Below are positions 1-64,000 of a stretch of DNA of 64,000 nt, in pieces. The position numbers were made by a program, and so were the translations under genes. The notes under the pieces are model-generated. The model worked only from the letters and a program-made list of their open reading frames with translations. It was not told the DNA's origin and ran no database searches. The stretch covers positions 5,022,001-5,086,000 of the forward strand of contig NZ_CP043568.1 of assembly GCF_014076415.1 (NCBI RefSeq), given 5' to 3'. Numbering within the stretch: position 1 is the first letter of the stretch; each line of letters starts with the position of its first letter. The DNA comes from Comamonas testosteroni (GTDB lineage Bacteria; Pseudomonadota; Gammaproteobacteria; Burkholderiales; Burkholderiaceae_C).

Positions 1-799
1 CCAGCTCCAGGCGCTTTTCGGTCAGGCCGAAGCTCTTGAAGTATTCCTGGCTCGAGGGCAGCAGCGCCCCGCTCATGCGCTCGTTCTGCAGGCGCAGCAT
101 GATGATGACGTCGCAGTCCTTGATGCCCTCCTCCAGATTGTGGAAGACGCGCACGCCCATGCTGGCCATGTCCGAGGGCACCAGGGTGCGCGGGCCTACC
201 ACGCGCACCTCGGCAGCGCCGAGCGTGGTCAGGGCGTGGATGTCCGAGCGTGCCACGCGCGAGTGCAGCACGTCACCCACGATGGCCACGCGCAGATTGG
301 AGAAGTCCTGCTTGTAGTGGCGGATGGTGTACATGTCCAGCAGGCCCTGGGTGGGGTGGGCATGGCGGCCGTCGCCGGCATTGACCACATGCACATGGGG
401 CGCCACATGCTTGGCGATCAGATAGGGAGCACCGGACTCGCTGTGGCGCACGACAAAGATGTCGGCCGCCATGGCCGAGAGATTGTCGATGGTGTCCAGC
501 AGGGTCTCGCCCTTGCTGGCCGAGCTGCGCGCGATGTCCAGGTTGAACACGTCGGCCGACAGGCGCTTGGCCGCAATCTCGAAGGTGGTGCGGGTACGCG
601 TGCTGTTCTCGAAGAACAGATTGAACACGCTCTTGCCGCGCAGCAGAGGCACCTTCTTGACTTCACGGTCGTTGACGCTGACGAAGTTGCTGGCCGTGTC
701 GAGAATCTGGGTCAGGATGTCCTTGGACAGGCCTTCGGTGGAGAGCAGGTGGATCAGCTCGCCGTTCTTGTTGAGTTGGGGGTTGCGCTTGTACAGCAC
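1..799 (-). CDS. pyrB: Aspartate carbamoyltransferase catalytic chain (partial, C-terminus outside window)
   Basis: Catalyses carbamoyl phosphate plus aspartate to carbamoyl aspartate, the committed step of pyrimidine synthesis, in the cytosol. The visible 266 codons carry the carbamoyl-phosphate loop STRTRT at residues 66-71 and a later HPTQGLLD segment typical of the family (usually about 310-320 residues). The start is a GTG at 799-797, giving [19 protein letters not shown], the conserved beginning in Comamonadaceae; it lies 2 nt after the pyrR stop, so the two are almost certainly translationally coupled. The gene continues beyond base 1, where dihydroorotase-type genes often follow, but that cannot be seen here. 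Confidence 0.93.
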
Positions 800-801
800 G
801 A

Positions 802-1320
802 TCAGGCCTCTTGAATGCGGAAGTGGAAAACACCGCCCTCGTCGCGCGCCAGCGCCAGGGAACGGTCGGCCGGCAGCGCCACGCGCGCTGCGGCAAAGTC
901 GGCCTGGATGGGCAGCTCGCGCCCGCCACGGTCCACCAGGACGGCCAGTCGCACGCTGGCGGGACGGCCGTAGTCATAGAGTTCGTTGAGCACGGCGCGC
1001 ACGGTGCGGCCGGTGTAGAGCACATCGTCGAGGACCAGCACATCGGCGCCGTTCACATCGAAGGCGATCTGGGTCTGGGCGCTGGAAGCCATGCCGCGCT
1101 GGGCAAAATCGTCGCGGTGCAGCGAGGAAGACAGCACGCTGGGCTTGCCCTTGAGGTTCAGATCCTTGTGCAGGCGCTCGACCAGCCAGGCACCGCCCGA
1201 GGTGATGCCCGCCAGACGGGTATTGGGGCCCATGATGCGCTGCACGCCGCGCAGCAGCTCGCTATACAGGGCTTCGGCGTCCAGGATCAGGCTGCCCTGA
1301 CCCGCAATGGTTTCACTCAT
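802..1320 (-). CDS. pyrR: PyrR-type phosphoribosyltransferase / pyrimidine regulator
   Basis: 172 residues. Type I phosphoribosyltransferase with the PRPP-binding signature [13 protein letters not shown] at residues 94-106 (acidic pair plus TGRT loop) and the SSSLHRDDF segment typical of PyrR. In Gram-positive bacteria PyrR is an RNA-binding attenuator with uracil phosphoribosyltransferase activity; whether the proteobacterial form regulates is unclear, and I saw no anti-terminator structure upstream. The ATG overlaps the ruvX stop by 4 nt, and pyrB starts 2 nt downstream. The operon order yqgE-ruvX-pyrR-pyrB is the usual one in this group. Confidence 0.92.
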
Positions 1321-1829
1321 GGGAGACTCCTCAAAAACTGTTCAAGAATGATGCAGGCCGAAGCCGCGTCGGCGTCGCGTGCGCCACCCGCCAGGGCTTC
1401 GGTCGTGCTGTAGCGTTCGTCCACCTCGTACACCGGCAGCTTGAAGCGGCTTCTGAGCTGGCGGCCGAATTTCAGGGCCCGGGCCGTGTTCTCGTGGGCC
1501 GCGCCATCGGGGTGGTAGGGCACGCCTATCACCAGGGCATTGGGTTGCCACTCGCGGATCAGCTTTTCCACTGCGGCCAGGCGTGCATCCGCCCCTTCGG
1601 CCTTGATGGTGGGCAGCGGGTTGGCGCCGCCCAGCACGCGGTTGCCCGAGGCGCAGCCCGTGCGCTTGATGCCGAAGTCAAAGCCCAGGAACTGCTGGAA
1701 ATGGGCCGGCAGCTCGGGCTTTTGCGGTGCGGGCGCCGCCGCAGACCTGGCAGCCGCATTTTCGGCCGAGGAAAAAGTCGAGGAAAAGGCCGCATCGGCG
1801 GCCTTGTTGGAAGAGGAAATATCGTTCAT
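1317..1829 (-). CDS. ruvX: Putative Holliday junction resolvase / pre-16S rRNA nuclease YqgF
   Basis: RNase H-fold nuclease of the YqgF/RuvX family, involved in 16S rRNA 5' end maturation in E. coli. The core starts at residue 47 with FLGFDFGIKRTG (catalytic Asp at 51), followed by the VIGVPYHPDG strand, the DERYST motif and DADAASACIIL near the end, which supplies the last acidic residue. The 170-residue protein has about 45 extra N-terminal residues, rich in Ala and Ser, compared with the usual 130-140. The upstream ATG is still preferred because it overlaps the yqgE stop by 4 nt (ATGA), a coupling seen again at the ruvX-pyrR junction. Confidence 0.9.
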   Translation of the reverse strand: MNDISSSNKAADAAFSSTFSSAENAAARSAAAPAPQKPELPAHFQQFLGFDFGIKRTGCASGNRVLGGANPLPTIKAEGADARLAAVEKLIREWQPNALVIGVPYHPDGAAHENTARALKFGRQLRSRFKLPVYEVDERYSTTEALAGGARDADAASACIILEQFLRSLP

Positions 1830-2425
1830 GCGCGACCCGACTCCGGGGACAACATCCAGCGCTGCAGGCCCAGCAGGCCCAGAGCGCGGTCATAGCGCTC
1901 GTCCACCGGGGTGCTGAAGATCACCTCGGGGTCGGCTTCCACGGTCAGCCAGGCGTTTTCGCCGATTTCGGATTCAAGCTGGCCCTCATCCCAGGAGGAA
2001 TAGCCCAGCGTGACCAGCACGCGCTTGGGGCCGGCGCCGTCCGACAGGGCTTCGAGCACATCCTTGGACGTGGTCATCTCCAGGCCGCCTGGAATGGTCA
2101 TGGTCGAGGCATAGGCCGATTCGTTCTCTGGTGCGCCTTCGATGACCATGGGCTCATGCAGCACAAAGCCGCGATCGGTCTGCACCGGGCCACCGGTAAA
2201 GACCTGCTGATCACGCAAATCATCGCGCTTGAGACCCAAATCCACTTTTTGCAGCAGGCCTTGCAGGCTGAGCTTGGAGGGCTTGTTGATAATCAGACCG
2301 AGCGCGCCACGCTCGCTATGCTCGCACAGGTAGACAACGCTGCGCGAAAACGACTCATCTTCCAGGCCGGGCATGGCAATCAGGAAGTGGTGCGTCAAGT
2401 TGATAGGCGCAGATTCTGCAGACAT
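1826..2425 (-). CDS. yqgE: YqgE/AlgH family protein
   Basis: 199-residue member of the DUF179 family (UPF0301), of unknown biochemical role; AlgH in Pseudomonas was linked to alginate regulation. Characteristic segments are the N-terminal HHFLIAMPGLEDESFSRSVV, GLIINKPS and the GGPV turn, then a GYSSWDEGQLESEI segment in the C-terminal half. First gene of the leftward operon yqgE-ruvX-pyrR-pyrB. The start codon lies only 22 bp from the divergent photolyase start, so promoters for the two genes must overlap each other or the neighbouring coding sequence. Confidence 0.93.
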   Translation of the reverse strand: MSAESAPINLTHHFLIAMPGLEDESFSRSVVYLCEHSERGALGLIINKPSKLSLQGLLQKVDLGLKRDDLRDQQVFTGGPVQTDRGFVLHEPMVIEGAPENESAYASTMTIPGGLEMTTSKDVLEALSDGAGPKRVLVTLGYSSWDEGQLESEIGENAWLTVEADPEVIFSTPVDERYDRALGLLGLQRWMLSPESGRA

Positions 2426-2447
2426 ACGGCGATTTTACTGGCGATCC

Positions 2448-3938
2448 ATGACTCCTTCTTACCCTGTGGGCTTGATCTGGCTGCGGCGCGACCTGCGTCT
2501 GGCCGATAACGCAGCCATTTATCATGCATTGCAGCAATGTGAAAAGCTGTATTGCGTCTTTGTCTTCGACGACAGCATTCTTGCCGCCCTGCCCCGCGCC
2601 GACCGTCGCGTGGAGTTCATCTGCCAGAGTCTGACCGAGCTGGATGCCGCCCTGCGCGAGACTGCGGGACGTCCGCAGACAGGGCTGATCACGCGGCGCG
2701 GCCTGCCCCAGGACATCATCCCGGCCCTGGCTCGGCAGTTGGGCGCGGGCGCCGTCTTCTGCAACGACGACGACGAGCCGGCGGCCCTTGCCCGCGACGC
2801 CCAGGTGGCGCGCAGCCTCAAGAGCCAGGGGCAGTTGCTGCTGCGCTTCAAGGACCACCGCATCTTTGCGCGCGACGAGGTGCTGACTCAAAGCCTGTCG
2901 CCGTTCTCGGTCTTCACGCCCTACAAGAACGCCTGGCTGCGAAAGATCACACCGTTCTATCTCTCAGCCTACCCCAGCGAGCGCAATCTCGCTGCCAGGC
3001 TGGCCGATCTGCCGGACACCGAGCGCCGCCCGATCCCCTCGGCTGCGGATCTGGGCTTTGCCCCGGACACGCTGGCCGGCCTGCGCCTGCCCACCGGCGT
3101 CAGCGGCGCGCGCCAGTTGCTGGCCGATTTTCTGCCGCGCCTGCCACAGTACAAGGCAGCGCGCGACTTCCCGGCCCTCAAGGGGCCCAGCTATCTCAGC
3201 GTGCATCTGCGCTTTGGCACCGTCTCGATACGCGAGCTGGCCCGCCTCGCCCACGAGGCGGCTCACAACGAGGACTGGTCTGCCGCGGCACGCGAAGGTG
3301 CGGCCACCTGGCTCAGCGAGCTGATCTGGCGCGACTTCTACTTCCAGATCCTGGCCCATCAGCCCTATGTGGTGGAACGCAGCTTCAAGCCGGCGTATGA
3401 CGCTATCGAATGGGAGACGGGAGCCGAGGCCGACGCCCTCTTCGCCGCCTGGTGCGAAGGCCGCACCGGCTACCCGCTGGTCGATGCCGCCATGCGCCAG
3501 CTCAATACCAGCGGCTATATGCACAACCGGCTGCGCATGGTCACGGCCAGCTTTCTGGTCAAGGACCTGGGCCTGGACTGGCGCCGGGGCGAGGCCTATT
3601 TCGCCGAAAAGCTCAATGACTTCGACCTTGCGGCCAACAACGGCGGCTGGCAATGGGCGGCCTCCACGGGCTGCGATGCCCAGCCCTGGTTCCGCATCTT
3701 CAACCCGGTGACCCAGAGCGAGAAGTTCGACCCGGACGGCAAGTTCATAGCGCGCTACGTCCCCGAACTGACGCCCTTGCCGGCCAAACTGCGGCATGCT
3801 CCCTGGCTGGCCAAGCCGCTGGAACTGGCCGAAGCTGGTGTCGTGCTTGGAAGCAGCTACCCGTTGCCAGTGGTGGATCATGCTGTCGCCAGAGAGAAAA
3901 CGCTGGCGCGGTATGGGGTTTTGAAGAAGGACTCCTGA
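2448..3938 (+). CDS. phrB: Deoxyribodipyrimidine photo-lyase (class I CPD photolyase)
   Basis: Repairs cyclobutane pyrimidine dimers using blue light and reduced FAD. 496 residues: an N-terminal antenna-binding Rossmann domain begins GLIWLRRDLRLADNAA; the C-terminal FAD domain shows SELIWRDFYFQIL, the GYPLVDAAMRQLNTSGYMHN segment and NNGGWQWAASTG with the conserved tryptophans. Starting at 2448 removes 25 upstream codons that would read into the yqgE promoter and do not resemble photolyase. The gene is followed by a strong hairpin at 3963-3991. It may also act as a cryptochrome, but the FAD-site sequence fits a classical photolyase. Confidence 0.95.
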   Translation: MTPSYPVGLIWLRRDLRLADNAAIYHALQQCEKLYCVFVFDDSILAALPRADRRVEFICQSLTELDAALRETAGRPQTGLITRRGLPQDIIPALARQLGAGAVFCNDDDEPAALARDAQVARSLKSQGQLLLRFKDHRIFARDEVLTQSLSPFSVFTPYKNAWLRKITPFYLSAYPSERNLAARLADLPDTERRPIPSAADLGFAPDTLAGLRLPTGVSGARQLLADFLPRLPQYKAARDFPALKGPSYLSVHLRFGTVSIRELARLAHEAAHNEDWSAAAREGAATWLSELIWRDFYFQILAHQPYVVERSFKPAYDAIEWETGAEADALFAAWCEGRTGYPLVDAAMRQLNTSGYMHNRLRMVTASFLVKDLGLDWRRGEAYFAEKLNDFDLAANNGGWQWAASTGCDAQPWFRIFNPVTQSEKFDPDGKFIARYVPELTPLPAKLRHAPWLAKPLELAEAGVVLGSSYPLPVVDHAVAREKTLARYGVLKKDS

Positions 3939-3962
3939 GGTTTTTTTCTGCTTGGCTGGCGA

Positions 3963-3991
3963 CAGAGGCCGGGAATTCGCCCCGGCCTCTG
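3963..3991. terminator. Hairpin between convergent phrB and chpA
   Basis: A perfect 11-bp stem (CAGAGGCCGGG pairing with CCCGGCCTCTG) around a 7-nt loop, 25 nt after the photolyase stop. Neither strand has a clear U-tract directly after the stem, so it may be a weak intrinsic terminator or an RNA 3'-end stabiliser serving both convergent transcripts. Confidence 0.55.
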
Positions 3992-4134
3992 CATCAAAAA
4001 CAAACCACAACGCGACAAGAAGCGCACAGCAAAAACAGAAGCGGCCTGCACCAGCTCCTTAAAGGTTTCAGATAATTTCCAATCCAAAACCCATCAAGAA
4101 CAAGCGCAAGCCGCTCCCTTATCAGTAGCAAACC

Positions 4135-7100
4135 TTATTCGACTACAGCTCCCACCCCATCCACCACGGGCCCGCCAAGCGGGCTGCGCTCAGGTGCGGG
4201 GCCGCTGCGCTGCAAAGCGTAATGCTGGATCAGGCCCAGCAGCTCCTCATCGGAATAGGGCTTGCCCAGATAGTGATTGGCTCCCAGGTCACGGGCCATT
4301 TCACGGTGCTTTTGGGCAATGCGTGAAGTGATCATGACCACGGGCATGCCTTCGAGCTTCTGATCGGCGCGGATATTGCGCAACAGATCGAAGCCGTCCA
4401 TGCGCGGCATTTCGATGTCGGACAGCACCAGGGTCGGGCGCTCGTCCTGCAAACGCTCCATGGCTTGCAGGCCGTCGGCAGCCAGCGTGACGCGGTAGCC
4501 TTCGCGCTGCAGCAGACGCTGGGTGACGCGGCGCACGGTGATGGAGTCATCCACCACCAGCACCAGTGGCACCGTGGTCTGTGCCGCTTCGGCGCCCAGC
4601 AGATCGGCACCGCCTGAACGAGCCTGCAGTTCGCCAGCGGCTGCGGCCTGCTCGGCCCTGGCCAGCATGGCTCGCACCTGCTCGCCATGGACGTTGGCCA
4701 GCGCCACCGGGTTGTAGATCTGCACCACGGCCCCCGAGGGCAGCACCGACATGCCGGTAAGCCCTGGCAGACGCGAAAGCTGCGGACCCAGGTTCTTGAT
4801 CACCACTTCCTGGTTGCCCAGCACTTCGTCCACATGCAGCGCCACACGCTGCGAGGCACTGCGCGCTATCACCACGGGGCGCGTGCGCCCGAGGTTTTCC
4901 TCACTGTGCAGAGAGGTTTGCCACAGCGCGCCGGCCCAATAGAAAGGCATGACTTCGCTGCCGTCCTGGAACTCCTGCTTGCGGTAGCTGTCCTCCAGCA
5001 CATCGACGGGCACGCGGCGCACGATTTCCACCAGGTTGGCGGGCACGCCCATCGACACGGCGCCCATGCGCAGCATCACCACCTGGGTCACGGCCGTGGT
5101 CAACGGCACAACCAGACGGAAGGCGCTGCCACGGCCTGGCTCGGTATGGGTTTCGATACGACCGCCCAGAGCATTCACTTCGGAACGCACCACATCCATG
5201 CCGATGCCGCGGCCGGCAACACCTGTCACCTCGGTGGCAGTGGTAAAGCCCGGCTCGAAGATCAGGCGCCCCGCGTCTTCAAGCGTCATATGACGCTCGT
5301 CGGTCCACAGCTTGAGACTGATGGCCTTGGCGCGAATCCGTTCCAGGTCCAGACCAGCCCCGTCGTCTTCCACGGACAGTGCCACGTCGTTGCGCTCCTG
5401 ACTCAGCACAATCTCGATGGTGCCCACGGCCGGCTTGCCCAGCTCCTGGCGCCGCTCGGGCGACTCGATGCCGTGAGCCACGCAGTTGCGCAGCAGATGC
5501 TCGAAGGCCGGCATCATGCGTTCCAGCATGCCGCGGTCCATTTCGATGGTGCCGCCCAGGATGTTCAGGCGCACCTGCTTGCCCATTTCCTTGGACGTCT
5601 GGCGCACCACGGCATACAGACGCTCGGCAAAGGAGTCGAACTCCACCATGCGCGTGCGCAGCAGATCCCGCTGCAGATCACGTGCCTGCCGGCCCTGAGC
5701 AACCAGATCGTCTTCGGCAGCGGCCAGATCCCGCTGCAGATTGCGCTGCACGGTCGCCACGTCGTTGACCGATTCAGCCATCATGCGCGTGAGTTCCTGC
5801 ACGCGCGTGAAGCGGTCGAACTCCAGCGGATCGAAACCGGCCGCCGTGTCCTTGGACAGGGCCAGACGCGACTGCATCTGACTTTCGGCCTGGACCTCGA
5901 TGTCACGCAGCTGCGCGCGCAGTCGCTCCAGGTTGCCCGTCAAGTCATTGAGCGCCGAACGCGCCTGCGACAGCCGCGCATCGACACGCGAGCGGGCAAT
6001 CAGCACTTCACCGGTCTGGGAAATCAAGCGGTCCAGCAACTGCGCCCGCACACGTACGGTCTGCTGCGACGCAGGACGCGGCACCACCGGAGCCGGCAGC
6101 TCAATGGCCTGCTCAAAATCTGCGGCAGTCTTTTCTCCGGCCTGAGCTTCCACTGCTGCTTGCGCTACACCAGACCCCGCCACACTCAGATGCAGAGGCG
6201 CCTGAGCAAGAAGATCGTCCAGTTGCGCCAGTGGCTGCTCGGGCTCCTGCTCACCGGCCATGCGCAGCACATCGAAGCTGGCTTGCAAAGCGTCAAAGCT
6301 GCTCAGCAGCGGCTCGATCGCGTCGGCTGCGGGACGCTCCTGGTCAATACGCTCCACCGCCGACTCCAGGCGGTGGGCCATCTCCCCCATGCGCATGGCA
6401 CCCGCCAGGCGGGCACTGCCCTTGATGGTGTGCAAAGCGCGCAGGGCTTCGTTGCGAGCCTCATCCAGCGTCGGGCGCCCATGCCAGCGGCGCAGTGCAG
6501 CACCGAGCTTGGGCAGCAGGTCGATGGCCTCTTCCTCGAAAATGGGAAACAGGTCGGCATCGACCTGATCGAGCACATCGATATCGTCTTCGTCATCACC
6601 GGCATGCACCGCCAGAGCAATGGCTTCATCGATGCGGCGCTGCAGCTCTGCCTCATGCTCCACGCTGCCTGCGGCAGGCACCATGGAATACGGTGCCTGA
6701 TCCGCGGCTTTTACCACGGCATCCAGCAACGAGTCGGCTGCCGATGCTCCCGCTTCCTCCTCGGCCACATCCTTGAGTCCATCACCCGCAAGCTCGGGCA
6801 AGGCCCCATCCTGCGAAAGCTCGGCAGCAAAGTCCAGCGGCAAGTCCTTGGGATCTGCAGGCAGCTGCAGCGCCTGCACCTCGGGCCACTCTGCCTCATC
6901 CTGCTCGGACAGCTCAAGATCGGCAGTTTCAGCTGCTGCACCGACATCGATCGGCGTATTCAGGATTTCACGCAGCGCGTCTTGGACAGCGGGCAAGGCG
7001 TCCTTGAGGAAACCTGCCGCAAACTGATGCAGCAAACGACGCACTTCATCGGCTGCGGTCACGCATTGCTGAATCTGCAGCGCACCGGCATAGCCCTGGG

Positions 7101-10100
7101 GCTGGAGATGCAGCAGCGCATGTTCGAGCAAACGCGCCAGCTCCGACAAGGCCTTGAAGCCCACGGTACCGGAGCTGCCTGCCAGGGAATGCGCCAGCGC
7201 GATCGCATCATCGGGAATGGTGGCAGCTGGCTCTTGCGACCACTGCTGCAACACCTCACCCAGACGCTCCGACCACTCGTCTGCTTCGTTGAGATAGACG
7301 TTGTACAGGGCTGCGCTGATGCGCAGCCCGTCAATATTGCGATAGCCGTCGTCCTGCTCACCTGTCTGCTCGAGCACCGCCTCAGTCGCCGAGACTTCGG
7401 GCTCTGGCACCTGGGCGGGTTCTTCGGCCACAACTGGACCGGGCACGCCATCCAGCAAGGCTTCAATGGCCTCCAGCTCGATCACGGCCTCTGCCGACGG
7501 CAGCTCGAGCGCCATCTCCACAGCGGTCGGCACCCCGGTAGCCACGTCCATGGCAGGGGGCTCCACGGCAGTCTGCATGTCTATGGCAGCCTGCTCGCTT
7601 TCACGCATGGCCGCTTCGAAGGCGGCGAAGTCCAGCTCCTGCAACTCTTCTGCCGCAGTGCTTTCCTGCAGCGAAGGCTGAACCTCCCCTGTGCCCTGCA
7701 TCCGCTCCGGCTCGGGCCCTGCCGCCGACTCCAGAGCAGGCAGTGCGGACGCTTCGAGCGCATCGGGTGCCTGAAGCTGATGCAGCAGATCGTCAGGAAT
7801 ATCCAGCTCCGGCAAGGCAAAGTCGGCTACAGCCGCCTCCCGCTCGGCCACCGGCTCCTGATCTGGCAGTGCAGACAGTTCTTCTTGCGGGAACTCCAGC
7901 TCCGGCATCGCAAATACAGGCTCGATCCCGGCAGGCAGTGCATCGGGCCCGGGCTCTGCATCTGCATCTGCAACCACGGCCTGCGGCTCCTGTGGCCACT
8001 CCAGCTCGTCGATCAGCTCGGGCACTGCTGGCAACTCGGGCTGCTCCAGCACAAGTTCATCCGCAGCAGTTGCCCCCTCGGCCATGCCTGGAGCCGACTC
8101 CAATCGCTGGGCACGCTCGCCACGACGCGGAACCAGAGCCACCTCGGCGCGCTCGCCTTGCAGGCGCATGGCGTCTGCAGCGGCACGGAAGGCCGTGGCC
8201 GACCAGTTCTGCGCCTGCTGGTTCTCGATATCCTGTGCCCAGACGGCAAAGGCCTTCAGGGCATCCTGAGCCAGCTGCTGCATGGCCTGCGGCATGGGCC
8301 GCTGCTCTGCCAGCCATGCATTGAGCATCTGCTCCATGGCCCAGCCGGCTTCACCAAACTCATCCAACCCCACCATGCGCGAGCTGCCTTTTAGCGTGTG
8401 GAACGCACGGCGCAGCGTGGTCTGCTCGCTCAGATTGCCGGGCTCCTCCGCCAAAACCTTGAGGGCCTGCAAGCCGTTATCCACGACTTCGCGGGCTTCC
8501 TCCAGGAAGATGGACAGAAGCTCATCGTCGCCATCCAGATCTACAGTATTCAGTTCGGCTGCCGGCAGCATAGCAGCCGCAGGCACGCCCGCAGGAGCTG
8601 CGACTGCCGCTGCCAGATCCCGAGCGACATCCGCCTCGTCAGTTGCCTGCTTGCCCGACTGCATGCCCGCAAACACCTGAGCCATGGCGTCGGCCAGCGC
8701 ATCGGAGCCCACGCCGGCCGACTCTGCCACGGCTGGTGCGGGTGTCGCCTCAAACTCGGGCAAGGCACCTGGCTCGGTCACTGCCCACGGCGGGGTGTCC
8801 TCGTCCTCGATGGGCCTGACTTGCAGCTGCTCTGGCTTCACCACAGCAGCGGGAACCGGTCTCACTTCGACAGGCGGTGGCGGTGCGGCGACCGAGGGCT
8901 CCACTGCCGGAGCAGCAATCACGGCAGCCGACGCGACCGGAGTCTGTCCAGAAGACGGTACGCCATCCATGGGAATATCCACGGTGGGACGGAAGGCTTC
9001 GGGGCCGCGACTGCGGCTATGGCCCATGACGATGCGCAGTTCGTCCTTTTCCTCGTCATAGACGAACAGCTTGCGCGCCATATTGCGCTGGTAGCTGAGC
9101 ATGTCGATGAGAAAGCCCATGGCACCGAGACTGCTGCCCAGCTTCTCGAAGATGCGAGGCTGGTTCTCGACCGTCACCTCGCCAAGCATCAGGTGCTCGA
9201 CAGTGTCACGCATGCGCTGCATGGCGGTCGCGGCCTGCTCGAATCCCAGCACCGACAGCACACCACGCATTTGCGCCATCTGGCCCGGTACCGAGGCCAG
9301 CACCGAGGTGTCCGCGGGATTGCGAAAGAACAGATCCAGCTGCTTCTCTGCCTCGCCAAGGGTGATGCGCAGCTCGCCAACCACCGAGCCCATGGTCTGC
9401 TGGTCGCTGGCCTGGCGGTAGAGCTCCTCCATCCAGATTTCCAGCGGCTCGGACTGCGCGCCATGCAGCGCCGCATCCAGACGCTGGACCAGCACGCTGG
9501 ACTGGGCGGCCTGTATTTCGTCGTCATGCCCGGCCGTCATGAAGCTGGCCTGCAGATACAGTACCGCGGTCGCCACCTCCATGGCCAGCTCGGCCGGTGG
9601 CGGCTCGCCGATGCGCTCCACCGTCTCCGCCACACGAATCAGCGCACGCGCCAGCCCATGGCTGGCAGGCTGCAGCTTGACCAGCGACTCCGATACCAGC
9701 CCGAACTGCTCGGCCATGGATCTGATCTTGCTGCGGTCGCCGCCGGCGACCGCTGACCATGTCTCGGCGGCAGCAGCAATGCGCTTGCGCGCCTGCACCA
9801 GCACCGAGGGATCGAAGCGGCCATAGCGTGCCACGTGGTAATCCACCACCGGCATGTGCTCCATGGCATAAGCCTCGTGCACGGCCTTGAGGCTGTCGCC
9901 GGCCTGCTCGCGGGGTCTGGCCTGCGCACAGAAGAACATCAGGTCCTGCATCAGGCGTGCGGGTGGCAGGCTGTCGCCCTTGGCCATGCTGGCGTACTGC
10001 ATGAGCACGCGCGAAGCCATGCGCTTGACGTAGATATCGGCAGTGATGAGTCCACGAGCCTGGCCATCGAAGAAGGCCGCAGCGATTTTCCAGAAACTGC

Positions 10101-10785
10101 GCGCCGCCACATCCTCGGCCTGGCCGGCCGCAAAGCGCCGGCAAAGCTCGCACATCTGGGCTGCCGCCTCGCGGTCGTCGCTCTTGACCATGCGCAGCAC
10201 CACTCCGTCCAGCATGGCACGTGCATGTGGGCCATAGGCCAGCGGCTCGGGCATGGTCCCGGTCCAGCGGGGCTCGCGCGCACGGCGCTCGGCAGGCCAT
10301 AGGTCAGCCGGGTGGGCCTTGTCGTTGCCGGCCAGCACCTGGGTCTCACGGTACTGAGGAAACAGGGCTACAGCCGAGACCTGCTGACCGGCCAGAACGG
10401 CCTCCAGAAATTCCATCAGCGCAAAATGTGTGCGCTCCAGCGTGCTCGCCGCTTCCTGCGTGCAGTATTCGGGACGCTGTACAAAGCGGTTGACCGCAGC
10501 CTCCATGCTGCGCAGCACCTGAGCCGGGGCGGTGACACCCACCATCTCCAGAGCGCCACAGGCCTGATGCAGCTGCTGGCGTGCAATGCGCAGTGCCGAT
10601 GTATCCAACTCCTCTAGATCAGACAAACGGGCCGCATCCGCATCGCGCATGAAACGGCTCACAGCCTTGGTCGCGGCCTCCAGCGACTTGCGCACTTCAT
10701 CGAGCACCCAGGCCAGCGGGCCCAGATCCTGCTCTGCAGTTGCAGACATGGCTGTACGTATTGGCGAGTCGTCAACCACTGACAT
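4135..10785 (-). CDS. chpA: ChpA/PilL-type hybrid chemotaxis histidine kinase for type IV pili
   Basis: 2216-residue CheA-like kinase of the Pil-Chp system, which controls twitching motility and surface sensing. Three clear Hpt sites can be placed: FHTLKGSSRM (His 796), AHSLAGSSG (His 1199) and LHTIKGSARL (His 1452); further Hpt-like helices lie in the first 600 residues without the full motif. Next come the dimerisation helix, the ATPase domain (about 1720-1880, with the NCVAHGIE N-box, DDGAGLD and GRGIGMDVV), a CheW domain (about 1895-2030) and a C-terminal receiver with phospho-acceptor Asp 2123 (LSDIEMPRMDG). Long acidic, Ala/Pro-rich linkers separate the Hpt domains. Pseudomonas ChpA is longer and has more Hpt-type domains. 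Last gene of the pilGHIJ operon. Confidence 0.93.
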   Translation of the reverse strand: MSVVDDSPIRTAMSATAEQDLGPLAWVLDEVRKSLEAATKAVSRFMRDADAARLSDLEELDTSALRIARQQLHQACGALEMVGVTAPAQVLRSMEAAVNRFVQRPEYCTQEAASTLERTHFALMEFLEAVLAGQQVSAVALFPQYRETQVLAGNDKAHPADLWPAERRAREPRWTGTMPEPLAYGPHARAMLDGVVLRMVKSDDREAAAQMCELCRRFAAGQAEDVAARSFWKIAAAFFDGQARGLITADIYVKRMASRVLMQYASMAKGDSLPPARLMQDLMFFCAQARPREQAGDSLKAVHEAYAMEHMPVVDYHVARYGRFDPSVLVQARKRIAAAAETWSAVAGGDRSKIRSMAEQFGLVSESLVKLQPASHGLARALIRVAETVERIGEPPPAELAMEVATAVLYLQASFMTAGHDDEIQAAQSSVLVQRLDAALHGAQSEPLEIWMEELYRQASDQQTMGSVVGELRITLGEAEKQLDLFFRNPADTSVLASVPGQMAQMRGVLSVLGFEQAATAMQRMRDTVEHLMLGEVTVENQPRIFEKLGSSLGAMGFLIDMLSYQRNMARKLFVYDEEKDELRIVMGHSRSRGPEAFRPTVDIPMDGVPSSGQTPVASAAVIAAPAVEPSVAAPPPPVEVRPVPAAVVKPEQLQVRPIEDEDTPPWAVTEPGALPEFEATPAPAVAESAGVGSDALADAMAQVFAGMQSGKQATDEADVARDLAAAVAAPAGVPAAAMLPAAELNTVDLDGDDELLSIFLEEAREVVDNGLQALKVLAEEPGNLSEQTTLRRAFHTLKGSSRMVGLDEFGEAGWAMEQMLNAWLAEQRPMPQAMQQLAQDALKAFAVWAQDIENQQAQNWSATAFRAAADAMRLQGERAEVALVPRRGERAQRLESAPGMAEGATAADELVLEQPELPAVPELIDELEWPQEPQAVVADADAEPGPDALPAGIEPVFAMPELEFPQEELSALPDQEPVAEREAAVADFALPELDIPDDLLHQLQAPDALEASALPALESAAGPEPERMQGTGEVQPSLQESTAAEELQELDFAAFEAAMRESEQAAIDMQTAVEPPAMDVATGVPTAVEMALELPSAEAVIELEAIEALLDGVPGPVVAEEPAQVPEPEVSATEAVLEQTGEQDDGYRNIDGLRISAALYNVYLNEADEWSERLGEVLQQWSQEPAATIPDDAIALAHSLAGSSGTVGFKALSELARLLEHALLHLQPQGYAGALQIQQCVTAADEVRRLLHQFAAGFLKDALPAVQDALREILNTPIDVGAAAETADLELSEQDEAEWPEVQALQLPADPKDLPLDFAAELSQDGALPELAGDGLKDVAEEEAGASAADSLLDAVVKAADQAPYSMVPAAGSVEHEAELQRRIDEAIALAVHAGDDEDDIDVLDQVDADLFPIFEEEAIDLLPKLGAALRRWHGRPTLDEARNEALRALHTIKGSARLAGAMRMGEMAHRLESAVERIDQERPAADAIEPLLSSFDALQASFDVLRMAGEQEPEQPLAQLDDLLAQAPLHLSVAGSGVAQAAVEAQAGEKTAADFEQAIELPAPVVPRPASQQTVRVRAQLLDRLISQTGEVLIARSRVDARLSQARSALNDLTGNLERLRAQLRDIEVQAESQMQSRLALSKDTAAGFDPLEFDRFTRVQELTRMMAESVNDVATVQRNLQRDLAAAEDDLVAQGRQARDLQRDLLRTRMVEFDSFAERLYAVVRQTSKEMGKQVRLNILGGTIEMDRGMLERMMPAFEHLLRNCVAHGIESPERRQELGKPAVGTIEIVLSQERNDVALSVEDDGAGLDLERIRAKAISLKLWTDERHMTLEDAGRLIFEPGFTTATEVTGVAGRGIGMDVVRSEVNALGGRIETHTEPGRGSAFRLVVPLTTAVTQVVMLRMGAVSMGVPANLVEIVRRVPVDVLEDSYRKQEFQDGSEVMPFYWAGALWQTSLHSEENLGRTRPVVIARSASQRVALHVDEVLGNQEVVIKNLGPQLSRLPGLTGMSVLPSGAVVQIYNPVALANVHGEQVRAMLARAEQAAAAGELQARSGGADLLGAEAAQTTVPLVLVVDDSITVRRVTQRLLQREGYRVTLAADGLQAMERLQDERPTLVLSDIEMPRMDGFDLLRNIRADQKLEGMPVVMITSRIAQKHREMARDLGANHYLGKPYSDEELLGLIQHYALQRSGPAPERSPLGGPVVDGVGAVVE

Positions 10786-10844
10786 GCTCTAGTTCCTTAA
10801 CCCTCAAGGGTCGTGCATTTTTATGAGAGAAAGAGCCAGTCAAA

Positions 10845-13088
10845 TCAGGCAATCTTGAATCGGGAAACAGACTGACGCAGCTCTTCAGCCATGTGGGAGA
10901 GCTCTCGCACCTGCTGCGCAGTGGTGCGGGTTCCCTCACCGGTTTGCTCGGTCACTGCAAAAATGTGCTGAATGTTTTCCGCCACGCCGTTGGCCATATT
11001 GGCTTCACGTGATGTGGAATTGGAAATCTGCTCGATCAGCTCGGCCAGTCGGCGCGACACGCTGTCGATTTCAGACAGTGCAGTACCAGCAGAGTCGGAC
11101 AGACGAGCCCCCTCCACCACACCCTGGGTAGAGCGCTCCATAGCGGCCACGGCATCCTGGGTGTCGGTCTGAATGGCCTTCACCAGCGCAGCAATCTGTC
11201 GCGTGGCGTCTGCGGAACGTTCCGCCAGGCGCTGCACTTCTTCCGCCACCACCGAGAAGCCACGACCGGCCTCACCGGCGGACGCGGCCTGAATGGCGGC
11301 GTTCAGCGCCAATACGTTGGTCTGCTCGGTAATGTCCGAAATCAGTTCGGTAATTTCACCGATCTCCTGGGACGACTCACCGAGACGCTTGATTCGCTTG
11401 GAGGTATCCTGGATCTGATCGCGGATGGAGTTCATACCGCCGATGGCGTTCTGCACAGCCTTGAGACCCGAGTCCGCAGCCTGCAGCGATTGACGTGCCA
11501 CCTGGGCCGATTCCTGGGCCTGCGCCGAGACATTGTTGATACGGCCGGCCATGTCCAGAATCGACTTGCCGGTTTCGCGAATCTCATGCAGCTGCTCGTT
11601 CGATGCTGCCAGCAGCTCGGTCGACGTGACGTCCACCTGCTCGGTGGTCTGGGCCACGCGGGTCACCGTGTTCTGCACCGATCCCACCAGAGCGCGCAAC
11701 TCTTCCACCGTGTAGTTCACCGAGTCGGCAATCGCGCCCGTGATGTCTTCGGTCACGGTAGCTTCCTGCGTCAGATCGCCCTCGGCCACCGATTGCAGCT
11801 CGTTCATCAAACGCAAAATAGCCGCCTGGTTGGCGTCGTTGATGCGCTTGGCTTCCTGCTCCTGCAAACGGGCATCGACCTGGTGGCGCTCGGCTTCCTG
11901 CTGGCGCGCCCGGCTGTCCAGCAGCTGCACGCGCGAGATGCCGATAGCGCTCAGAACCGCGGCCAAAATGGCGACTGCCAGCAGCGCCAGCTGCAGCATG
12001 CTGGCCCCGCCCAGCCCCTGCAGCGCCGTCTGCAGCTGCTCGAGCTGCTGGCGCAGCGGTTCGCTGTCATTGTTGATGCTGGTCTGTGCTTCGCGGGCCG
12101 ACACCAGCCCTTGCAGATTGCCCAGAATGGCGCTGGCCTGGGTACGTGTATCGTCGTACTGCTTGATCAGCGTCTCCAGCTGTTCACGCACCTGGGGATC
12201 GCGTGCCGCCGACAGCCGCATTTCAGCGCTGCCGTTGAGCAGACCTTCGGAGATTTCCTTGAAGGAGTTCAAGTCCTTGCCCAGCAGGAAAACGGCCTCG
12301 GGGCTCACGCCCTCCAGGGTCTGGAATTCGTTGGCAGACTTGGCAATACGCTGAGTCAACATCACCAGCTGACCGGCAGCAGAGATCTCGGCCGCGCCGG
12401 CGCCCTGCTGCAGCTTCAGCGAAGAGATGGTTTCCGCGGTTTCCAGCAGATCGGAGGACTGACGGTTGATGGTGCGCAGCGCGTCGCCCACTTGAGTCAG
12501 AGTCTTTTGCTGCCCGAGAATCAGACCGGCGCTCTTTTCCGCCCGCTCCGTCAGGGTGCTGATGGAGCTGAGCTCGTCCTGCAAGCCACCGCCCAGCGCG
12601 TTCACGCCCAGATCGGAATCGCCGGCAGCCAACGCTCGCACGTTGCGCGCCAAAACACCGACGCTGTCCTTGACGTCGGCAAACGCAGGAGCGGCCCCCG
12701 TCATGGCGATGGAAACCGACTTGGCCAGACGCTGCGACTGCATCAATGCCTGACCGGTTGCCGCCAGTTGCTGGTTGGAGTTGCCCGCTTCGCGCAGCAT
12801 CCATGCCGACAGCACCACCAGCACCAGCACCGAGCCGCCCAGCAAGGTAAACAAGGTGCGCTGATGCTTGGCAGTCGTGGCCGTGCCAAGAATAGGCAGG
12901 CTCACCAGTTCGTCTGCCCGACCTGCCTCCTCGACACCGAAGACGGAAGGTGCCCCCTGCACGCTGTTGAGCGATCCGTCGTACATATCCTGTACGACCG
13001 TGTCTCCCATCATGCCGCTATCACCACTGACGGCAGCCGCGATGGGCTTGCGTCGGAACAACTGATTTATTTTCTGTGCAAAGGACAT
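10845..13088 (-). CDS. pilJ: PilJ-type methyl-accepting chemotaxis protein
   Basis: Transmembrane chemoreceptor feeding the ChpA kinase. Of 747 residues, the first membrane helix lies near 60-85 ([20 protein letters not shown]), followed by a long periplasmic helical region with PilJ-type repeats, a second helix near 365-385 ([16 protein letters not shown]), a HAMP-like stretch and the cytoplasmic signalling hairpin ([20 protein letters not shown], then [16 protein letters not shown]). The ATG at 13088 is preferred over a GTG at 13115 that overlaps pilI. It lies 60 nt upstream of chpA and is in the same operon. Confidence 0.92.
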
Positions 13089-13107
13089 AGCGCTGTATCC
13101 AGGAACC

Positions 13108-13635
13108 TCAAGCACGAATGCTCAAAAATTTGGCGGTTTGAGACAGGGACTGCAATTTCAGCTCCTGCCAGCGGCGGCCGCTCGCATCGATATGGACGGC
13201 TCCGAAGAAACTCGGGGAATGCTCAGGCGCAGGCTCGGCCTTGGAAAACGCGTCCGCGGCACGCAGGCCCAGCAGACGATCGACCAGCAGAGCCGCGTTG
13301 ACCTCCAGGGCAGGGTTGAAGGCCAGCAGACTGCAGTCCATCAGTTCCTGCTCATTGCGGACATTTCCATGACCCAGCAATTGAGCCAGGTCCACCACCC
13401 CCATCAAAGCACCGCGCAGATTGGCGATGCCCAGAAACCAGGCCTGTGTGTATGGGACGGGCTGAACGCCGGTCCAGGGAAAGATTTCTCCTGCCTGATT
13501 CAGCGGTAGCAAATAATCCCGTCCGCCAGCTTGCACTGCCAGCCAGGCAGCAACGCTGACGCCTTCGCTGCGTGCTGCCTGCAGGCGCCCGGCCAGACGG
13601 GATTGAAGATCTCGGAGGGCTTCACGGTTCGCCAT
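13108..13635 (-). CDS. pilI: PilI-type CheW adaptor
   Basis: 175-residue CheW-domain protein that should couple the PilJ receptor to the ChpA kinase. Typical CheW strands are visible ([20 protein letters not shown], then [20 protein letters not shown]). Position between pilH and pilJ in the pilGHIJ-chpA order supports PilI rather than a flagellar CheW. Its stop is 19 nt before the pilJ ATG. Confidence 0.9.
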
Positions 13636-13650
13636 AAGCAGCGCAGCTCG

Positions 13651-14016
13651 TTATAGCGCTGCGATCTTGGCTTGGAGCTCGGCGGCATCCACGGGCTTGG
13701 TGATATAGCCACGTGCGCCCTGACGCATGCCCCAGACCCGATCGGTTTCCTGATTCTTGCTGGTGCACATGATGATGGGCACATCGGCATACAGGGGATC
13801 GCGAGAAATGGCACGCGTCAGCTGGAAGCCGTTCTGTCCAGGCATGACTACATCCATCAGGATCAGGTCGGGCTTGTCTTCGGCCAGGCGCTTCATGGCT
13901 TCCTCGCCATTTTCCGCAGTACGCACCTGCATGCCCTGCCTTTGCAAAATATCACTCAGAGCCATCAGCTCCGTCTTGGAATCGTCAACGACCAGAACTT
14001 TTTGGATTGTCATCAT
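13651..14016 (-). CDS. pilH: PilH-type single-domain response regulator
   Basis: 121-residue CheY-like receiver with the acidic pair VVDDS at residues 10-11, phospho-acceptor Asp 55 (LILMDVVMPG), the conserved Thr/Ser (MCTSK) and Lys in ITKPVD. It has no output domain. In Pseudomonas PilH is the receiver that opposes or tunes PilG in twitching. The start overlaps the pilG stop by 4 nt (ATGA), so the two are translationally coupled. Confidence 0.91.
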   Translation of the reverse strand: MMTIQKVLVVDDSKTELMALSDILQRQGMQVRTAENGEEAMKRLAEDKPDLILMDVVMPGQNGFQLTRAISRDPLYADVPIIMCTSKNQETDRVWGMRQGARGYITKPVDAAELQAKIAAL

Positions 14017-14417
14017 GCAGCTCCCACATCTGCAGCTTGCAGCGCGAACTGTTGTACGGCTTGCAGCAATTGATCTTTGGTAAATGGTTTGGTCAGATAG
14101 TCTTGGCAGCCCACCATGCGACCTCGAGCCTTGTCGAATACACCGTCCTTGGATGACAGCATCACGACGGGCGTATTGGCAAAGCGAGCATTGCGCTTGA
14201 TGATGGCGCAGGTCTGATAGCCATCGAGCTTGGGCATCAGAATGTCGCAGAAGATGAGCTGGGGCTGGTAGTCATTGACCTTGGACAGGGCATCGAAGCC
14301 ATCATCGGCCAGAAGAACTTCGTGACCACCTTGCTTGAGGAAAATTTCAGCGCTGCGGCGGATGGTGTTGCTGTCATCCACGACCAGAACGCGCAAAGGC
14401 GCACCAGATGCTGTCAC
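14013..14417 (-). CDS. pilG: PilG-type single-domain response regulator
   Basis: 134-residue CheY-like receiver: VVDDSN near residue 13, phospho-acceptor Asp 58 (LIFCDILMPKLDG), SSKDG, and the switch Lys in LTKPFTK. In Pseudomonas PilG promotes pilus extension and cAMP signalling. It is the first chemosensory gene of the operon and lies 50 nt downstream of the rubredoxin gene on the same strand, an arrangement common in betaproteobacteria. Confidence 0.92.
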   Translation of the reverse strand: MTASGAPLRVLVVDDSNTIRRSAEIFLKQGGHEVLLADDGFDALSKVNDYQPQLIFCDILMPKLDGYQTCAIIKRNARFANTPVVMLSSKDGVFDKARGRMVGCQDYLTKPFTKDQLLQAVQQFALQAADVGAA

Positions 14418-14467
14418 GGTGAAATTCCTCCCAATACGGTCGTTGATGGAGTGAGCGGCTCTTGCAC

Positions 14468-14641
14468 TCAGATTTCCACCATTTCAAAATCTTCTTTGCG
14501 TGCACCGCATTCCGGGCATGTCCAGTTCATGGGCACATCTTCCCAGCGGGTGTTTGGAGCAATTCCATGTTCGGGGCAACCTTGGGCTTCGTCATAAAGC
14601 CAGCCACAGGTCAAACACATCCAGGTTTTAGGGTCAGTCAC
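14468..14641 (-). CDS. Rubredoxin
   Basis: 57-residue iron protein with the two rubredoxin knuckles, MCLTCGW and CPECGAR; these four cysteines bind a single iron for one-electron transfer in the cytoplasm. The reading frame opens with GTG (VTDPKTWMCLTC) at 14641-14639; an internal ATG at residue 8 would remove the strand before the first knuckle, so GTG is favoured. It lies upstream of pilG on the same strand and may be co-transcribed. The divergent thiD gene starts 94 bp away. Confidence 0.9.
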   Translation of the reverse strand: MTDPKTWMCLTCGWLYDEAQGCPEHGIAPNTRWEDVPMNWTCPECGARKEDFEMVEI

Positions 14642-14735
14642 AGCTTAAAGGGGCTTCACATAGAATGCAACGATTGTATCTAGTCACAACCCCGGCTCCC
14701 ACCCTTGCATTCCCGGGTGCAAACTGGGGTGCGCC

Positions 14736-15704
14736 ATGGCATTGAACCCCATCTCCTCCACTCCCCCTCGCCGCACCCGCCAGGAAGAAGCGACAGAATC
14801 AGCACCCGTCTGCGTGCTGTCTTTCAACAGCAGTGACCCCAGCGGAGCCAGCGGGCTCTCGGCCGACATCGCCACCATCTCCTCCATCGGCGGTCATGCA
14901 CTGCCGGTGGCCTGCGGCGCCTACGCCAGAGACACGGCCCGCATCTACGAGCACTTTGCACTCGACGATGACGCGGTGACCGAGCAGGCACGCATGGTGC
15001 TGGAGGACATTGCCGTCACCGCCATCAAGGTCGGCTTTGCAGGCAGCCCTGCCAACCTGGCCGCCATTGCCACGATCTCATCGGACTACCCCGACATTCC
15101 CATCATCAGCTACATGCCGGACCTGTCCTGGTGGGAGGATGACAAGCAGGATCAGTACCTCGACGCGTTCAAGGAGCTTGTCCTGCCTCAAACCTCGGTG
15201 TTGGTTGGAAACCACAACACGCTGTGGCGCTGGCTGCTGCCGGACTGGGAAAACAGCCGTGCGCCTACGGCGCGCGACATCGCCATGGCCGCTGAGGCGC
15301 TGGAAGTGCCTTATGTACTGGTGACAGGCATCCCCCTGCCCGACCAGTTCGTGGACAACGTGCTGACCACGGCCCAGTCCGTATTGGGCAACAGCAAGTA
15401 CGAGATGTTTGACGCCACGTTCACAGGTGCCGGTGATACCCTGTCCGCAGCGATTACGGCCCTGCTGGCCACCGGCAACGACCTGGGCGCAGCAACCCTG
15501 GAGGCGCTGGAATATCTGGACCACAGCCTGGATGCCGGTTTTCGCCCCGGCATGGGCCACTATCTGCCGGATCGTCTTTTCTGGGCCCAGCCCACCGAGG
15601 ACGAGGAGTCCGAAGACGAGCAGGCCGAAGACTCCACCGATGACGAACCCGACTCCAAGCCGATTGAAGGCTTTGTGATTCCCTCTCATGACACAAAACA
15701 CTGA
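14736..15704 (+). CDS. thiD: ThiD-like hydroxymethylpyrimidine/phosphomethylpyrimidine kinase
   Basis: Ribokinase-fold kinase of thiamine pyrimidine salvage and synthesis. Signature segments: [20 protein letters not shown] at the N-terminus, TAIKVGF, and the anion-hole/catalytic motif [13 protein letters not shown] near residues 228-240. The 322-residue protein is longer than the usual 260-270 because of a strongly acidic tail (residues about 288-312, mostly Glu and Asp). The ORF overlaps hemL by 17 nt. No TPP riboswitch sequence (THI box) was recognisable in the 94-bp gap upstream, so control by thiamine is not evident here. Confidence 0.86.
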
Positions 15705-16992
15705 TCTGAATATCGCATTGTTCGAACGCGCCAAGGGCGTGATCCCCGGCGGCGTGAACTCGCCCGTGCGCGCTTTTGCCGCCGTGGGCGGCACGCCTCG
15801 CTTTGTGAAGCGCGCCCAGGGCGCCTATTTCTGGGACCAGAACGATCAGCAGTTCACCGACTACATCGGAAGCTGGGGCCCCATGATTCTGGGCCACGGC
15901 CACCCCGAAGTGGTCGAGGCCGTGCAGGCCGCCGTGCTCGAAGGCTTCAGCTTCGGCGCCCCCACCGAACGTGAAGTCGTGCTGGCCGAGAAGATTCGCT
16001 CCCTCGTGCCCAGCATGGACATGGTGCGCCTGGTCAGCTCCGGCACCGAAGCCGGCATGAGCGCGCTGCGCCTGGCGCGCGGCTACACCGGCCGCAACAA
16101 GATCATCAAGTTCAACGGCTGCTACCACGGCCATGCGGATGCCCTGCTGGTCAAGGCCGGCTCGGGTCTGGCCACCTTCGGCGCCTCTTCCTCGGCAGGT
16201 GTGCCTGCCGATGTGGCCAAGGACACCATCGTGCTGGAGTACAACGACGTTGCCCAGCTCGAAGAGGCCTTTGCCAAGATGGGCAGCGACATTGCCTGCG
16301 TCATCATGGAGCCGATTGCCGGCAATATGAACTTTGTGCGCGCCTCGGTAGACTTCACCCGTCGCATCAGCGAGCTGACCCGCGAGCATGGCGCGCTGCT
16401 GGTGTATGACGAAGTCATGACGGGCTTTCGCGTGGCCCTGGGCAGCGCACAAAGCCTGTATGCCAGGGAAATCGAAGGCTTTGCGCCCGACATCACCGTG
16501 ATGGGCAAGGTCATAGGCGGCGGCATGCCCATGGCGGCCTTCGGTGCCCGCCGCGAGATCATGGAAAAGCTCTCGCCGCTGGGCCCCGTCTACCAGGCCG
16601 GTACGCTGTCAGGCAACCCCATTGCCACGGCCTGCGGCCTGAAGACGCTGGAGCTGATCAGCCGTCCCGGCTTCCACGCCGAGCTTCACCTCAAGACCGG
16701 CCACCTGATGCAGGGCCTGAAGGCCGAAGCCAATGCCGCCGGCATTCCCTTCAGCGTGGACTGGCAAGGCGGACTGTTCGGCTTCTATTTCCTGCCCGAG
16801 CTGCCCACGCACTACGCCCAGGTCATGAAGACCGACGGCAAGGTCTTCAACAAGTTCTACCACGGCATGCTGGAGCGCGGTCATTACTTTGCTCCGGCGC
16901 TGTATGAGGCAGGCTTTGTCAGCGCGGCGCACAGCGACGAAGACATCGAACGCACCATCGAAGCGGCACGCGAAGTCTTCAAGACACTGTAA
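15688..16992 (+). CDS. hemL: Glutamate-1-semialdehyde 2,1-aminomutase
   Basis: PLP enzyme converting glutamate-1-semialdehyde to 5-aminolevulinate in the C5 haem pathway. 434 residues, full length. The PLP-binding lysine is Lys 274 in [11 protein letters not shown]; further family segments are [26 protein letters not shown], and GCYHGHAD. Its start lies inside the end of thiD (17-nt overlap), so the two are co-transcribed; the thiD-hemL pairing is common in Comamonadaceae. A strong terminator follows 20 nt after the stop. Confidence 0.96.
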
Positions 16993-17011
16993 GTCCCCGC
17001 CCGCCCACCAG

Positions 17012-17041
17012 GCCCTGCAGCCCATGTCTGCAGGGCTTTTT
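17012..17041 (+). terminator. Intrinsic terminator of thiD-hemL
   Basis: Perfect 9-bp GC-rich stem (GCCCTGCAG / CTGCAGGGC), 7-nt loop, then five T residues. The same 9-bp arms recur in the hairpin at 19605-19640. Confidence 0.88.
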
Positions 17042-17142
17042 CATTGGTGGCGGCAGACTGTGCCAGCACCGGCGGTCCGGCGTTTCACAGCCACGTCATG
17101 GACGCTTGCCACGCTCGCGTTTTTGTCAGCAATGAAAGCACC

Positions 17143-18915
17143 ATGACCGACGAATCCAGCAAGCCGACGCTGCACAATCTGCTCAAAGACACCACCGCCG
17201 AAGCCAGCGACCTGAACCGCCGCCGCTTTGTGCGCCAGATGGCCTGGGGAGCCGGCGCCATGACCGTGCTGCCGCTCGCGGCCTGCGGCGGCGGCGATGA
17301 CGGCAAGCCGACGACGGAGCCAGCCATCCCCAAGGTCAGCTTCGCCCATGGCCTGGCCAGCGGCGACCCGCTGTCCGACCGCGTGATGCTCTGGACCCGC
17401 ATCACCCCGCCCGCCGGCCACCAGGCGGACATTCCCGTGCAATGGGAGCTGGCCAGCGACGCGGCGTTCGCCTCCATCGTGGCGCGCGGCGAGAGCAGCG
17501 CCACCGCAGCCAGGGACTTCACGGTCAAGGTCGATGCCGGCGGCCTCAAGCCTGCCACGGCCTATCACTTCCGCTTCCGTGCCCATGGCGTGACTTCGGC
17601 TGCGGCGCGCACGCGCACCCTGCCAACCGGCTCCGTGGCCCAGGTCAGGCTGGCGGTCTTCTCCTGCGCCAACTATCCGGCCGGCTACTTCAATGTATAC
17701 GCCGATGCGGCCAGGCGCAGCGACCTGGACGCCACGGTACACCTGGGCGACTACATCTATGAATACGCGCGCGGCGGCTACGCCTCGGCCCAGGCCGAGG
17801 CCATGGGCCGCCTGGTCAATCCTGCCGGAGAAATTCTCTCGCTGGCCGACTACCGCGAGCGCCATGCCCAGTACAAGAGCGATGCAGACCTGCAGGCTCT
17901 GCATGCTGCCGCGCCCATGATTGCCATCTGGGACGACCACGAATTTGCCAACGACACCTGGAGTGCGGGAGCCGAGAATCACCAGCCCGGTGAGGGCGAC
18001 TTTGCCATGCGCAAGGCCGCCGCCATGCAGGCCTACCACGAGTGGATGCCCACGCGTACCGCGAGCGCCGAGCTGATCTATCGCAGCTTCGACTTTGGCG
18101 ATCTGGTCTCGCTGCACATGCTGGACACCCGCGTGATAGGCCGCGACAAGCAGCTGGACTATGCCGATTTCATGACCTCTGCCGGCATCGACTCGGCGGA
18201 CTTCGCCACGGCCATGGCGAGCCCCACGCGCCAGTTGCTGGGTCAGACCCAGACACAGTGGCTGCAGCAGCAGATGGCGGCCTCCCGTGCCACCTGGCAG
18301 GTGCTGGGCCAGCAGGTGCTGATGGGACGCATGGACATTCCCGCGCCCATACTCATGGAGACCATTCAAGCCGGTGCGGGCGTATCGGTCTCGCAGTATG
18401 CAGCGCTGGTGGCCAAGGCACAGACCGCACCCGCGACGCTCACGCCTCAGGAGCAGGCCATCCTGGCCCAGCCCTCGATTCCCTACAACCTGGACGCCTG
18501 GGATGGCTATCAGGCCGCGCGCGAGACCGTTCTGGGCTCCGCGCGTGAGCTCGGCAAGAAGCTGGTAGTGCTGGCCGGCGACACGCACAACGCCTGGGCC
18601 AGCGAGCTGCAGGACATGAACGGCAAGGCCGTGGGCGTGGAGTTTACGACCTCCTCGGTCAGCTCGCCGGGCTTTGAGGAATATCTGCCGGGCGAAGACC
18701 CCGCCACGCTGGCCGCTGCGCTGCAGCAACTCATCAAGCCGCTCAAATACTGCGACACCTCGCGCCGCGGCTATATGCTGGTGACGGCCACGGCGGATGC
18801 CTGCCGCGCCGACTGGGTGTATGTGAACACCATCAGCAGCCGCCAGTTCACGGCCAGCACCGAAGCCTCCATGAAAGTCATGGCCAGCGCTCCGGGGCTG
18901 CTGGTCAAGGCCTGA
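17143..18915 (+). CDS. PhoD-like alkaline phosphatase/phosphodiesterase (Tat lipoprotein)
   Basis: PhoD-family metallophosphatase that releases phosphate from phosphodiesters or monoesters at the cell surface, using Ca/Fe. Tat signal NRRRFVRQMAWGAG is followed by LAACGGG, a lipobox, suggesting a Tat-exported lipoprotein. Catalytic segments: HGLASGDP, VHLGDYIYEY, WDDHEFANDTW and VLAGDTHNAW. Start chosen at 17143 (MTDESSKP), which gives 590 residues; the 33 upstream codons overlap the hemL terminator area. No clear Pho box was found in the short upstream region, which suggests either read-through or phosphate-independent expression. Confidence 0.88.
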   Translation: MTDESSKPTLHNLLKDTTAEASDLNRRRFVRQMAWGAGAMTVLPLAACGGGDDGKPTTEPAIPKVSFAHGLASGDPLSDRVMLWTRITPPAGHQADIPVQWELASDAAFASIVARGESSATAARDFTVKVDAGGLKPATAYHFRFRAHGVTSAAARTRTLPTGSVAQVRLAVFSCANYPAGYFNVYADAARRSDLDATVHLGDYIYEYARGGYASAQAEAMGRLVNPAGEILSLADYRERHAQYKSDADLQALHAAAPMIAIWDDHEFANDTWSAGAENHQPGEGDFAMRKAAAMQAYHEWMPTRTASAELIYRSFDFGDLVSLHMLDTRVIGRDKQLDYADFMTSAGIDSADFATAMASPTRQLLGQTQTQWLQQQMAASRATWQVLGQQVLMGRMDIPAPILMETIQAGAGVSVSQYAALVAKAQTAPATLTPQEQAILAQPSIPYNLDAWDGYQAARETVLGSARELGKKLVVLAGDTHNAWASELQDMNGKAVGVEFTTSSVSSPGFEEYLPGEDPATLAAALQQLIKPLKYCDTSRRGYMLVTATADACRADWVYVNTISSRQFTASTEASMKVMASAPGLLVKA

Positions 18916-18930
18916 TCCCCGGGCCCGCAA

Positions 18931-18947
18931 GGCGGGACAAGCCCGCC
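18931..18947. terminator. Short hairpin between convergent phoD-like and tag genes
   Basis: 6-bp stem GGCGGG/CCCGCC with a 5-nt loop, sitting between the phosphatase stop and the original end of tag. There is no U-tract, so termination is only plausible. Confidence 0.4.
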
Positions 18948-18948
18948 C

Positions 18949-19584
18949 TCAGGGTCGCTGAAAAGCGGCTCTGGCGCGCTCCACTTCAGCTCTGGTGATG
19001 CAGCCCGGCGCATGGTCGTTGACCATGCCCATGGCCTACATCAGCGCATACATGGTGGTCGGCCCGACAAACTTCCAGCCGCGCTTCTTGAGCTCCTTGG
19101 ACAGGGTTTGCGACTCCGGCGTCTGGGCCTGAATGGTCGTGCCTGTCGATGGCACAGCCGGCTGATAGCGCCAGAAGAACGCGGCCAGCGAGCCTTCGGC
19201 CTGGACCATTTCGATGGCCCGCCGGGCGTTGTTGATCACGGCTTCGATCTTGCCGCGGTGGCGCACGATGCCCGCGTCCTGCAGCAGGCACTGTACATCG
19301 GCCTCGCCAAACTGCGCCACGCGATGGAAATCGAAACCCGCAAAGGCCGCGCGAAAGTTCTCGCGCTTGTTGAGAATGGTCAGCCAGCTCAGGCCGGACT
19401 GAAAGCCTTCCAGACAGAGTTTCTCGAACAGGCGCTGGTCGCTGTCCACCGGAAATCCCCATTCGCGGTCGTGATAGTGCACATAGCCCGGCGTGGCCAG
19501 ACACCAGCGGCAGCGCTGCTGGCCATCTTCGGCGGACTGGGTGGGGGAGCGGGTCGGCGTGGTCTCGGTGGGTTCGGTACTCAT
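18949..19584 (-). pseudogene. tag: DNA-3-methyladenine glycosylase I, interrupted by an amber codon
   Basis: Tag removes 3-methyladenine from alkylated DNA. The frame from ATG 19584 shows the family from the start (CRWCLATPGYVHYHDREWG, EGFQSGLSWLTILNKRENF, GIVRHRGKIEAVINNARRA, KKRGWKFVGPTTMYALM) but stops at TAG 19038-19036, codon 183. The same frame then continues for 28 codons as AMGMVNDHAPGCITRAEVER and onward to TGA at 18949. E. coli Tag reads FMQACGLVNDH here, so the amber replaces a Gln codon (CAG to TAG). The lost part holds the His and Cys (NDHAPGC) that match two of the four zinc ligands of E. coli Tag. Protein made from this gene would be 182 residues and probably unstable unless the amber is suppressed. 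Sequencing error is an alternative. Confidence 0.85.
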
Positions 19585-19604
19585 GCCCAGCACTCTAACC
19601 AATG

Positions 19605-19640
19605 CAAAAGCCCTGCAGAGCGCTCTCTGCAGGGCTTTTG
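19605..19640. terminator. 16-bp perfect hairpin (bidirectional terminator) upstream of tag
   Basis: CAAAAGCCCTGCAGAG and its exact complement flank a 4-nt loop (CGCT). Because the arms end in A/T runs it can terminate in either direction; the plus-strand tail (TTTTG, then TTTT) is the better U-tract. It separates the APC permease gene from tag and ends only 20 nt before the tag ATG. Confidence 0.8.
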
Positions 19641-19722
19641 TTTTGATAGCTTCTGACGCTTGATATAAAACAATTTCAGAGATAAAACATATTGAAATCG
19701 ATGAATACAAAGCGCTAACAGC

Positions 19723-21207
19723 TCACTTTTTATCTGCCTGGGCTAGGCGCGAATGACGCATGCCATAGGCCATATAGATCACCGCACCCAGCGCCATCCA
19801 GCCAAGAAAGCGCAACCAGGTCAGCGTGGTCAGATTCAGCATCAGATAAAAGCACAGCAGGGCCGAGAGCACTGGCAGCACAGGCACAAAAGGTACGCGG
19901 TAGCCGGCTCCGGCGTCGGGACGCTTCTTGCGCAGCACCAGCACGCCGATGCTGACCAGCACAAAGGCCGACAGCGTGCCGATGTTGATCATCTCCTCCA
20001 GCAGCTCCACCTTGGTAAATCCTGCCAGCAGCGCCACGATCACGCCCACAGCCAGTTGCAGGCGAACCGGCGTCTTGCGCCTGGCCGATGTCACGCCCCA
20101 GCTGCGCGGCAGCAGGCCGTCGCGGCACAAGGCCAGCAACACGCGCGAGCTGCCCATCAGCAGCACCATGACCACGGTGGTCATGCCGATCAGCACCCCC
20201 ACCGAGATGACCTGCGCCGCCCAGCCGGCGCCCACGGCAATGAATGCAGTGGCCAGCGACGGGTTCTCGGCCCTGGCCAGTGCCGTATAGGGCACCATGC
20301 CGGTCAGCGCCAGCGTGACCAGGATGTAGAGCACAGTCACCATCACCAGCCCGCCGAGAATGCCGCGTGGCAGCGTGCGCTGCGGGTCCTTGACCTCTTC
20401 GGCCGAGGTTGCCACCACATCAAAGCCCAGGAAGGCGAAGAACACCAGCGATGCGCCCGAGATCACGCCCAGCCAGCCGTACTGGCTGGGCTCGGCACCG
20501 AACAACCAGGCCAGCATGGGCTGCCCCCACTGGTCACCGCTTACGCCATGGGCCACCACGGGCAGCTGTGCGCTGGGCACAAAAGGCCTGAAGTTGTCGG
20601 TGTTCATATAGGTGAAGCCGACGACGATCACAAACACGGTGATCGCCAGCTTGATGACGGTGAACAGGTTGTTGACCTTGGCCGAGACCTGGGTGCCCGC
20701 AATCAGCAAGGCCGTGAACACGGCCACGATGAAGAACGGTCCCCAGTTCAGCGGGAAGCCGCCGATCTCGACGCTCTGCGCAATCTCCAGTCCTGCCGTG
20801 GAGAACACGGCCGACAGATAGATACCCCAGTACTTGGCCAGCACGGCAGCGGCCGAGATCATCTCCAGCAGAAGATTCCAGCCAATGATCCAGGCCAGGC
20901 CCTCGCCCAGCGTCAGATAGGTATAGGTATAGGCGCTGCCCGTGACGGGCACGGTGGAGGCGAACTCGGCATAGCACATGATGGCAAGCGCACAGGTCGC
21001 GGCCGCCAGAATGAAGGAGAAAATCACGGCCGGCCCGGCAAAGCTGCCGGCTGCGCGTGCCCCCACCGAGAAAATCCCTGCGCCCACGGCCACGGCCAGG
21101 CCCAGAATCATCAGATCGAAAACGCCCAGCGTGCGCTGGAGCTGTCGGCCCGGCTCGTCGGAATCGGCCAGCGCCTGTTCAATGGTTTTTGTTTTCAGCC
21201 ACTGCAT
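19723..21207 (-). CDS. APC-superfamily amino acid permease (cationic amino acid transporter type)
   Basis: Inner-membrane secondary transporter with about 12-14 hydrophobic helices. Family traits: LMILGLAVAVGAGIFSVGAR (first helix with the unwound GAGIF), YTYTYLTLGEGLAWIIGWNL, and GFDVVATSAEEVKDPQRTLP, which is diagnostic for CAT-like permeases. Start taken at ATG 21207 (MQWLKTKTIEQ), preceded by GGGGA; an upstream GTG at 21231 would add 8 residues. 494 residues. The substrate cannot be read from sequence; arginine/lysine-type CAT proteins are the nearest pattern. Monocistronic, ending before the hairpin at 19605-19640. Confidence 0.88.
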   Translation of the reverse strand: MQWLKTKTIEQALADSDEPGRQLQRTLGVFDLMILGLAVAVGAGIFSVGARAAGSFAGPAVIFSFILAAATCALAIMCYAEFASTVPVTGSAYTYTYLTLGEGLAWIIGWNLLLEMISAAAVLAKYWGIYLSAVFSTAGLEIAQSVEIGGFPLNWGPFFIVAVFTALLIAGTQVSAKVNNLFTVIKLAITVFVIVVGFTYMNTDNFRPFVPSAQLPVVAHGVSGDQWGQPMLAWLFGAEPSQYGWLGVISGASLVFFAFLGFDVVATSAEEVKDPQRTLPRGILGGLVMVTVLYILVTLALTGMVPYTALARAENPSLATAFIAVGAGWAAQVISVGVLIGMTTVVMVLLMGSSRVLLALCRDGLLPRSWGVTSARRKTPVRLQLAVGVIVALLAGFTKVELLEEMINIGTLSAFVLVSIGVLVLRKKRPDAGAGYRVPFVPVLPVLSALLCFYLMLNLTTLTWLRFLGWMALGAVIYMAYGMRHSRLAQADKK

Positions 21208-21499
21208 GCATATCCCCGGGCTCTTAGCCACGCTTTTGGCGCGGCGTCTTCGGCCCGGTCCTTTTGGTCAAAAAGGCATCCTAGGGATTTCACCAATGAC
21301 GCGCAGATTCCCTGTAGCATCACCAGTCTATCTGCATGTTTTGTGCAGGCCTGGCTGCACACCCATCTCAAAACAGACTAGTCAGGCCCGCGCTTCACGA
21401 AGCCTGCACCGCGCTCAAAAATCGCGCTGCAGTCCTGCATGCAAGCGAGCACTGACGCAGGATTCAAAAAAGGCCCGAGGCAGAGCGATCCTGCCCGAC

Positions 21500-22195
21500 T
21501 CAGATACGCGGAGGCTGTGGCGGCACATCGGCCGGGCGAATCAGCAGGCAGAGCACCGGCACCAGCATCAGCGCCGTGAACACATCCAGCACATGGTGCT
21601 GATGCACCAGCATGGTTGAGGCGCAGATGGCCGCGCTCCATAGCGCAATCAGCAGACACAGCCCCCGGCGACCACGCTGCCATTGCGCCTGGCAGATGGC
21701 CAGACAGGTCAGCGCCGTGTAGACGATGTGCAGCGAGGGCAGCAGATTGTGCGGCTTGTCCACAAAGAACATGGTCGCAAAAATGCTGCGATAGGGCTCG
21801 AACTCGGGAATCGCGCGCTCGAAGGCCAGATTTGCCGGAAACAGCACAAAGATCAGACCGCAGATCAGCGTACCCAACACCTGGCGCTTGCCCAGCGCCG
21901 CCGTGCCGGGCTGTCCCACCAGCCAGAACGGCAGGGCCAGAAACGGGAAGAACGAGAAATAGACAAAGATGAATTCCGGCACCAGCGGAATCATGGCATC
22001 CCAGCGCGTGATGAAGTCATAGCGCTGATCGCGCAGGCTGGCCAGCCAGTTGGCCGTGGGATAGATCGCGTAGGTGGCGATGTTCACCCAGATGGCCCAG
22101 AAGACAAAGCCACGCTGACGGGCCAGGTCATGCACAGGCCTGTGCAAGGCTTGATCGGTTTGACTCAGCGCAGGTGCGGGCGCGGGTTTTCTCAT
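21500..22195 (-). CDS. PAP2-type (phosphatidic acid phosphatase-like) membrane protein
   Basis: 231 residues, multi-helix inner-membrane protein. The C-terminal half shows a PAP2 phosphatase pattern: LLPSLHIVYTAL (motif with SLH) and HQHHVLDVFTAL (H-x3-D type motif); the first KxxxxxxRP motif is degenerate. Related proteins act on lipid phosphates or transfer inositol-phosphate head groups, so the exact reaction is open. Start ATG 22195 (MRKPAPAPAL) was chosen because the upstream 20 codons are not family-like. Lies 113 bp downstream of the cytochrome c gene on the same strand. Confidence 0.75.
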   Translation of the reverse strand: MRKPAPAPALSQTDQALHRPVHDLARQRGFVFWAIWVNIATYAIYPTANWLASLRDQRYDFITRWDAMIPLVPEFIFVYFSFFPFLALPFWLVGQPGTAALGKRQVLGTLICGLIFVLFPANLAFERAIPEFEPYRSIFATMFFVDKPHNLLPSLHIVYTALTCLAICQAQWQRGRRGLCLLIALWSAAICASTMLVHQHHVLDVFTALMLVPVLCLLIRPADVPPQPPRI

Positions 22196-22308
22196 GTGAC
22201 GATTATGAAAGCAAGGCCGGCCACCGTGCGCAGGCTGCAAAGCAAAAAAGGCCACCAGCGCAAAGCGCTAGCAGCCCTTGAATTCACGCCGGATCTCAGC
22301 GACCCGGC

Positions 22309-22761
22309 TTATCGAGCCACAGCCGATGGCGCCTGAGCCGACAGCACCCAAAGGGCCATCTGCAGAGAATCGGCCTCACTGATTTGCGGGTGGCGCGGCA
22401 TGATCACATTGCCCCAGACACCCACACTACCGCTGCGAATCTTGGCCGCCAGATAGCTCTGGGCATCGAGTTGCGAGCCGTACTTCTGTGCGATCTCCGT
22501 AAATCCCGGGCCCACAAATTTGCGGTCCAGACCATGGCAGCGCATGCAATCTGCGCCCTCCACCAGCTTTCGGGCCGCCGCCAGCTCGGGCTTGGCAGCC
22601 ACCAGCGCATCCGCCGCCTTCTCGGCCGTGCTGACCCGCATGATGCGCCAGCCAATATTGGCCACGCCCAGGGCCGACGCCAGCATGACCAGCCCGATCA
22701 GCCAGCCAATCCAGCGCGGCCTGGGCGGATAGTTTTCTTCGTCGTCGATAGGATCAGTCAT
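22309..22761 (-). CDS. Membrane-anchored c-type cytochrome
   Basis: 150 residues. An uncleaved N-terminal helix (WIGWLIGLVMLASALGVANI) anchors a periplasmic monohaem domain with the CMRCH haem-attachment site (ADCMRCHGLDRKFVGPGF) and a probable axial Met in NVIMPRHP. It resembles class I cytochromes of the c5/c4 type that deliver electrons to terminal oxidases or peroxidases. No oxidase or dehydrogenase gene is next to it, so the partner is unknown. Start at 22761 (MTDPIDDEE). Confidence 0.82.
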   Translation of the reverse strand: MTDPIDDEENYPPRPRWIGWLIGLVMLASALGVANIGWRIMRVSTAEKAADALVAAKPELAAARKLVEGADCMRCHGLDRKFVGPGFTEIAQKYGSQLDAQSYLAAKIRSGSVGVWGNVIMPRHPQISEADSLQMALWVLSAQAPSAVAR

Positions 22762-22858
22762 ACCAAAGCAGATTCGCAAAAAAGTATGGCCGGCAGACGC
22801 CAGCCATTGAGCACATTACCCCAACAGACATGTCCTATCAAAGGGACAGCGAGCAAGA

Positions 22859-22937
22859 GCCGCCTCGCAGCGAGGCTGTCGTCCCCCTCCCGATGCCAAG
22901 CATCGAGAGAGGGGGAAGGCGCGATAGCGCCTCAGGG
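22859..22937. repeat. Dispersed hairpin repeat, copy 1
   Basis: Three nested or tandem stem-loops: GCCTCG/CGAGGC at 22862-22876, CCCCCTC with GAGGGGG enclosing CGATGC/GCATCG, and GGCGC/GCGCC. It shares the core GAGGCTGTCGTCC and the trailing CTCAGGG with the copy at 38086-38146. Lies in the gap between the purH stop and the cytochrome c start. Confidence 0.75.
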
Positions 22938-22944
22938 AGAGCAA

Positions 22945-24543
22945 TCAGTGCCTGAAATGGCGCACGCCGGTGAAGACCATGGCCACGCCACGCTCATTGG
23001 CCGCATCGATCACTTCCTGGTCGCGCATGGAACCGCCAGGCTGGGCCACGCAGGTAGCGCCCGCATCGACCACCACATCCAGACCGTCACGGAAGGGGAA
23101 GAAGGCATCCGACGCCACGACGGTGTTCTGCAGCGACAGCTTGGCAGCTTCGGCCTTGATGGAGGCGATGCGGGCCGAATCCAGGCGCGACATCTGACCT
23201 GCGCCCACGCCCATGGTCATGCCGTTCTTGCAGAAGACGATGGCATTGGACTTGACGAACTTGGCCACGTTCCAGGCGAACAGCAGGTCCTGAAGCTCTT
23301 CTGGGGTAGGCTGCTTGACGGTCACGACCTTGAGGTCGGCCAGCTTGAGCTCATGGTTGTCCGAGGTCTGCAGCAGCAGGCCCGAGCCGATGCGCTTGGA
23401 CTCGATGGCGTTGCGGCCGTTGTCCCAGTCGGTTGCGCCGCCGGCGGGCAGAGCGATCTTCATCAGGCGCACATTGACCTTGGCCTTGAAGATTTCCAGG
23501 GCTTCGGCGCTGAACTCGGGAGCCATCAGCACTTCGACGAACTGCTTGGACACGGCTTCGGCAGCGGCCTTGTCCACAGCGCGGTTGAAGGCGATGATGC
23601 CGCCGAAGGCGCTGGTGGGGTCAGTCTGGAAGGCCTTGGAGTAGGCTTCGAAGGCGTTGGCACCCACGGCCACGCCGCAAGGGTTGGCGTGCTTGACGAT
23701 CACGCAGGCAGGGGTGTCAAAGCTCTTGACGCATTCCCAGGCCGCATCGGCATCGGCGATATTGTTGTAGCTCAGCTCCTTGCCCTGCAGCTGCACGCCC
23801 GTGGCCAGCGAGCCGGGAGCGGGGTACAGATCGCGGTACCAGGCGGCTTGCTGGTGGCTGTTTTCACCGTAGCGCAGATCCTGCACCTTGATGAAATGGC
23901 CGTTGGACTGGCCGCCGAACAGGGCGCGCTCGGGCACGTATTCCTCGCTGAGCTTTTCGTCTTCGAACTTGACCGAGGACAGGTAGTCGCTGATGGCACC
24001 GTCGTACTGGGCAATGCGGTTGAAGGCTGCCACGGACAACGCAAAACGCAGCTTGTCGGACAGCTTGCCGTTCGCCTTGAGTTCGGCCAGAACGGCTTCG
24101 TACTGGTCGGCGGCGGTCAGAACGCCCACGTCTTTCCAGTTCTTGGCAGCGGAACGCACCATGGCGGGGCCGCCGATATCGATGTTCTCGATGGCGTCGG
24201 CCAGCGTGCAGCCAGCCTTGGCCACGGTAGCTTCGAAGGGGTAGAGATTGACCACCAGCAGGTCGATGGTCTCGATGCCATGTTCCTTCAAGGCAGCCAT
24301 GTGCTCGGGCAGTTCGCGGCGAGCCAGCAGACCACCGTGCACCATGGGGTGCAAGGTCTTGACGCGGCCGTCCAGCATCTCGGGGAACTTGGTGACTTCG
24401 GCCACTTCGGTCACGGGCAGGCCCACGCCTGCCAGCAGCTTGGCGGTGCCACCGGTGGACAGCAGTTGCACGCCCAGGGCGTGCAGGGCTTGCGCAAATT
24501 CGACGATACCGGTCTTGTCAGAGACGGAGATCAGAGCTTTCAT
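22945..24543 (-). CDS. purH: Bifunctional AICAR formyltransferase / IMP cyclohydrolase
   Basis: Last two steps of IMP synthesis. 532 residues: N-terminal MGS-like cyclohydrolase domain ([19 protein letters not shown], then STGGTAKLL) and C-terminal transformylase domain with the catalytic KHANPCGVA. Start at ATG 24543 (MKALISVSD), not the ATG 9 nt upstream. It follows fis by 87 bp; dusB-fis-purH is the usual betaproteobacterial order, but ruvC, often next, is absent here. Confidence 0.96.
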
Positions 24544-24573
24544 GGGCGTCAATTCAAAGTTTGGATAAAAACA

Positions 24574-24608
24574 AGCTGCAAGTGCATATATATCAAGCGC
24601 TTGCAGCT
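24574..24608. repeat. Short inverted repeat of the AGCTGCAAG/CTTGCAGCT type
   Basis: 9-bp arms (AGCTGCAAG 24574-24582, CTTGCAGCT 24600-24608) with a 17-nt AT-rich loop, located between fis and purH. The sequence CAAGCGCTTGCAGCT belongs to a family of short dispersed elements; partial relatives lie at 19641-19716, 22268-22280 and 62683-62698. Confidence 0.6.
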
Positions 24609-24630
24609 ATGGATTCAGTAGCATCGTCGT

Positions 24631-24864
24631 TCAGAGCAACTCGTGATCGACCAGCTTTTTGCGCAGGGTGTTGCGATTCAGGCCCAGCCATTCGGCGGCG
24701 CGCGACTGGTTGTTGTCGGCCTGGCCCATCACCACTTCCAGCAGCGGTTTTTCGACAAGACGAATCACCATGTCGTAGACATTGGCCGGTGTTTCGCCCT
24801 CGAGATCGCGGAAATAGCCCTCCAGGCTATCGCGAACGACTTGTTCTAAATTCTGATTGCTCAT
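24631..24864 (-). CDS. fis: Fis family DNA-binding protein
   Basis: 77-residue nucleoid-associated DNA-bending protein. The C-terminal helix-turn-helix reads NQSRAAEWLGLNRNTLRKKL, the Fis signature. Shorter than enteric Fis (98 residues), as is normal in betaproteobacteria. The ATG overlaps the dusB stop by 4 nt, matching the conserved dusB-fis operon. Confidence 0.95.
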   Translation of the reverse strand: MSNQNLEQVVRDSLEGYFRDLEGETPANVYDMVIRLVEKPLLEVVMGQADNNQSRAAEWLGLNRNTLRKKLVDHELL

Positions 24865-25925
24865 GCAGCCATTTCTGCCGGTTCGTCCAGCTCGCTGCTT
24901 GCTTCAGCAGCGGCCGTGGCCGCCGGGATCCGCTCCATCTGCTGCCCCAGGGCATCCAGATAGTCGGCCACGGCCTGCCATTGCACCGCACAGTCCTCAA
25001 TAGTGTTGATGTGTTTTCTGAACTCTTCCCCGCCCGGCAGAGCTCGCAGATACCACGCAATATGCTTGCGGGCGCTGCGCACGCCGACTCCCTCGCCATA
25101 CAGGCTGTAGTGATCTTGCAAATGTTCGAGCAGCAGACGACGCAGCTCGGCCACCAGGGGGGGAGCCAGATGCTCTCCGGTGGCCAGAAAGTGCGCGATC
25201 TCGCGAAAGATCCACGGTCTGCCCTGAGCTGCACGGCCGACCATGATGGCGTCTGCCCCCGTATAGGCCAGCACATCGCGGGCCTTTTCGGGGCTGTTGA
25301 CATCGCCATTGGCCACCACAGGCACTTTGACGGCCTGCTTGACGGCCGCAATCGTGTCGTACTCGGCAAAGCCCTTGTAGCCTTGCTCGCGCGTGCGGCC
25401 GTGCACGGTCAGCATCTGGATGCCGACATCTTCAAACTGGCGCGCCAGCAGAACTGCGTTCTTGTGCGTATCGCACCAGCCGGTGCGCATCTTCAGGGTG
25501 ACTGGCACGTTGTAGGGACGTGCGGCCTCCACCACGGCCTGGGCAATCTCCACGGCCAGCGGCTCGTTCTGCATCAGGGCGGAGCCCGCCCATTTGTTGC
25601 AGACCTTCTTGGCCGGGCAGCCCATGTTGATGTCGATGATCTGCGCGCCGCGCTCGATGTTGTAGATGGCAGCCTCGGCCATCATGAGCGCTTCGGTGCC
25701 GGCAATCTGGACCGAAATCGGCCCAGGCTCGCCTTCATGGTTGGCACGGCGACTGGTCTTGAGACTGTTCCACAAGTCCTTGCGGCTGGTCACCATCTCG
25801 CTGACCGCATAACCGGCTCCCAGTGCCTTGCACAGCTGGCGAAACGGCCGGTCCGTCACACCCGCCATGGGAGCGACAAACAGACGATTTGCCAATGGAA
25901 TATGACCAATGTGCAGGGCGGGCAT
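24861..25925 (-). CDS. dusB: tRNA-dihydrouridine synthase B
   Basis: FMN enzyme reducing uridines in the tRNA D-loop. 354 residues: LFVAPMAGVTDRPFRQL at the N-terminus, the catalytic Cys in NMGCPAKKVCNKWAGSALM, and VVANGDVNSPEKA and GADAIMVGRAAQG for FMN phosphate binding. Start at ATG 25925 (MPALHIGHIPL); the longer frame adds 35 unrelated residues. Heads the dusB-fis-purH unit. Confidence 0.96.
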   Translation of the reverse strand: MPALHIGHIPLANRLFVAPMAGVTDRPFRQLCKALGAGYAVSEMVTSRKDLWNSLKTSRRANHEGEPGPISVQIAGTEALMMAEAAIYNIERGAQIIDINMGCPAKKVCNKWAGSALMQNEPLAVEIAQAVVEAARPYNVPVTLKMRTGWCDTHKNAVLLARQFEDVGIQMLTVHGRTREQGYKGFAEYDTIAAVKQAVKVPVVANGDVNSPEKARDVLAYTGADAIMVGRAAQGRPWIFREIAHFLATGEHLAPPLVAELRRLLLEHLQDHYSLYGEGVGVRSARKHIAWYLRALPGGEEFRKHINTIEDCAVQWQAVADYLDALGQQMERIPAATAAAEASSELDEPAEMAA

Positions 25926-26079
25926 GGAGAGAATTTGGTTTCTGCGGCAGGTAATGTCTGACACAGACCGGGCGCTGGAAAAGAGGGAACAATTATACCT
26001 GCTCAAATTTTCAGCAAAACCAAACTCCATGCATCACCCTGTGAGGCGAGTCACTATCGAGCAATGCACCACCGGCGTC

Positions 26080-26868
26080 TCAGTTTTCACGCACCGGCAT
26101 ATCAAAGTACTGCTCAGGATAGGGCTCGCTGACCAGCGTGTAATGCCACCACTCCTCTGGCAGGTTCTTCCATCCGTTGCGCTGCATCAGGCTGCGCAGC
26201 CAGCGGCGGTTGTGCTGCACATCCGGCGATTGCTGGGCATTGTCGGTATGCGACTGCTCGTCAAACAGATCGAAGGGCGTGCCCATGTCCACTTCGATTC
26301 CGTCGGCCAACGGCCCGCGCACCAGCTTTCTGGCGCGCTTGGCATCCACCACCAGCAGCGTCATGTCCACGGTGCTGGCACGGCTGTGACCCGATTTCTC
26401 GGCGATGTAGCCACGCTTGAAGAGCTCGCTCTTGGGCACGCGCGGGTAATACATATCCTTGTTTTTCTGATCGGCCATATCGCGCCCCCAGCGCACAAAG
26501 TCGTCGACGGCCGCCTGGGGTCGGTAACAGTCATAGACCTTCAGAGCCAGACCCTGTCCTGCCAGTTCCTTTTGAACAGTTGCCAGAGATTCGGCGGCCA
26601 CGCGGCTGAGCCAGCAAACCCCGGCCTCATAGCCAGCCACGGGGCGGCCCATGAAGTTGTGCTTGGAGACATAGCGCATGTCCTGCTTGATGCCGGGCGC
26701 CAGCGTCGCCAGCGGCACCAGATCGGCAGCCGCCGTGACCGCTGGTTTGGCATCAGACGGCACGATGGTCTTCATGTTCGGTGCGCAACCAGCTATCAAA
26801 AGCAAAACGACCGCCAGGCCTGCTGCCTGACTCGATCGCATCATTTTTTTTAGAGGGCTGAAAGCCAT
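26080..26868 (-). CDS. VanX-type D-Ala-D-Ala dipeptidase lipoprotein
   Basis: Zinc dipeptidase of the M15D family. 263 residues with a lipoprotein signal (VVLLLIAGC). Active-site segments: SGHSRASTVDMTL (first zinc ligands His and Asp) and PEEWWHYTL (catalytic Glu and last His). As a periplasmic or membrane-anchored enzyme it probably serves peptidoglycan dipeptide recycling or turnover; no vanHA genes accompany it, so vancomycin resistance is not indicated. Start at ATG 26868, which has GGGAG 6-10 nt upstream; other in-frame ATGs lie at 26880 and 26949. Confidence 0.86.
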   Translation of the reverse strand: MAFSPLKKMMRSSQAAGLAVVLLLIAGCAPNMKTIVPSDAKPAVTAAADLVPLATLAPGIKQDMRYVSKHNFMGRPVAGYEAGVCWLSRVAAESLATVQKELAGQGLALKVYDCYRPQAAVDDFVRWGRDMADQKNKDMYYPRVPKSELFKRGYIAEKSGHSRASTVDMTLLVVDAKRARKLVRGPLADGIEVDMGTPFDLFDEQSHTDNAQQSPDVQHNRRWLRSLMQRNGWKNLPEEWWHYTLVSEPYPEQYFDMPVREN

Positions 26869-27022
26869 TCCTACTCCCATTGATCTGGCGTTACCGGATA
26901 ACACCCGTGTACGCATTTGAATAAGAAACCATATATCAACAGCCTGCAATCAGGCTGATGACCGAGAAATGACAGGATGCAAAGTTCAGGGAATTGAGCG
27001 ACCCGCCTAAACTAGCCGCCCT

Positions 27023-27544
27023 ATGGAAGCGTGGATACATCAGTTGCTGCAATGGCTGGCCCTGCCGGAGCTGGGCCTTAGCACCGTGTTTGTCGTGGCC
27101 CTGGTCTCTGCCACCCTGCTGCCGCTGGGCTCTGAGCCGGTGGTGGCCGCACTGGTCTCAGCCAACCCCGATCTGTTCTGGCCCGCCATTGTGGTCGCGA
27201 CGGCTGGCAACACGCTGGGTGGGGCCATCAGCTGGTGGATGGGACTGGCCGCCAAACAGGCCTGGAACAAGGCCAAAAAGCTGCGCCGACATGGAGAGCC
27301 GCCGCCCCAGAACATGCACCACAAGTCACGCTGGAACCGCGTCGCCCGTTACTGGCTGCGCAAATACGGCGCCAAGGCCTGCCTGCTGAGCTGGCTGCCC
27401 GTCGTCGGCGACCCGCTATGCGCGGTCGCCGGCTGGGTGCGCCTGCCTTTCTGGCCCTGCGTCGCCTATATGGCAGTTGGAAAATTCCTGCGCTATACCT
27501 TGATGACGGCAGGCCTGCACCAGATCATCCTGCGGTTTTTCTAG
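27023..27544 (+). CDS. yqaA: YqaA family (DedA-like) inner-membrane protein
   Basis: 173 residues with about four hydrophobic segments (TVFVVALVSATLLPLGSEPV, IVVATAGNTLGGAISWWMGL, the LLSWLPVVGDPLCAVAGWVR re-entrant segment, and a last helix ending near the C-terminus). COG1238/SNARE-associated family, distantly related to DedA lipid flippases; function of YqaA itself is not established. Diverges from the VanX-like gene, and its stop touches the oprB-like stop on the other strand (1 bp apart). Confidence 0.82.
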   Translation: MEAWIHQLLQWLALPELGLSTVFVVALVSATLLPLGSEPVVAALVSANPDLFWPAIVVATAGNTLGGAISWWMGLAAKQAWNKAKKLRRHGEPPPQNMHHKSRWNRVARYWLRKYGAKACLLSWLPVVGDPLCAVAGWVRLPFWPCVAYMAVGKFLRYTLMTAGLHQIILRFF

Positions 27545-27545
27545 A

Positions 27546-28976
27546 TCAGAACTCGGTGTGCAAACGCACAGCCAGTGCGTTGACGGGCCCACGGTCCGCG
27601 TTGTATGCAGGGTTACGGATATGCTGCCAGTCAAAGCTGATGCTGGATTGTTTGCCGATCCCCACGCTGTAGAACATCTCGAAAATATTCTCGGGCTTGT
27701 AGTTCAGACGCCCATCCCCAATGAACGGCCCCACCCCGCCCTCTGCCAGATACTGGCGGTGTGTGGACGAGAGGAAATTGCGCGCCACGCCTATGCCCAG
27801 CGTATCGTTCGCCCGTCCCCATCTGCGCCCCTGGATCAGCAGACCCGCAGAAAGAGAGCGGTCGATTTCCGTGAAGGCATAGATTTCCGTCTTGCCATCG
27901 GCCCAGCTGCCACGGGCAAAAAGACCCACGTCCTCACTCAGCGCCTGCTCCAGGTTGATGCCGAAGCCGTGCTTGCTTCTGGCACCGTAGCGCGCAACAT
28001 TCAGATCCGGCACCGCCCCGGTCTGCGCCGCCAGGCTGAGTGCATCGTCATAGCGCGTCATCACGGCATGGTTGCGGAAGACCAAAGCACGCAACTTGCC
28101 CGGCTGGCCCGCCAGCGTGTGTGCGTGGGCTACTTCCAGCTGATCGCCGTAGTGTTTGAAAATTCGATAGTCCAGCGGCTGGCCGTTGGGCTCCTTGGGC
28201 TGGATGAAGCGACCGAAGCGCACCTCCCAGTCGTCGTGAAACCACTCCAGCACCGCTCCCCAGCTGTAACCTCTGGCATCGGCGGCATAGTCAAACGCGC
28301 CTTGAGTCATCAGCGACCAGTTCATGAACTGCGTGCGCGGATCATGGCTGTAGCGGTTGTCGTCAAAGATATCGATGACCGCCAGATTGCCCACCGTGAG
28401 CACAGTACGACGCTTGTCCACCGTGCCCGCCAACTGCCTTGCCTCTGACTCCACCGCCTCTTGCTCACCGCCATGACTCCAGGTCTGGCGCAAGAATGCA
28501 CGGGCGCGATAGAGCTTCAACCTTGCTCCCGAAGTCTTGGCCAGTTCCCCATTGGTAAAGCCACCCAGGCCTGCCAGTCCCGACAGAGGAATGCCCTGCG
28601 CGCCTTCCAGATCAAGATAGACCTCCCCTCCGGCCCATGGACGGTATCCGAGAGATGCAGTGGTCGTGAAGGAGTAGCTGCGCTCGCGCCCTGGCAACAA
28701 GCTTTTCTCGCCGGTATAGGGTGCAGAAAAGGACGGCTTGCGCTGCCAGACATAGGTGGCCTGGAACTTGGCATTCCACTTCTCAGGCTCTGTGTTTCCC
28801 CCACCCGCATCAGCTGCTGATGCTGTTGCAGAGGCTGCTTCACTGCCTGCATGGACTGGCTCTGCACTCTGCTGCGCATGAGCAGTCGGCCCCCATATCA
28901 TGCACAAGGACATCAAACTGCCCGTGCAAAGCTTGCCGAAACCCATTTTGTTATTGAATGTTCTTTGCTGACGCAT
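27546..28976 (-). CDS. OprB-family carbohydrate-selective porin
   Basis: 476-residue outer-membrane beta-barrel with a signal peptide ending AHA. OprB-like traits are the aromatic-rich alternating strands, YLDLEGAQGIPLSGLAG near the start of the barrel and the last strand ending in Phe (LAVRLHTEF), recognised by the BAM machinery. Substrate unknown. ATG 28976 has GGAG about 10 nt upstream. It lies 180 bp downstream of the two-component pair on the same strand, so it may be its target or merely a neighbour. Confidence 0.82.
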   Translation of the reverse strand: MRQQRTFNNKMGFGKLCTGSLMSLCMIWGPTAHAQQSAEPVHAGSEAASATASAADAGGGNTEPEKWNAKFQATYVWQRKPSFSAPYTGEKSLLPGRERSYSFTTTASLGYRPWAGGEVYLDLEGAQGIPLSGLAGLGGFTNGELAKTSGARLKLYRARAFLRQTWSHGGEQEAVESEARQLAGTVDKRRTVLTVGNLAVIDIFDDNRYSHDPRTQFMNWSLMTQGAFDYAADARGYSWGAVLEWFHDDWEVRFGRFIQPKEPNGQPLDYRIFKHYGDQLEVAHAHTLAGQPGKLRALVFRNHAVMTRYDDALSLAAQTGAVPDLNVARYGARSKHGFGINLEQALSEDVGLFARGSWADGKTEIYAFTEIDRSLSAGLLIQGRRWGRANDTLGIGVARNFLSSTHRQYLAEGGVGPFIGDGRLNYKPENIFEMFYSVGIGKQSSISFDWQHIRNPAYNADRGPVNALAVRLHTEF

Positions 28977-29156
28977 TGACCGCTCCTGGCGAGCCCGCCA
29001 TTGTGAACTGGCAAACCCGCACACGCTCCAGAAAATTCATGCGCAATCTGCACATGGAAACCGACACGAACAATTTTTACGTTCGCCGTACAGGCACCCG
29101 CGACGCCTGCTGCGCCTGCGAAGTGCCAGCCCGGCAGGCCAACCATGCGGCTACCA

Positions 29157-29804
29157 TCAGCGGATGCCCAGCTTCTCCAGCATGCGCACCAGCTCGGCAA
29201 CCGAGCCAGCTTCCATCTTGCGCATGGCTTGAGATCGCCTGACTTTGATGGTGATTTCGCTGACATCCAGCTCTCCCGCGATCTGCTTGTTGAGCAGGCC
29301 TCGCACCACGCCAATCAACACCGACTGCTCCCCACTGGACAGCGAGTTCCAACGCGAACGCAACTCCAGCAACTGCCCATCCTGTGCACGACGCTGGCGA
29401 TCAAGGGCAATACCTTGCTGTATGGCATCCAGCAGATCCTGATCACGAAACGGCTTGGTCAGAAACTCTATGGCCCCGGTCTTCATGGCCTCCACGCTCA
29501 TGGGAATATCGCCATGGCCGGTGATGAAGATGGTAGGAAAACGCAGTCCCTGCTCCAGCATCTGGCGCCTGAACTCCATGCCGCTCTGGCCCGGCATGCG
29601 AATGTCCAGCACAAGGCAGGCCGGCCCCTCGGGCAGGCTCAGCTCCAGATGGGCGAGAAAGTCGCGCGTCGCACCGAAGGCAGACACGGCCAGACCCACG
29701 GAGAGAAGCAAATCCTCGATGGCCGCGCGCACCGAGGCGTCGTCATCGATCACATACACGGTTTCGAGCTCAGCCAAGCTTGTGTCCTCCTGATACGGGA
29801 TCAC
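29157..29804 (-). CDS. FixJ/NarL-type response regulator
   Basis: 215 residues. Receiver domain with acidic cluster VIDDD (20-22), phospho-acceptor Asp 67 (LVLDIRMPGQSG) and TKPF; C-terminal LuxR-type helix-turn-helix near residues 150-205 (LSSGEQSVLIGVVRGLLNKQ). Closest in style to FixJ, TodT or StyR. It overlaps the kinase gene by 35 nt, a sign of tight coupling. It follows a metal-efflux operon, where OmpR-type regulators (CzcR, CusR) are the norm, so its target is uncertain. Confidence 0.9.
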   Translation of the reverse strand: MIPYQEDTSLAELETVYVIDDDASVRAAIEDLLLSVGLAVSAFGATRDFLAHLELSLPEGPACLVLDIRMPGQSGMEFRRQMLEQGLRFPTIFITGHGDIPMSVEAMKTGAIEFLTKPFRDQDLLDAIQQGIALDRQRRAQDGQLLELRSRWNSLSSGEQSVLIGVVRGLLNKQIAGELDVSEITIKVRRSQAMRKMEAGSVAELVRMLEKLGIR

Positions 29805-30963
29805 CCGATGCGACGAAAGCCGCGATGGTCACATGAAACACGGCGCCGCTGTGCCCGTCCTCGCGGTCCGTGGCCCAGATGCGGCCACCATTGGCCTCGG
29901 CCATGTGGCGACTGATGTTCAGCCCCAGACCCATGCCCTCACGCTTGGTGCTCCAGAAGGCATCGAACAAATGGCTTTTGGCCAGCGGCGATAGCCCCAC
30001 TCCCGCATCGGTGACTGTCAGCACCAGTTGCTGGCCCAAGGCCTGGGTAGCCACGGCAATGCGCCGCTGCACGGCCGGCGTGTCCTGCATGGCGTCCATG
30101 GCGTTGAGCAGCAGATTGCCCAGCACCTGCAAAAACTGCACTCGGTCGCACCAGGCCGGGGCCAGACCCGGCGCCAGTTGCAGGTCCATGGCAATGGCGC
30201 GCTGGTTCAGGTCCGCGCCCGACAGATTCACCATCTCGCGCACTGCCTCGTTGAGATCGAACTTCTGCTTGCTCGGTGCCTCGCCGCGCGCCATGGAGCG
30301 GATACGCGCAATGACCTCGCTGGCGCGCCGCGCATCACCCAGGATGCGCTCCAGCGCCTGGCCGGCTTTTTCGAGATTCGGTGGCTGCTGAGCCAGCCAA
30401 CGCTGGCAGGCATTGCCGCTGGTGACGATGGCAGCCAGCGGCTGGTTGACCTCATGGGCGATCGAGGCCGTCACCTGTCCCAGGCTGGTGGCCTGAGTGA
30501 TGCGCAGCAGCTGGGTCTGTGCTGCGTGGGCCGCATTCTGGGCGGCCACCATCTTCAGGCCCAGATAGGCCGTGATGACGATGGCCAGGATGCTGATGCC
30601 CGTGTTGATGAGTCCGGTGCGGTAGGCGCCAGCCGGCGTCAGCGCAAAGCTGGCCAGGGTGAGCGCTATGCACAGCACCGTGGTGCCTATCACCAGGCGC
30701 GGGCTGAACCAGCGCACCGCCACGAGGATGACGGCCGTGTGGAACACGGCGGCGGCCACCGCGTACTCGGTCAGCGTATCCAGCGCGAAGATGGCTGCCA
30801 TGGTCGCTGCCATGCCGGTCAGGATCAGGGCCCGGCGCAGATGCAGGAAGCGTTGCGGTTTGGCTGTCATGGCATGCAGGGCGGAGCTCAGGGCGTGAAA
30901 GACCCGTTGATTGTGGCTCAAGATGCGCGCACGCCAGCCCCGCCCGCCTACTCCACTTATCAC
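29770..30963 (-). CDS. Membrane sensor histidine kinase
   Basis: 397 residues from a GTG that overlaps the stop of the TolC-type gene (GTGA), or 366 residues from ATG 30870 (MTAKPQRFL). N-terminal hydrophobic segments, probably four to five helices, without a separate sensor domain; then HisKA with the FixL-like SIAHEVNQPLAAI (His 170), N-box LGNLLLNAMDAM, TDAGVGLS and GMGLGLNISRHM. Pairs with the FixJ-type regulator downstream. The overlap with both neighbours places it in the efflux transcription unit. Confidence 0.88.
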   Translation of the reverse strand: MISGVGGRGWRARILSHNQRVFHALSSALHAMTAKPQRFLHLRRALILTGMAATMAAIFALDTLTEYAVAAAVFHTAVILVAVRWFSPRLVIGTTVLCIALTLASFALTPAGAYRTGLINTGISILAIVITAYLGLKMVAAQNAAHAAQTQLLRITQATSLGQVTASIAHEVNQPLAAIVTSGNACQRWLAQQPPNLEKAGQALERILGDARRASEVIARIRSMARGEAPSKQKFDLNEAVREMVNLSGADLNQRAIAMDLQLAPGLAPAWCDRVQFLQVLGNLLLNAMDAMQDTPAVQRRIAVATQALGQQLVLTVTDAGVGLSPLAKSHLFDAFWSTKREGMGLGLNISRHMAEANGGRIWATDREDGHSGAVFHVTIAAFVASGDPVSGGHKLG

Positions 30964-32285
30964 AGCGCGGGCCGCTGGCCTATGCTCAGTTGCAGATCGA
31001 CCGTGGCCTTGGCCAGATCAGCATCGGCCTGCAGATAGCCGAGGTAGGCATCATCGGCCGAGCGCTGGGCCGACAGCAGCTCCAGCAATGAAGCCTGGCC
31101 GTGACGGTAGGACAGTCGGATGCTCTCGAGCACGCGCTGCGCATCCGCCAGCGCATTGCTGCGATAGCGCTCCACATTCTCCTGCGCCGCCGCGAAACGG
31201 AAGTAGGCGGAGCGCACATCAGCCTCGGCCTTGTGTTGCGACTGCTGCAGCCCCAGCATGGCCTGGGTCACGATGGCCTCGGCCTGCAGCACCTCACCGC
31301 GGTTCAGGCGCGAGAACGGGATGGGCATGCTCACCGAGACCGACAACATGCGCGAGCGGTTGTTCGCATCGAAGACATTGCCTTTGGCATCCACACCCGC
31401 AGACGTGGCTGGTATGGCGGTCAATCCCACGGCCAGCGTGGGATTGACCCAGCGGTTGGCCTGGGCCAGGCCTGCATTGTCGCGCGCATTGTCCAGCATG
31501 GCCTGGGCCACGCGCACATCACTGCGCACCTGCAGGGCCTGGACCACCAGGGCGTCAATGTTCTTGTCGTTCGCAAAGGGCTGGAAATCGCATTGCAGAT
31601 CCTCGGAGCCGAAGACCTCCGAGAGCTTGCGCCCCAGCGGCACGCTCAGGGCCAGACGTGAGGTCTGGGCATCGGCCCGTGCCTGCGTCACGTCGGCCTG
31701 GAACTGGTCGCGCTCCACGCGAGACTGCCGCCACTCAACGGTGCCGACGTCGCCGGCCTTGCGTCGCACCTCGTTGGCCTTGACTACATCGGACAGAGCA
31801 TTGAGCGTCTGCTCCTTGCGCTCAAGCGCCTGGCGATCGCGGCAGGCCTGTGTGAAGTCCTGGGCCGCATCGGAGAACAGCTGGGTGCGGAATCCCTCGA
31901 CCTCCGCCTCGGCCAGCCGCACCTGGCTGCGTGCAGCGCGAATGCGAGCCGAGCGCTTGCCGCCGGTCTCCAGCTCCATGCTGAGTTCATAGGTCCGGTT
32001 CTGCGGGCGCGGCAGGCCGCTATTGACCTGCTCGCGCGCAGCTCCCAGCGAGAGCTGGGGATCGGGTCGTATGCCCGCGATGCCGACGCCAGCCCGGGCT
32101 GACACCACGTTCTGTTGCTGGGATTGCAGGTCCAGGCTGTGCTGCTCGACAGCGCTCAGGTAGTCGCTGAAGCGCAGCCCGGCGGCGGCAGGCTGCGCCG
32201 CGGCCTGGGCCAATGCCGTGCCACCCAGGCCCAGCGCCACCAGCAGCAGAGCCAGGCGCTTGAGGGAAAGAAAGGGAAATTGCAT
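30960..32285 (-). CDS. czcC: CzcC-like outer-membrane factor (TolC family)
   Basis: 441 residues. Signal peptide ending ALAQ; two coiled-coil repeats typical of OEP proteins (LRFSDYLSAVEQHSLDLQSQ, then ENVERYRSNALADAQRVLES, SYRHGQASLLELLSAQRSAD). Forms the outer-membrane channel of the tripartite exporter encoded with the next two genes; 38 bp downstream of the RND gene. Confidence 0.88.
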   Translation of the reverse strand: MQFPFLSLKRLALLLVALGLGGTALAQAAAQPAAAGLRFSDYLSAVEQHSLDLQSQQQNVVSARAGVGIAGIRPDPQLSLGAAREQVNSGLPRPQNRTYELSMELETGGKRSARIRAARSQVRLAEAEVEGFRTQLFSDAAQDFTQACRDRQALERKEQTLNALSDVVKANEVRRKAGDVGTVEWRQSRVERDQFQADVTQARADAQTSRLALSVPLGRKLSEVFGSEDLQCDFQPFANDKNIDALVVQALQVRSDVRVAQAMLDNARDNAGLAQANRWVNPTLAVGLTAIPATSAGVDAKGNVFDANNRSRMLSVSVSMPIPFSRLNRGEVLQAEAIVTQAMLGLQQSQHKAEADVRSAYFRFAAAQENVERYRSNALADAQRVLESIRLSYRHGQASLLELLSAQRSADDAYLGYLQADADLAKATVDLQLSIGQRPAL

Positions 32286-32323
32286 GGTGCATCCAAGTTT
32301 GTAGATATTGCGTGAACCCGAAC

Positions 32324-35300
32324 TCAGGGGGCCATGCGCTCCGCAGTGGCGGTGGCAACGGGGGCTGCATCCTCGTCGTCGAGTTCCCCGCGCTCGGCCG
32401 CCCGCCGGCGCTTGCGCTCAAGCGCACGCTGGGCACGCAGCTCGATCACGTAATAGAGATTGGGCAGCAGCAGCAGGGTAAGCAGGGTGGCGCTGGCCAG
32501 CCCGCAGACCACCACGGTGGCCAGCGGCCGCTGCACATCACTGCCCAGGCCCGTAGCAAGCATGGCCGGCATGAGACCGAAGGCCGCCACCGTGGCCGTC
32601 ATAAGCACCGGGCGCATACGGCTAGATGCCCCCTCGAGCACGGCCTCGCGCAACTCCAGACCGTCCTCGCGACGCAGCCGGTTGATCTGCGAAACCATGA
32701 GCACGCCCGACAGCACGGCCACACCGAACAGCGCAATGAAGCCCACGGCACTCGAGACATTGAGCGTCATGCCGCGCAGATGCAGCCCGGCAAAGCCGCC
32801 GATCATGGCCAGCGGCACCACGCCCAGCACCAGCAGCGGCTGGCGCAGATTGCCGAACTCGCCGAACAGCAGCACCAGCATGATGCCCAGCGTCAGTGGC
32901 AGGATGACCAGCAGCCGTGCCTCGGCACGCTGCAGGTTCTCGAACTGGCCGCCCCACTCGATATGGATCTTCTGGTGGTCGTACTGGAGCCGGGCATCGA
33001 GAGCCTCATGCGCATCCTTGAGGAAGCCTGCTAGATCACGGCCGCGCACATTGAGCTTGACCAGGATGTGGCGCTCGCCGCCCTCGCGCACGATCACGCT
33101 CTGACCCACCGTGGTGCTGATGCGCGCCACATCGGCCAACGGCACATGGGCACCGTTGGCAGCGGCCAGACGCAGCGCACCTATGGCTTCGGGGCTGCTG
33201 CGAGTACCGGGCGCGAAGCGCACCGTCATGTCGTAGCTGCGTTCACCCACATAGAGCTGGCCTATGGAGGCCCCGCCCACGCCCGTGGAGATCAGCTGGG
33301 CCACATCGGCCGCGTTGATTCCGTAGCGCGCGGCAGCCGCACGGTCCAGGTCTATGCGCAGATTGGGCAGCGGCGGCTCGATGTCCACGGCCACGTCGGC
33401 CGCACCGGGCACCTTGGACAGAATGCCCACCATCTCGTCTGCCACGCGCCGGTCCTCGTTCAGGTCCTGGCCGTAGACCTTCACGGTCAGATCGCTGTGC
33501 GCACCCGAGAGCTTGTCCTGCACGCCGTCGATCATGGGCTGCATGAAGCCCACGGTATAGCCGGGCATCTGCTCGAAGCGTTCGGCCATCTTGGCGATCA
33601 GTTGCTGCTTGTTCAGGCCCGACTTCCATTGGTCGTAGGGATGCAGGCCCACGCTGGCCTCGATGTGCGAAGGCGTCCAGTAGTCGGTGCCGTCATCGTT
33701 GCGGCCGGTCTGGGTCACGATATAGGACACCTCGGGAAACTGCAGCGTGGCCCGGCGCAGCTCGTCGGCCATGTCGCGGGCTTTGTCCAGCGTGATGCCG
33801 GGAGGCATCTGCACTTGCAGCCAGATCGAGCCTTCGTCCAGATAGGGCAGGAAGTCGCGGCCTATGGTGCCGGCCAGCAGCACCAGCGCTACCAACGCCG
33901 CCGCTACGGCCCCCACCAGCCAGCGCATCCGCCCCACGGCGACGCCGAGAAAGCGGTCATAGCGCTCGCCCAGAAAGCTGAGCACGGGGTTGTGGAAGAT
34001 CTTGCGCGGACGGCGAAAGGCCAGCCAGGCCAGGCCCGGCGTGAGCAGCAGTGCCACGGCCAGCGCCCCCACCAGTGCCGCCCCAACGGCACTGGCCATG
34101 GGCGAGAACAGCTTGTACTCGATGCGCTCGAAACCGAACAGCGGCAGATAGGCGGCTGCGATCACGCACATGCCGAAGAAGATGGGGCGCGCCACCTGCA
34201 GCGTGGCCGAGACGGCGTCGCGCGGCGTCAAGGGCTTGTCCTCCTGGGCCTCGCGGCGGCGCAGAATGTTCTCGACCACGACCACAGCACCATCGACCAA
34301 AATACCGAAATCTATGGCTCCCAGCGACAGCAGATTTGCCGGAATCTTGGCGTGATGCATGAACACAAAGGCCAGCAGCAGCGCCATGGGAATCGTCAAC
34401 GCCACGATCAGCGCCGCGCGCGGGCTGCCGAGGAACAGCAGCAGCACCAGAGTCACGACGATCATGCCTTCGGCCAGAGTCTTGCCCACGGTATGCGTGG
34501 TGCGCTCGATCAGCGTGGTGCGGTCCAGATAGGGCACGACCTTGACGTCGGGTGGAAGCAGCTTCTCGTTGAGCTCCTTCACCGCAGCATGGATGCCTTC
34601 CAGCGCCTTGGAAGGGTTCGCGTCCTTGAGCAGCAGCACGATGCCTTCCAGCGTGTCGGAGTTGTCGTCCTTGCCCAGAATGCCGCGACGCTCCACGTTG
34701 CCATAGGTCAGGCGCCCCAGGTCCTTGACCAGAATCGGCGTGCCGTTGTCCGAGGTCTTGACCACCACATTGCCCATGTCGTCGAGCGATCTCAGCAGGC
34801 CCACGCCGCGCACCACATAGGAGACTTCACCACGGTCTATGACGCTGCCGCCGCCGCTGGCGTTGTTGGCATTGAGGGCCTCAATCACCTGGGACAGGGT
34901 CAGCCCGTACTGCAGCAGGTGCGCGGGGTCGAGTTCGAGCATGAACTGCGTGGTCAGGCCGCCGAAATTCGTCACATCCACCACGGACTGTGCTTTCTTG
35001 AGGCGCGGAATCACCACCCACTGCTGCAGCTCGGACAACTCGCGCAGGCTGTGAGTGGGGCTTTCCAGCGTATAGCGGTAAACCTCGCCCGTGGGTGAGC
35101 TGTAGGGGTCGAGCGCAGCGCGCGCGCCATAGGGAAGATCGACCTCGTCCATGCGCTCCTTGAGGCGCTGGCGCGCCCAGTAGCCGTCGACCCCGTCCTC
35201 GAACACCACGGTGATCAGCGACAGGCCGAACAGGCTGCGCGAACGCAGTACATGCATGGCCGGTGTGGCCAGCAGCGCACGCTCCAGCGGAATCGTGATC

Positions 35301-35491
35301 TGCTGCTCGATTTCCTCGGCCGCCAGACCCGGCACCTGGGTGACGATCTGCGAGGTCACATCGGCGATATCGGGATAGGCCTCGAGCGGCAGCTGCTTCC
35401 AGCTGAACCCGCCATACAGGGCCGCAAAGATGAAGATCAGCCACACCACGCCGCGACGTGCAAAACTGAGATTGACGATGCGCTCGATCAT
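32324..35491 (-). CDS. czcA: HME-RND heavy-metal efflux pump, CzcA/CusA family
   Basis: 1055 residues, proton-driven inner-membrane transporter of metal cations with 12 helices and two large periplasmic loops. Begins MIERIVNLSFARRGVVWLIF. Helix IV holds DFGILVDGAVVVVEN (about residues 392-406), the proton-relay signature of HME pumps of the Czc (Zn/Co/Cd/Ni) class rather than Cus. The C-terminal tail has acidic and Arg-rich stretches. Starts 4 nt inside the adaptor gene (ATGA). Exact metal preference cannot be read with certainty. Confidence 0.93.
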   Translation of the reverse strand: MIERIVNLSFARRGVVWLIFIFAALYGGFSWKQLPLEAYPDIADVTSQIVTQVPGLAAEEIEQQITIPLERALLATPAMHVLRSRSLFGLSLITVVFEDGVDGYWARQRLKERMDEVDLPYGARAALDPYSSPTGEVYRYTLESPTHSLRELSELQQWVVIPRLKKAQSVVDVTNFGGLTTQFMLELDPAHLLQYGLTLSQVIEALNANNASGGGSVIDRGEVSYVVRGVGLLRSLDDMGNVVVKTSDNGTPILVKDLGRLTYGNVERRGILGKDDNSDTLEGIVLLLKDANPSKALEGIHAAVKELNEKLLPPDVKVVPYLDRTTLIERTTHTVGKTLAEGMIVVTLVLLLFLGSPRAALIVALTIPMALLLAFVFMHHAKIPANLLSLGAIDFGILVDGAVVVVENILRRREAQEDKPLTPRDAVSATLQVARPIFFGMCVIAAAYLPLFGFERIEYKLFSPMASAVGAALVGALAVALLLTPGLAWLAFRRPRKIFHNPVLSFLGERYDRFLGVAVGRMRWLVGAVAAALVALVLLAGTIGRDFLPYLDEGSIWLQVQMPPGITLDKARDMADELRRATLQFPEVSYIVTQTGRNDDGTDYWTPSHIEASVGLHPYDQWKSGLNKQQLIAKMAERFEQMPGYTVGFMQPMIDGVQDKLSGAHSDLTVKVYGQDLNEDRRVADEMVGILSKVPGAADVAVDIEPPLPNLRIDLDRAAAARYGINAADVAQLISTGVGGASIGQLYVGERSYDMTVRFAPGTRSSPEAIGALRLAAANGAHVPLADVARISTTVGQSVIVREGGERHILVKLNVRGRDLAGFLKDAHEALDARLQYDHQKIHIEWGGQFENLQRAEARLLVILPLTLGIMLVLLFGEFGNLRQPLLVLGVVPLAMIGGFAGLHLRGMTLNVSSAVGFIALFGVAVLSGVLMVSQINRLRREDGLELREAVLEGASSRMRPVLMTATVAAFGLMPAMLATGLGSDVQRPLATVVVCGLASATLLTLLLLPNLYYVIELRAQRALERKRRRAAERGELDDEDAAPVATATAERMAP

Positions 35492-36642
35492 TGCAGCAGC
35501 ACTCCACCGTTGACGACGATGCGCTCGCCGGACGCCAGGCCCGAGCGGATCTCCACCTTGCCATCCTGCTGCGCGCCGACCTGCACGTCGCGTGGCTCAA
35601 AGAGGGCGCCCTTGTCCGTGCGCCCCTTGTCTACGAAAATCCGTGAGCTCACATTGCCCTGGAGCAGCGCCGTGGTCGGCACCATGAGGGCGTCACGACC
35701 CGGTCCGTCAAAGCTCACGCGCGCAAACATTCCCGGGCGCAACCGCCCTTCGCGGTTGTCCACGGCCACACGCACCTTGACGCTGCGCGTGGCGGCATCA
35801 ACGATCTCACCCACGTATTGCACACGGCCTTCGAGCCTGAGGTCGGGATAGGCGGTCAGCGCGATATGCGCCTCCTGGCCCACGTCCACATGGGCCAGGT
35901 CGCGCTCGGGCACGCTGGCGCTGAGCCAGACCTTGCTGAGATCGGCCACGGTCATCACCGAGGCATTCACGTCATTCCAATAGCCGCCCTGCGAGCCCGC
36001 CATTTCCACCACGCGTCCGCTGATCGGCGACTTGATCACATAGCTGCCCCGCGAGCTGGCCTGCACATCGGCGCCAAGCTGGGCCAGGCGGTCGGTCGCA
36101 GCGCGCGCATCGGCGCTGGCTGCGGCCAGCGCCTGCTGCGCGGCCTCGTAATCCTTGCGCGCCGCGATCTCGGCATCAAACAGCAGCTTCTGGCGATCGA
36201 ACTCCTGACGCGCCAGCAGCAGCGCGGACTGGGCCTTGGCATTGTCCGCCCGAGCGACCGAGATGTCGGAGGAGTCCATGGTGATCAAGGCCTCGCCGAC
36301 CTTGACCGGGTCGCCAAGCTGTCGATGCAGACGCACCAGCCGGCCCGCGACCGGAGGCGTGATCTTGACCATCTTTTCAGGCTCGGCCTCGATATTCGCC
36401 GGCGCCGAGATCAGGGTTTGGACCTGCTCCTGGGTGGCTTGTGCCAGCTTCAGCTGCGCCAGCACGGGAGATTGCGACGGCACCACGACCAGATTGCCTT
36501 CGCGGTACAGCGCAGCCTGGCTATCGGCAGCAGCGGCCGGCGTCTGCTTGTCGCCATTGCAGGCAGCGAGCGCCAGACACAACAGCAGGCAGGCAGCCCC
36601 CACGGGACTGCAGGAGTTCAGGACTTGTTTCATAAGCAGCAA
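35488..36642 (-). CDS. czcB: CzcB-like periplasmic adaptor (membrane fusion protein)
   Basis: 384 residues, lipoprotein-like signal (CLLLCLALAACNG with a Cys at the lipobox). Barrel-sandwich hybrid and helical hairpin are visible (ITPPVAGRLVRLHRQLGDPV, a coiled coil rich in Ala/Gln, then YVIKSPISGRVVEM) and a beta-barrel ending in a membrane-proximal domain. Lacks the His-rich metal-binding N-terminus of Cupriavidus CzcB. First gene of the efflux operon; its promoter should lie in 36643-37051. Confidence 0.9.
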   Translation of the reverse strand: MLLMKQVLNSCSPVGAACLLLCLALAACNGDKQTPAAAADSQAALYREGNLVVVPSQSPVLAQLKLAQATQEQVQTLISAPANIEAEPEKMVKITPPVAGRLVRLHRQLGDPVKVGEALITMDSSDISVARADNAKAQSALLLARQEFDRQKLLFDAEIAARKDYEAAQQALAAASADARAATDRLAQLGADVQASSRGSYVIKSPISGRVVEMAGSQGGYWNDVNASVMTVADLSKVWLSASVPERDLAHVDVGQEAHIALTAYPDLRLEGRVQYVGEIVDAATRSVKVRVAVDNREGRLRPGMFARVSFDGPGRDALMVPTTALLQGNVSSRIFVDKGRTDKGALFEPRDVQVGAQQDGKVEIRSGLASGERIVVNGGVLLQ

Positions 36643-37051
36643 ACAGTGGCATCGATATGGCCAGGGCAGGTCCCGGCCCAGGATTGATCCTGTCTCGCCC
36701 TTGCAACTTCTTGAATGCAGAAGCAGCTTTGCAGCAGGACAGAGAAGCGGGAGAGCATGGGGAAGCCGCGCGCCATAGCGCCGTCAAGGAATGGGCATCC
36801 AAGGGGGAACTTCTCCATGCGATGGGCGGCAAAGCATGCCGCCGTGGCGCCAGGGTCTGGAGCCCTGATCCCCGCCTTTGATTATCAAACCCGCCAGTCG
36901 ACAAAGCGAGCCTGCCTTGGGAAGAGAGGCTTGGCTTTTGGTTGGTCCCAGCTATACCTTCGTATAGCGAACCCGTCATATGCCTGAAACAGAACAGGCC
37001 ACCTTTGCAGGTGGCCCGTCACGAACATGGGCGTCTGGCGTCGGCCTGCAC
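36643..37051. other. Intergenic region upstream of czcB-like operon
   Basis: No convincing gene. It should carry the czcB promoter. It contains a perfect 7-4-7 palindrome, GCTATAC-CTTC-GTATAGC at 36951-36968, and, nearer the Bug gene, the hairpin at 36997-37016. Confidence 0.5.
36997..37016 (-). terminator. Terminator-like hairpin after the Bug gene
   Basis: 8-bp stem GGCCACCT/AGGTGGCC with 4-nt loop, 35 nt after the Bug stop on the minus strand. The tail is T-rich but interrupted. Confidence 0.55.
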
Positions 37052-38050
37052 TCAATCAACCGTGAGCCCGAGCTGCGCGGTCACGGCCGCATAGCGCTCG
37101 ATATCGGCGGCGATGAGCTTGCCGAACTGGGCAGCGGACTCCCCGGCCGGCGTATAGCCCTGCTCGCGCAGCGCCTGCAGCATCTCGGGCTCGGCCAGTA
37201 TCTGCGTCAGCACCTGGTGCAGACGGGCGATCACAGGCTCCGGCGTGGCAGCCGGCGCCAGCAAGCCATGCCACTGCTCTACGGCAAAACCAGCCAGGCC
37301 CTGCTCGGCCATCGTGGGGACATCGGGCAGGGAAGCGACGCGGGCCGGTGCCGTGACAGCGATGGCCCGCACGCGGCCTGCAGCTATCAGGGGCGCGGCA
37401 CTGCTGGCCGTGACCACGGCCACAGGTAGCTGTGTTGCGGCTACTGCAGTGATGGCCGGGCCGCAACCCTTGTAGGGCACATGCTGGAGGTTTGCATGGG
37501 CGGCCTGGGCCAGCATCTCGCCCGCCATGTGCTGGGGCGTGCCGTTGCCGCAGGAGGCAAAGGACAAAGGCTGGCCAATGGTCGCTCCAGCCAGCGCATC
37601 GTATAGATTGCGCACGCTGCTTTGGCTGGGCACCACCAGCACCGAAGCGATGCTGCCGACGTTGAATACAGCCTTGAAGTCCCGGCGCGGGTCGAAGTCC
37701 AGATGCCGGTAGACACCGGGGTTGATGGCAAACGAGCTGTTGACCATCAGCAGCGTGGCGCCGTCGGGTGCTGCCTCGGCCACAGCGCTCGCACCGATAT
37801 TGCCGCTGGCGCCTGGCCGGTTCTCCACCACTACGGATTGGCCCAAGCGCTGCTGCATGGCAGCGCCCAGGCGGCGCGCCAGCAGGTCCGTGCCGCCCCC
37901 AGGCGGAAAGGTCACAACGATGGTGATGGGCTTTTCAAAACGGACTACCGCCGAGCCAGTGCAGGCATGCCAGATTCCCGCAGCCGTCACCGCCAGCGAT
38001 GCAGCAACCGGTACCGCCCAGCTGTGGTACTTCTTCAGCATGGCCTTCAT
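37052..38050 (-). CDS. Bug family (TctC-type) tripartite tricarboxylate transporter binding protein
   Basis: 332-residue periplasmic solute receptor. N-terminal hydrophobic signal, then the Bug signature ITIVVTFPPGGGTDLLARRL and VVVENRPGASGNIGA, and VPYKGCGPAITAV. Such proteins bind carboxylates; many are orphan receptors without TctAB genes, as here. ATG 38050 is preferred, since the longer frame begins inside the dispersed repeat at 38086-38146. It lies downstream of nadC, possibly by chance, though a nicotinate-like ligand would make sense. Confidence 0.85.
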   Translation of the reverse strand: MKAMLKKYHSWAVPVAASLAVTAAGIWHACTGSAVVRFEKPITIVVTFPPGGGTDLLARRLGAAMQQRLGQSVVVENRPGASGNIGASAVAEAAPDGATLLMVNSSFAINPGVYRHLDFDPRRDFKAVFNVGSIASVLVVPSQSSVRNLYDALAGATIGQPLSFASCGNGTPQHMAGEMLAQAAHANLQHVPYKGCGPAITAVAATQLPVAVVTASSAAPLIAAGRVRAIAVTAPARVASLPDVPTMAEQGLAGFAVEQWHGLLAPAATPEPVIARLHQVLTQILAEPEMLQALREQGYTPAGESAAQFGKLIAADIERYAAVTAQLGLTVD

Positions 38051-38085
38051 CAGTACACGCCCCAAGCAAGGGGCCGCAAGCAAGT

Positions 38086-38146
38086 GCCGCCGTCCCACGA
38101 GGCTGTCGTCCTCCCATGGAGGGAAGCGGCAAAGCCGCTCAGGGGG
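38086..38146. repeat. Dispersed hairpin repeat, copy 2
   Basis: Shares GCCGCC, CGAGGCTGTCGTCC and CTCAGGG with the copy at 22859-22937; the central stems differ (GCGGC-AAA-GCCGC). It occupies most of the gap between the Bug gene start and the nadC stop, and ends 7 bp before that stop. Confidence 0.72.
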
Positions 38147-38153
38147 CAGGCCA

Positions 38154-39023
38154 TCAGGCGTCAAGCCCTATATCGAGTACGCGCGCGCTGTGCGTGAGCC
38201 AGCCCACGGCAATCTGGTCCACGCCCGTGGCAGCCACTGCGGGTGCGGTTTCGGGGGTAATACGCCCCGAGGCTTCGGTAATGGCCCGGCCCTTGCACAT
38301 GCCGACCGCAGTGCGCAAATCATCCAGGTTCATATTGTCCAGCAGCACCACATCCACGCCCAGTTGCAGCGCCACATCCAACTGGGCCAGCGTATCCACT
38401 TCCAGCTCGATCTTGACCATATGACCCACGCCGGCACGAGCACGCCCCACAGCCGTGGCAACATCGCCGGCCAGTGCAATGTGGTTGTCCTTGATGAGTA
38501 CGGCATCGTCCAGGCCAAAACGGTGGTTGCTGCCGCCACCGACACGCACGGCGTACTTCTGCAAGGCTCGCAGGCCCGGCATGGTCTTGCGCGTGCAGGT
38601 CACCCGGGTGCCAAAGGGCTTGATGGCCTGGGCAATCGAATGCGTGGCGCTGGCCACGCCGCTGAGATGGCAAAGGTAGTTGAGCGCCGTACGCTCGGCC
38701 GTGAGAATGGCTCGGCTTTTACCGCGAATGCGGGCAATCTCCATGCCTGGCTGCAGCAGCGTGCCGTCTGCGCAGCGAACGTCAAACTCCATGTGTGCAT
38801 CCATCAGCACAAAGGCCAGACGAGCCAGATCAAGTCCGGCCAAGATGCCATCCTGCCTAGCCACCAGACGCAGCTCGCCCGCTGCATCTGCGGGAACAAT
38901 GGTGTCGGTGGTCAAGTCTGCGGCGCGTCCCAGATCTTCCAGCAAGGCCATGCGTACCAGCGGCTCCAGCATTACATCGGGCAGGGGAGGAACGGGCAAG
39001 GCTGCAATTTTATTAATGCTCAT
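38154..39023 (-). CDS. nadC: Nicotinate-nucleotide pyrophosphorylase (quinolinate phosphoribosyltransferase)
   Basis: Converts quinolinate and PRPP to nicotinate mononucleotide in de novo NAD synthesis. 289 residues with TAERTALNYLCHLSGVAS, CTRKTMPGLRALQKYAVRVG, NHRFGLDDAVLIKDNHIAL and the phosphate site near ITEASGRI. The ATG (39023) sits inside an operator-like palindrome. The upstream gene on the same strand is an NrtR/NadQ-type regulator, which fits control by NAD status. No nadA or nadB is seen in this window. Confidence 0.95.
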   Translation of the reverse strand: MSINKIAALPVPPLPDVMLEPLVRMALLEDLGRAADLTTDTIVPADAAGELRLVARQDGILAGLDLARLAFVLMDAHMEFDVRCADGTLLQPGMEIARIRGKSRAILTAERTALNYLCHLSGVASATHSIAQAIKPFGTRVTCTRKTMPGLRALQKYAVRVGGGSNHRFGLDDAVLIKDNHIALAGDVATAVGRARAGVGHMVKIELEVDTLAQLDVALQLGVDVVLLDNMNLDDLRTAVGMCKGRAITEASGRITPETAPAVAATGVDQIAVGWLTHSARVLDIGLDA

Positions 39024-39032
39024 TTTGAGTAT
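39016..39032. promoter_or_regulatory. Operator-like palindrome over the nadC start
   Basis: ATGCTCA-TTT-TGAGTAT: 7-bp arms with one mismatch and a 3-nt spacer, centred on 39024. It covers the nadC start codon. Same architecture as 39096-39112. Confidence 0.6.
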
Positions 39033-39095
39033 TTTTAGTTCAACAAAAAGCGCAAAGACTTCCAGATCGCTTTCAGGCCTTACGCAAACCGACTT

Positions 39096-39112
39096 ATGCT
39101 AAATCTGAGCAT
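39096..39112. promoter_or_regulatory. Second operator-like palindrome upstream of nadC
   Basis: ATGCTAA-ATC-TGAGCAT: 7-3-7 arms with one mismatch; consensus of both sites is ATGCTCA-N3-TGAGCAT. Centre is 80 bp from the first site, in the gap between the regulator stop and nadC. Confidence 0.6.
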
Positions 39113-39173
39113 TATTTAAGTCAAGCCGCCCCCACAGTGAAAAAAGTCCTGCATCCAAAGAGTGCGTCAGGGG

Positions 39174-40121
39174 CTAATGACTTCTTGCCAGCGGCAGCTT
39201 GTTGCCAGCTATGGCGCGCTCCAGCATTACATTGCGCCGGAAGCGGAACAGCTTGGCCGGGCGGCCCGCACCTACGGCCGTCATCTGGCCGGTTTCCTCA
39301 ACCAGCGCCTGCTGCTCGATCAGGCGCCGGAAGTTCTGCTTGTGCAAGCCGCGCCCCGCCAACGCCTCCACCGTCTGTTGCAACTGCAGCAGCGAGAATT
39401 CCTCGGGCATCAGTTCAAACACCACGGGCCGATATTTGATCTTGGCGCGCAAACGGGCCATACCGGTAGCCAGAATGCGACGGTGATCATTACTCATCGC
39501 GGCACCGGGCAGCAATTCGGCTGCGCGTGCTTCATCACCCTCGCCCCAGGCTTCGGGCACCACAGCTGCCTCAAACAGCAGCTCGTAGCGCTGCAGAACC
39601 AGTTCCTCGTTCCATTCGTGCTCATCCAGACCAAAAGTCATTGAAGCTCTTTGCCATCGTGCGCTTCTAGCTACACTATCTGAAGCAGCTTCACTCCATG
39701 CATGCAGCGCTGGCGCAATGCGCTCGGCAATCACGCCGGGCATACCGTCGCGCCAGTCCTCCCATGGGAAGTAGCGATACCAGTCCTGCCAGCCCGGCTG
39801 TGCGGCGCCGACCTCATCCAGTTCCTGAGTCAGCGCCAGATAGCTGATGGAGATGACATGCATGCCCAGCTGCTGCGAGCGCTCCCGGTCTGCGAAGGTG
39901 TAGAGCTGCTCCACAAAGCCCAGAGGATGGTGGGTCTGTTTCTCCACCCAGGCACGCAAGCTGGCCTGCAGCGAGCGGTGGTTGCTGGTAAAAGGCCCGG
40001 CAGGCAAGGCTCGCCCGGACCCGGTGGTCAGGATACGGGGCTGGCCACCCGTGACGGCAACCAGCACTGCCACCAGATCGGCCTGCACGGAATGCAGTTC
40101 GGAATTGTTCAAACCACTCAA
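39174..40121 (-). CDS. NrtR/NadQ-type Nudix-related transcriptional regulator of NAD synthesis
   Basis: 315 residues. N-terminal Nudix-like domain (VQADLVAVLVAVTGGQPRIL, then FVEQLYTFADRERS) that lacks a complete catalytic Nudix box, suggesting ligand sensing rather than hydrolysis. The C-terminal part has winged-helix features (EEFSLLQLQQTVEALAGRGL, then NFRRLIEQQALVEET, GAGRPAKLFRF). In other bacteria these repressors respond to ADP-ribose or NAD-related ligands and control nad genes. The location directly before nadC and the two palindromes in between support this role. The central linker (about residues 140-160) looks like an insertion. Confidence 0.82.
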   Translation of the reverse strand: MSGLNNSELHSVQADLVAVLVAVTGGQPRILTTGSGRALPAGPFTSNHRSLQASLRAWVEKQTHHPLGFVEQLYTFADRERSQQLGMHVISISYLALTQELDEVGAAQPGWQDWYRYFPWEDWRDGMPGVIAERIAPALHAWSEAASDSVARSARWQRASMTFGLDEHEWNEELVLQRYELLFEAAVVPEAWGEGDEARAAELLPGAAMSNDHRRILATGMARLRAKIKYRPVVFELMPEEFSLLQLQQTVEALAGRGLHKQNFRRLIEQQALVEETGQMTAVGAGRPAKLFRFRRNVMLERAIAGNKLPLARSH

Positions 40122-40158
40122 AAGCTATGAAGACGAGGACAGGGAGGAAGAGCAAATT

Positions 40159-41547
40159 CTACGGTGAGGCGGCCCCTGTCCAAGGCTTATCCGGACTCTT
40201 CCCCGAAAAGGTCAAGGAATCGCCCTGCGCCAGCAATTCGGGCGCTTGCACCAAAGGCATGTTCATCGACCCCGTGGCGATGGCCACCTGATTGCGCCCC
40301 CTATGCTTTGCCCTGTAGAGCGCCGCATCTGCGCGCTTGAGCAGATCATCCTCGGTTTCGCCTGGCTCCCAGAGCCCAACCCCTAAAGAAATGGTGAAAC
40401 GCCCCACCTCGGGATCGGCGCATTCCGCCACGGCACAGCGAATGCGCTCTGCCAATCCTGCGGCCACACCGAGGCTGGCATCCGAGAGGATGATCAGGAA
40501 CTCCTCCCCGCCCCAGCGCACGGCATGGTCATAGCGCCGAACCTTGCCGGAAAGCACCTGCGCCACCATCTTGAGCACGCGATCTCCGGCAACATGGCCA
40601 AAACGGTCGTTGACCCGCTTGAAAAGATCGATATCGCCCAATATCACGCCATAAGGCCGCAACTGATTCTGAGCCTGGAGCTGGTTGCGCTTGAGCTCGG
40701 TCTCGCCTGCATGGCGGTTGAGCAGGCCCGTCAGCTTGTCGCGGTTTGCGCGCTCGCGCAGCTCCATCTCTCGCTGCACCATGCGGCTGATGTCCTTGGA
40801 TGCCCCCACATAGTGGCTGATCTCCCCTGACTCGTCGCGCAGAGCTGCAATGCTTTGCTCGGCGTAGTACACGCCGCCGCTTTTGTGACGGTTGATGAAG
40901 GTGGCGCGAAAATTGTGGCCAAGACTCAATGCTTCCTGCAACTGGGCATAGAACTCCGGCTCATGCAGGCCCGAGCGCAGCATCTCGGTGGGCTGACCCA
41001 GCAGTTCCGCCGCGCTATAGCCCGTGAGAACTTCAAAAGCCTGGTTGACAAAGACGATGGTGGAGTCGCGATCCGTGATCAAGATGCCGTCATTGGTCGC
41101 ATTCAATGCCCTGGCGAGCAGCGCGCGCTCTTGCTCGGCTTGCACACGCTCCGAAATATCGCGCTGCACCGCCACAAAATGCCGAATGACGCCCTTCTCA
41201 TCACGCACGGGGGAAATATTCCACTCCACGTGGTAGGTGCAGCCGTCCTTGCGGTAATTCACCACACTGCCCTGAAATGGCAGGCCTTGCTCCAAAGACT
41301 CATGCAAGCGCTGCAACACCAGTTGATCCGTCAGCGGCCCCTGGAACATGCGCGGCGAGCGACCCAGAAGCTCTGCTTCGGTGTATCCGGTCATATCGCA
41401 CATCGCTGCATTGCAGTACTCGATGACAGGTCCCTCTCCACCCAGCCTGGCATCGGTAATCATCACTGCGCAAAAGGACTGAGCCATGGCGATCTCCAGC
41501 AACTGGCCGGTGATCGTTCGCTTTGCAATGGCATTGGCACGAATCAT
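40159..41547 (-). CDS. Diguanylate cyclase with two PAS/PAC sensor domains
   Basis: 462 residues, cytoplasmic: PAS1 (about 20-145, with VIEYCNAAMCDMTGYTEAEL), PAS2 (about 150-270, with FEVLTGYSAAELLGQ) each followed by a PAC segment, then GGDEF domain from about 275. The active site reads RWGGEEF, a functional variant, and an inhibitory RxxD site (RRYD) lies five residues before it, so product inhibition is likely. No EAL domain. PAS1 resembles LOV-like sequences but lacks the conserved photoactive cysteine motif NCRFLQ. Start ATG 41547, with GAGG upstream; 13 residues shorter than the maximal frame. Confidence 0.9.
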   Translation of the reverse strand: MIRANAIAKRTITGQLLEIAMAQSFCAVMITDARLGGEGPVIEYCNAAMCDMTGYTEAELLGRSPRMFQGPLTDQLVLQRLHESLEQGLPFQGSVVNYRKDGCTYHVEWNISPVRDEKGVIRHFVAVQRDISERVQAEQERALLARALNATNDGILITDRDSTIVFVNQAFEVLTGYSAAELLGQPTEMLRSGLHEPEFYAQLQEALSLGHNFRATFINRHKSGGVYYAEQSIAALRDESGEISHYVGASKDISRMVQREMELRERANRDKLTGLLNRHAGETELKRNQLQAQNQLRPYGVILGDIDLFKRVNDRFGHVAGDRVLKMVAQVLSGKVRRYDHAVRWGGEEFLIILSDASLGVAAGLAERIRCAVAECADPEVGRFTISLGVGLWEPGETEDDLLKRADAALYRAKHRGRNQVAIATGSMNMPLVQAPELLAQGDSLTFSGKSPDKPWTGAASP

Positions 41548-41777
41548 GTTTGAACCTCGAGCGCGCTTGCAGTCGTGAAGTCTCATTATTCGTTACTTTG
41601 CGTCACTTGCGTATACCAAAAACATCAGCATCTCAGCTTGTCCACGCCGAGCTACCCTCGGCTGTGCAGGCACCAAGCCATAAACCGGAATCAAAGCCCA
41701 AGCATCTCGTGCTCCAAGCTGAAAAAAGGCGCAACGTCCCGGCCTCTGACTGGGAAGGTGCGCCACTGGACTCTCTG

Positions 41778-42332
41778 TCAGACCGCTTTCCAGAAAATAT
41801 AGTCGGCCTGATACTGCACGATCTGCTTGCTGCCCAGATTCGCAGCTCCGCAGGCCATGCTCGGCGCGACGCCCCCCTTGGTTGCCACACGCTGGATATA
41901 GGTCACCCCCTGCATGGCTCCCATTCCGGTGGCAGGATTGGCCTTGACCAGCTGCAGCGGGATATTACCCGCTCCGGCAGGAGCCACGGCAAGCTGCGTG
42001 GCAGTGACCTTGGAGCCGTCGTTGTTCTCCCAAGTCGCTGGCGGACCCCAGTATTTGCCGATGACCGTACCGCTTCGCGTTTGCAGCTTGGCATCAGGGC
42101 CTACAAACACCCATTCGTGCTCGGCTGCCATGTCCTTCTTGGCCCGACACTCATAGGTGATCTGGCCAACACCCACGGTCTCCATGGCCACTTTGTGTCC
42201 TGCGGGCACTTGCACGGTAGCCGGAAGTTCGGCTTGTGAATACATGGAGTGAGAGCCCATGGATGAGCAAGCGCTCAGGCCAAGCGCGGATAGGCACAGA
42301 GCGGTCAGCGAAAGTGTGTGTCGATGCATCAT
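41778..42332 (-). CDS. DUF3455 lipoprotein
   Basis: 184 residues: lipoprotein signal ALCLSALGLSACSS, then a domain with VQVPAGHKVAMETVGVGQIT, EWVFVGPDAKL, GKYWGPPATWE and CGAANLGSKQIVQYQADYIF. Function of DUF3455 is unknown; it occurs in exported proteins of soil bacteria. Start ATG 42332 has GAGGGAA 8 nt upstream. It is downstream of the ferritin-like gene on the same strand, separated only by a terminator-like hairpin that lies immediately before its ribosome-binding site. Confidence 0.82.
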   Translation of the reverse strand: MMHRHTLSLTALCLSALGLSACSSMGSHSMYSQAELPATVQVPAGHKVAMETVGVGQITYECRAKKDMAAEHEWVFVGPDAKLQTRSGTVIGKYWGPPATWENNDGSKVTATQLAVAPAGAGNIPLQLVKANPATGMGAMQGVTYIQRVATKGGVAPSMACGAANLGSKQIVQYQADYIFWKAV

Positions 42333-42363
42333 GAGTATTCCCTCAAACAAGATGAAAAAATGC

Positions 42364-42383
42364 ACCGGGCGAGACTGCCCGGT
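42364..42383 (-). terminator. Terminator or attenuator between ferritin-like and DUF3455 genes
   Basis: 7-bp stem ACCGGGC/GCCCGGT with a 6-nt loop; on the minus strand it is followed by GC A and six T residues. The T-run ends close to the DUF3455 ribosome-binding site, so it may limit how much transcript enters that gene. Confidence 0.75.
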
Positions 42384-42401
42384 ACTCGGGGCTTCGCCAG
42401 G

Positions 42402-42995
42402 TCAGCCGCCAAATGACAAGGCATTGCTTGGCAAGGGGCGGCCGAGAGCCGAGATCAGGGCCGTGTAGTGCATGGTTTCATCGGCGGCCAGGCGTCCTGC
42501 GACCTTGGCCAGGTCACGGTTTTCGAAAGCTGGAATGACGCCCAGGTAGGCATTGGTCGCGCCAAGCTCCAGTCTTGCGGCCAGATTGAGCACATCGGCC
42601 TGACTCTTGAGGGTTGCGGCCTTGAGAGAGTCGGCATAGGTCTGCATCGAGGCCTCGGCCACCGGCTTTCCGCCCATCTTCTGGATGGTGGCAATCAGAG
42701 CGTCACGGTGGGCCTTGTGATGGCTTTGGAACAGCAGGGCCACATCCAGCACGGGCTTTTGCAGCAGGCCGCTACCAGCACCCAACTGGTAGGCGTTGAT
42801 GGCCTCATGCTCCAGCCCCAGGGCCACATTGAGGATGGATACATCCTTGGCTGGATCATTGCCCATGCCTTGGGCCAGAGCCTCGTTGCCTGCCAACATG
42901 GCGACCGCCACGGCCGACAAAGTGCCGGTGGTGCCAAGAAATCCGCGACGCGAGGCCATGGGCGAGGCATGGCCTTCAAACAGATGGATGCTCAT
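42402..42995 (-). CDS. Tat-exported ferritin-like protein
   Basis: 197 residues. Twin-arginine signal ASRRGFLGTTGTLSAVAVAM is followed after the cleavage site (ALA-QG) by a four-helix ferritin-like domain with carboxylate and histidine residues (GLEHEAINAYQLGA, FQSHHKAHRDALI, ARLELGATNAYLG, ADETMHYTALI) that could bind a di-iron centre. Belongs to the PF13668-type ferritin-like family, found with ECF sigma factors. Probably a periplasmic oxidant- or metal-handling protein. Its upstream region carries a promoter motif identical in form to that of the divergent sigma gene. Confidence 0.85.
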   Translation of the reverse strand: MSIHLFEGHASPMASRRGFLGTTGTLSAVAVAMLAGNEALAQGMGNDPAKDVSILNVALGLEHEAINAYQLGAGSGLLQKPVLDVALLFQSHHKAHRDALIATIQKMGGKPVAEASMQTYADSLKAATLKSQADVLNLAARLELGATNAYLGVIPAFENRDLAKVAGRLAADETMHYTALISALGRPLPSNALSFGG

Positions 42996-43050
42996 GATGA
43001 CTCCTAATTGGATGTGGGGATCTGTCGGCCTTTGCGATGTCCGACACTTG

Positions 43051-43079
43051 GAATACGCATCCTTTGGCGCGGTGGATTC
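43051..43079 (-). promoter_or_regulatory. Putative ECF promoter of the ferritin-like gene
   Basis: Minus strand: GAATCCA (43079-43073), 15-nt spacer, CGTATTC (43057-43051). Leader to the ATG is about 50 nt. The -35/-10 pair matches the motif before the sigma gene. Confidence 0.65.
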
Positions 43080-43119
43080 AAGTTTCTGAAAACTTTTTCA
43101 GCCATTTCGCGCGTTGTCC

Positions 43120-43148
43120 AAATCCAGTGGCTGGGTTGCTGCGTATAG
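43120..43148 (+). promoter_or_regulatory. Putative autoregulated ECF promoter of the sigma gene
   Basis: AAATCCA (43120-43126), 15-nt spacer, CGTATAG (43142-43148). Leader of about 75 nt to the sigma ATG. Same bases and same spacing as the promoter on the opposite strand at 43051-43079, as expected for autoregulation by the encoded ECF factor. Confidence 0.65.
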
Positions 43149-43230
43149 GTGATTACCAGGAACTGCAACATGCCTTGGCAGTTATCCAACAGCACAACAT
43201 GAAGCAGGTCCTACTGATCAAAATGGCTGC

Positions 43231-43806
43231 ATGAGCGCCCAAACACCGGACAACCAACTGATGGACTTGATCGACCGCGTAGCAACCCGGGACGAGGTTG
43301 CTCTGAAGCTGCTGTACGACCAGACCGCCTCGCGGCTGTATGGCCTGGCTCTGCGCATACTTGGTAACAAGGAGTGGGCAGAGGATGTGCTGCAGGAGAG
43401 CTTTCTGGGAATCTGGCGCAGTGCGCAGACCTACCGGGAGTCGCTCAGCCCGCCCCTGGCCTGGATGGGCATGCTGGTGCGCAGCCGGGCCCTGGACTTT
43501 TTGCGCCGGCGCAGAGCCGAGCGCCTGCATCTCAATGTATCGATTGAGGACTTTGAGGAGTTGCCCCAGGACAAGGACACGCAAGGGCCAATGCAACTGG
43601 TGGAAGCAAGTGAACAAGCCGTGGTCTTGCACCAGTGTCTAGAAAAGCTGGAGCAGCCACAGCGCCAGGTGGTGAGCCTGGCCTATCTGAATGATTTAAG
43701 TCATAGCGAACTGGCCAGCAGCCTGAAGCTGCCGCTGGGTACCGTCAAGACATGGATGCGCCGCAGCTTGGAGCAGCTGCGCAAATGCATGGCACGCCAT
43801 GTTTGA
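43231..43806 (+). CDS. ECF (SigK-like) RNA polymerase sigma factor
   Basis: 191 residues with sigma region 2 (LYDQTASRLYGLALRILGNK, then AEDVLQESFLGIWRSAQTY) and region 4 (LEQPQRQVVSLAYLNDLSHS, then LPLGTVKTWMRRSLEQLR). Followed 18 nt later by its RskA-type anti-sigma, a pairing typical of SigK-like ECF factors. Probably directs the divergent ferritin-like/DUF3455 genes and itself (shared promoter motif), and perhaps the MXKDX/molybdoenzyme operon nearby. Confidence 0.9.
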   Translation: MSAQTPDNQLMDLIDRVATRDEVALKLLYDQTASRLYGLALRILGNKEWAEDVLQESFLGIWRSAQTYRESLSPPLAWMGMLVRSRALDFLRRRRAERLHLNVSIEDFEELPQDKDTQGPMQLVEASEQAVVLHQCLEKLEQPQRQVVSLAYLNDLSHSELASSLKLPLGTVKTWMRRSLEQLRKCMARHV

Positions 43807-43824
43807 GCGCCAGGAGTCGACATC

Positions 43825-44625
43825 ATGAATCTGACCCAGAACCCTGAATTACTGGACCGACTGGCTGCCTCCTATTCACTGGGAACTTTGCACGGAGGGG
43901 CACGCCGACGCTTTGAGCAGCTGGCACGCGAATATCCGCAGGTGCGCGCGGCTGCCTTGCTGTGGCAAGGCCGCTGGTCGGCCTTCTCCGAGGTTCAGAC
44001 TCCGGTACAGCCCGATGCGGTGGTCTGGACACGCATTGCCAACCTGCTGCAGGCCGAAACAGCTAGAGCCAAGTTGGCCCGACAGCGTGAAGCCGCATCG
44101 AAGTCGGCATGGCCGACACTCGCGTGGTGGCGTGGACTGGCACTGGCAGGCGGTTTGGCCACGGTGGCGGCTATCTCGGTGGGGCTTTGGTCGCATCAAG
44201 GGCTCAGGGATGCATTGCACCAGAAATTGTCTGCGTTACAGACTCGGCTCCAGCTGGCGCAGGCTGAATTGCAGGCGGCGCCCCAAATTCAATATGTGGC
44301 GGTGCTCGCCGATGGCAAGGCTGATGCGTCCATGCTGGTGACCTTCGATCCCCGGCACCAGCAACTGGTATTGCAACGCGTGAGCGGCTTCAAGGAGGCT
44401 GATAACAAGTCTCTTCAATTGTGGGCCTTGCCTCAGCAGGGCGCGCCACGTTCCCTGGGGGTCATGGGTGATGGAAAGCTTGAGCAACTCACTGCGCAGG
44501 AGACAGACGTGAAAGCAATCCCGGCCCTGGCCATCAGCCTGGAGCCCAAAGGCGGCGTCCCCAGCTCAACGGGGCCGACTGGTCCGGTGCTGTTCAAGGG
44601 CGCGCTCATTCGCCGAGATCTCTGA
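43825..44625 (+). CDS. RskA-type anti-sigma factor
   Basis: 266 residues. N-terminal cytoplasmic anti-sigma helices (LDRLAASYSLGTLHGGARRRF), a single membrane helix near 110-130 (GLALAGGLATVAAISVGLWS), a short coiled coil and a periplasmic C-terminal RskA domain (NKSLQLWALPQQGAPRSLGV, then ALAISLEPKGGVPSSTGPTG). Binds the sigma factor at the membrane until a periplasmic signal triggers its release. Note that it is not the multi-helix DUF1109 type. Confidence 0.88.
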   Translation: MNLTQNPELLDRLAASYSLGTLHGGARRRFEQLAREYPQVRAAALLWQGRWSAFSEVQTPVQPDAVVWTRIANLLQAETARAKLARQREAASKSAWPTLAWWRGLALAGGLATVAAISVGLWSHQGLRDALHQKLSALQTRLQLAQAELQAAPQIQYVAVLADGKADASMLVTFDPRHQQLVLQRVSGFKEADNKSLQLWALPQQGAPRSLGVMGDGKLEQLTAQETDVKAIPALAISLEPKGGVPSSTGPTGPVLFKGALIRRDL

Positions 44626-45116
44626 TTCCCGTCTCCATTGACACTGCAGCGAACTGTGTCCGAGCTGTCCAGAACCATTGAGGCTCCACGGCTGCCATAA
44701 GTAACGAGGCCTGTGACTGCTTTCCGCTGCAAACACGGTGTATCAGTCTGCTCCCCGAATGAGCGCTTCTAAATGCTTGGCAAATGCGCGGCCATCCTTC
44801 AGGCCTCTCGGAGGCGCAACATACGCTGCAACATCGCTCTGTATGACCACAGTCAGGACATGCTGACGCGGCCGCCCTGTATGGATGTAGCGACTACAGC
44901 CCTGATCTTCAGGCCAGCATCAACTCATCTTCCGGCAGCCTCGTGACAACTCAGCACGGCCAGGGTGGCCCGAGCGTTGAGATTGCAGGCACCAAATGCG
45001 CTTGATACTGCGTCAGCTTCGGACGCAGTACCTGCAGAACAATCTACAAAAATCGAGCATGGCTGAGCGTCGGGAGCGACAAGGCGTCGAGACGGCTATT
45101 GCCGCTCCCCTGCTTG
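44626..45116. other. Gene-poor stretch after the anti-sigma gene
   Basis: No convincing gene. On the minus strand a 59-codon frame without stops (44743-44919) reads in a protein-like manner (RPRQHVLTVVIQSDVAAYVA) but has no ATG; it may be a gene remnant. The end nearest 45117 lies downstream of the MXKDX gene, where no strong terminator was found. Confidence 0.4.
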
Positions 45117-45401
45117 CTATTTGCTCATGGTGCCCCTTGACATTCCTTCCTTACCCATGGCGTCCTTGCTCATCTTGTCCTTGCCCATGTGGTCAATAGA
45201 GGATTTTCCGTCCTTGGTCATTGCACCCTTGCTCATGCTCATGGAATCCTTGTGCTTGGAGTCCTTGTCCATGGAAGGCTTGTCCATGCCCATTTGATCT
45301 CTTCCCATTGACTCCTTGGTCATCGCATCGGCTGCAAAGGCCGAAGTGACGCTCAATGCCAGACACATGGAAAGCGCGGTGGTGATGAATGCGTGTTTCA
45401 T
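45117..45401 (-). CDS. Secreted methionine-rich MXKDX-repeat protein (MrpX-like)
   Basis: 94 residues. A cleavable signal (ending AFA) is followed by a 71-residue mature part with 13 Met and 13 Lys, plus many Asp and Ser, arranged in loose MxKDx pentapeptides (for example MSKDAMGKEGM, KDKMSKD). No Cys or Trp in the mature part. Matches the pentapeptide MXKDX repeat family. In Azospira a similar Met-rich periplasmic peptide, MrpX, scavenges hypochlorite by methionine oxidation and is regenerated by a YedY-type reductase; the gene next door here is of that type, so the same role is inferred. Confidence 0.88.
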   Translation of the reverse strand: MKHAFITTALSMCLALSVTSAFAADAMTKESMGRDQMGMDKPSMDKDSKHKDSMSMSKGAMTKDGKSSIDHMGKDKMSKDAMGKEGMSRGTMSK

Positions 45402-45484
45402 GATGGTACTTTCTTGGCTCAGGTGGAAAAAGACGGCATGTGCCGCAGTGGGAACAGGAGAAATCGGATTGAAGAGGTGTTTCC

Positions 45485-46267
45485 TCAGCTACCGCCGAAC
45501 CAGTTGTAGCCCTGGTCTTCCCAGTAGCCGCGGTTGAAGGAGTTGCTCACGAAGATGGCCCGTATGTGCTTGGGATTCTTGTAGCCCAGCTTGGTAGGCA
45601 TGCGAAGCTTCATCGGGAAGCCGTATCTGGATGGCAGAGGCTGTCCATCCCAGTCGAGTGCAAGCAGCGTCTGAGGATGCAGGGCGGCCGCCATGTCGAT
45701 GCTGGTGTAGTAGTCATCGACACATTGAAAGCCTACATAGCGGGCACTGAGGTCAGCTCCCACTGCTCGTAGAAAGTCACCAAAGCGTGGACCACCCCAT
45801 TTGCCGATGGCGCTCCAGCCTTCCACACAGATGTGGCGCGTGACCTGCGTGTACTGCGGCAGCGCGCGCAACTCGTGGAGCGTCCAACTGCGCCTGTCGG
45901 CCACAAGACCTGTGACCTCCAAAAGAAAACTGGCTCCATCCACTTCCGGGACCCTGCTTTCAGCATAAAAAGCATTGAAGGGAAATGGCCTGGTGATCAT
46001 GGATTCGGGGTAAGTGGGTGCAAGACGCGACGAGTCGAACAGCCAGCCCTGTATACGATCATTGAAGCGCGATATCCGGGAGAGCGCCTCTTCTGCTGTG
46101 GCGTTGTCGTCGATGCTGCATCCACTGAGCAGCCCGATACCGCCCAGCGTGAGACCTCGTGCCAGAAACTGCCGACGCGTTGATTGCGACAACTGCCTGC
46201 CGATCAGACGACTAGCCTCGGCAACCACTACTTCACCGTTGTCCCGATGCCAGAGGGATGTGCTCAT
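45485..46267 (-). CDS. YedY/MsrP-like periplasmic molybdopterin oxidoreductase
   Basis: 260 residues of the sulfite-oxidase fold. Tat signal STRRQFLARGLTLGG (Arg 31-32) with an LLSGC lipobox-like sequence (Cys 50). The molybdenum ligand is Cys 147 in RHICVEGWSAIGKWGG; other conserved parts are DDYYTSIDM and SRYGFPMKLRMPTKLGYK. MsrP reduces methionine sulfoxide in periplasmic proteins using electrons from a membrane cytochrome b. The cytochrome b gene overlaps it by 4 nt. Expected substrate here is the Met-rich MXKDX protein 83 bp downstream; sulfite-oxidase-like activity on another substrate is possible. Confidence 0.87.
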   Translation of the reverse strand: MSTSLWHRDNGEVVVAEASRLIGRQLSQSTRRQFLARGLTLGGIGLLSGCSIDDNATAEEALSRISRFNDRIQGWLFDSSRLAPTYPESMITRPFPFNAFYAESRVPEVDGASFLLEVTGLVADRRSWTLHELRALPQYTQVTRHICVEGWSAIGKWGGPRFGDFLRAVGADLSARYVGFQCVDDYYTSIDMAAALHPQTLLALDWDGQPLPSRYGFPMKLRMPTKLGYKNPKHIRAIFVSNSFNRGYWEDQGYNWFGGS

Positions 46268-46917
46268 GTCGTGCTCTCCTTGATCGCAGGGCGGAACGTC
46301 GGGCGGCCCAGCACCATGAGGAGCAAAGAGCGCGGAACCAGTAAAACCATGAGAAGATGAACGGCAACAAAGCAGACAATGGCCGCCATGCAGTAAAAAT
46401 GAATGCGTCGTGCCATGTCGTAGCCACCCAGAAGCTCGCGCAGCAGCGGAAACTGCACCGACTTCCAGACCACCAAGCCACTGAGCACCAGCAATATCAA
46501 ATCTGCAACGGCAAACAGGTAGGCAACGCGCTGCAGCTGGTTGTAGTGACTCAAGTCCGAATGCGACAAACGTGCCGTCAGTGCGAGCCAGGTGTCACGC
46601 AATATGCCGCGCACAGTGACGGCAAGCATGCGGCGCGCAAACCTGCCCGTGAACAGATTGAGCAGCAGATAGGCAAGTCCATTGAGCACAAACAGCCACA
46701 TACCCGCGAAATGCCATTGCAGTGCGCCGCCCAGCCAGCCGCCCAGAGTGAGGCCGACAGGAAAGAAGAAGTCAAAAATGGGCGAGGCGTTGTAGATTCG
46801 CCAGCCGCTCATCACCATGACCAGCACAGCTAGTGCATTGATCCAGTGGGTCATGCGCAGCCACAGCGGCTGAACTGTGGCGCTGCGCTTCGACGGTTGA
46901 TGTGCAGGAGAAGGCAT
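46264..46917 (-). CDS. Cytochrome b561-type membrane subunit (YedZ1-like)
   Basis: 217 residues, four to five membrane helices with paired His ligands (LWLRMTHWINALAVLVMVMS, GALQWHFAGMWLFVLNGLAY, and RRIHFYCMAAIVCFVAVHLL). A quinol-oxidising cytochrome b of the PF01292/thiosulfate-reductase type, likely passing electrons to the molybdoenzyme encoded 4 nt into its end. Start at ATG 46917 (MPSPAHQPSKR); the maximal frame adds 57 unlikely residues. It differs from MsrQ, which has six helices. Confidence 0.85.
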   Translation of the reverse strand: MPSPAHQPSKRSATVQPLWLRMTHWINALAVLVMVMSGWRIYNASPIFDFFFPVGLTLGGWLGGALQWHFAGMWLFVLNGLAYLLLNLFTGRFARRMLAVTVRGILRDTWLALTARLSHSDLSHYNQLQRVAYLFAVADLILLVLSGLVVWKSVQFPLLRELLGGYDMARRIHFYCMAAIVCFVAVHLLMVLLVPRSLLLMVLGRPTFRPAIKESTT

Positions 46918-47543
46918 GAGCGCATTGTTTTGCGCACCTGATCTCGAAGTCCTCACCGAAAGTTCAAAAAATCGTGATAGTTCGGCAAGCGCCGTTGATG
47001 AACCGAATCGAGCTGCTTCCACTAAGTGCCCAGCAATTGCCTTTGTTGTCAGTAGAACTCTGCAAACTTGCCGAATGCATGCCTCCATGCTTCAGGGCAA
47101 TTGCAGTACCGCCAGGACCAAAGGCTTCCAGCCTATTTCTCGAGGGCTCACACTCCCCCTTCCTCTTGAACGACAGGGCTGTCGAGGATTCGCAGTTGAG
47201 CAAGGTTGCAGAACCCATGCCTGCGACGACTGACTGGCCGGTCACTCTGCTTTTCAGCAACTGGGCTCGGCTAGATGTCGGCATCAGACACCCCTGGTTG
47301 CGAGAGCGCTTCAAGCTTGACCAGGTTAAGGCGGATTGCTCGGGTTGCCCGATCAATGGTGATCGACTGCATCAGGCCAGAAGCAACCGGTTCACGGCTC
47401 TCACTCAAAGCTGGGCGCAGTCAAGGCGACCGCAGCTCCGCTCTCGACAAGCGCGAATGCTCATCTCCCGGCCTCCCTGGCTTTTCAGCAGGAGTTTTCG
47501 ACATGCGACGACCGAGAACATGCGGGTCTTTATAGAATCGGGC
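46918..47543. other. Intergenic region between cytochrome b and HD-protein genes
   Basis: About 620 bp between divergent genes. Open frames exist on both strands but none reads like a known family, so I report no gene. It must hold the promoters of the cytochrome b-molybdoenzyme operon and the HD gene. The AATCCA-N15-CGTAT motif of the sigma gene was not found near the cytochrome b start. Confidence 0.45.
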
Positions 47544-48137
47544 ATGGATATCGACAAGATCAAGGGCCGTCTGACCTTTCTGCAAGAAGCGGAAAAGCTC
47601 AAGAGCGTGCTCCGAAGCGCACACACGTCGACAGGCAGGACGGAGAGTACCGCCGAACATACTTGGCGCCTGTGCCTGATGGCGATGACATTCGAGGACG
47701 AACTGGCCGGCATGGACATGCTCAAGCTGCTGAAAATGTGCCTTGTGCATGATTTGGGCGAAGCGATTCACGGAGACATTCCTGCCATCGAGAAAGACCA
47801 GCATCCTGACAAAAGCGAGCAGGAAAAGGCCGACCTGCTGCATCTCACACGCTCTCTCGATAAGTCGCACCAAACCGAGATCCTCTCTCTTTGGCAGGAG
47901 TATGAGGATGCCGCATCGCCCGAAGCCAAAGCCGTAAAGGCACTGGACAAGCTGGAGACCATTCTTCAACACAATCAAGGGGTCAATCCGGCCGACTTCG
48001 ACTACGGGTTCAATCTGACCTACGGTCAGAAACACACCAGTGCCGAACCTTTGTTTTCATTGGTACGCGGGATCCTCGACGAAGGCACACGCCAGAGAAT
48101 GGCCGAAGCCTCCCGCAATCCTGAGCAATCGCTCTAG
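47544..48137 (+). CDS. HD-domain phosphohydrolase (YfbR-like)
   Basis: 197 residues: conserved STAEHTWRLCLMAM, VHDLGEAIHGDI (HD pair and Gly/Asp) and LDKLETILQHN. Metal-dependent phosphohydrolase of the 5'-nucleotidase YfbR/HDDC2 group, acting on nucleoside monophosphates. Start placed at ATG 47544 (MDIDKIKGRLTFLQEAEKLK), which fits relatives; an ATG at 47520 would add 8 residues, and neither has a strong ribosome-binding site. Ends just before the IS5 remnant. Confidence 0.85.
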   Translation: MDIDKIKGRLTFLQEAEKLKSVLRSAHTSTGRTESTAEHTWRLCLMAMTFEDELAGMDMLKLLKMCLVHDLGEAIHGDIPAIEKDQHPDKSEQEKADLLHLTRSLDKSHQTEILSLWQEYEDAASPEAKAVKALDKLETILQHNQGVNPADFDYGFNLTYGQKHTSAEPLFSLVRGILDEGTRQRMAEASRNPEQSL

Positions 48138-48180
48138 GCCGCCGTCACGCAACTTGCCGGCAAGGCATTTTCTTGTCTGA

Positions 48181-49140
48181 GAGGGCGTTGTTGCACAAAC
48201 ACAGAGCCTGCTCTCTGTAGGCTCGGTGCATGAGCCAGCACACACCCAAGAAACGTTATCGCACTACCGACTGGAAGCAGTACAACTCCTCCCTGAAGGC
48301 TCGTGGCTCCCTGACGATTTGGTTGATCAGAAGATGTCCTGTTTTGCCGCAGCAAGCGGCAAACGCGGGCGTAGCCCGAAGTTCTCCGATGCAGCGATCC
48401 AGTTCTGTTTGACACTCAAAAACCTATTTGGCTTGGCCCTTCGACAAGCCACTGGACTTGTCCAGTCAGTACTCGATCTATCCGGCCTCGTTTGGCCGGT
48501 GCCAGACTTCAGTACGCTGTGCAGGCGGCAGTTGAGTCTGGATGTTCAAGTCCCGTACAGGCGCAGTCAAGCAGGGCTGCAATTGCTCGTGGACTCCACA
48601 GGCATCAAGTTTTTGGGCGAAGGCGAATAGAAATGCAAAAACACGGCCCTGAGCGCCGTCGTCAATGGTGCAAACTGCACATCGGCATTGATGCACAGTC
48701 ACTGCAAATACGGGCGATTTGCGTCACCAGCAACGAGGTAGTCGATGCGGCCGTTGTAGCGGATCTTCTGGTCTTAGCTCCTCACCGCGAGAGCATCCGG
48801 AGTCTTGCTGGCGATGGTGCGTATGACACTCAGACTGCCCATGAAGTAGCCATTCAAAGAGGTGCCATTCCCGTCATCCCTCCGAGAAAAAATGCGCGTG
48901 TACGCAAAGACGATGCCTTTGTGTACCGCATGCCGGCGTTTGGGCCGAAAGATATGGAAAGTGTGGAGCGATTACCACCGGAAAAGCTTGGTGGAGACCA
49001 AAATGAACTGCATCAGACGACTGGGCGAGCGGGTCATGTCCAGAGCCCTTGAACGACAAGCCAATGAACTGCACATCCGCGCAGCCATCCTCAATCGGTT
49101 CACTGAACTAGGGCGTCCGCAGACAGTGGCCGTGGCATAG
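48181..49140 (+). mobile_element. Decayed IS5-family insertion element
   Basis: Left end GAGGGCGTTGTTGCACAAA resembles IS5-family terminal repeats. The transposase frame opens at 48230 (MSQHTPKKRYRTTDWKQYNS) but shifts near 48323 (one base lost), has an amber at 48628-48630 (TGG to TAG) with another one-base loss in the following A-run, and shifts again with a small deletion near 48920-48935. Conserved DDE pieces remain in pieces: FSDAAIQFCLTLKNLFGLAL, LVDSTGIKFLGEGE, ICVTSNEVVDAAVVADLL, and LGRKIWKVWSDYHRKSLVET. No matching right-end repeat was found, so it is probably truncated. Non-functional. Confidence 0.85.
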
Positions 49141-49279
49141 CTGCGTCAGGGGTCAGGGGGTAACTCAACCTCGGGCGGATTTGAATACGAAGGACTTCCC
49201 GCCATCTTGGCCTGCTGGATACGCAGTGCCACGATGGATCGGCAAGCCAATTTCTTCGTCATTCATCAGGAGTCGTGGC

Positions 49280-49856
49280 ATGCAAACCATTGTCCGTGTC
49301 GGGGTAGATCTCGCAAAGAATGTGCTGCAGGTCCATGCAGTCGATGCTCAAGGGCGGATGGTCACTAACCGGGCCATCCAGCGCAGCGAGTTCTTGGCAT
49401 GGTGTGCGCCATTACCTGCAGCGTGTCTGGTGGCCATGGAAGCTTGTGGTGGTGCGTACCACTGGTGTCGGCAGTTGCTGTGCATGGGCTTGGATGCACG
49501 CATGATGGCAGCGGCACGGGTTGCACCCTATCGCATGCAGGGCAAGAGCGGCAAAAACGATGCCAATGATGCCGCTGCCATTTGCGAGGCAGCCAGCCGT
49601 CCTCAGATGCGCTTTGTACCCGTGAAGACTCCAGAGCAGCCGGGCATCCTGTGTGTGCATCGGCTGCGCGAAGGGTTCAAAGAGGAGCGCACAGCATGCA
49701 TTAACCGCATTCGAGGCTTGCTCGCCAAGTTTGGCGTTGTGCTGCCGCAAAGCCCCCAGAGCCTTGCGCCCCCATTTGCACGATATCTTGGAAGATGCGA
49801 GCAATGACATCGCAAAGCAGTCTCCTGGCACACGACTGCATTGTGTCGATGCGTAA
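49280..49856 (+). pseudogene. Truncated IS110-family transposase
   Basis: Begins MQTIVRVGVDLAKNVLQVHA with the DEDD-type active-site pieces (VDLAKN, MEACGG, KNDANDAAAICEA) and the PVKTPEQPG segment. Around 49740 the frame shifts: the continuing family sequence (ALRPHLHDILEDASND) is in another frame and stops at 49856. The C-terminal transposase_20 domain (full length about 340 residues) is missing. A dead copy or remnant, directly after the IS5 remnant; the pair may record successive insertions. Confidence 0.84.
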
Positions 49857-50242
49857 CAGTCGCAAAACGTGCCGTTGTTGTCAATCGATTCTGCGATCTG
49901 CTGATTCCAGGGCCTCACTCCATATCAGACCCTGTGACGCCGCATACCGGAGCAAATTGCAGGTTCTGCAACCTCGCGCTTGGCAGCCGTGCCCCACCTC
50001 TGGCATCCCTTGGCCCCAGGTTGTCAAGAACCGGCAGCTACCGTGAGCTGCACACACAGACATTAGCTTTAGCATTGGCTTGGCTTGTAAACCCAATCTG
50101 CCTGCAATAGGCTTTGATACCTCCTGTCAACATCTGTGAAGTGCGCATGGCGGATCATCACAGCCCAATTCAGGAGGCTCGTCCCTGATGGCGCGTGCGA
50201 TGTCAGCGGCGGTGTGTATGGGTCGCGCGCAAGGAGACTCTG
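49857..50242. other. Gap after the IS110 remnant
   Basis: No gene recognised. It leads to the cupin gene; an AAGGAG ribosome-binding site lies at 50231-50236. No terminal repeat of the IS110 element could be identified. Confidence 0.4.
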
Positions 50243-50704
50243 ATGTCTCATTTCTCGTTCGCTCGCTCGGCCAGCCTCGTCGCGCTGGCAGTGATTCCTA
50301 TGGCATCCTGGGCCATCCACGGCACCGAAGGTGTCGAGTGGGGAGCACCGCCTCCGGTTCTCGCCAAAGGAGCCAAATTCGCGGTACTCCTAGGTGACCC
50401 CAATCAACCCGGCCCTTATGTGGTGCGTCTGTCCGTGCCCGCCGGCTATCGCGTCTTGCCGCATTGGCACAGCCAAGCCGAGAACGTGACCGTCATCTCG
50501 GGCACGGTCATGATCGGAATGGGCGACAAGTGGGACTCGAAGGCACTCAAAGTCCAAAAAGCCGGCAGCTTCGGCTCGATTCCGGCCAAGACCAATCACT
50601 TCGCCATGTTCAAGGTTCCAACAGTGATCCAGATCCACGGAGAAGGCCCATTCGACCTGAACTACGTCGATCCGGCAGATGATCCGCAGAAGGCGCACAA
50701 GTAA
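50243..50704 (+). CDS. Secreted cupin-domain protein
   Basis: 153 residues with a signal peptide ending SWA. The mature part carries a cupin motif (LPHWHSQAENVTVISGTVMI, with His-x-His and Glu that would bind metal) and a later FGSIPAKTNHFAMFK. Periplasmic cupin of unknown substrate; relatives are often annotated as cupin-2 or DUF4437 proteins. Good AAGGAG ribosome-binding site. Confidence 0.82.
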   Translation: MSHFSFARSASLVALAVIPMASWAIHGTEGVEWGAPPPVLAKGAKFAVLLGDPNQPGPYVVRLSVPAGYRVLPHWHSQAENVTVISGTVMIGMGDKWDSKALKVQKAGSFGSIPAKTNHFAMFKVPTVIQIHGEGPFDLNYVDPADDPQKAHK

Positions 50705-50894
50705 ACCCAGGTTGCACTCCCAGCGTGCTCTCGGTGGGGCCGCTGGCGTGCCCCTCGTGCAGACCAAGCGCATCAAGAACAGCTTGGCAGATGGAGATGG
50801 CATCGTTCCCGGTCAGCACCTTTGACACAAGGCATTTGACATTCTCATGATGTCAGGGTTGAGACTTGACTCACAACCTTGAAAGGAGCATGCA

Positions 50895-51137
50895 ATGACT
50901 GCTTTTCGTGTGACCGATATGACATGCGGTGGCTGCGCTGGGCGCATCAAACGATCAATTGTGGCCATGGATGACAAGGCCTGTATCGAGTTTGAGCTTA
51001 AGGAGCGAACCGTGCTGATATCGGGAACTGCATCTGACGCCGAGTTTGCAGAAGCCATCCAGGATGCGGGGTATACGCCTGAGCTGATTGATCCGGCCAC
51101 CGCCCAGACAGGCAATGCAGGCCCAAATACTGCTTGA
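50895..51137 (+). CDS. Heavy-metal-associated (HMA) domain protein, copper-chaperone type
   Basis: 80 residues with the metal-binding loop MTCGGCAGRI (CxxC) in a ferredoxin-like fold, as in CopZ and Atx1, which deliver Cu(I) to ATPases. No copper ATPase gene is adjacent. AAAGGAG precedes the ATG. The tail after residue 68 is unstructured. Zinc or another soft metal is also possible. Confidence 0.86.
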   Translation: MTAFRVTDMTCGGCAGRIKRSIVAMDDKACIEFELKERTVLISGTASDAEFAEAIQDAGYTPELIDPATAQTGNAGPNTA

Positions 51138-51361
51138 TGCAAATGCCGGGCAGCTCATCCCGGTGTTCATGCTGCGGTGGCGATGAGGCACCCTCATGAG
51201 CTTCGACGACGACTCGGATAATGAGGAGACCGATTGGATCAAAGGGTCTCGCCAAAGCGATCGCTTCATCCCCTGAAGTGCAGGTGCATCCATCGTGCTC
51301 GTCATGACTCCCGGCGCTTCATATTGCGATTGCAACCCCGGTGATCCTCCTGGGATGAATT

Positions 51362-51387
51362 GAAAGCGGCCTAAAAGGCCGGCTTTC
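51362..51387. terminator. Hairpin between convergent HMA and DUF4382 genes
   Basis: Imperfect stem (GAAAGC and GGCC paired with GGCC and GCTTTC, one bulged base) around TAAA. It sits in the 335-bp gap 51138-51472, where nothing else was recognised. Confidence 0.5.
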
Positions 51388-51472
51388 ATTCTGGGAAGCA
51401 CGCGACAGCACGAGCAGGACATGGATCCGGAATGCTACGAGCAGCATTTCGATCCATTGCCCAGTTTTTTCC

Positions 51473-52705
51473 TCAAGGTGCCAGAACCAGATCCTTGGTG
51501 GTCACACTGTTGGCGGTTGTCAGCGTCACGGCTGGCGCTGTGGTCTGAGTGGTGTAGCCGGCAGCGCTGCCCAAGATGTTGTACTTGCCTGCGGCAGCGG
51601 TGTCTGCAGTGAACGCCAAAGGCCCGCTTGCGACGTAAGGTGCCTTGTTGGGTGCCAGCAATGGCAGGTTCAGGCTGTAGTTTGCATTGGCAGGATCAAC
51701 CAAAGTCCATGCAACATCAAGCCTCTGACCTGTGCCGAGTACCTGCTGGGCATTCACATCAGCATCGGTCAAAGGCGTATTGGATGTGTTTGTCACCTTG
51801 CCCGCAACAGTCGCCGAAGCAGATGCCGGCAGTGCAATGGGGGCCGTCGATGCGTTGAGCGTGGTAGTGCCAGCAGCGATCGAGACAGGAATGCCAGTCA
51901 CGGCGGCGGTGGTCAGGTTCTGGCCTGCAACGACGACGGTGTAGTTGGTGTTCTCCGGCAGGTAGGCCAGCACGAACTTGCCTGTAGTGGCGTTGGGCAC
52001 GGTGGCGCGCAGATTGTTGTCCGGGTCACGCGTGGACACCACGACGCTGGAGGCCAGAGCAGGATCCACATAGCCCACAATTGCTGTAGTCAACCGCTTG
52101 ATGACGGCCACCACGGGCTTGAGGTTGTAGTTGCCGGAGTTACCTGCCTTGACAATGGACTTGCAGGCATCGAAGTCCAGAACCATATCGGCGACCTGGC
52201 CGCCGGTGACATTGAAGTTGGCCTTGAGCTTGAAGCCGCTTTGTTGACCGCTGGGAGTGGTCAGTGCGATCTCGTTGGTCGAACCCGACAGCACCAGTGC
52301 ATTGGCCAACGGATTGGCAGATGTCGGGTTGGAAGGATTGTCAGCCAGCACCAAGCGGACCTGCTGGTAGTTGCCAGCCGGTAGCGGCAACGACCCCAAT
52401 TCCTGCAGCACCCCATTGGTCAAGCCGAGCAGGTCGATGCGCTGGGCAGGAATCGTCAACTCGCTCCAGCCAGAATCAGTGGTACCTGCCGTAGCGCTCT
52501 GATGCACGCGGATTTTGGTGACTGTGACATAGACATGGTCGTAGCCACATGCCGGAGCGTCGGTCATGGCCAGCTTGAGCGTGCCTTGCTGTGGAGAGCT
52601 ATCGCCACCACCACCGCCGCCACATGCTGCCAGGCCGGCAGCAATCAAACCCAGACCCGTCCAGCACAAGGCCTTGACAGGCCGAAATCCATGCAAGTTA
52701 CTCAT
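51473..52705 (-). CDS. DUF4382 lipoprotein
   Basis: 410 residues. Lipoprotein signal GLIAAGLAACGGGGGG with a poly-Gly run after the lipid Cys; then DUF4382 (about 35-215: LKLAMTDAPACGYDHVYVTV, VHQSATAGTTDSGW, DLLGLTNGVLQELGSLPLPA), and Ig- or carboxypeptidase-regulatory-like repeats after residue 220. Exported cell-surface protein of unknown function, possibly carbohydrate- or matrix-binding. Start ATG 52705, with AAGG upstream. Confidence 0.84.
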   Translation of the reverse strand: MSNLHGFRPVKALCWTGLGLIAAGLAACGGGGGGDSSPQQGTLKLAMTDAPACGYDHVYVTVTKIRVHQSATAGTTDSGWSELTIPAQRIDLLGLTNGVLQELGSLPLPAGNYQQVRLVLADNPSNPTSANPLANALVLSGSTNEIALTTPSGQQSGFKLKANFNVTGGQVADMVLDFDACKSIVKAGNSGNYNLKPVVAVIKRLTTAIVGYVDPALASSVVVSTRDPDNNLRATVPNATTGKFVLAYLPENTNYTVVVAGQNLTTAAVTGIPVSIAAGTTTLNASTAPIALPASASATVAGKVTNTSNTPLTDADVNAQQVLGTGQRLDVAWTLVDPANANYSLNLPLLAPNKAPYVASGPLAFTADTAAAGKYNILGSAAGYTTQTTAPAVTLTTANSVTTKDLVLAP

Positions 52706-52986
52706 ACGGTACCTTTTTGAAAACAAAGACAGCGCAATGCTAGGAGTGCCCTTGGATACAGTGTTACGACTCGTAGAACCCTGCATTCGAGCCGGTCTCT
52801 GAGCAGCTCCAATCATGCTCTACCTTCGGTAACAAAGCTATTGAAACCTGCCTCCATATGCCACGGTCATCGCCGAAAATAGGACATGGTCAAGGTGATT
52901 CAGGTATGGGGGTCCATGAAGGCTCGGATGCCAAGCCTGCATTGCCGCCATCGAACAACATTGATAGAGAAGTACAGACAAAAGCC

Positions 52987-53160
52987 ATGCTGCGCAGCAA
53001 ATTGGGAACACTGCTGGTGGTCAGTGCGGCACTTTCTTGTGCAGCAGGATTTGCCCTGGATGCCCAGGGCAGCATCGCGAACCTTGAGCTCTGGATAGCT
53101 TTGGCAGTCCTGCTACTCCTCAGCGGTGCAGTCCTGATCGTCTTGGGTCAGAACGACTAG
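52987..53160 (+). CDS. Small two-helix membrane protein (hypothetical)
   Basis: 57 residues from ATG 52987, with two hydrophobic segments (LGTLLVVSAALSCAAGFAL and IALAVLLLLSGAVLIVLGQ). An upstream ATG in frame (52858) gives 100 residues but the extra part is unremarkable. No family recognised; coding status is plausible rather than certain. Confidence 0.5.
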   Translation: MLRSKLGTLLVVSAALSCAAGFALDAQGSIANLELWIALAVLLLLSGAVLIVLGQND

Positions 53161-53315
53161 CCCCTTGAGGCCGAACGGCGCTGTTGCCTGCATCAATCAC
53201 GACGACTAGTTCCAGGCCCTGAGCAAAAGAAATAGTGACGCCACCGAGATCCCGCCGATCGTTCTCAAGGTCCCCTGCATCTCTCTGTGACATACGGAAG
53301 ATCCAAAGGATTCAT

Positions 53316-53459
53316 ATGAAAAAAGCGCTAACGCTGGTCGCTACAGCTTTGCTGCTCAGCGGCTGTGTCGTGTATCCGAACGGCTACTACGACGACGGAT
53401 ACAGAAAGCCTCATCCTCATGGGTGCCCACCTGGGCAAGCCAAGAAAGGCAACTGCTAG
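53316..53459 (+). CDS. Small lipoprotein (hypothetical)
   Basis: 47 residues: lipoprotein signal TLVATALLLSGCVVYP and a short His/Gly/Pro-rich tail (DDGYRKPHPHGCPPGQAKKG). ATG 53316 has AAAGGA upstream. Such tiny lipoproteins are common, with unknown roles; the His and Cys content could bind metal. Confidence 0.7.
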   Translation: MKKALTLVATALLLSGCVVYPNGYYDDGYRKPHPHGCPPGQAKKGNC

Positions 53460-54089
53460 CACTGAGCCTCCCAGTGTTCAGCCCGTATATTGCATGGAAC
53501 GCTCGAATCTGCCAGCACCTGGGCGTTGTACAAGGCCAAGACGACAGGTCGCAACAAAGTTGTTGTATTCACCAAAAGTCCGACACAGCGAGCAGCAGAC
53601 TTTCAGGACACAGCGAAAAGCCATAGCCAGTCCCTGATATGAAGCGGTCATGGAGGCGGCACCGGTGCTGATGTTCGATGAACACAAGAAAGAATGACGA
53701 AAGATTGCAATGACGCTCAACAATGTCTGCGTTGTCCTGGCAGCAGCAAAGGCTGCAACGGATCTTGCCGACGGCCAGAAGCTGTCTGTCACAAACTTCA
53801 GCTTTTGCGCTGGTGAGCTGCATTACGATCGACGCGAAAACTGCCACTACGTTCCCAGCGAGCCAATCGACCGACATCAAGTTGAGGAGCAGGATGCATG
53901 TGCATTGGCTGCTCAGATTCCCGGTCACCACAGACAATGTTGAGAGACCATGCTCAGCCTGGATTGCTGGAGCGTGATCTGCGAGCTCCAGGGAGTCCAG
54001 GCTGAGAGCACTGCAGCCACCGGCCCTGCGGGCATTGTGAATGCGGCGCTAGCTTCGCATCTAACGGTCAATTCAGCAGGAGTGAAGAG
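53460..54089. other. Gene-poor stretch
   Basis: About 630 bp. Short frames occur on both strands but none resembles a known protein. By eye the stretch is richer in A and T than its core neighbours. Just before 54090 lies a Shine-Dalgarno-like AGGAG for the next gene. Confidence 0.35.
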
Positions 54090-54458
54090 ATGTCATATAT
54101 CGATGGTTTCGTGATCGCTGTCCCCACCGCCAACAAGCAGAAGTTCATCGAGCACGCGCGCAAGCTCGACCCGATATTCATCGAGCTGGGCGCAATCAGG
54201 GTGATCGAGGCTTGGGGAGATGACGTCCCCGATGGCAAAGTCACCGACTTCCGTCGCTCGGTTCAGGCCACAGCCGAGGAGACAGTGGCTTTTTCATGGG
54301 TCGAATGGCCGGACAAGGCCACGCGCGACGCAGCCATGAAGAAGATGATGGAAGACCCACGCATGGACCCATCCGCCCCCGGTAACCCGCCCATGCCCTT
54401 CGACGGCAAGCGCATGATCTTTGGGGGTTTCGAGCAAGTCGTCGAAGTGAAGCCCTGA
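54090..54458 (+). CDS. DUF1428 family protein (YbaA-like)
   Basis: 122 residues of the DUF1428 family (MSYIDGFVIAVPTANKQKFI, then IEAWGDDVPDGKVTDFRRSV, and FSWVEWPDKATRDAAMKKMM, MPFDGKRMIFGGF). Ferredoxin-like dimeric alpha-beta-barrel fold; cellular function unknown. Well-conserved cytoplasmic protein with its own ribosome-binding site. Confidence 0.9.
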   Translation: MSYIDGFVIAVPTANKQKFIEHARKLDPIFIELGAIRVIEAWGDDVPDGKVTDFRRSVQATAEETVAFSWVEWPDKATRDAAMKKMMEDPRMDPSAPGNPPMPFDGKRMIFGGFEQVVEVKP

Positions 54459-55046
54459 GGTCTGATATTCAGCTCATTGAGCTGTCAGGTTCAAACCCAG
54501 GCGACATCACCCTCTCACCAGCTGCTTGATGCAATGCAGCCTGGTTTCCCGGTGATCCCCGCGCCAGCCATGGCTAGCCGGCGTCCAGAGCGACTGCATA
54601 AAGACATCGCCCTTGCGCATCCGGGCATTCTCTCCTGGGGATTGATGGGTGTGGCGTGACGGCATGCAGGGGCTGTGCGTCATGAGCTCCACGAGCCGTG
54701 ACGGTCAACCGCTACTTATTGCCGTGGGTTGTACCTGCAATTGTGGCAGTACCGCCGCCCCGGGAATTTGAGTCCGATGGGCTCAGCAAGCAGAAGCGGC
54801 CCGCCCTCGCTGGATTGATGCGCCACTTGCCGATACCGGCTATCGCCACCTCCGGCACAAAGCCGGAGCTGAGCGATGCCTTGTACTGCGTCCCGTTGGT
54901 GTTCGATAGCGGGGCTGGACTACCTCCGCGACACTGATTGATTCAATAATGCAGCCGCAGGCATCTGCCAGATGCGCCCTTCAATGACGATAGCACCTGG
55001 GCACACATGGGCATCCAAATGTGGCCGGGGTGCATGTCAATCGTGC
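54459..55046. other. Gene-poor stretch before ychF
   Basis: 590 bp with no recognised gene. It is bounded by the convergent DUF1428 and ychF genes. No terminator of ychF is obvious on the minus strand. Confidence 0.4.
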
Positions 55047-56144
55047 TTATTTGGGAGAGAACAGGAAGTTCATCACATCGCCGTCCCTGACGATGTATTC
55101 CTTGCCTTCGGCGCGCATCTTGCCGGCATCCTTGGCACCCTGTTCGCCCTTGAAAGCGACGAAGTCTTCAAAGGCAATGGTCTGGGCACGAATGAAACCA
55201 CGCTCGAAGTCACCGTGAATCACGCCCGCAGCCTGGGGAGCCGTAGCGCCGACACGCACAGTCCAGGCACGCACTTCCTTTTCACCGGCGGTGAAATAGG
55301 TCTGCAGGCCCAGCAGCTTGAAGCCTGCACGGATCAGGCGGTTCAGGCCAGGCTCTTCGAGACCCAGCTCCTGCAGGAACATATCGCGGTCTTCGTCTTC
55401 CATCTCGGCCATTTCGGCCTCGATCTTGGCGCAGATGGCCACCACGGGTGCGCCCTGAGCTTCTGCATATTCCTTGAGACGATCCAGAAAAGGATTGTTT
55501 TCAAAGCCGTCTTCGGACACGTTGCCCACAAACATGGCGGGCTTGGCAGTGATCAGACAGAAAGGCTTGAGCAGGGGCGCATCTTCCTTGGACACCGACA
55601 CCACACGGGCGGGCTTGCCTTCATTCAGGGCTTCCTGAATGGGAGTCAGCAGTGCCACCAGCTTGGCGGCTTCCTTGTCGTTGCCGGACTTGGCGGCCTT
55701 GCTGTAGCGGTTCAGAGCCTTTTCCACCGTGGCCAGGTCGGCCAGGCACAGCTCGGTCTGGATGACTTCGATGTCGGAAATCGGGTCCACCTTGCCGGCC
55801 ACGTGGATCACGTTGGGATCTTCAAAGCAGCGCACCACGTTGACGATGGCGTCGGTTTCGCGGATGTGGGCCAGGAACTGGTTGCCCAGACCTTCACCCT
55901 TGGAGGCACCGGCCACCAGGCCGGCGATATCCACGAACTCCACGATGGCGGGAACAATGCGTTCAGGCGAGATGATCTCGGCGAGCTGATCCAGGCGCGG
56001 ATCAGGCACTTCCACCACGCCGGTGTTGGGCTCGATCGTGCAGAAGGGATAGTTCTCGGCGGCGATGCCGGCCTTGGTCAGCGCGTTGAAAAGAGTGGAC
56101 TTGCCCACGTTGGGCAGGCCCACGATGCCGCATTTGAGGCTCAT
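55047..56144 (-). CDS. ychF: Ribosome-binding ATPase YchF
   Basis: 365-residue Obg-family NTPase. P-loop [14 protein letters not shown] at residues 9-17, switch region [18 protein letters not shown] and a C-terminal TGS domain (ending VMNFLFSPK). YchF prefers ATP, binds ribosomes and influences the oxidative-stress response. Full length, usual ATG. Confidence 0.97.
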
Positions 56145-56369
56145 GGAAATTCCTTATGTATCAATGCACTACCCGGCACCACACCCATGTGGCGGAAGTG
56201 CCCGATCCGCATCGTCGCGAATCCGGTTCTTTTGAAGCGTGACCCATAGGCACTCTGTTCACCCAGAGTTTTGTCCCGGTTTGGCCACGGAAAGCCCCCG
56301 ATTGTAATGACCCGGCAATCTCTGCTCATCTGCGGTAGATTGCGCCGCCGTTCCGGCCAGAAGGCAAAA

Positions 56370-56391
56370 AAGCCTGCGCAAAGACAGGCTT
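56370..56391 (-). terminator. Intrinsic terminator of the 107-residue hypothetical gene
   Basis: 7-bp stem AAGCCTG/CAGGCTT with an 8-nt loop, then a T-rich tail on the minus strand (TTTTGCC), 28 nt after the stop. Confidence 0.72.
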
Positions 56392-56418
56392 GGGAGAAAA
56401 AATCCGGGAAATGTCGGA

Positions 56419-56742
56419 TCAATCAGCGGTCAACGCCAGCGAACTCTGTCGCATGGGGCCAAACAGTTGCTCCAGCCCGGCAGTCTCCTCCAGCCGTCGG
56501 AACTGGGACTGCGGACTGCATAGATACTTGGTCATGCAGGGAGTCCGACAGTTGCGCATCAAGGCGGGCACCTTCTGGGCAAACTCCAGCACCCAGTCTC
56601 CGGCCTCACAGCCAATATGGCCATGACCGTCCGGCAGACAGAAATCTCTGTCAGGGGCACGAAAAGTCAGGCGAGCGATCTTTCCGGCAAAAGCACTGCT
56701 CCCGGTGAGAACCACGAAATCGCCAGATTTGAATTCAGCCAT
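56419..56742 (-). CDS. Hypothetical cysteine-containing protein
   Basis: 107 residues; no family recognised. N-terminal part is beta-rich and similar in feel to SH3 or KOW-like folds (FKSGDFVVLTGSSAFAGKIA), middle contains Cys-x3-Cys with more Cys nearby (MRNCRTPCMTKYLCSPQSQF), which could bind metal. Ends with its own terminator, between ychF and the MOSC gene, same strand. Confidence 0.6.
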   Translation of the reverse strand: MAEFKSGDFVVLTGSSAFAGKIARLTFRAPDRDFCLPDGHGHIGCEAGDWVLEFAQKVPALMRNCRTPCMTKYLCSPQSQFRRLEETAGLEQLFGPMRQSSLALTAD

Positions 56743-56849
56743 GCCGCCCTCCCCTCGTTGCTGCTGCCAATGGCTTTATTGGACACTGGTTCTGCTGCAT
56801 CACTATTACAGGTATGCCCCTGGTCTTAGAGGGTCAAAGGCCTACACCC

Positions 56850-57737
56850 TCAATCAAAGCGCAGATTGCCCGCCAGTTGCTGGCCCACAGCCAGCTCTGC
56901 TACGGCATCCGCAACGTCCGGCAAACCCAGCACTATGGCATTCATACCAAAAGTAATAGCACCATCCACACGCGGATCTTGGCGATAAATGGAGATTGAA
57001 TCACCCACTGCCGCGCCGGGTATGGCAGTGTCGGGATCTATATCGGGAATCGGGCAGCGCGTACAGGGCTTGCAGGGCAGCAGGCTCAGACCGGGCAACT
57101 GGGGCAGCTCCAGCTGTTCCACTCGATCTTCGTCATGGGCCTCGATATCGGCAATCACGATATTCGGACGAAAGCGCCGCGCATCGACAGCTGCCTCACC
57201 GGCCTGCGTCAGTCGCTGATTGAGCTCGTCCACGGCCGACTGACTGAGCAGCAGCAAAGGGTAGCCGTCGGCAAAATGCACAGGAGCATCGCTATCGCCC
57301 ACCCAGCGTTCGCTGGCCCGACGCGGTTGCGAACTATCAAAGCGCACCAGATGGCAGTCCTCCGCCAGAGCCCGACTCAGCCAGCAGCGTGCAGGTGCGG
57401 CCCATTCACCGAGGTCCCAGGCATCGACCGTATCCTTCCAGACCCGCGCACGGCATTTGCCGCCCTGTACCAGCAAAGGAATCTGCAAGCTGTCCATACC
57501 CGGAAAATGCAGCAGCAAGTATTCATCCGTAATCTCGGGCCGGATCAGCGCCATGCGCGGATGACTGCGCTGGGTCAAGAAATCGCCATTGGCATCGACC
57601 ACCATCCAGTGCCTGTCCCATTGCAGGCCATGGCGCGAGAGCTCGGCCTTCGGCACGGCAATACCGGCGCAGGATTTGACGGGGTAGATCCACAGTTCGG
57701 CAATCCGGCCCTGCACGTCATAGGCGGTGTCGGTCAT
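56850..57737 (-). CDS. MOSC-domain protein (YcbX-like)
   Basis: 295 residues. N-terminal MOSC-N beta-barrel (ELWIYPVKSCAGIAVPKAEL, HGLQWDRHWMVVDANGDFLT) and C-terminal MOSC domain with the conserved molybdenum-cofactor Cys in LSLLPCKPCTRCPIPDIDPD. YcbX-type proteins reduce N-hydroxylated compounds with a reductase partner. No fused ferredoxin domain. ATG 57737 has a strong GAAGGAGAT upstream; the longer frame is not family-like. Confidence 0.9.
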   Translation of the reverse strand: MTDTAYDVQGRIAELWIYPVKSCAGIAVPKAELSRHGLQWDRHWMVVDANGDFLTQRSHPRMALIRPEITDEYLLLHFPGMDSLQIPLLVQGGKCRARVWKDTVDAWDLGEWAAPARCWLSRALAEDCHLVRFDSSQPRRASERWVGDSDAPVHFADGYPLLLLSQSAVDELNQRLTQAGEAAVDARRFRPNIVIADIEAHDEDRVEQLELPQLPGLSLLPCKPCTRCPIPDIDPDTAIPGAAVGDSISIYRQDPRVDGAITFGMNAIVLGLPDVADAVAELAVGQQLAGNLRFD

Positions 57738-57891
57738 CACATCTCCTTCGATTACGGATTCTTCATCATTTTGCCGCCAATCCCTTGCCCGACATCCGCA
57801 GGCCGCTATCAACAACATAGTTGCCCGCAACGGGTGGTCAACGGGCCTGAGGTTTCCTCTATGAGCGCAGGCCCTGTCCGCGCCTCCTACA

Positions 57892-59025
57892 ATGCCGGAC
57901 ATGGCGCAAACCTTTGATGTATGTATTCGTGGAGCCGGCATTGCGGGCCGGACCTTGGCTCTTTTGCTGGCGCGTGAGCGTCTGCGTGTCGCGCTGGTGG
58001 TGCCGCCGCAGGCCAGGTCACAGCACAAGGATGTGCGTGCCTATGCGCTCAATGCCAGTTCCAGGGCCGTGCTGCAGTCGCTGCGCTGCTGGCCTGACGA
58101 CGAGGACGCCACACCCGTGCTCGGCATGCAGGTGTTTGGCGATCTCGACGGCCAGGTTCAGTTCAATGCAGCGTCCCAGGACGTGCAGGCCCTGGCCTGG
58201 ATCGTCGACGTGCCTGCTCTGGAACAGCGCCTGGCCGAGGCCGTGCGATATCAGCCCCAGGTGGAGATCGTCGCGGAACCCGTAGAGGCAGCCCTCACCT
58301 CCGTCTGCGAAGGCCGCCACAGCAGCTCACGCAGCGAATTCGGCGTGGAGTTCTCCGTCACGCCCTATTCCCAACACGCAATTGCCACACGCCTGCGCTG
58401 CGAGCTGCCCCATGGCGGCATTGCACGCCAGTGGTTCACGCCCGAAGGGATTCTGGCCTTTCTGCCTTTGGGCGGACCCGACGGTCAGGAAGTGGCCGTT
58501 GTCTGGTCGCTGGAGCAATCGCTGGTGCCTGACTGGCTGGAAAGCGACGAAGAAAGCTTTACCACCCGCCTGCAGTCCATCAGCCAGGATGCGCTGGGCC
58601 AGCTGGAGCTGGTGGCCGAGCGCGCCACCTGGCCGCTGCAGCAGGCAGTGGCCGACCGCTGGTGCGGACCGCTGGACAGGAACAGCCAACAAAGCTGGGT
58701 GCTGGCAGGTGACGCCGCCCACAACGTCCACCCGCTGGCCGGCCAGGGTCTGAACCTGGGCCTGGGCGATGTGCAGACTCTGGCACGCATCCTTCAGGAG
58801 CGCGACTACTGGCGCAGCCCCGCCGATCTGAAGCTGCTGCGCCAGTACGAGCGTGAGCGCAAGGCATCTCTGGCCCCCATGGGCCTGGCCATGGACGGGC
58901 TGCAGCAGCTGTTTGCCCGCCCCGAAGTGCCGGTGCAGATGCTGCGCAACTGGGGCATGAAGGGTTTCGAGCGCAGCGGCCTGCTCAAGTCCTGGATGGC
59001 CAAGCAGGCCATGGGTCTGCTCTGA
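57892..59025 (+). CDS. UbiH/UbiF/COQ6-family FAD-dependent hydroxylase
   Basis: 377 residues. FAD-binding GAGIAGRTLALLLARE at the N-terminus and WVLAGDAAHNVHPLAGQGLN at the C-terminal FAD site, the signature of ubiquinone-biosynthesis monooxygenases. A central variable region determines which ring position is hydroxylated, so UbiH, UbiF and UbiM cannot be separated by eye. Start at 57892 (MPDMAQTF) or 9 nt later; both plausible. Followed by dsbC in the same direction. Confidence 0.85.
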   Translation: MPDMAQTFDVCIRGAGIAGRTLALLLARERLRVALVVPPQARSQHKDVRAYALNASSRAVLQSLRCWPDDEDATPVLGMQVFGDLDGQVQFNAASQDVQALAWIVDVPALEQRLAEAVRYQPQVEIVAEPVEAALTSVCEGRHSSSRSEFGVEFSVTPYSQHAIATRLRCELPHGGIARQWFTPEGILAFLPLGGPDGQEVAVVWSLEQSLVPDWLESDEESFTTRLQSISQDALGQLELVAERATWPLQQAVADRWCGPLDRNSQQSWVLAGDAAHNVHPLAGQGLNLGLGDVQTLARILQERDYWRSPADLKLLRQYERERKASLAPMGLAMDGLQQLFARPEVPVQMLRNWGMKGFERSGLLKSWMAKQAMGLL

Positions 59026-59153
59026 GAAGACGGCTCAGGGAACCCTTGACTCAGTCCGTACTCCAAGCATCAGCCCTGCCGTCCATGCATAGTGGATGGC
59101 AGCCGAACTCATTCTTTCCACGCTGCAGCGCACTGCAGCGCACGACATCTTCC

Positions 59154-59861
59154 ATGAAACTTGCTGCCTGCCTGCTGGCCACCGCCAGCCTGACCTTCGG
59201 CCTGAGCGTGCACGCCCAGGACGCCAACCTCAAGAAGACGCTGACCGAGCGCATTCCCCAGCTCGAAAAAATCGACGAGGTGCGCTCCACCCCCATGAGC
59301 GGCCTGTACGAGGTCCGCGTGGGCACGGACATTTTCTACACCGATGCCAAGGGCAACTATCTGATTCAGGGCGAGCTGATCGACACCAAGGCGCGCCGCA
59401 ACCTGACCGAAGATCGCATGACCCAGCTCACGGCCGTGGACTTCAAGCAGTTGCCCATCAAGGACGCCATCACCATCGTGCATGGCAAGGGCGAGCGCAA
59501 GATGGCCGTGTTTGAAGACCCGAACTGCGGCTACTGCAAGCGCTTTGAGAAAGACCTGCAGAGCGTGGACAACGTCACCATCTACCTCTTCCTCTACCCC
59601 ATCCTGAGCCCGGACTCGGCCGAAAAGTCGCGCAATATCTGGTGCGCCAAGGATCAGGCCAAGGCCTGGCAGGATCAGATGCTGAACAGCAAGAATGCCG
59701 CTGCCGCCCAGTGTGACCCTGCCGCCATCCAGCGCAATCTGGCTTTCGGCCGCAAGTACAAGATCACCGGCACCCCCACCGTGATCTTCTCCAACAATGT
59801 TCGTGTGCCCGGCGCCATCTCGGCTGCCGAGGTCGAAAAGCACCTGGCCGCCGCCAAGTAA
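59154..59861 (+). CDS. dsbC: Thiol:disulfide interchange protein DsbC
   Basis: Periplasmic disulfide isomerase, 235 residues. Signal peptide ending VHAQ, N-terminal dimerisation domain, then thioredoxin domain with the active site Cys 125-Gly-Tyr-Cys 128 (EDPNCGYCKRFEKDL) and the cis-Pro in TGTPTVIF. Two extra Cys (NIWCAKDQ and QCDP) form the usual structural disulfide. Start ATG 59154 gives a proper signal sequence. Confidence 0.93.
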   Translation: MKLAACLLATASLTFGLSVHAQDANLKKTLTERIPQLEKIDEVRSTPMSGLYEVRVGTDIFYTDAKGNYLIQGELIDTKARRNLTEDRMTQLTAVDFKQLPIKDAITIVHGKGERKMAVFEDPNCGYCKRFEKDLQSVDNVTIYLFLYPILSPDSAEKSRNIWCAKDQAKAWQDQMLNSKNAAAAQCDPAAIQRNLAFGRKYKITGTPTVIFSNNVRVPGAISAAEVEKHLAAAK

Positions 59862-59955
59862 TCTCTGTCTCATTGCCGGAGCAGCGCACACCTGATGCAG
59901 TTTCAGGCGCGCTGCGCTAGGTTCGCATGCTCCGGCCCGCATTTCTGGAGCTGCC

Positions 59956-61773
59956 ATGACCTCTGTTCTCAACGCATCCGGCATTCGCCCCGACATCCGC
60001 TTCGCCGTGCAGGCCAGCGCGGTGGACGCCCATCTTTTCGATGTGCAGCTGCATATCGCCCGGCCTGCGGCGCAGCAGCTGCTGTCGCTGCCGGTGTGGA
60101 TTCCTGGCAGCTATCTGGTGCGCGAGTTTTCCAAGAATCTGCAGGGCTTGAAGGCCACGCAGAACGGTGAGCCCGTGACCGTGCAACAGCTCAGCAAGAA
60201 TCAATGGGAAATTGCCTGCAACGCAGGATCAGCATGCGTTATCAGCTATCAGATTTGCGCCTATGACACTTCGGTGCGCACGGCCTGGCTGGATCGCCGG
60301 CGTGGTTTCTTCAACGGCACCAGCCTGTGCCTGCGCGTGCATGGTCAGGAGGACCGCCCCCATGCGCTGGAGCTGCTCGGCAGCCCCGCCACGCAGGACT
60401 GGCAGGTGGCCACCGGCCTCACGCCCGCGCAAGTCGATGCCAACGGCTTCGGCCTCTACACGGCTGCCCATTACGACGAGCTGGTGGACTGCCCCGTGGA
60501 GATGGGGCGCTTCTGGCGTGGCAGCTTTGTAGCCGGAGGCGTGCTCCACGAATTCGTGGTGGCCGGTGCCGCGCCCAGCTTTGATGGCGAGCGCCTGCTC
60601 GCCGATACGCAAAAGATCTGCGAGGCCGAGATCGCCTTCTGGCATGCCGACGGCAGCCAGCCGCCCATGGATCGCTATGTCTTCATGCTCAATGTGGTCG
60701 ATGACAACTATGGCGGCCTCGAGCACCGCAACAGCACGGCACTGATCTGCGGCCGCCGCGATCTGCCGCGCAAGGCAGAGGCCAAGGCCGGCGAGGGCTA
60801 CAACACCCTGCTGGGCCTGATCAGCCACGAGTACTTCCACACCTGGAACGTCAAGCGCCTGCGCCCGGCCGAACTGGCCCGCTACGACTACGAGCAGGAG
60901 AACTACACCGAGCTGTTGTGGTTCTTTGAAGGCTTTACCAGCTACTACGACGATCTGTTCCTGCGCCGCGCCGGATTGCTGGACAACAGCCAGTACCTCA
61001 AGCTCGTCACGCGCACCATCAACCAGGTGCTGCAGACGCCGGGCCGTCTGGTGCAGTCCGTGGCCGAGTCCAGCTTCGACGCCTGGGTCAAGTACTACCG
61101 CCAGGACGAGAACACTGCCAATCACACGGTCAGCTACTACACCAAGGGCTCGCTGGTTGCGCTGTGCCTGGATCTGGCCCTGCGCGCCAACGGTACGGGC
61201 AGCCTGGACGATGTGATGCGCAGCCTGTGGCGCTGCAGTGAAGGCGGCCCCATCAGCGAAGCCGATGTGCTGGCCGTGGTCAGCAAAGTGGGCAACCCCG
61301 AGATTGCCGGACAGCTGCAAACCTGGGTGCATTCCACCGAGGACCTGCCGCTGCGCGAGCTGCTGGCCCGGCATGGCATCAATAGCAAGGCCGAGCCCGC
61401 ACAGCTGGCGCAGAAACTGGGTCTGCGTGTCCAGGAAAATCATAGCGTGCAGATCAAGACCGTGCTGCGCGGCGGCGCTGCCGAGCAGGCAGGCATGATG
61501 GCTGGAGACGAATGGCTGGCCGTCGAGGCCTATGGTCAGCGCTGGCGCATCAGCAAACTGGACGATGTGCAGCTGTACGCGGCCGGCTCCAATCAGCTCA
61601 CGGCCTGGGTAGCACGCGACCAGCAGATTCTGCAGCTGACGCTGAACACGGGCGGCCTGCTCGCCAAAGCCGCCAGCGAGGATGCAGATAGCGCCAGCCC
61701 CATCAGCAATCTGGGGCTCGAAATCAGCGACAAGGCCGCCGCAGAGCGCTGGCTGACGGGCATTGCGGCCTGA
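59956..61773 (+). CDS. M61 family metallopeptidase (glycyl aminopeptidase type)
   Basis: 605 residues. Zinc site HEYFH at residues 291-295, with LLWFFEGFTSYYDDL carrying the third ligand Glu further on, and a PDZ-like domain near the C-terminus (residues about 470-560). M61 enzymes cleave N-terminal glycine or alanine; cytoplasmic, because no signal peptide is present. Lies 94 bp downstream of dsbC, direction shared. Confidence 0.92.
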   Translation: MTSVLNASGIRPDIRFAVQASAVDAHLFDVQLHIARPAAQQLLSLPVWIPGSYLVREFSKNLQGLKATQNGEPVTVQQLSKNQWEIACNAGSACVISYQICAYDTSVRTAWLDRRRGFFNGTSLCLRVHGQEDRPHALELLGSPATQDWQVATGLTPAQVDANGFGLYTAAHYDELVDCPVEMGRFWRGSFVAGGVLHEFVVAGAAPSFDGERLLADTQKICEAEIAFWHADGSQPPMDRYVFMLNVVDDNYGGLEHRNSTALICGRRDLPRKAEAKAGEGYNTLLGLISHEYFHTWNVKRLRPAELARYDYEQENYTELLWFFEGFTSYYDDLFLRRAGLLDNSQYLKLVTRTINQVLQTPGRLVQSVAESSFDAWVKYYRQDENTANHTVSYYTKGSLVALCLDLALRANGTGSLDDVMRSLWRCSEGGPISEADVLAVVSKVGNPEIAGQLQTWVHSTEDLPLRELLARHGINSKAEPAQLAQKLGLRVQENHSVQIKTVLRGGAAEQAGMMAGDEWLAVEAYGQRWRISKLDDVQLYAAGSNQLTAWVARDQQILQLTLNTGGLLAKAASEDADSASPISNLGLEISDKAAAERWLTGIAA

Positions 61774-61869
61774 GCCCGACCCCAAAGTGGCGCTGCTGTG
61801 CGACAGCCGGCAGCCAGACTCAGCGGTTATTCTTGGCAGCAGCCATTCATTCTTTAGCAGGAGACAAAC

Positions 61870-62649
61870 TTGGCCTACGAAACCATCGAAGTCCGCGTGG
61901 AAGCGGAAAAAGTCGGCGTCATCACGCTGAACCGTCCCAAGCAGCTCAACGCCCTGAACGACCAGCTCATGGACGAACTCGGTGATGCGCTCAGGAAGTT
62001 CGATGCCGACAAAAGCATTGGCTGCATGATCATCACCGGCAGCGAACGTGCCTTTGCCGCTGGTGCCGACATCGGTGCCATGGCCAAGTACAGCTTTGCC
62101 GACGCCTATGGCGGCGACTACATCACGCGCAACTGGGAAACCATTCGCAGCATCCGCAAGCCCGTGATTGCCGCCGTCAGCGGCTTTGCCCTGGGCGGCG
62201 GCTGCGAGCTGGCGATGATGTGCGACTTCATCATCGCTGCCGATAACGCCAAGTTCGGCCAGCCCGAGATCAAGCTGGGCGTGATCCCTGGTGCCGGCGG
62301 CACGCAGCGCCTGCCTCGCGCCGTGGGCAAATCCAAGGCCATGGACATGGCTCTGACCGCCCGCATGATGGATGCCAGCGAGGCCGAGCGCGCCGGTCTG
62401 GTCAGCCGCGTCGTGCCTTTTGACAAGCTCATGGAAGAGGCGCTGGGCGCCGCCATCATCATCAGCGGCTTCTCTCAGCTGGCCGTGATGGCTGCCAAGG
62501 AGTCCGTGAACCGTGCGTTCGAAAGCGGCCTCTCCGATGGCGTGATGTTCGAGCGCCGCCTGTTCCATGCCCTGTTTGCCACCCAGGACCAGAAGGAAGG
62601 CATGGACGCGTTTGTGAACAAGCGCCCCGCCAACTTCACCCATCAGTAG
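61870..62649 (+). CDS. Enoyl-CoA hydratase
   Basis: 259-residue crotonase-fold enzyme hydrating 2-enoyl-CoA in beta-oxidation. Oxyanion-hole residues in [15 protein letters not shown] and [16 protein letters not shown]; catalytic Glu pair in GGCELAM and [11 protein letters not shown]. Starts with TTG at 61870, preceded by AGGAGAC. Probably short-chain (FadB-like or PaaF-like, EchA), but the pathway cannot be fixed from this window. Confidence 0.92.
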
Positions 62650-62685
62650 GCACCAGATTTTTCGCAAGAAATTTCAGCAAACCGC

Positions 62686-62713
62686 TTGAAGCAGCTATTT
62701 TTTTGCATATAAT
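62686..62713 (+). promoter_or_regulatory. Promoter of tRNA gene 1
   Basis: TTGAAG at 62686-62691, 16-nt spacer, TATAAT at 62708-62713; predicted start is a few bases before the tRNA at 62724. Confidence 0.75.
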
Positions 62714-62723
62714 TGCTGTCTTC

Positions 62724-62800
62724 GGTCGTATAGCTCAGTTGGTTAGAGCGCAGCATTCATAATGCTGATGTCGCAGGTTCGAGTCCCGCTACGACCACCA
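62724..62800 (+). tRNA. tRNA with CAT anticodon (probably elongator tRNA-Met), copy 1
   Basis: 77 nt with encoded CCA. Acceptor stem GGTCGTA pairs with TACGACC; D-loop TAGCTCAGTTGGTTAGAGC, anticodon arm with loop centred on CAT, and TTCGAGTC T-loop. The anticodon CAT could also belong to lysidine-modified tRNA-Ile, but the sequence pattern is closer to the elongator tRNA-Met. Confidence 0.93.
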
Positions 62801-62806
62801 GACAGG

Positions 62807-62842
62807 AAACCGCAGTGTTTGCAAAAGCACTGCGGTTTTTTC
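62807..62842 (+). terminator. Intrinsic terminator after tRNA copy 1
   Basis: 11-bp stem AAACCGCAGTG/CACTGCGGTTT with a 10-nt loop, then T-run. Confidence 0.88.
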
Positions 62843-62890
62843 TTTGTCGCAACGCTCGCTGCAGTCTGCGCACAAAAATTCCCAACTTGG

Positions 62891-62918
62891 CTGCCAAGGC
62901 CATTTCTTCCTATACAAT
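62891..62918 (+). promoter_or_regulatory. Promoter of tRNA gene 2
   Basis: CTGCCA (62891-62896), 16-nt spacer, TACAAT (62913-62918); -35 matches TTGACA in four positions. Confidence 0.55.
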
Positions 62919-62929
62919 TGCGGGCTGTC

Positions 62930-63006
62930 GGTCGTATAGCTCAGTTGGTTAGAGCGCAGCATTCATAATGCTGATGTCGCAGGTTCGAGTCCCGCTACGA
63001 CCACCA
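62930..63006 (+). tRNA. tRNA with CAT anticodon, copy 2
   Basis: Identical in all 77 nt to the copy at 62724-62800; 129 bp lie between them. CCA encoded. It is transcribed from its own promoter because a terminator separates the two genes. Confidence 0.93.
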
Positions 63007-63013
63007 AATCCAT

Positions 63014-63043
63014 GCCCCAGTTGCTCACGCAACTGGGGCTTTT
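63014..63043 (+). terminator. Intrinsic terminator after tRNA copy 2
   Basis: 10-bp stem GCCCCAGTTG/CAACTGGGGC with a 6-nt loop, followed by T residues. Confidence 0.85.
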
Positions 63044-63293
63044 CGCTTTTTACAGAGGCGACATTGCGCCGCACTGCCCTTCCTGCCCCGCAGAAATCAA
63101 CGCAGTCCGCGCCGCCATGCTCCAGCCGCTCAAACCTCCCCTTCAAGGACTTTTTCGTGCCCGTTGCACCTCAAGGATGCTGCACGCACGCTGCGTGCCC
63201 GCGCGCTGGTCTTGCGCCCAGCGAGGACCTGCTTTTTTCTGCAAAAGCCGGCCTGCAGGCACCCAAAGTCCGTCTTCGCTCAAGGACTCTCCC

Positions 63294-64000
63294 GTGACCA
63301 CACAAACCACAGGCGCCGTGGCAGGCATAGCCGCGCCCGCCGCTCCAACAGAAGTCAACGGATACAGCTGGAAAGCACTCATGGGCTCGGCCGTCGGCTA
63401 CGCCATGGACGGCTTTGACCTGCTGATTCTTGGCTTCATGCTCTCGGCCATCTCCAAGGACCTGAACCTCACGCCCGGCCAGGCCGGCTCTCTCGTGACC
63501 TGGACCTTGATCGGCGCCGTCTTCGGCGGCATCGTCTTCGGCATGCTCAGCGACAAATACGGCCGCATCCGCGTGCTGACCTGGACGATCGTGCTGTTTG
63601 CCGTCTTTACCGGTCTATGCGCATTTGCACAAGGCTACTGGGACTTGCTGATCTACCGCACCATCGCCGGTATCGGCCTGGGGGGAGAGTTCGGCATCGG
63701 CATGGCACTGGCCGCCGAGGCCTGGCCCGCACGCCATCGCGCACGCGTCTCGTCCTATGTGGCCCTGGGCTGGCAGCTCGGCGTGCTGGGCGCAGCCATG
63801 CTGACCCCGCTGCTGCTGCCCTCCATCGGCTGGCGCGGCATGTTTCTGGTCGGCGTGATTCCTGCTGTCGTGGCCTGGGTCATCCGCAACAAGCTGCATG
63901 AGCCCGAAGTGTTCGTGGCACGCAGCAAGAAAGAGCAGCCCTCGGCCATGCAATGCCTGAAGCTGCTGATGAAGGACAAGGCCACGCGCAAGATCAGCCT
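63294..64000 (+). CDS. MFS transporter, aromatic acid:proton symporter type (partial, 3' end outside window)
   Basis: At least 235 residues visible. First helix motif GYAMDGFDLLILGFMLSAIS, signature D-x-x-G-R motif between helices 2 and 3 (GMLSDKYGRIRVL), and helix 4 to 5 segment RTIAGIGLGGEFGIGMALAA are typical of the AAHS/sialate-type MFS family. Start is GTG 63294 with AAGGA about 8 nt upstream. Substrate likely an aromatic or short carboxylic acid; not determined. Confidence 0.88.
   Translation, partial: MTTQTTGAVAGIAAPAAPTEVNGYSWKALMGSAVGYAMDGFDLLILGFMLSAISKDLNLTPGQAGSLVTWTLIGAVFGGIVFGMLSDKYGRIRVLTWTIVLFAVFTGLCAFAQGYWDLLIYRTIAGIGLGGEFGIGMALAAEAWPARHRARVSSYVALGWQLGVLGAAMLTPLLLPSIGWRGMFLVGVIPAVVAWVIRNKLHEPEVFVARSKKEQPSAMQCLKLLMKDKATRKIS

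Follow-up and report, generated by a model that had tools for sequence, protein, structure and literature searches.

A SigK/RskA-type cassette with putative exported effectors and an adjacent, probably independent candidate methionine-repair operon in Comamonas testosteroni

The seven genes at positions 41778–46917 of a 64,000-nucleotide stretch of the Comamonas testosteroni genome (the window) appear to form two independent envelope-stress units that are neighbours by chance: a SigK/RskA cassette and a methionine-repair operon. We give this reading, which is drawn from sequence, a probability of about 0.77. The original prediction had described all seven as one oxidative-stress module under a single sigma factor. 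Profile matches confirmed every gene at its predicted position and under its predicted name, and the proposed wiring of the ferritin-like and DUF3455 genes to the SigK-like/RskA pair is supported by neighbourhood and a common promoter-like site. By contrast, the wiring of the genes for the Met-rich MXKDX protein, the YedY-like enzyme and the cytochrome b to this sigma factor is not supported. The elements upstream of one gene group differ from those upstream of the other. Gene content, the three copies of the cassette, the upstream elements and their distribution were established by sequence comparison.

In the first unit (41778–44625), the sigma/anti-sigma pair is divergent from the ferritin-like and DUF3455 genes. 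The SigK-like ECF sigma factor (43231..43806, + strand) precedes an RskA-type membrane anti-sigma factor (43825..44625, + strand; PF10099 (RskA_C), 89.6 bits, cut-off 29.4). The opposite strand encodes a ferritin-like (Ferritin_2/DUF4439) four-helix protein (42402..42995, − strand; PF13668, 87.4, cut-off 24.7) and, as the second gene of the ferritin operon, a DUF3455 lipoprotein (41778..42329, − strand; PF11937, 114.1 bits, cut-off 25). The 235-bp gap between the sigma and ferritin genes contains two divergent promoter-like sites of the pattern RAATCC-N16-CGTAT. One, GAATCC-N16-CGTAT (43053..43079, − strand), faces the ferritin–DUF3455 operon with the start codon 58 bp away, and the other, AAATCC-N16-CGTAT (43120..43146, + strand), faces the sigma–rskA operon with the start codon 85 bp away. 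The exact pattern occurs six times in the genome, five times inside the three cassettes, and its reversed-pattern control does not occur at all. The sixth match (L137), which sits among overlapping ORFs near accB-like and redoxin-like ORFs, was judged on reading to be a chance match and rejected as a target. A relaxed pattern gave 17 matches, compared with 6 for the reversed control; three are the cassette ferritin sites, 11 lie inside ORFs of more than 300 residues, and none of the 17 was accepted as a further target in the genome. Matches L145–L147 fall outside such ORFs, but a convincing gene behind them is absent. Match L143, one of the 11 inside long ORFs, has a dehydrogenase-like ORF 115 bp downstream of it.

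In relatives, 80 ferritin loci were compared, 56 of them with the full 7 kb of flanking sequence on either side and 24 shorter than that. The site precedes 69 of the 83 ferritin genes there (14 without a match), 33 of the 70 sigma genes (37 without) and 30 of the 31 DUF3034 genes. The ferritin-gene sites are divided between spacers of 16 bases (34) and 17 bases (35), with none at any other spacer from 8 to 25 and none for the reversed control. In loci lacking a sigma factor of at least 100 bits, 14/19 ferritin genes have the site as well. The ferritin loci without it are L199, L203 and L207, together with eight of the 13 whose titles are alphaproteobacterial; only the other five of these 13 have it. 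More than half of all matches in these loci (77/132) precede none of the ferritin, sigma or DUF3455 genes; the 30 DUF3034 genes explain part of them, and the others lie within coding sequence or before unassigned ORFs. An earlier set, which shares one genome or more with the 80 loci (L044 and L209), comprised 60 DUF3455 stretches taken from the 78 non-own matches listed, plus cassette copies 2 and 3 (62 loci, 65 DUF3455 ORFs). With a slightly narrower pattern, the site was found there at only 22/65 DUF3455 and 6/35 sigma genes, and one or two genes matched at spacers of 8, 12 or 17. The pattern was recognized by eye in the window, carried to the relatives with spacers of 15–17 and, before counting, broadened to either G[AC]ATCC or [GA][AC]ATCC, and it is therefore partly shaped on this first set.

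These sequence comparisons support a regulon of the SigK/RskA type that includes new exported effectors. We lean towards a broader reading, in which a regulon marked by [GA][AC]ATCC-N16/17-CGTA is widespread in Comamonadaceae and other Burkholderiales, extends to some alphaproteobacteria, commands exported metal/redox proteins and is contracted here to three self-contained four-gene cassettes. Its core would consist of the HxxH ferritin-like, DUF3455 and DUF3034 proteins, with DUF4331, cupredoxin-like, cytochrome c, truncated globin and DUF692 proteins added in single or few genomes; a DUF692 gene lies downstream of the promoter-like site in one relative (L045). Searches for DUF3034 and DUF4331 gave no match in this genome, nor in the control genomes, and the wider target set may therefore not apply here.

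The closest PDB match of the sigma factor is SigK (4nqw, E 2.1e-23), and Cys136 and Cys186 both align with the two conserved cysteines of SigK–RskA (ECF18/ECF19) pairs, residues 133/183 of Mycobacterium tuberculosis SigK; the two are present in 56 of 66 aligned sigma factors, the window's own included. Because its score against the NCBIfam SigK model PRK09646 (134.5) is below the cut-off of 226, we call it SigK-like rather than SigK. The anti-sigma sequence contains no cysteine, and its N terminus resembles, by eye, the AS19-1 consensus quoted in PMC7406223. RskA is present in 54/80 ferritin loci and 33/60 DUF3455 loci of relatives. In Mycobacterium tuberculosis, oxidation stabilises the SigK–RskA complex and reduction frees SigK (PMC7509140), so the conserved cysteines alone do not predict activation by oxidants. 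For the use of the upstream elements, for all protein functions and for all signals, we infer the following from sequence. RskA, a membrane protein, would hold the SigK-like sigma factor until an envelope signal, possibly a redox signal sensed through Cys136/Cys186, frees it; the freed factor would then transcribe its own operon (autoregulation) and, from the divergent promoter, the ferritin–DUF3455 operon. One product would be an exported four-helix protein, the other a small lipoprotein with a beta-barrel fold; their most likely role is to deal with iron/peroxide or other metal-oxidant damage on the extracytoplasmic side.

The ferritin-like protein has a twin-arginine (Tat) signal, assigned by eye, and is predicted to fold as a four-helix bundle. 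The metal site of ferritins and bacterioferritins is built from two ExxH motifs. Here the first motif is HxxH (His93, His96), followed by E173xxH176, so the protein departs from that pattern; both motifs are invariant in 30 sequences, and a probable two-metal site is predicted. A four-helix bundle with conserved metal ligands is also found in RvFeMP-1, a ferritin-like metabolite phosphatase of tardigrades (PMC11616004), and in mini-bacterioferritins, and the protein could instead be an exported metal-dependent phosphatase or hydrolase akin to RvFeMP-1; the HxxH in the second helix, the Tat signal and the ECF link set it apart from these proteins, and we hold the hydrolase reading to be a minority possibility. 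A different objection concerns the cassette as a whole (41756..44628), which blastn finds three times in this genome. Its identity to copy L011 is 99.27% over 2874 columns and stops at the cassette edges, and transposase genes lie within a few kb of the window copy, as might be expected if mobile or gene-converted cargo had spread by recombination rather than in response to a stress need. However, the cassette ORFs include no transposase gene, no terminal repeat was seen by eye in 120 bases per junction, C. testosteroni JL40 carries the cassette at the same site between the same outer neighbours, and the sigma–ferritin pairing is found again in other genera; we consider spread as cargo quite unlikely. 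The remaining copy, L012, is 89.6% identical to 41778–44613 over 2847 columns (blastn). A fourth Ferritin_2 gene lies at 1.908 Mb (L013), in a 10-kb stretch that has no promoter-like site with a 16- or 17-base spacer and one match with an 18-base spacer (L013 737).

The second unit, on the − strand, encodes the MXKDX Met-rich secreted protein (45117..45401; TIGR02953, 43.9 bits, cut-off 41; 15 Met in 94 residues), the YedY/MsrP-like molybdoenzyme (45485..46267; PF00174 (Oxidored_molyb); Cys at 147, with a Tat signal and a possible lipobox by eye) and a b561-type cytochrome b (Ni_hydr_CYTB; 46264..46917; PF01292, 71.5 bits, cut-off 30.1), the likely membrane partner of the enzyme. MsrQ, the partner of MsrP, is a ferric-reductase-like membrane protein; here the membrane neighbour is a PF01292 cytochrome b561 and not of the MsrQ type, and the enzyme scores 61.7 bits against the MsrP equivalog model PRK05363, under its cut-off of 207. 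In Azospira, an MXKDX-type protein, MrpX, and YedY1 are reportedly part of a hypochlorite regulon under SigF/NrsF. The system here is alike in combining a Met-rich MXKDX-type protein with a YedY-like enzyme, and differs in that its trio has a response-regulator-type box; no NrsF (PF06532) match was found in this genome, and the control matched in Caulobacter. Direct control of the ferritin, DUF3455, MXKDX, YedY-like and cytochrome b genes by the SigK-like sigma factor, as first proposed, would suit their adjacency. In 2 of 15 YedY loci of relatives (taken from 22 non-own YedY-like places), the trio is also divergent from an ECF sigma gene accompanied by NrsF, which makes ECF control of such trios plausible. 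Nevertheless, the promoter-like site is absent upstream of the trio in the window and near it in all 15 YedY loci, and the trio is found neither beside cassette copies 2 and 3 nor at the corresponding position in JL40. At E 1e-5, the 80 ferritin loci contain no MXKDX protein, no cytochrome b and a single YedY-like relative (48.8 bits, L234); at E 1e-3, the 60 DUF3455 loci and copies 2 and 3 contain no relative of the trio save one weak YedY-like match (20 bits, L048). The original prediction had itself named the lack of a conserved seven-family neighbourhood as evidence against it, and none was found in these 80 and 60 loci, so its own counter-case holds in part. Given these absences and the separate, very rare box upstream of the trio, we find no support for the idea that hypochlorite effectors were rewired to SigK/RskA, and regard a single module as very improbable.

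That box, the inverted repeat TCAC-N17-GTGA (46953..46978, − strand), is a predicted response-regulator site; it has one match in the window and none in 100 shuffles. Genome-wide, allowing up to three mismatches, there are two sites (0 and 2 mismatches; control 0), the second lying between a regulator/kinase pair (regulator gene, C1:3457723-3458415) and a divergent MsrB/thiol-redox/MsrA operon. Orthologues of this regulator and kinase adjoin the trio in 4/15 YedY loci, and in all four the cytochrome b gene is preceded by some form of the box; in the other 11, the box in the form scanned was not found near that gene. A looser form also matches at position 6152 of L122, which is not close to the trio. 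Another factor might bind the box, with the YedY-like operon constitutive or under an unlinked sigma factor: the regulator is assigned to the box by sequence match, and the regulator query has 19 matches in the genome. Yet methionine-sulfoxide repair genes adjoin the box at both genomic sites, and one of the two is upstream of the best match among the 19 (75% identity), a regulator that has its orthologue next to the trio in four relatives; we judge binding by another factor unlikely. Under the favoured two-unit reading, the operon would be turned on by a regulator/kinase pair of the OmpR type whose genes lie 1.6 Mb away, and the same pair would also control the exported MsrB/thiol-redox/MsrA operon. 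The cytochrome b would hand quinol electrons to the exported molybdoenzyme, which would reduce methionine sulfoxide, and the MXKDX protein would serve as methionine sink or substrate.

The cassette resembles M. tuberculosis SigK–RskA and the mpt83–sigK–rskA genes of Yersinia enterocolitica in its two-Cys SigK-like ECF factor, its RskA-type anti-sigma factor and an adjacent gene for an exported target of that sigma factor (PMC7509140). The known targets there are MPT83/MPT70 (PMC7509140), compared with a protein of the ferritin-like kind and a DUF3455 lipoprotein here, where one genome has three copies and the putative target set is wider in relatives. The SigF/NrsF regulon of Caulobacter likewise places a YedY-like gene under a stress regulator and holds DUF692 and DUF2282 genes, the former recalling the DUF692 gene of L045, but its promoter is GTAACC-N16-CGAA and its anti-sigma factor is NrsF (PMC3511200). 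In Escherichia coli, HprSR/CusSR control msrPQ, which encodes a periplasmic molybdenum methionine-sulfoxide reductase and its membrane partner (PMC9302797), much as a two-component system is predicted to control the trio; in the trio, a b561-type cytochrome replaces MsrQ, MXKDX is added, the box is different and control is predicted to be shared with exported MsrB and MsrA.

Taken together, these results give DUF3455, DUF3034 and Ferritin_2/DUF4439 proteins a likely regulator and, in common, a promoter-like site that is sharply defined; the role of these DUFs thereby becomes testable by one sigma overexpression. Adjacency alone would probably have pointed to the wrong regulon for the trio; some relatives have a YedY-like/MXKDX operon next to SigF/NrsF genes, and the comparison suggests that in this lineage such an operon is under a two-component regulator, one common to exported MsrB/MsrA. 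Among the open-licence PMC matches listed, as excerpted, no paper ties the DUF3455, DUF3034, DUF4331 or ferritin-like families to SigK/RskA, and those on DUF3455 are fungal by title, except for a Delftia RNA-seq study. In that study, Delftia acidovorans RAY209 upregulated two of its DUF3455 genes and one ferritin-like gene on soybean roots at day 7 (PMC7725335), which would fit co-control. A 34-kDa ferritin-like protein in another Delftia study, which shifted both ways with strain and chlorhexidine dose (PMC4863599), is probably unrelated to this system.

All seven genes of the original prediction were found in the window as described: a cassette (41778–44625) encoding a DUF3455 lipoprotein, a Ferritin_2/DUF4439 protein, a SigK-like ECF sigma factor and an RskA-type anti-sigma factor, and a trio (45117–46917) encoding an MXKDX protein, a YedY-like molybdoenzyme and a b561-type cytochrome b. 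Sequence reading shows an N-terminal twin-arginine signal (SRRGFLG) in the ferritin-like protein and a lipobox (LSAC) at the start of the DUF3455 protein. In whole-genome searches, RskA_C, DUF3455 and Ferritin_2 each matched the same three places, with an extra Ferritin_2 match at a fourth (1.908 Mb). The copy at about 2.137 Mb (copy 2) aligns with window positions 41756–44628 over 2874 columns at 99.27% identity, and that at about 2.528 Mb (copy 3) with 41778–44613 over 2847 columns at 89.6%; at the far ends of DUF3455 and rskA, identity between copies drops off. Identical residues relative to copies 2 and 3, respectively, number 183 and 173 of 183 for DUF3455, 197 and 193 of 197 for the ferritin, 191 and 177 of 191 for sigma, and 262 and 247 of 266 for RskA. 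Copy 2 is neighboured by lipocalin, FAD amine-oxidase-like, DNA photolyase and photolyase-related (DPRP) genes (L011 10720–15482), a set that we take to resemble light or photooxidative-stress clusters. Copy 3 is adjoined by a GajA/GajB pair (L012 2844–6421; G000:C1 about 2522843–2526420), which is a Gabija-type anti-phage system (PADLOC PDLC00086, E 3e-229; PDLC00141, E 4e-252).

The seven genes had been proposed to form one module in which hypochlorite effectors were rewired to the SigK-like/RskA pair. A search of the 16–17 kb surrounding copy 2 and copy 3 found no relatives of the MXKDX, YedY-like or cytochrome b proteins. The cassette of C. testosteroni JL40 (L164) occupies the same site as in the window, between a PAS-GGDEF gene and a gene read as a YchF-type GTPase, and both flanking regions match those of the window (88–95% DNA identity); the trio is not present at this site. 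The ferritin-like protein is 99% identical to its counterpart in C. testosteroni ATCC 11996; judged by these closest relatives, the genome belongs to a Comamonas of the testosteroni group. The absence of the trio at copies 2 and 3 and at the JL40 site indicates that its adjacency to the cassette is recent or accidental, and leaves the proposed rewiring unsupported. Transposase genes or fragments of the DDE and IS110 types lie to the right of the trio (48226–48630 and 49181–49807) and may account for its arrival.

The trio was examined in 15 stretches, drawn from 22 YedY-like places listed outside the window's own. Cytochrome b was present in all 15 and MXKDX in 10 (at least 25 bits), and RskA, DUF3455 and ferritin (at least 60 bits) in none. 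Divergent from the trio is an ECF sigma–NrsF pair at L117 and L120, and a response regulator and kinase at L115, L116, L118 and L119; NrsF was not found in the window's genome. The latter four loci and the window have in common a TCACG..TTGAA..GTGA box upstream of cytochrome b. At up to three mismatches, this box occurs in the window's genome at exactly two sites (control, 0): 46953–46977 (no mismatches) and C1:3458516–3458540 (two mismatches). The second site is flanked by a regulator/kinase pair, its regulator 75% identical to that of L115, and by divergent MsrB (SelR), thiol-redox and MsrA (PMSR) genes, with export-type N termini read for MsrB and MsrA. This region (L158 6243–11682; G000:C1:3456242–3461681) is likely a methionine-sulfoxide regulon, and the trio is best read as a putative two-component-controlled periplasmic methionine-sulfoxide repair regulon. 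Its role would be comparable to that of HprSR–MsrPQ of E. coli, as described in PMC9302797, but the enzyme falls under the MsrP model cut-off (61.7 versus 207) and the cytochrome is of another type than that of MsrPQ.

The part of the finding worth keeping is the cassette. The closest solved structure to its sigma factor is M. tuberculosis SigK (4nqw, E 2.1e-23), and Cys136 and Cys186 align with two SigK cysteines, both kept in 56 of 66 related sigmas. PMC7509140 describes an mpt83–sigK–rskA cassette in Yersinia and gives frequencies of 94% for Cys133/183 in ECF18 and of 56% in ECF19. The structural match, the paired cysteines and this comparison together point to a SigK/RskA-style cassette, although its exported effectors differ. 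The same paper reports that oxidation stabilises the SigK–RskA complex, which argues against simple oxidant activation through Cys136/Cys186.

In the gap between the sigma and ferritin genes, two promoter-like sites were found, GAATCC-N16-CGTAT facing ferritin (43079–43053) and AAATCC-N16-CGTAT facing sigma (43120–43146); no other zero-mismatch RAATCC-type site occurs in the window. Five of the six exact matches genome-wide lie inside the three cassettes, and the reversed pattern gave none. Relatives were covered by two sets. Sixty stretches around same-family DUF3455 genes, from a survey with DUF3455 in 68 of 150 genomes, contained RskA in 33, RskA plus sigma in 32 and ferritin in 4 (at least 80 bits). 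Here, G[AC]ATCC-N16-CGTA lies upstream of 22/65 DUF3455 and 6/35 sigma genes (other spacers, at most two genes; reversed, 0), with 44 matches against 3 reversed over the whole 1.05 Mb. The 80 named ferritin loci (L161–L240), mostly from Burkholderiales and 24 of them shortened by contig ends, contained sigma in 61, RskA in 54 and DUF3455 in 23 (at least 40 bits). The pattern [GA][AC]ATCC-Nk-CGTA precedes 34/83 ferritin genes at k=16 and 35/83 at k=17, and 33/70 sigma genes at k=16; neither the remaining spacers between 8 and 25 nor the reversed pattern gave a match. Per locus, ferritin is preceded by the site in 69/80 (5/13 with alphaproteobacterial titles), and 14 of 19 ferritin genes lacking a sigma of at least 100 bits in the locus still carry it. 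DUF3455, as second operon gene in these loci, has its own site in 0/22. These patterns suggest a regulon of the SigK/RskA type that has a sharply delimited promoter-like site, takes in several exported proteins of unknown function and is probably contracted in this genome to three self-contained cassettes; for both cassette and trio, we infer all regulation from sequence. The promoter-like sites of the ferritin genes fall into two classes, with spacers of 16 versus 17, and sigma and DUF3034 sites in these 80 loci have 16 only.

Other genes also follow the site. At L080, a divergent pair (14888 and 14981) is followed on either side by no recognised gene. In the ferritin loci, the site precedes 30/31 DUF3034 and 2/5 DUF4331 genes, and three DUF3455 loci, read by eye, also have DUF3034 behind it (DUF3034 examples: L048 6788, L083 7927, L097 11358, L170 2057). 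In single or few loci it precedes cytochrome c, truncated globin, copper-binding (plastocyanin/azurin) and DUF4198 genes, all called above the Pfam cut-off with one protein tested each; two more copper-binding-like proteins behind the site score below it. In one DUF3455 locus, the gene behind the site encodes a DUF692 RiPP enzyme.
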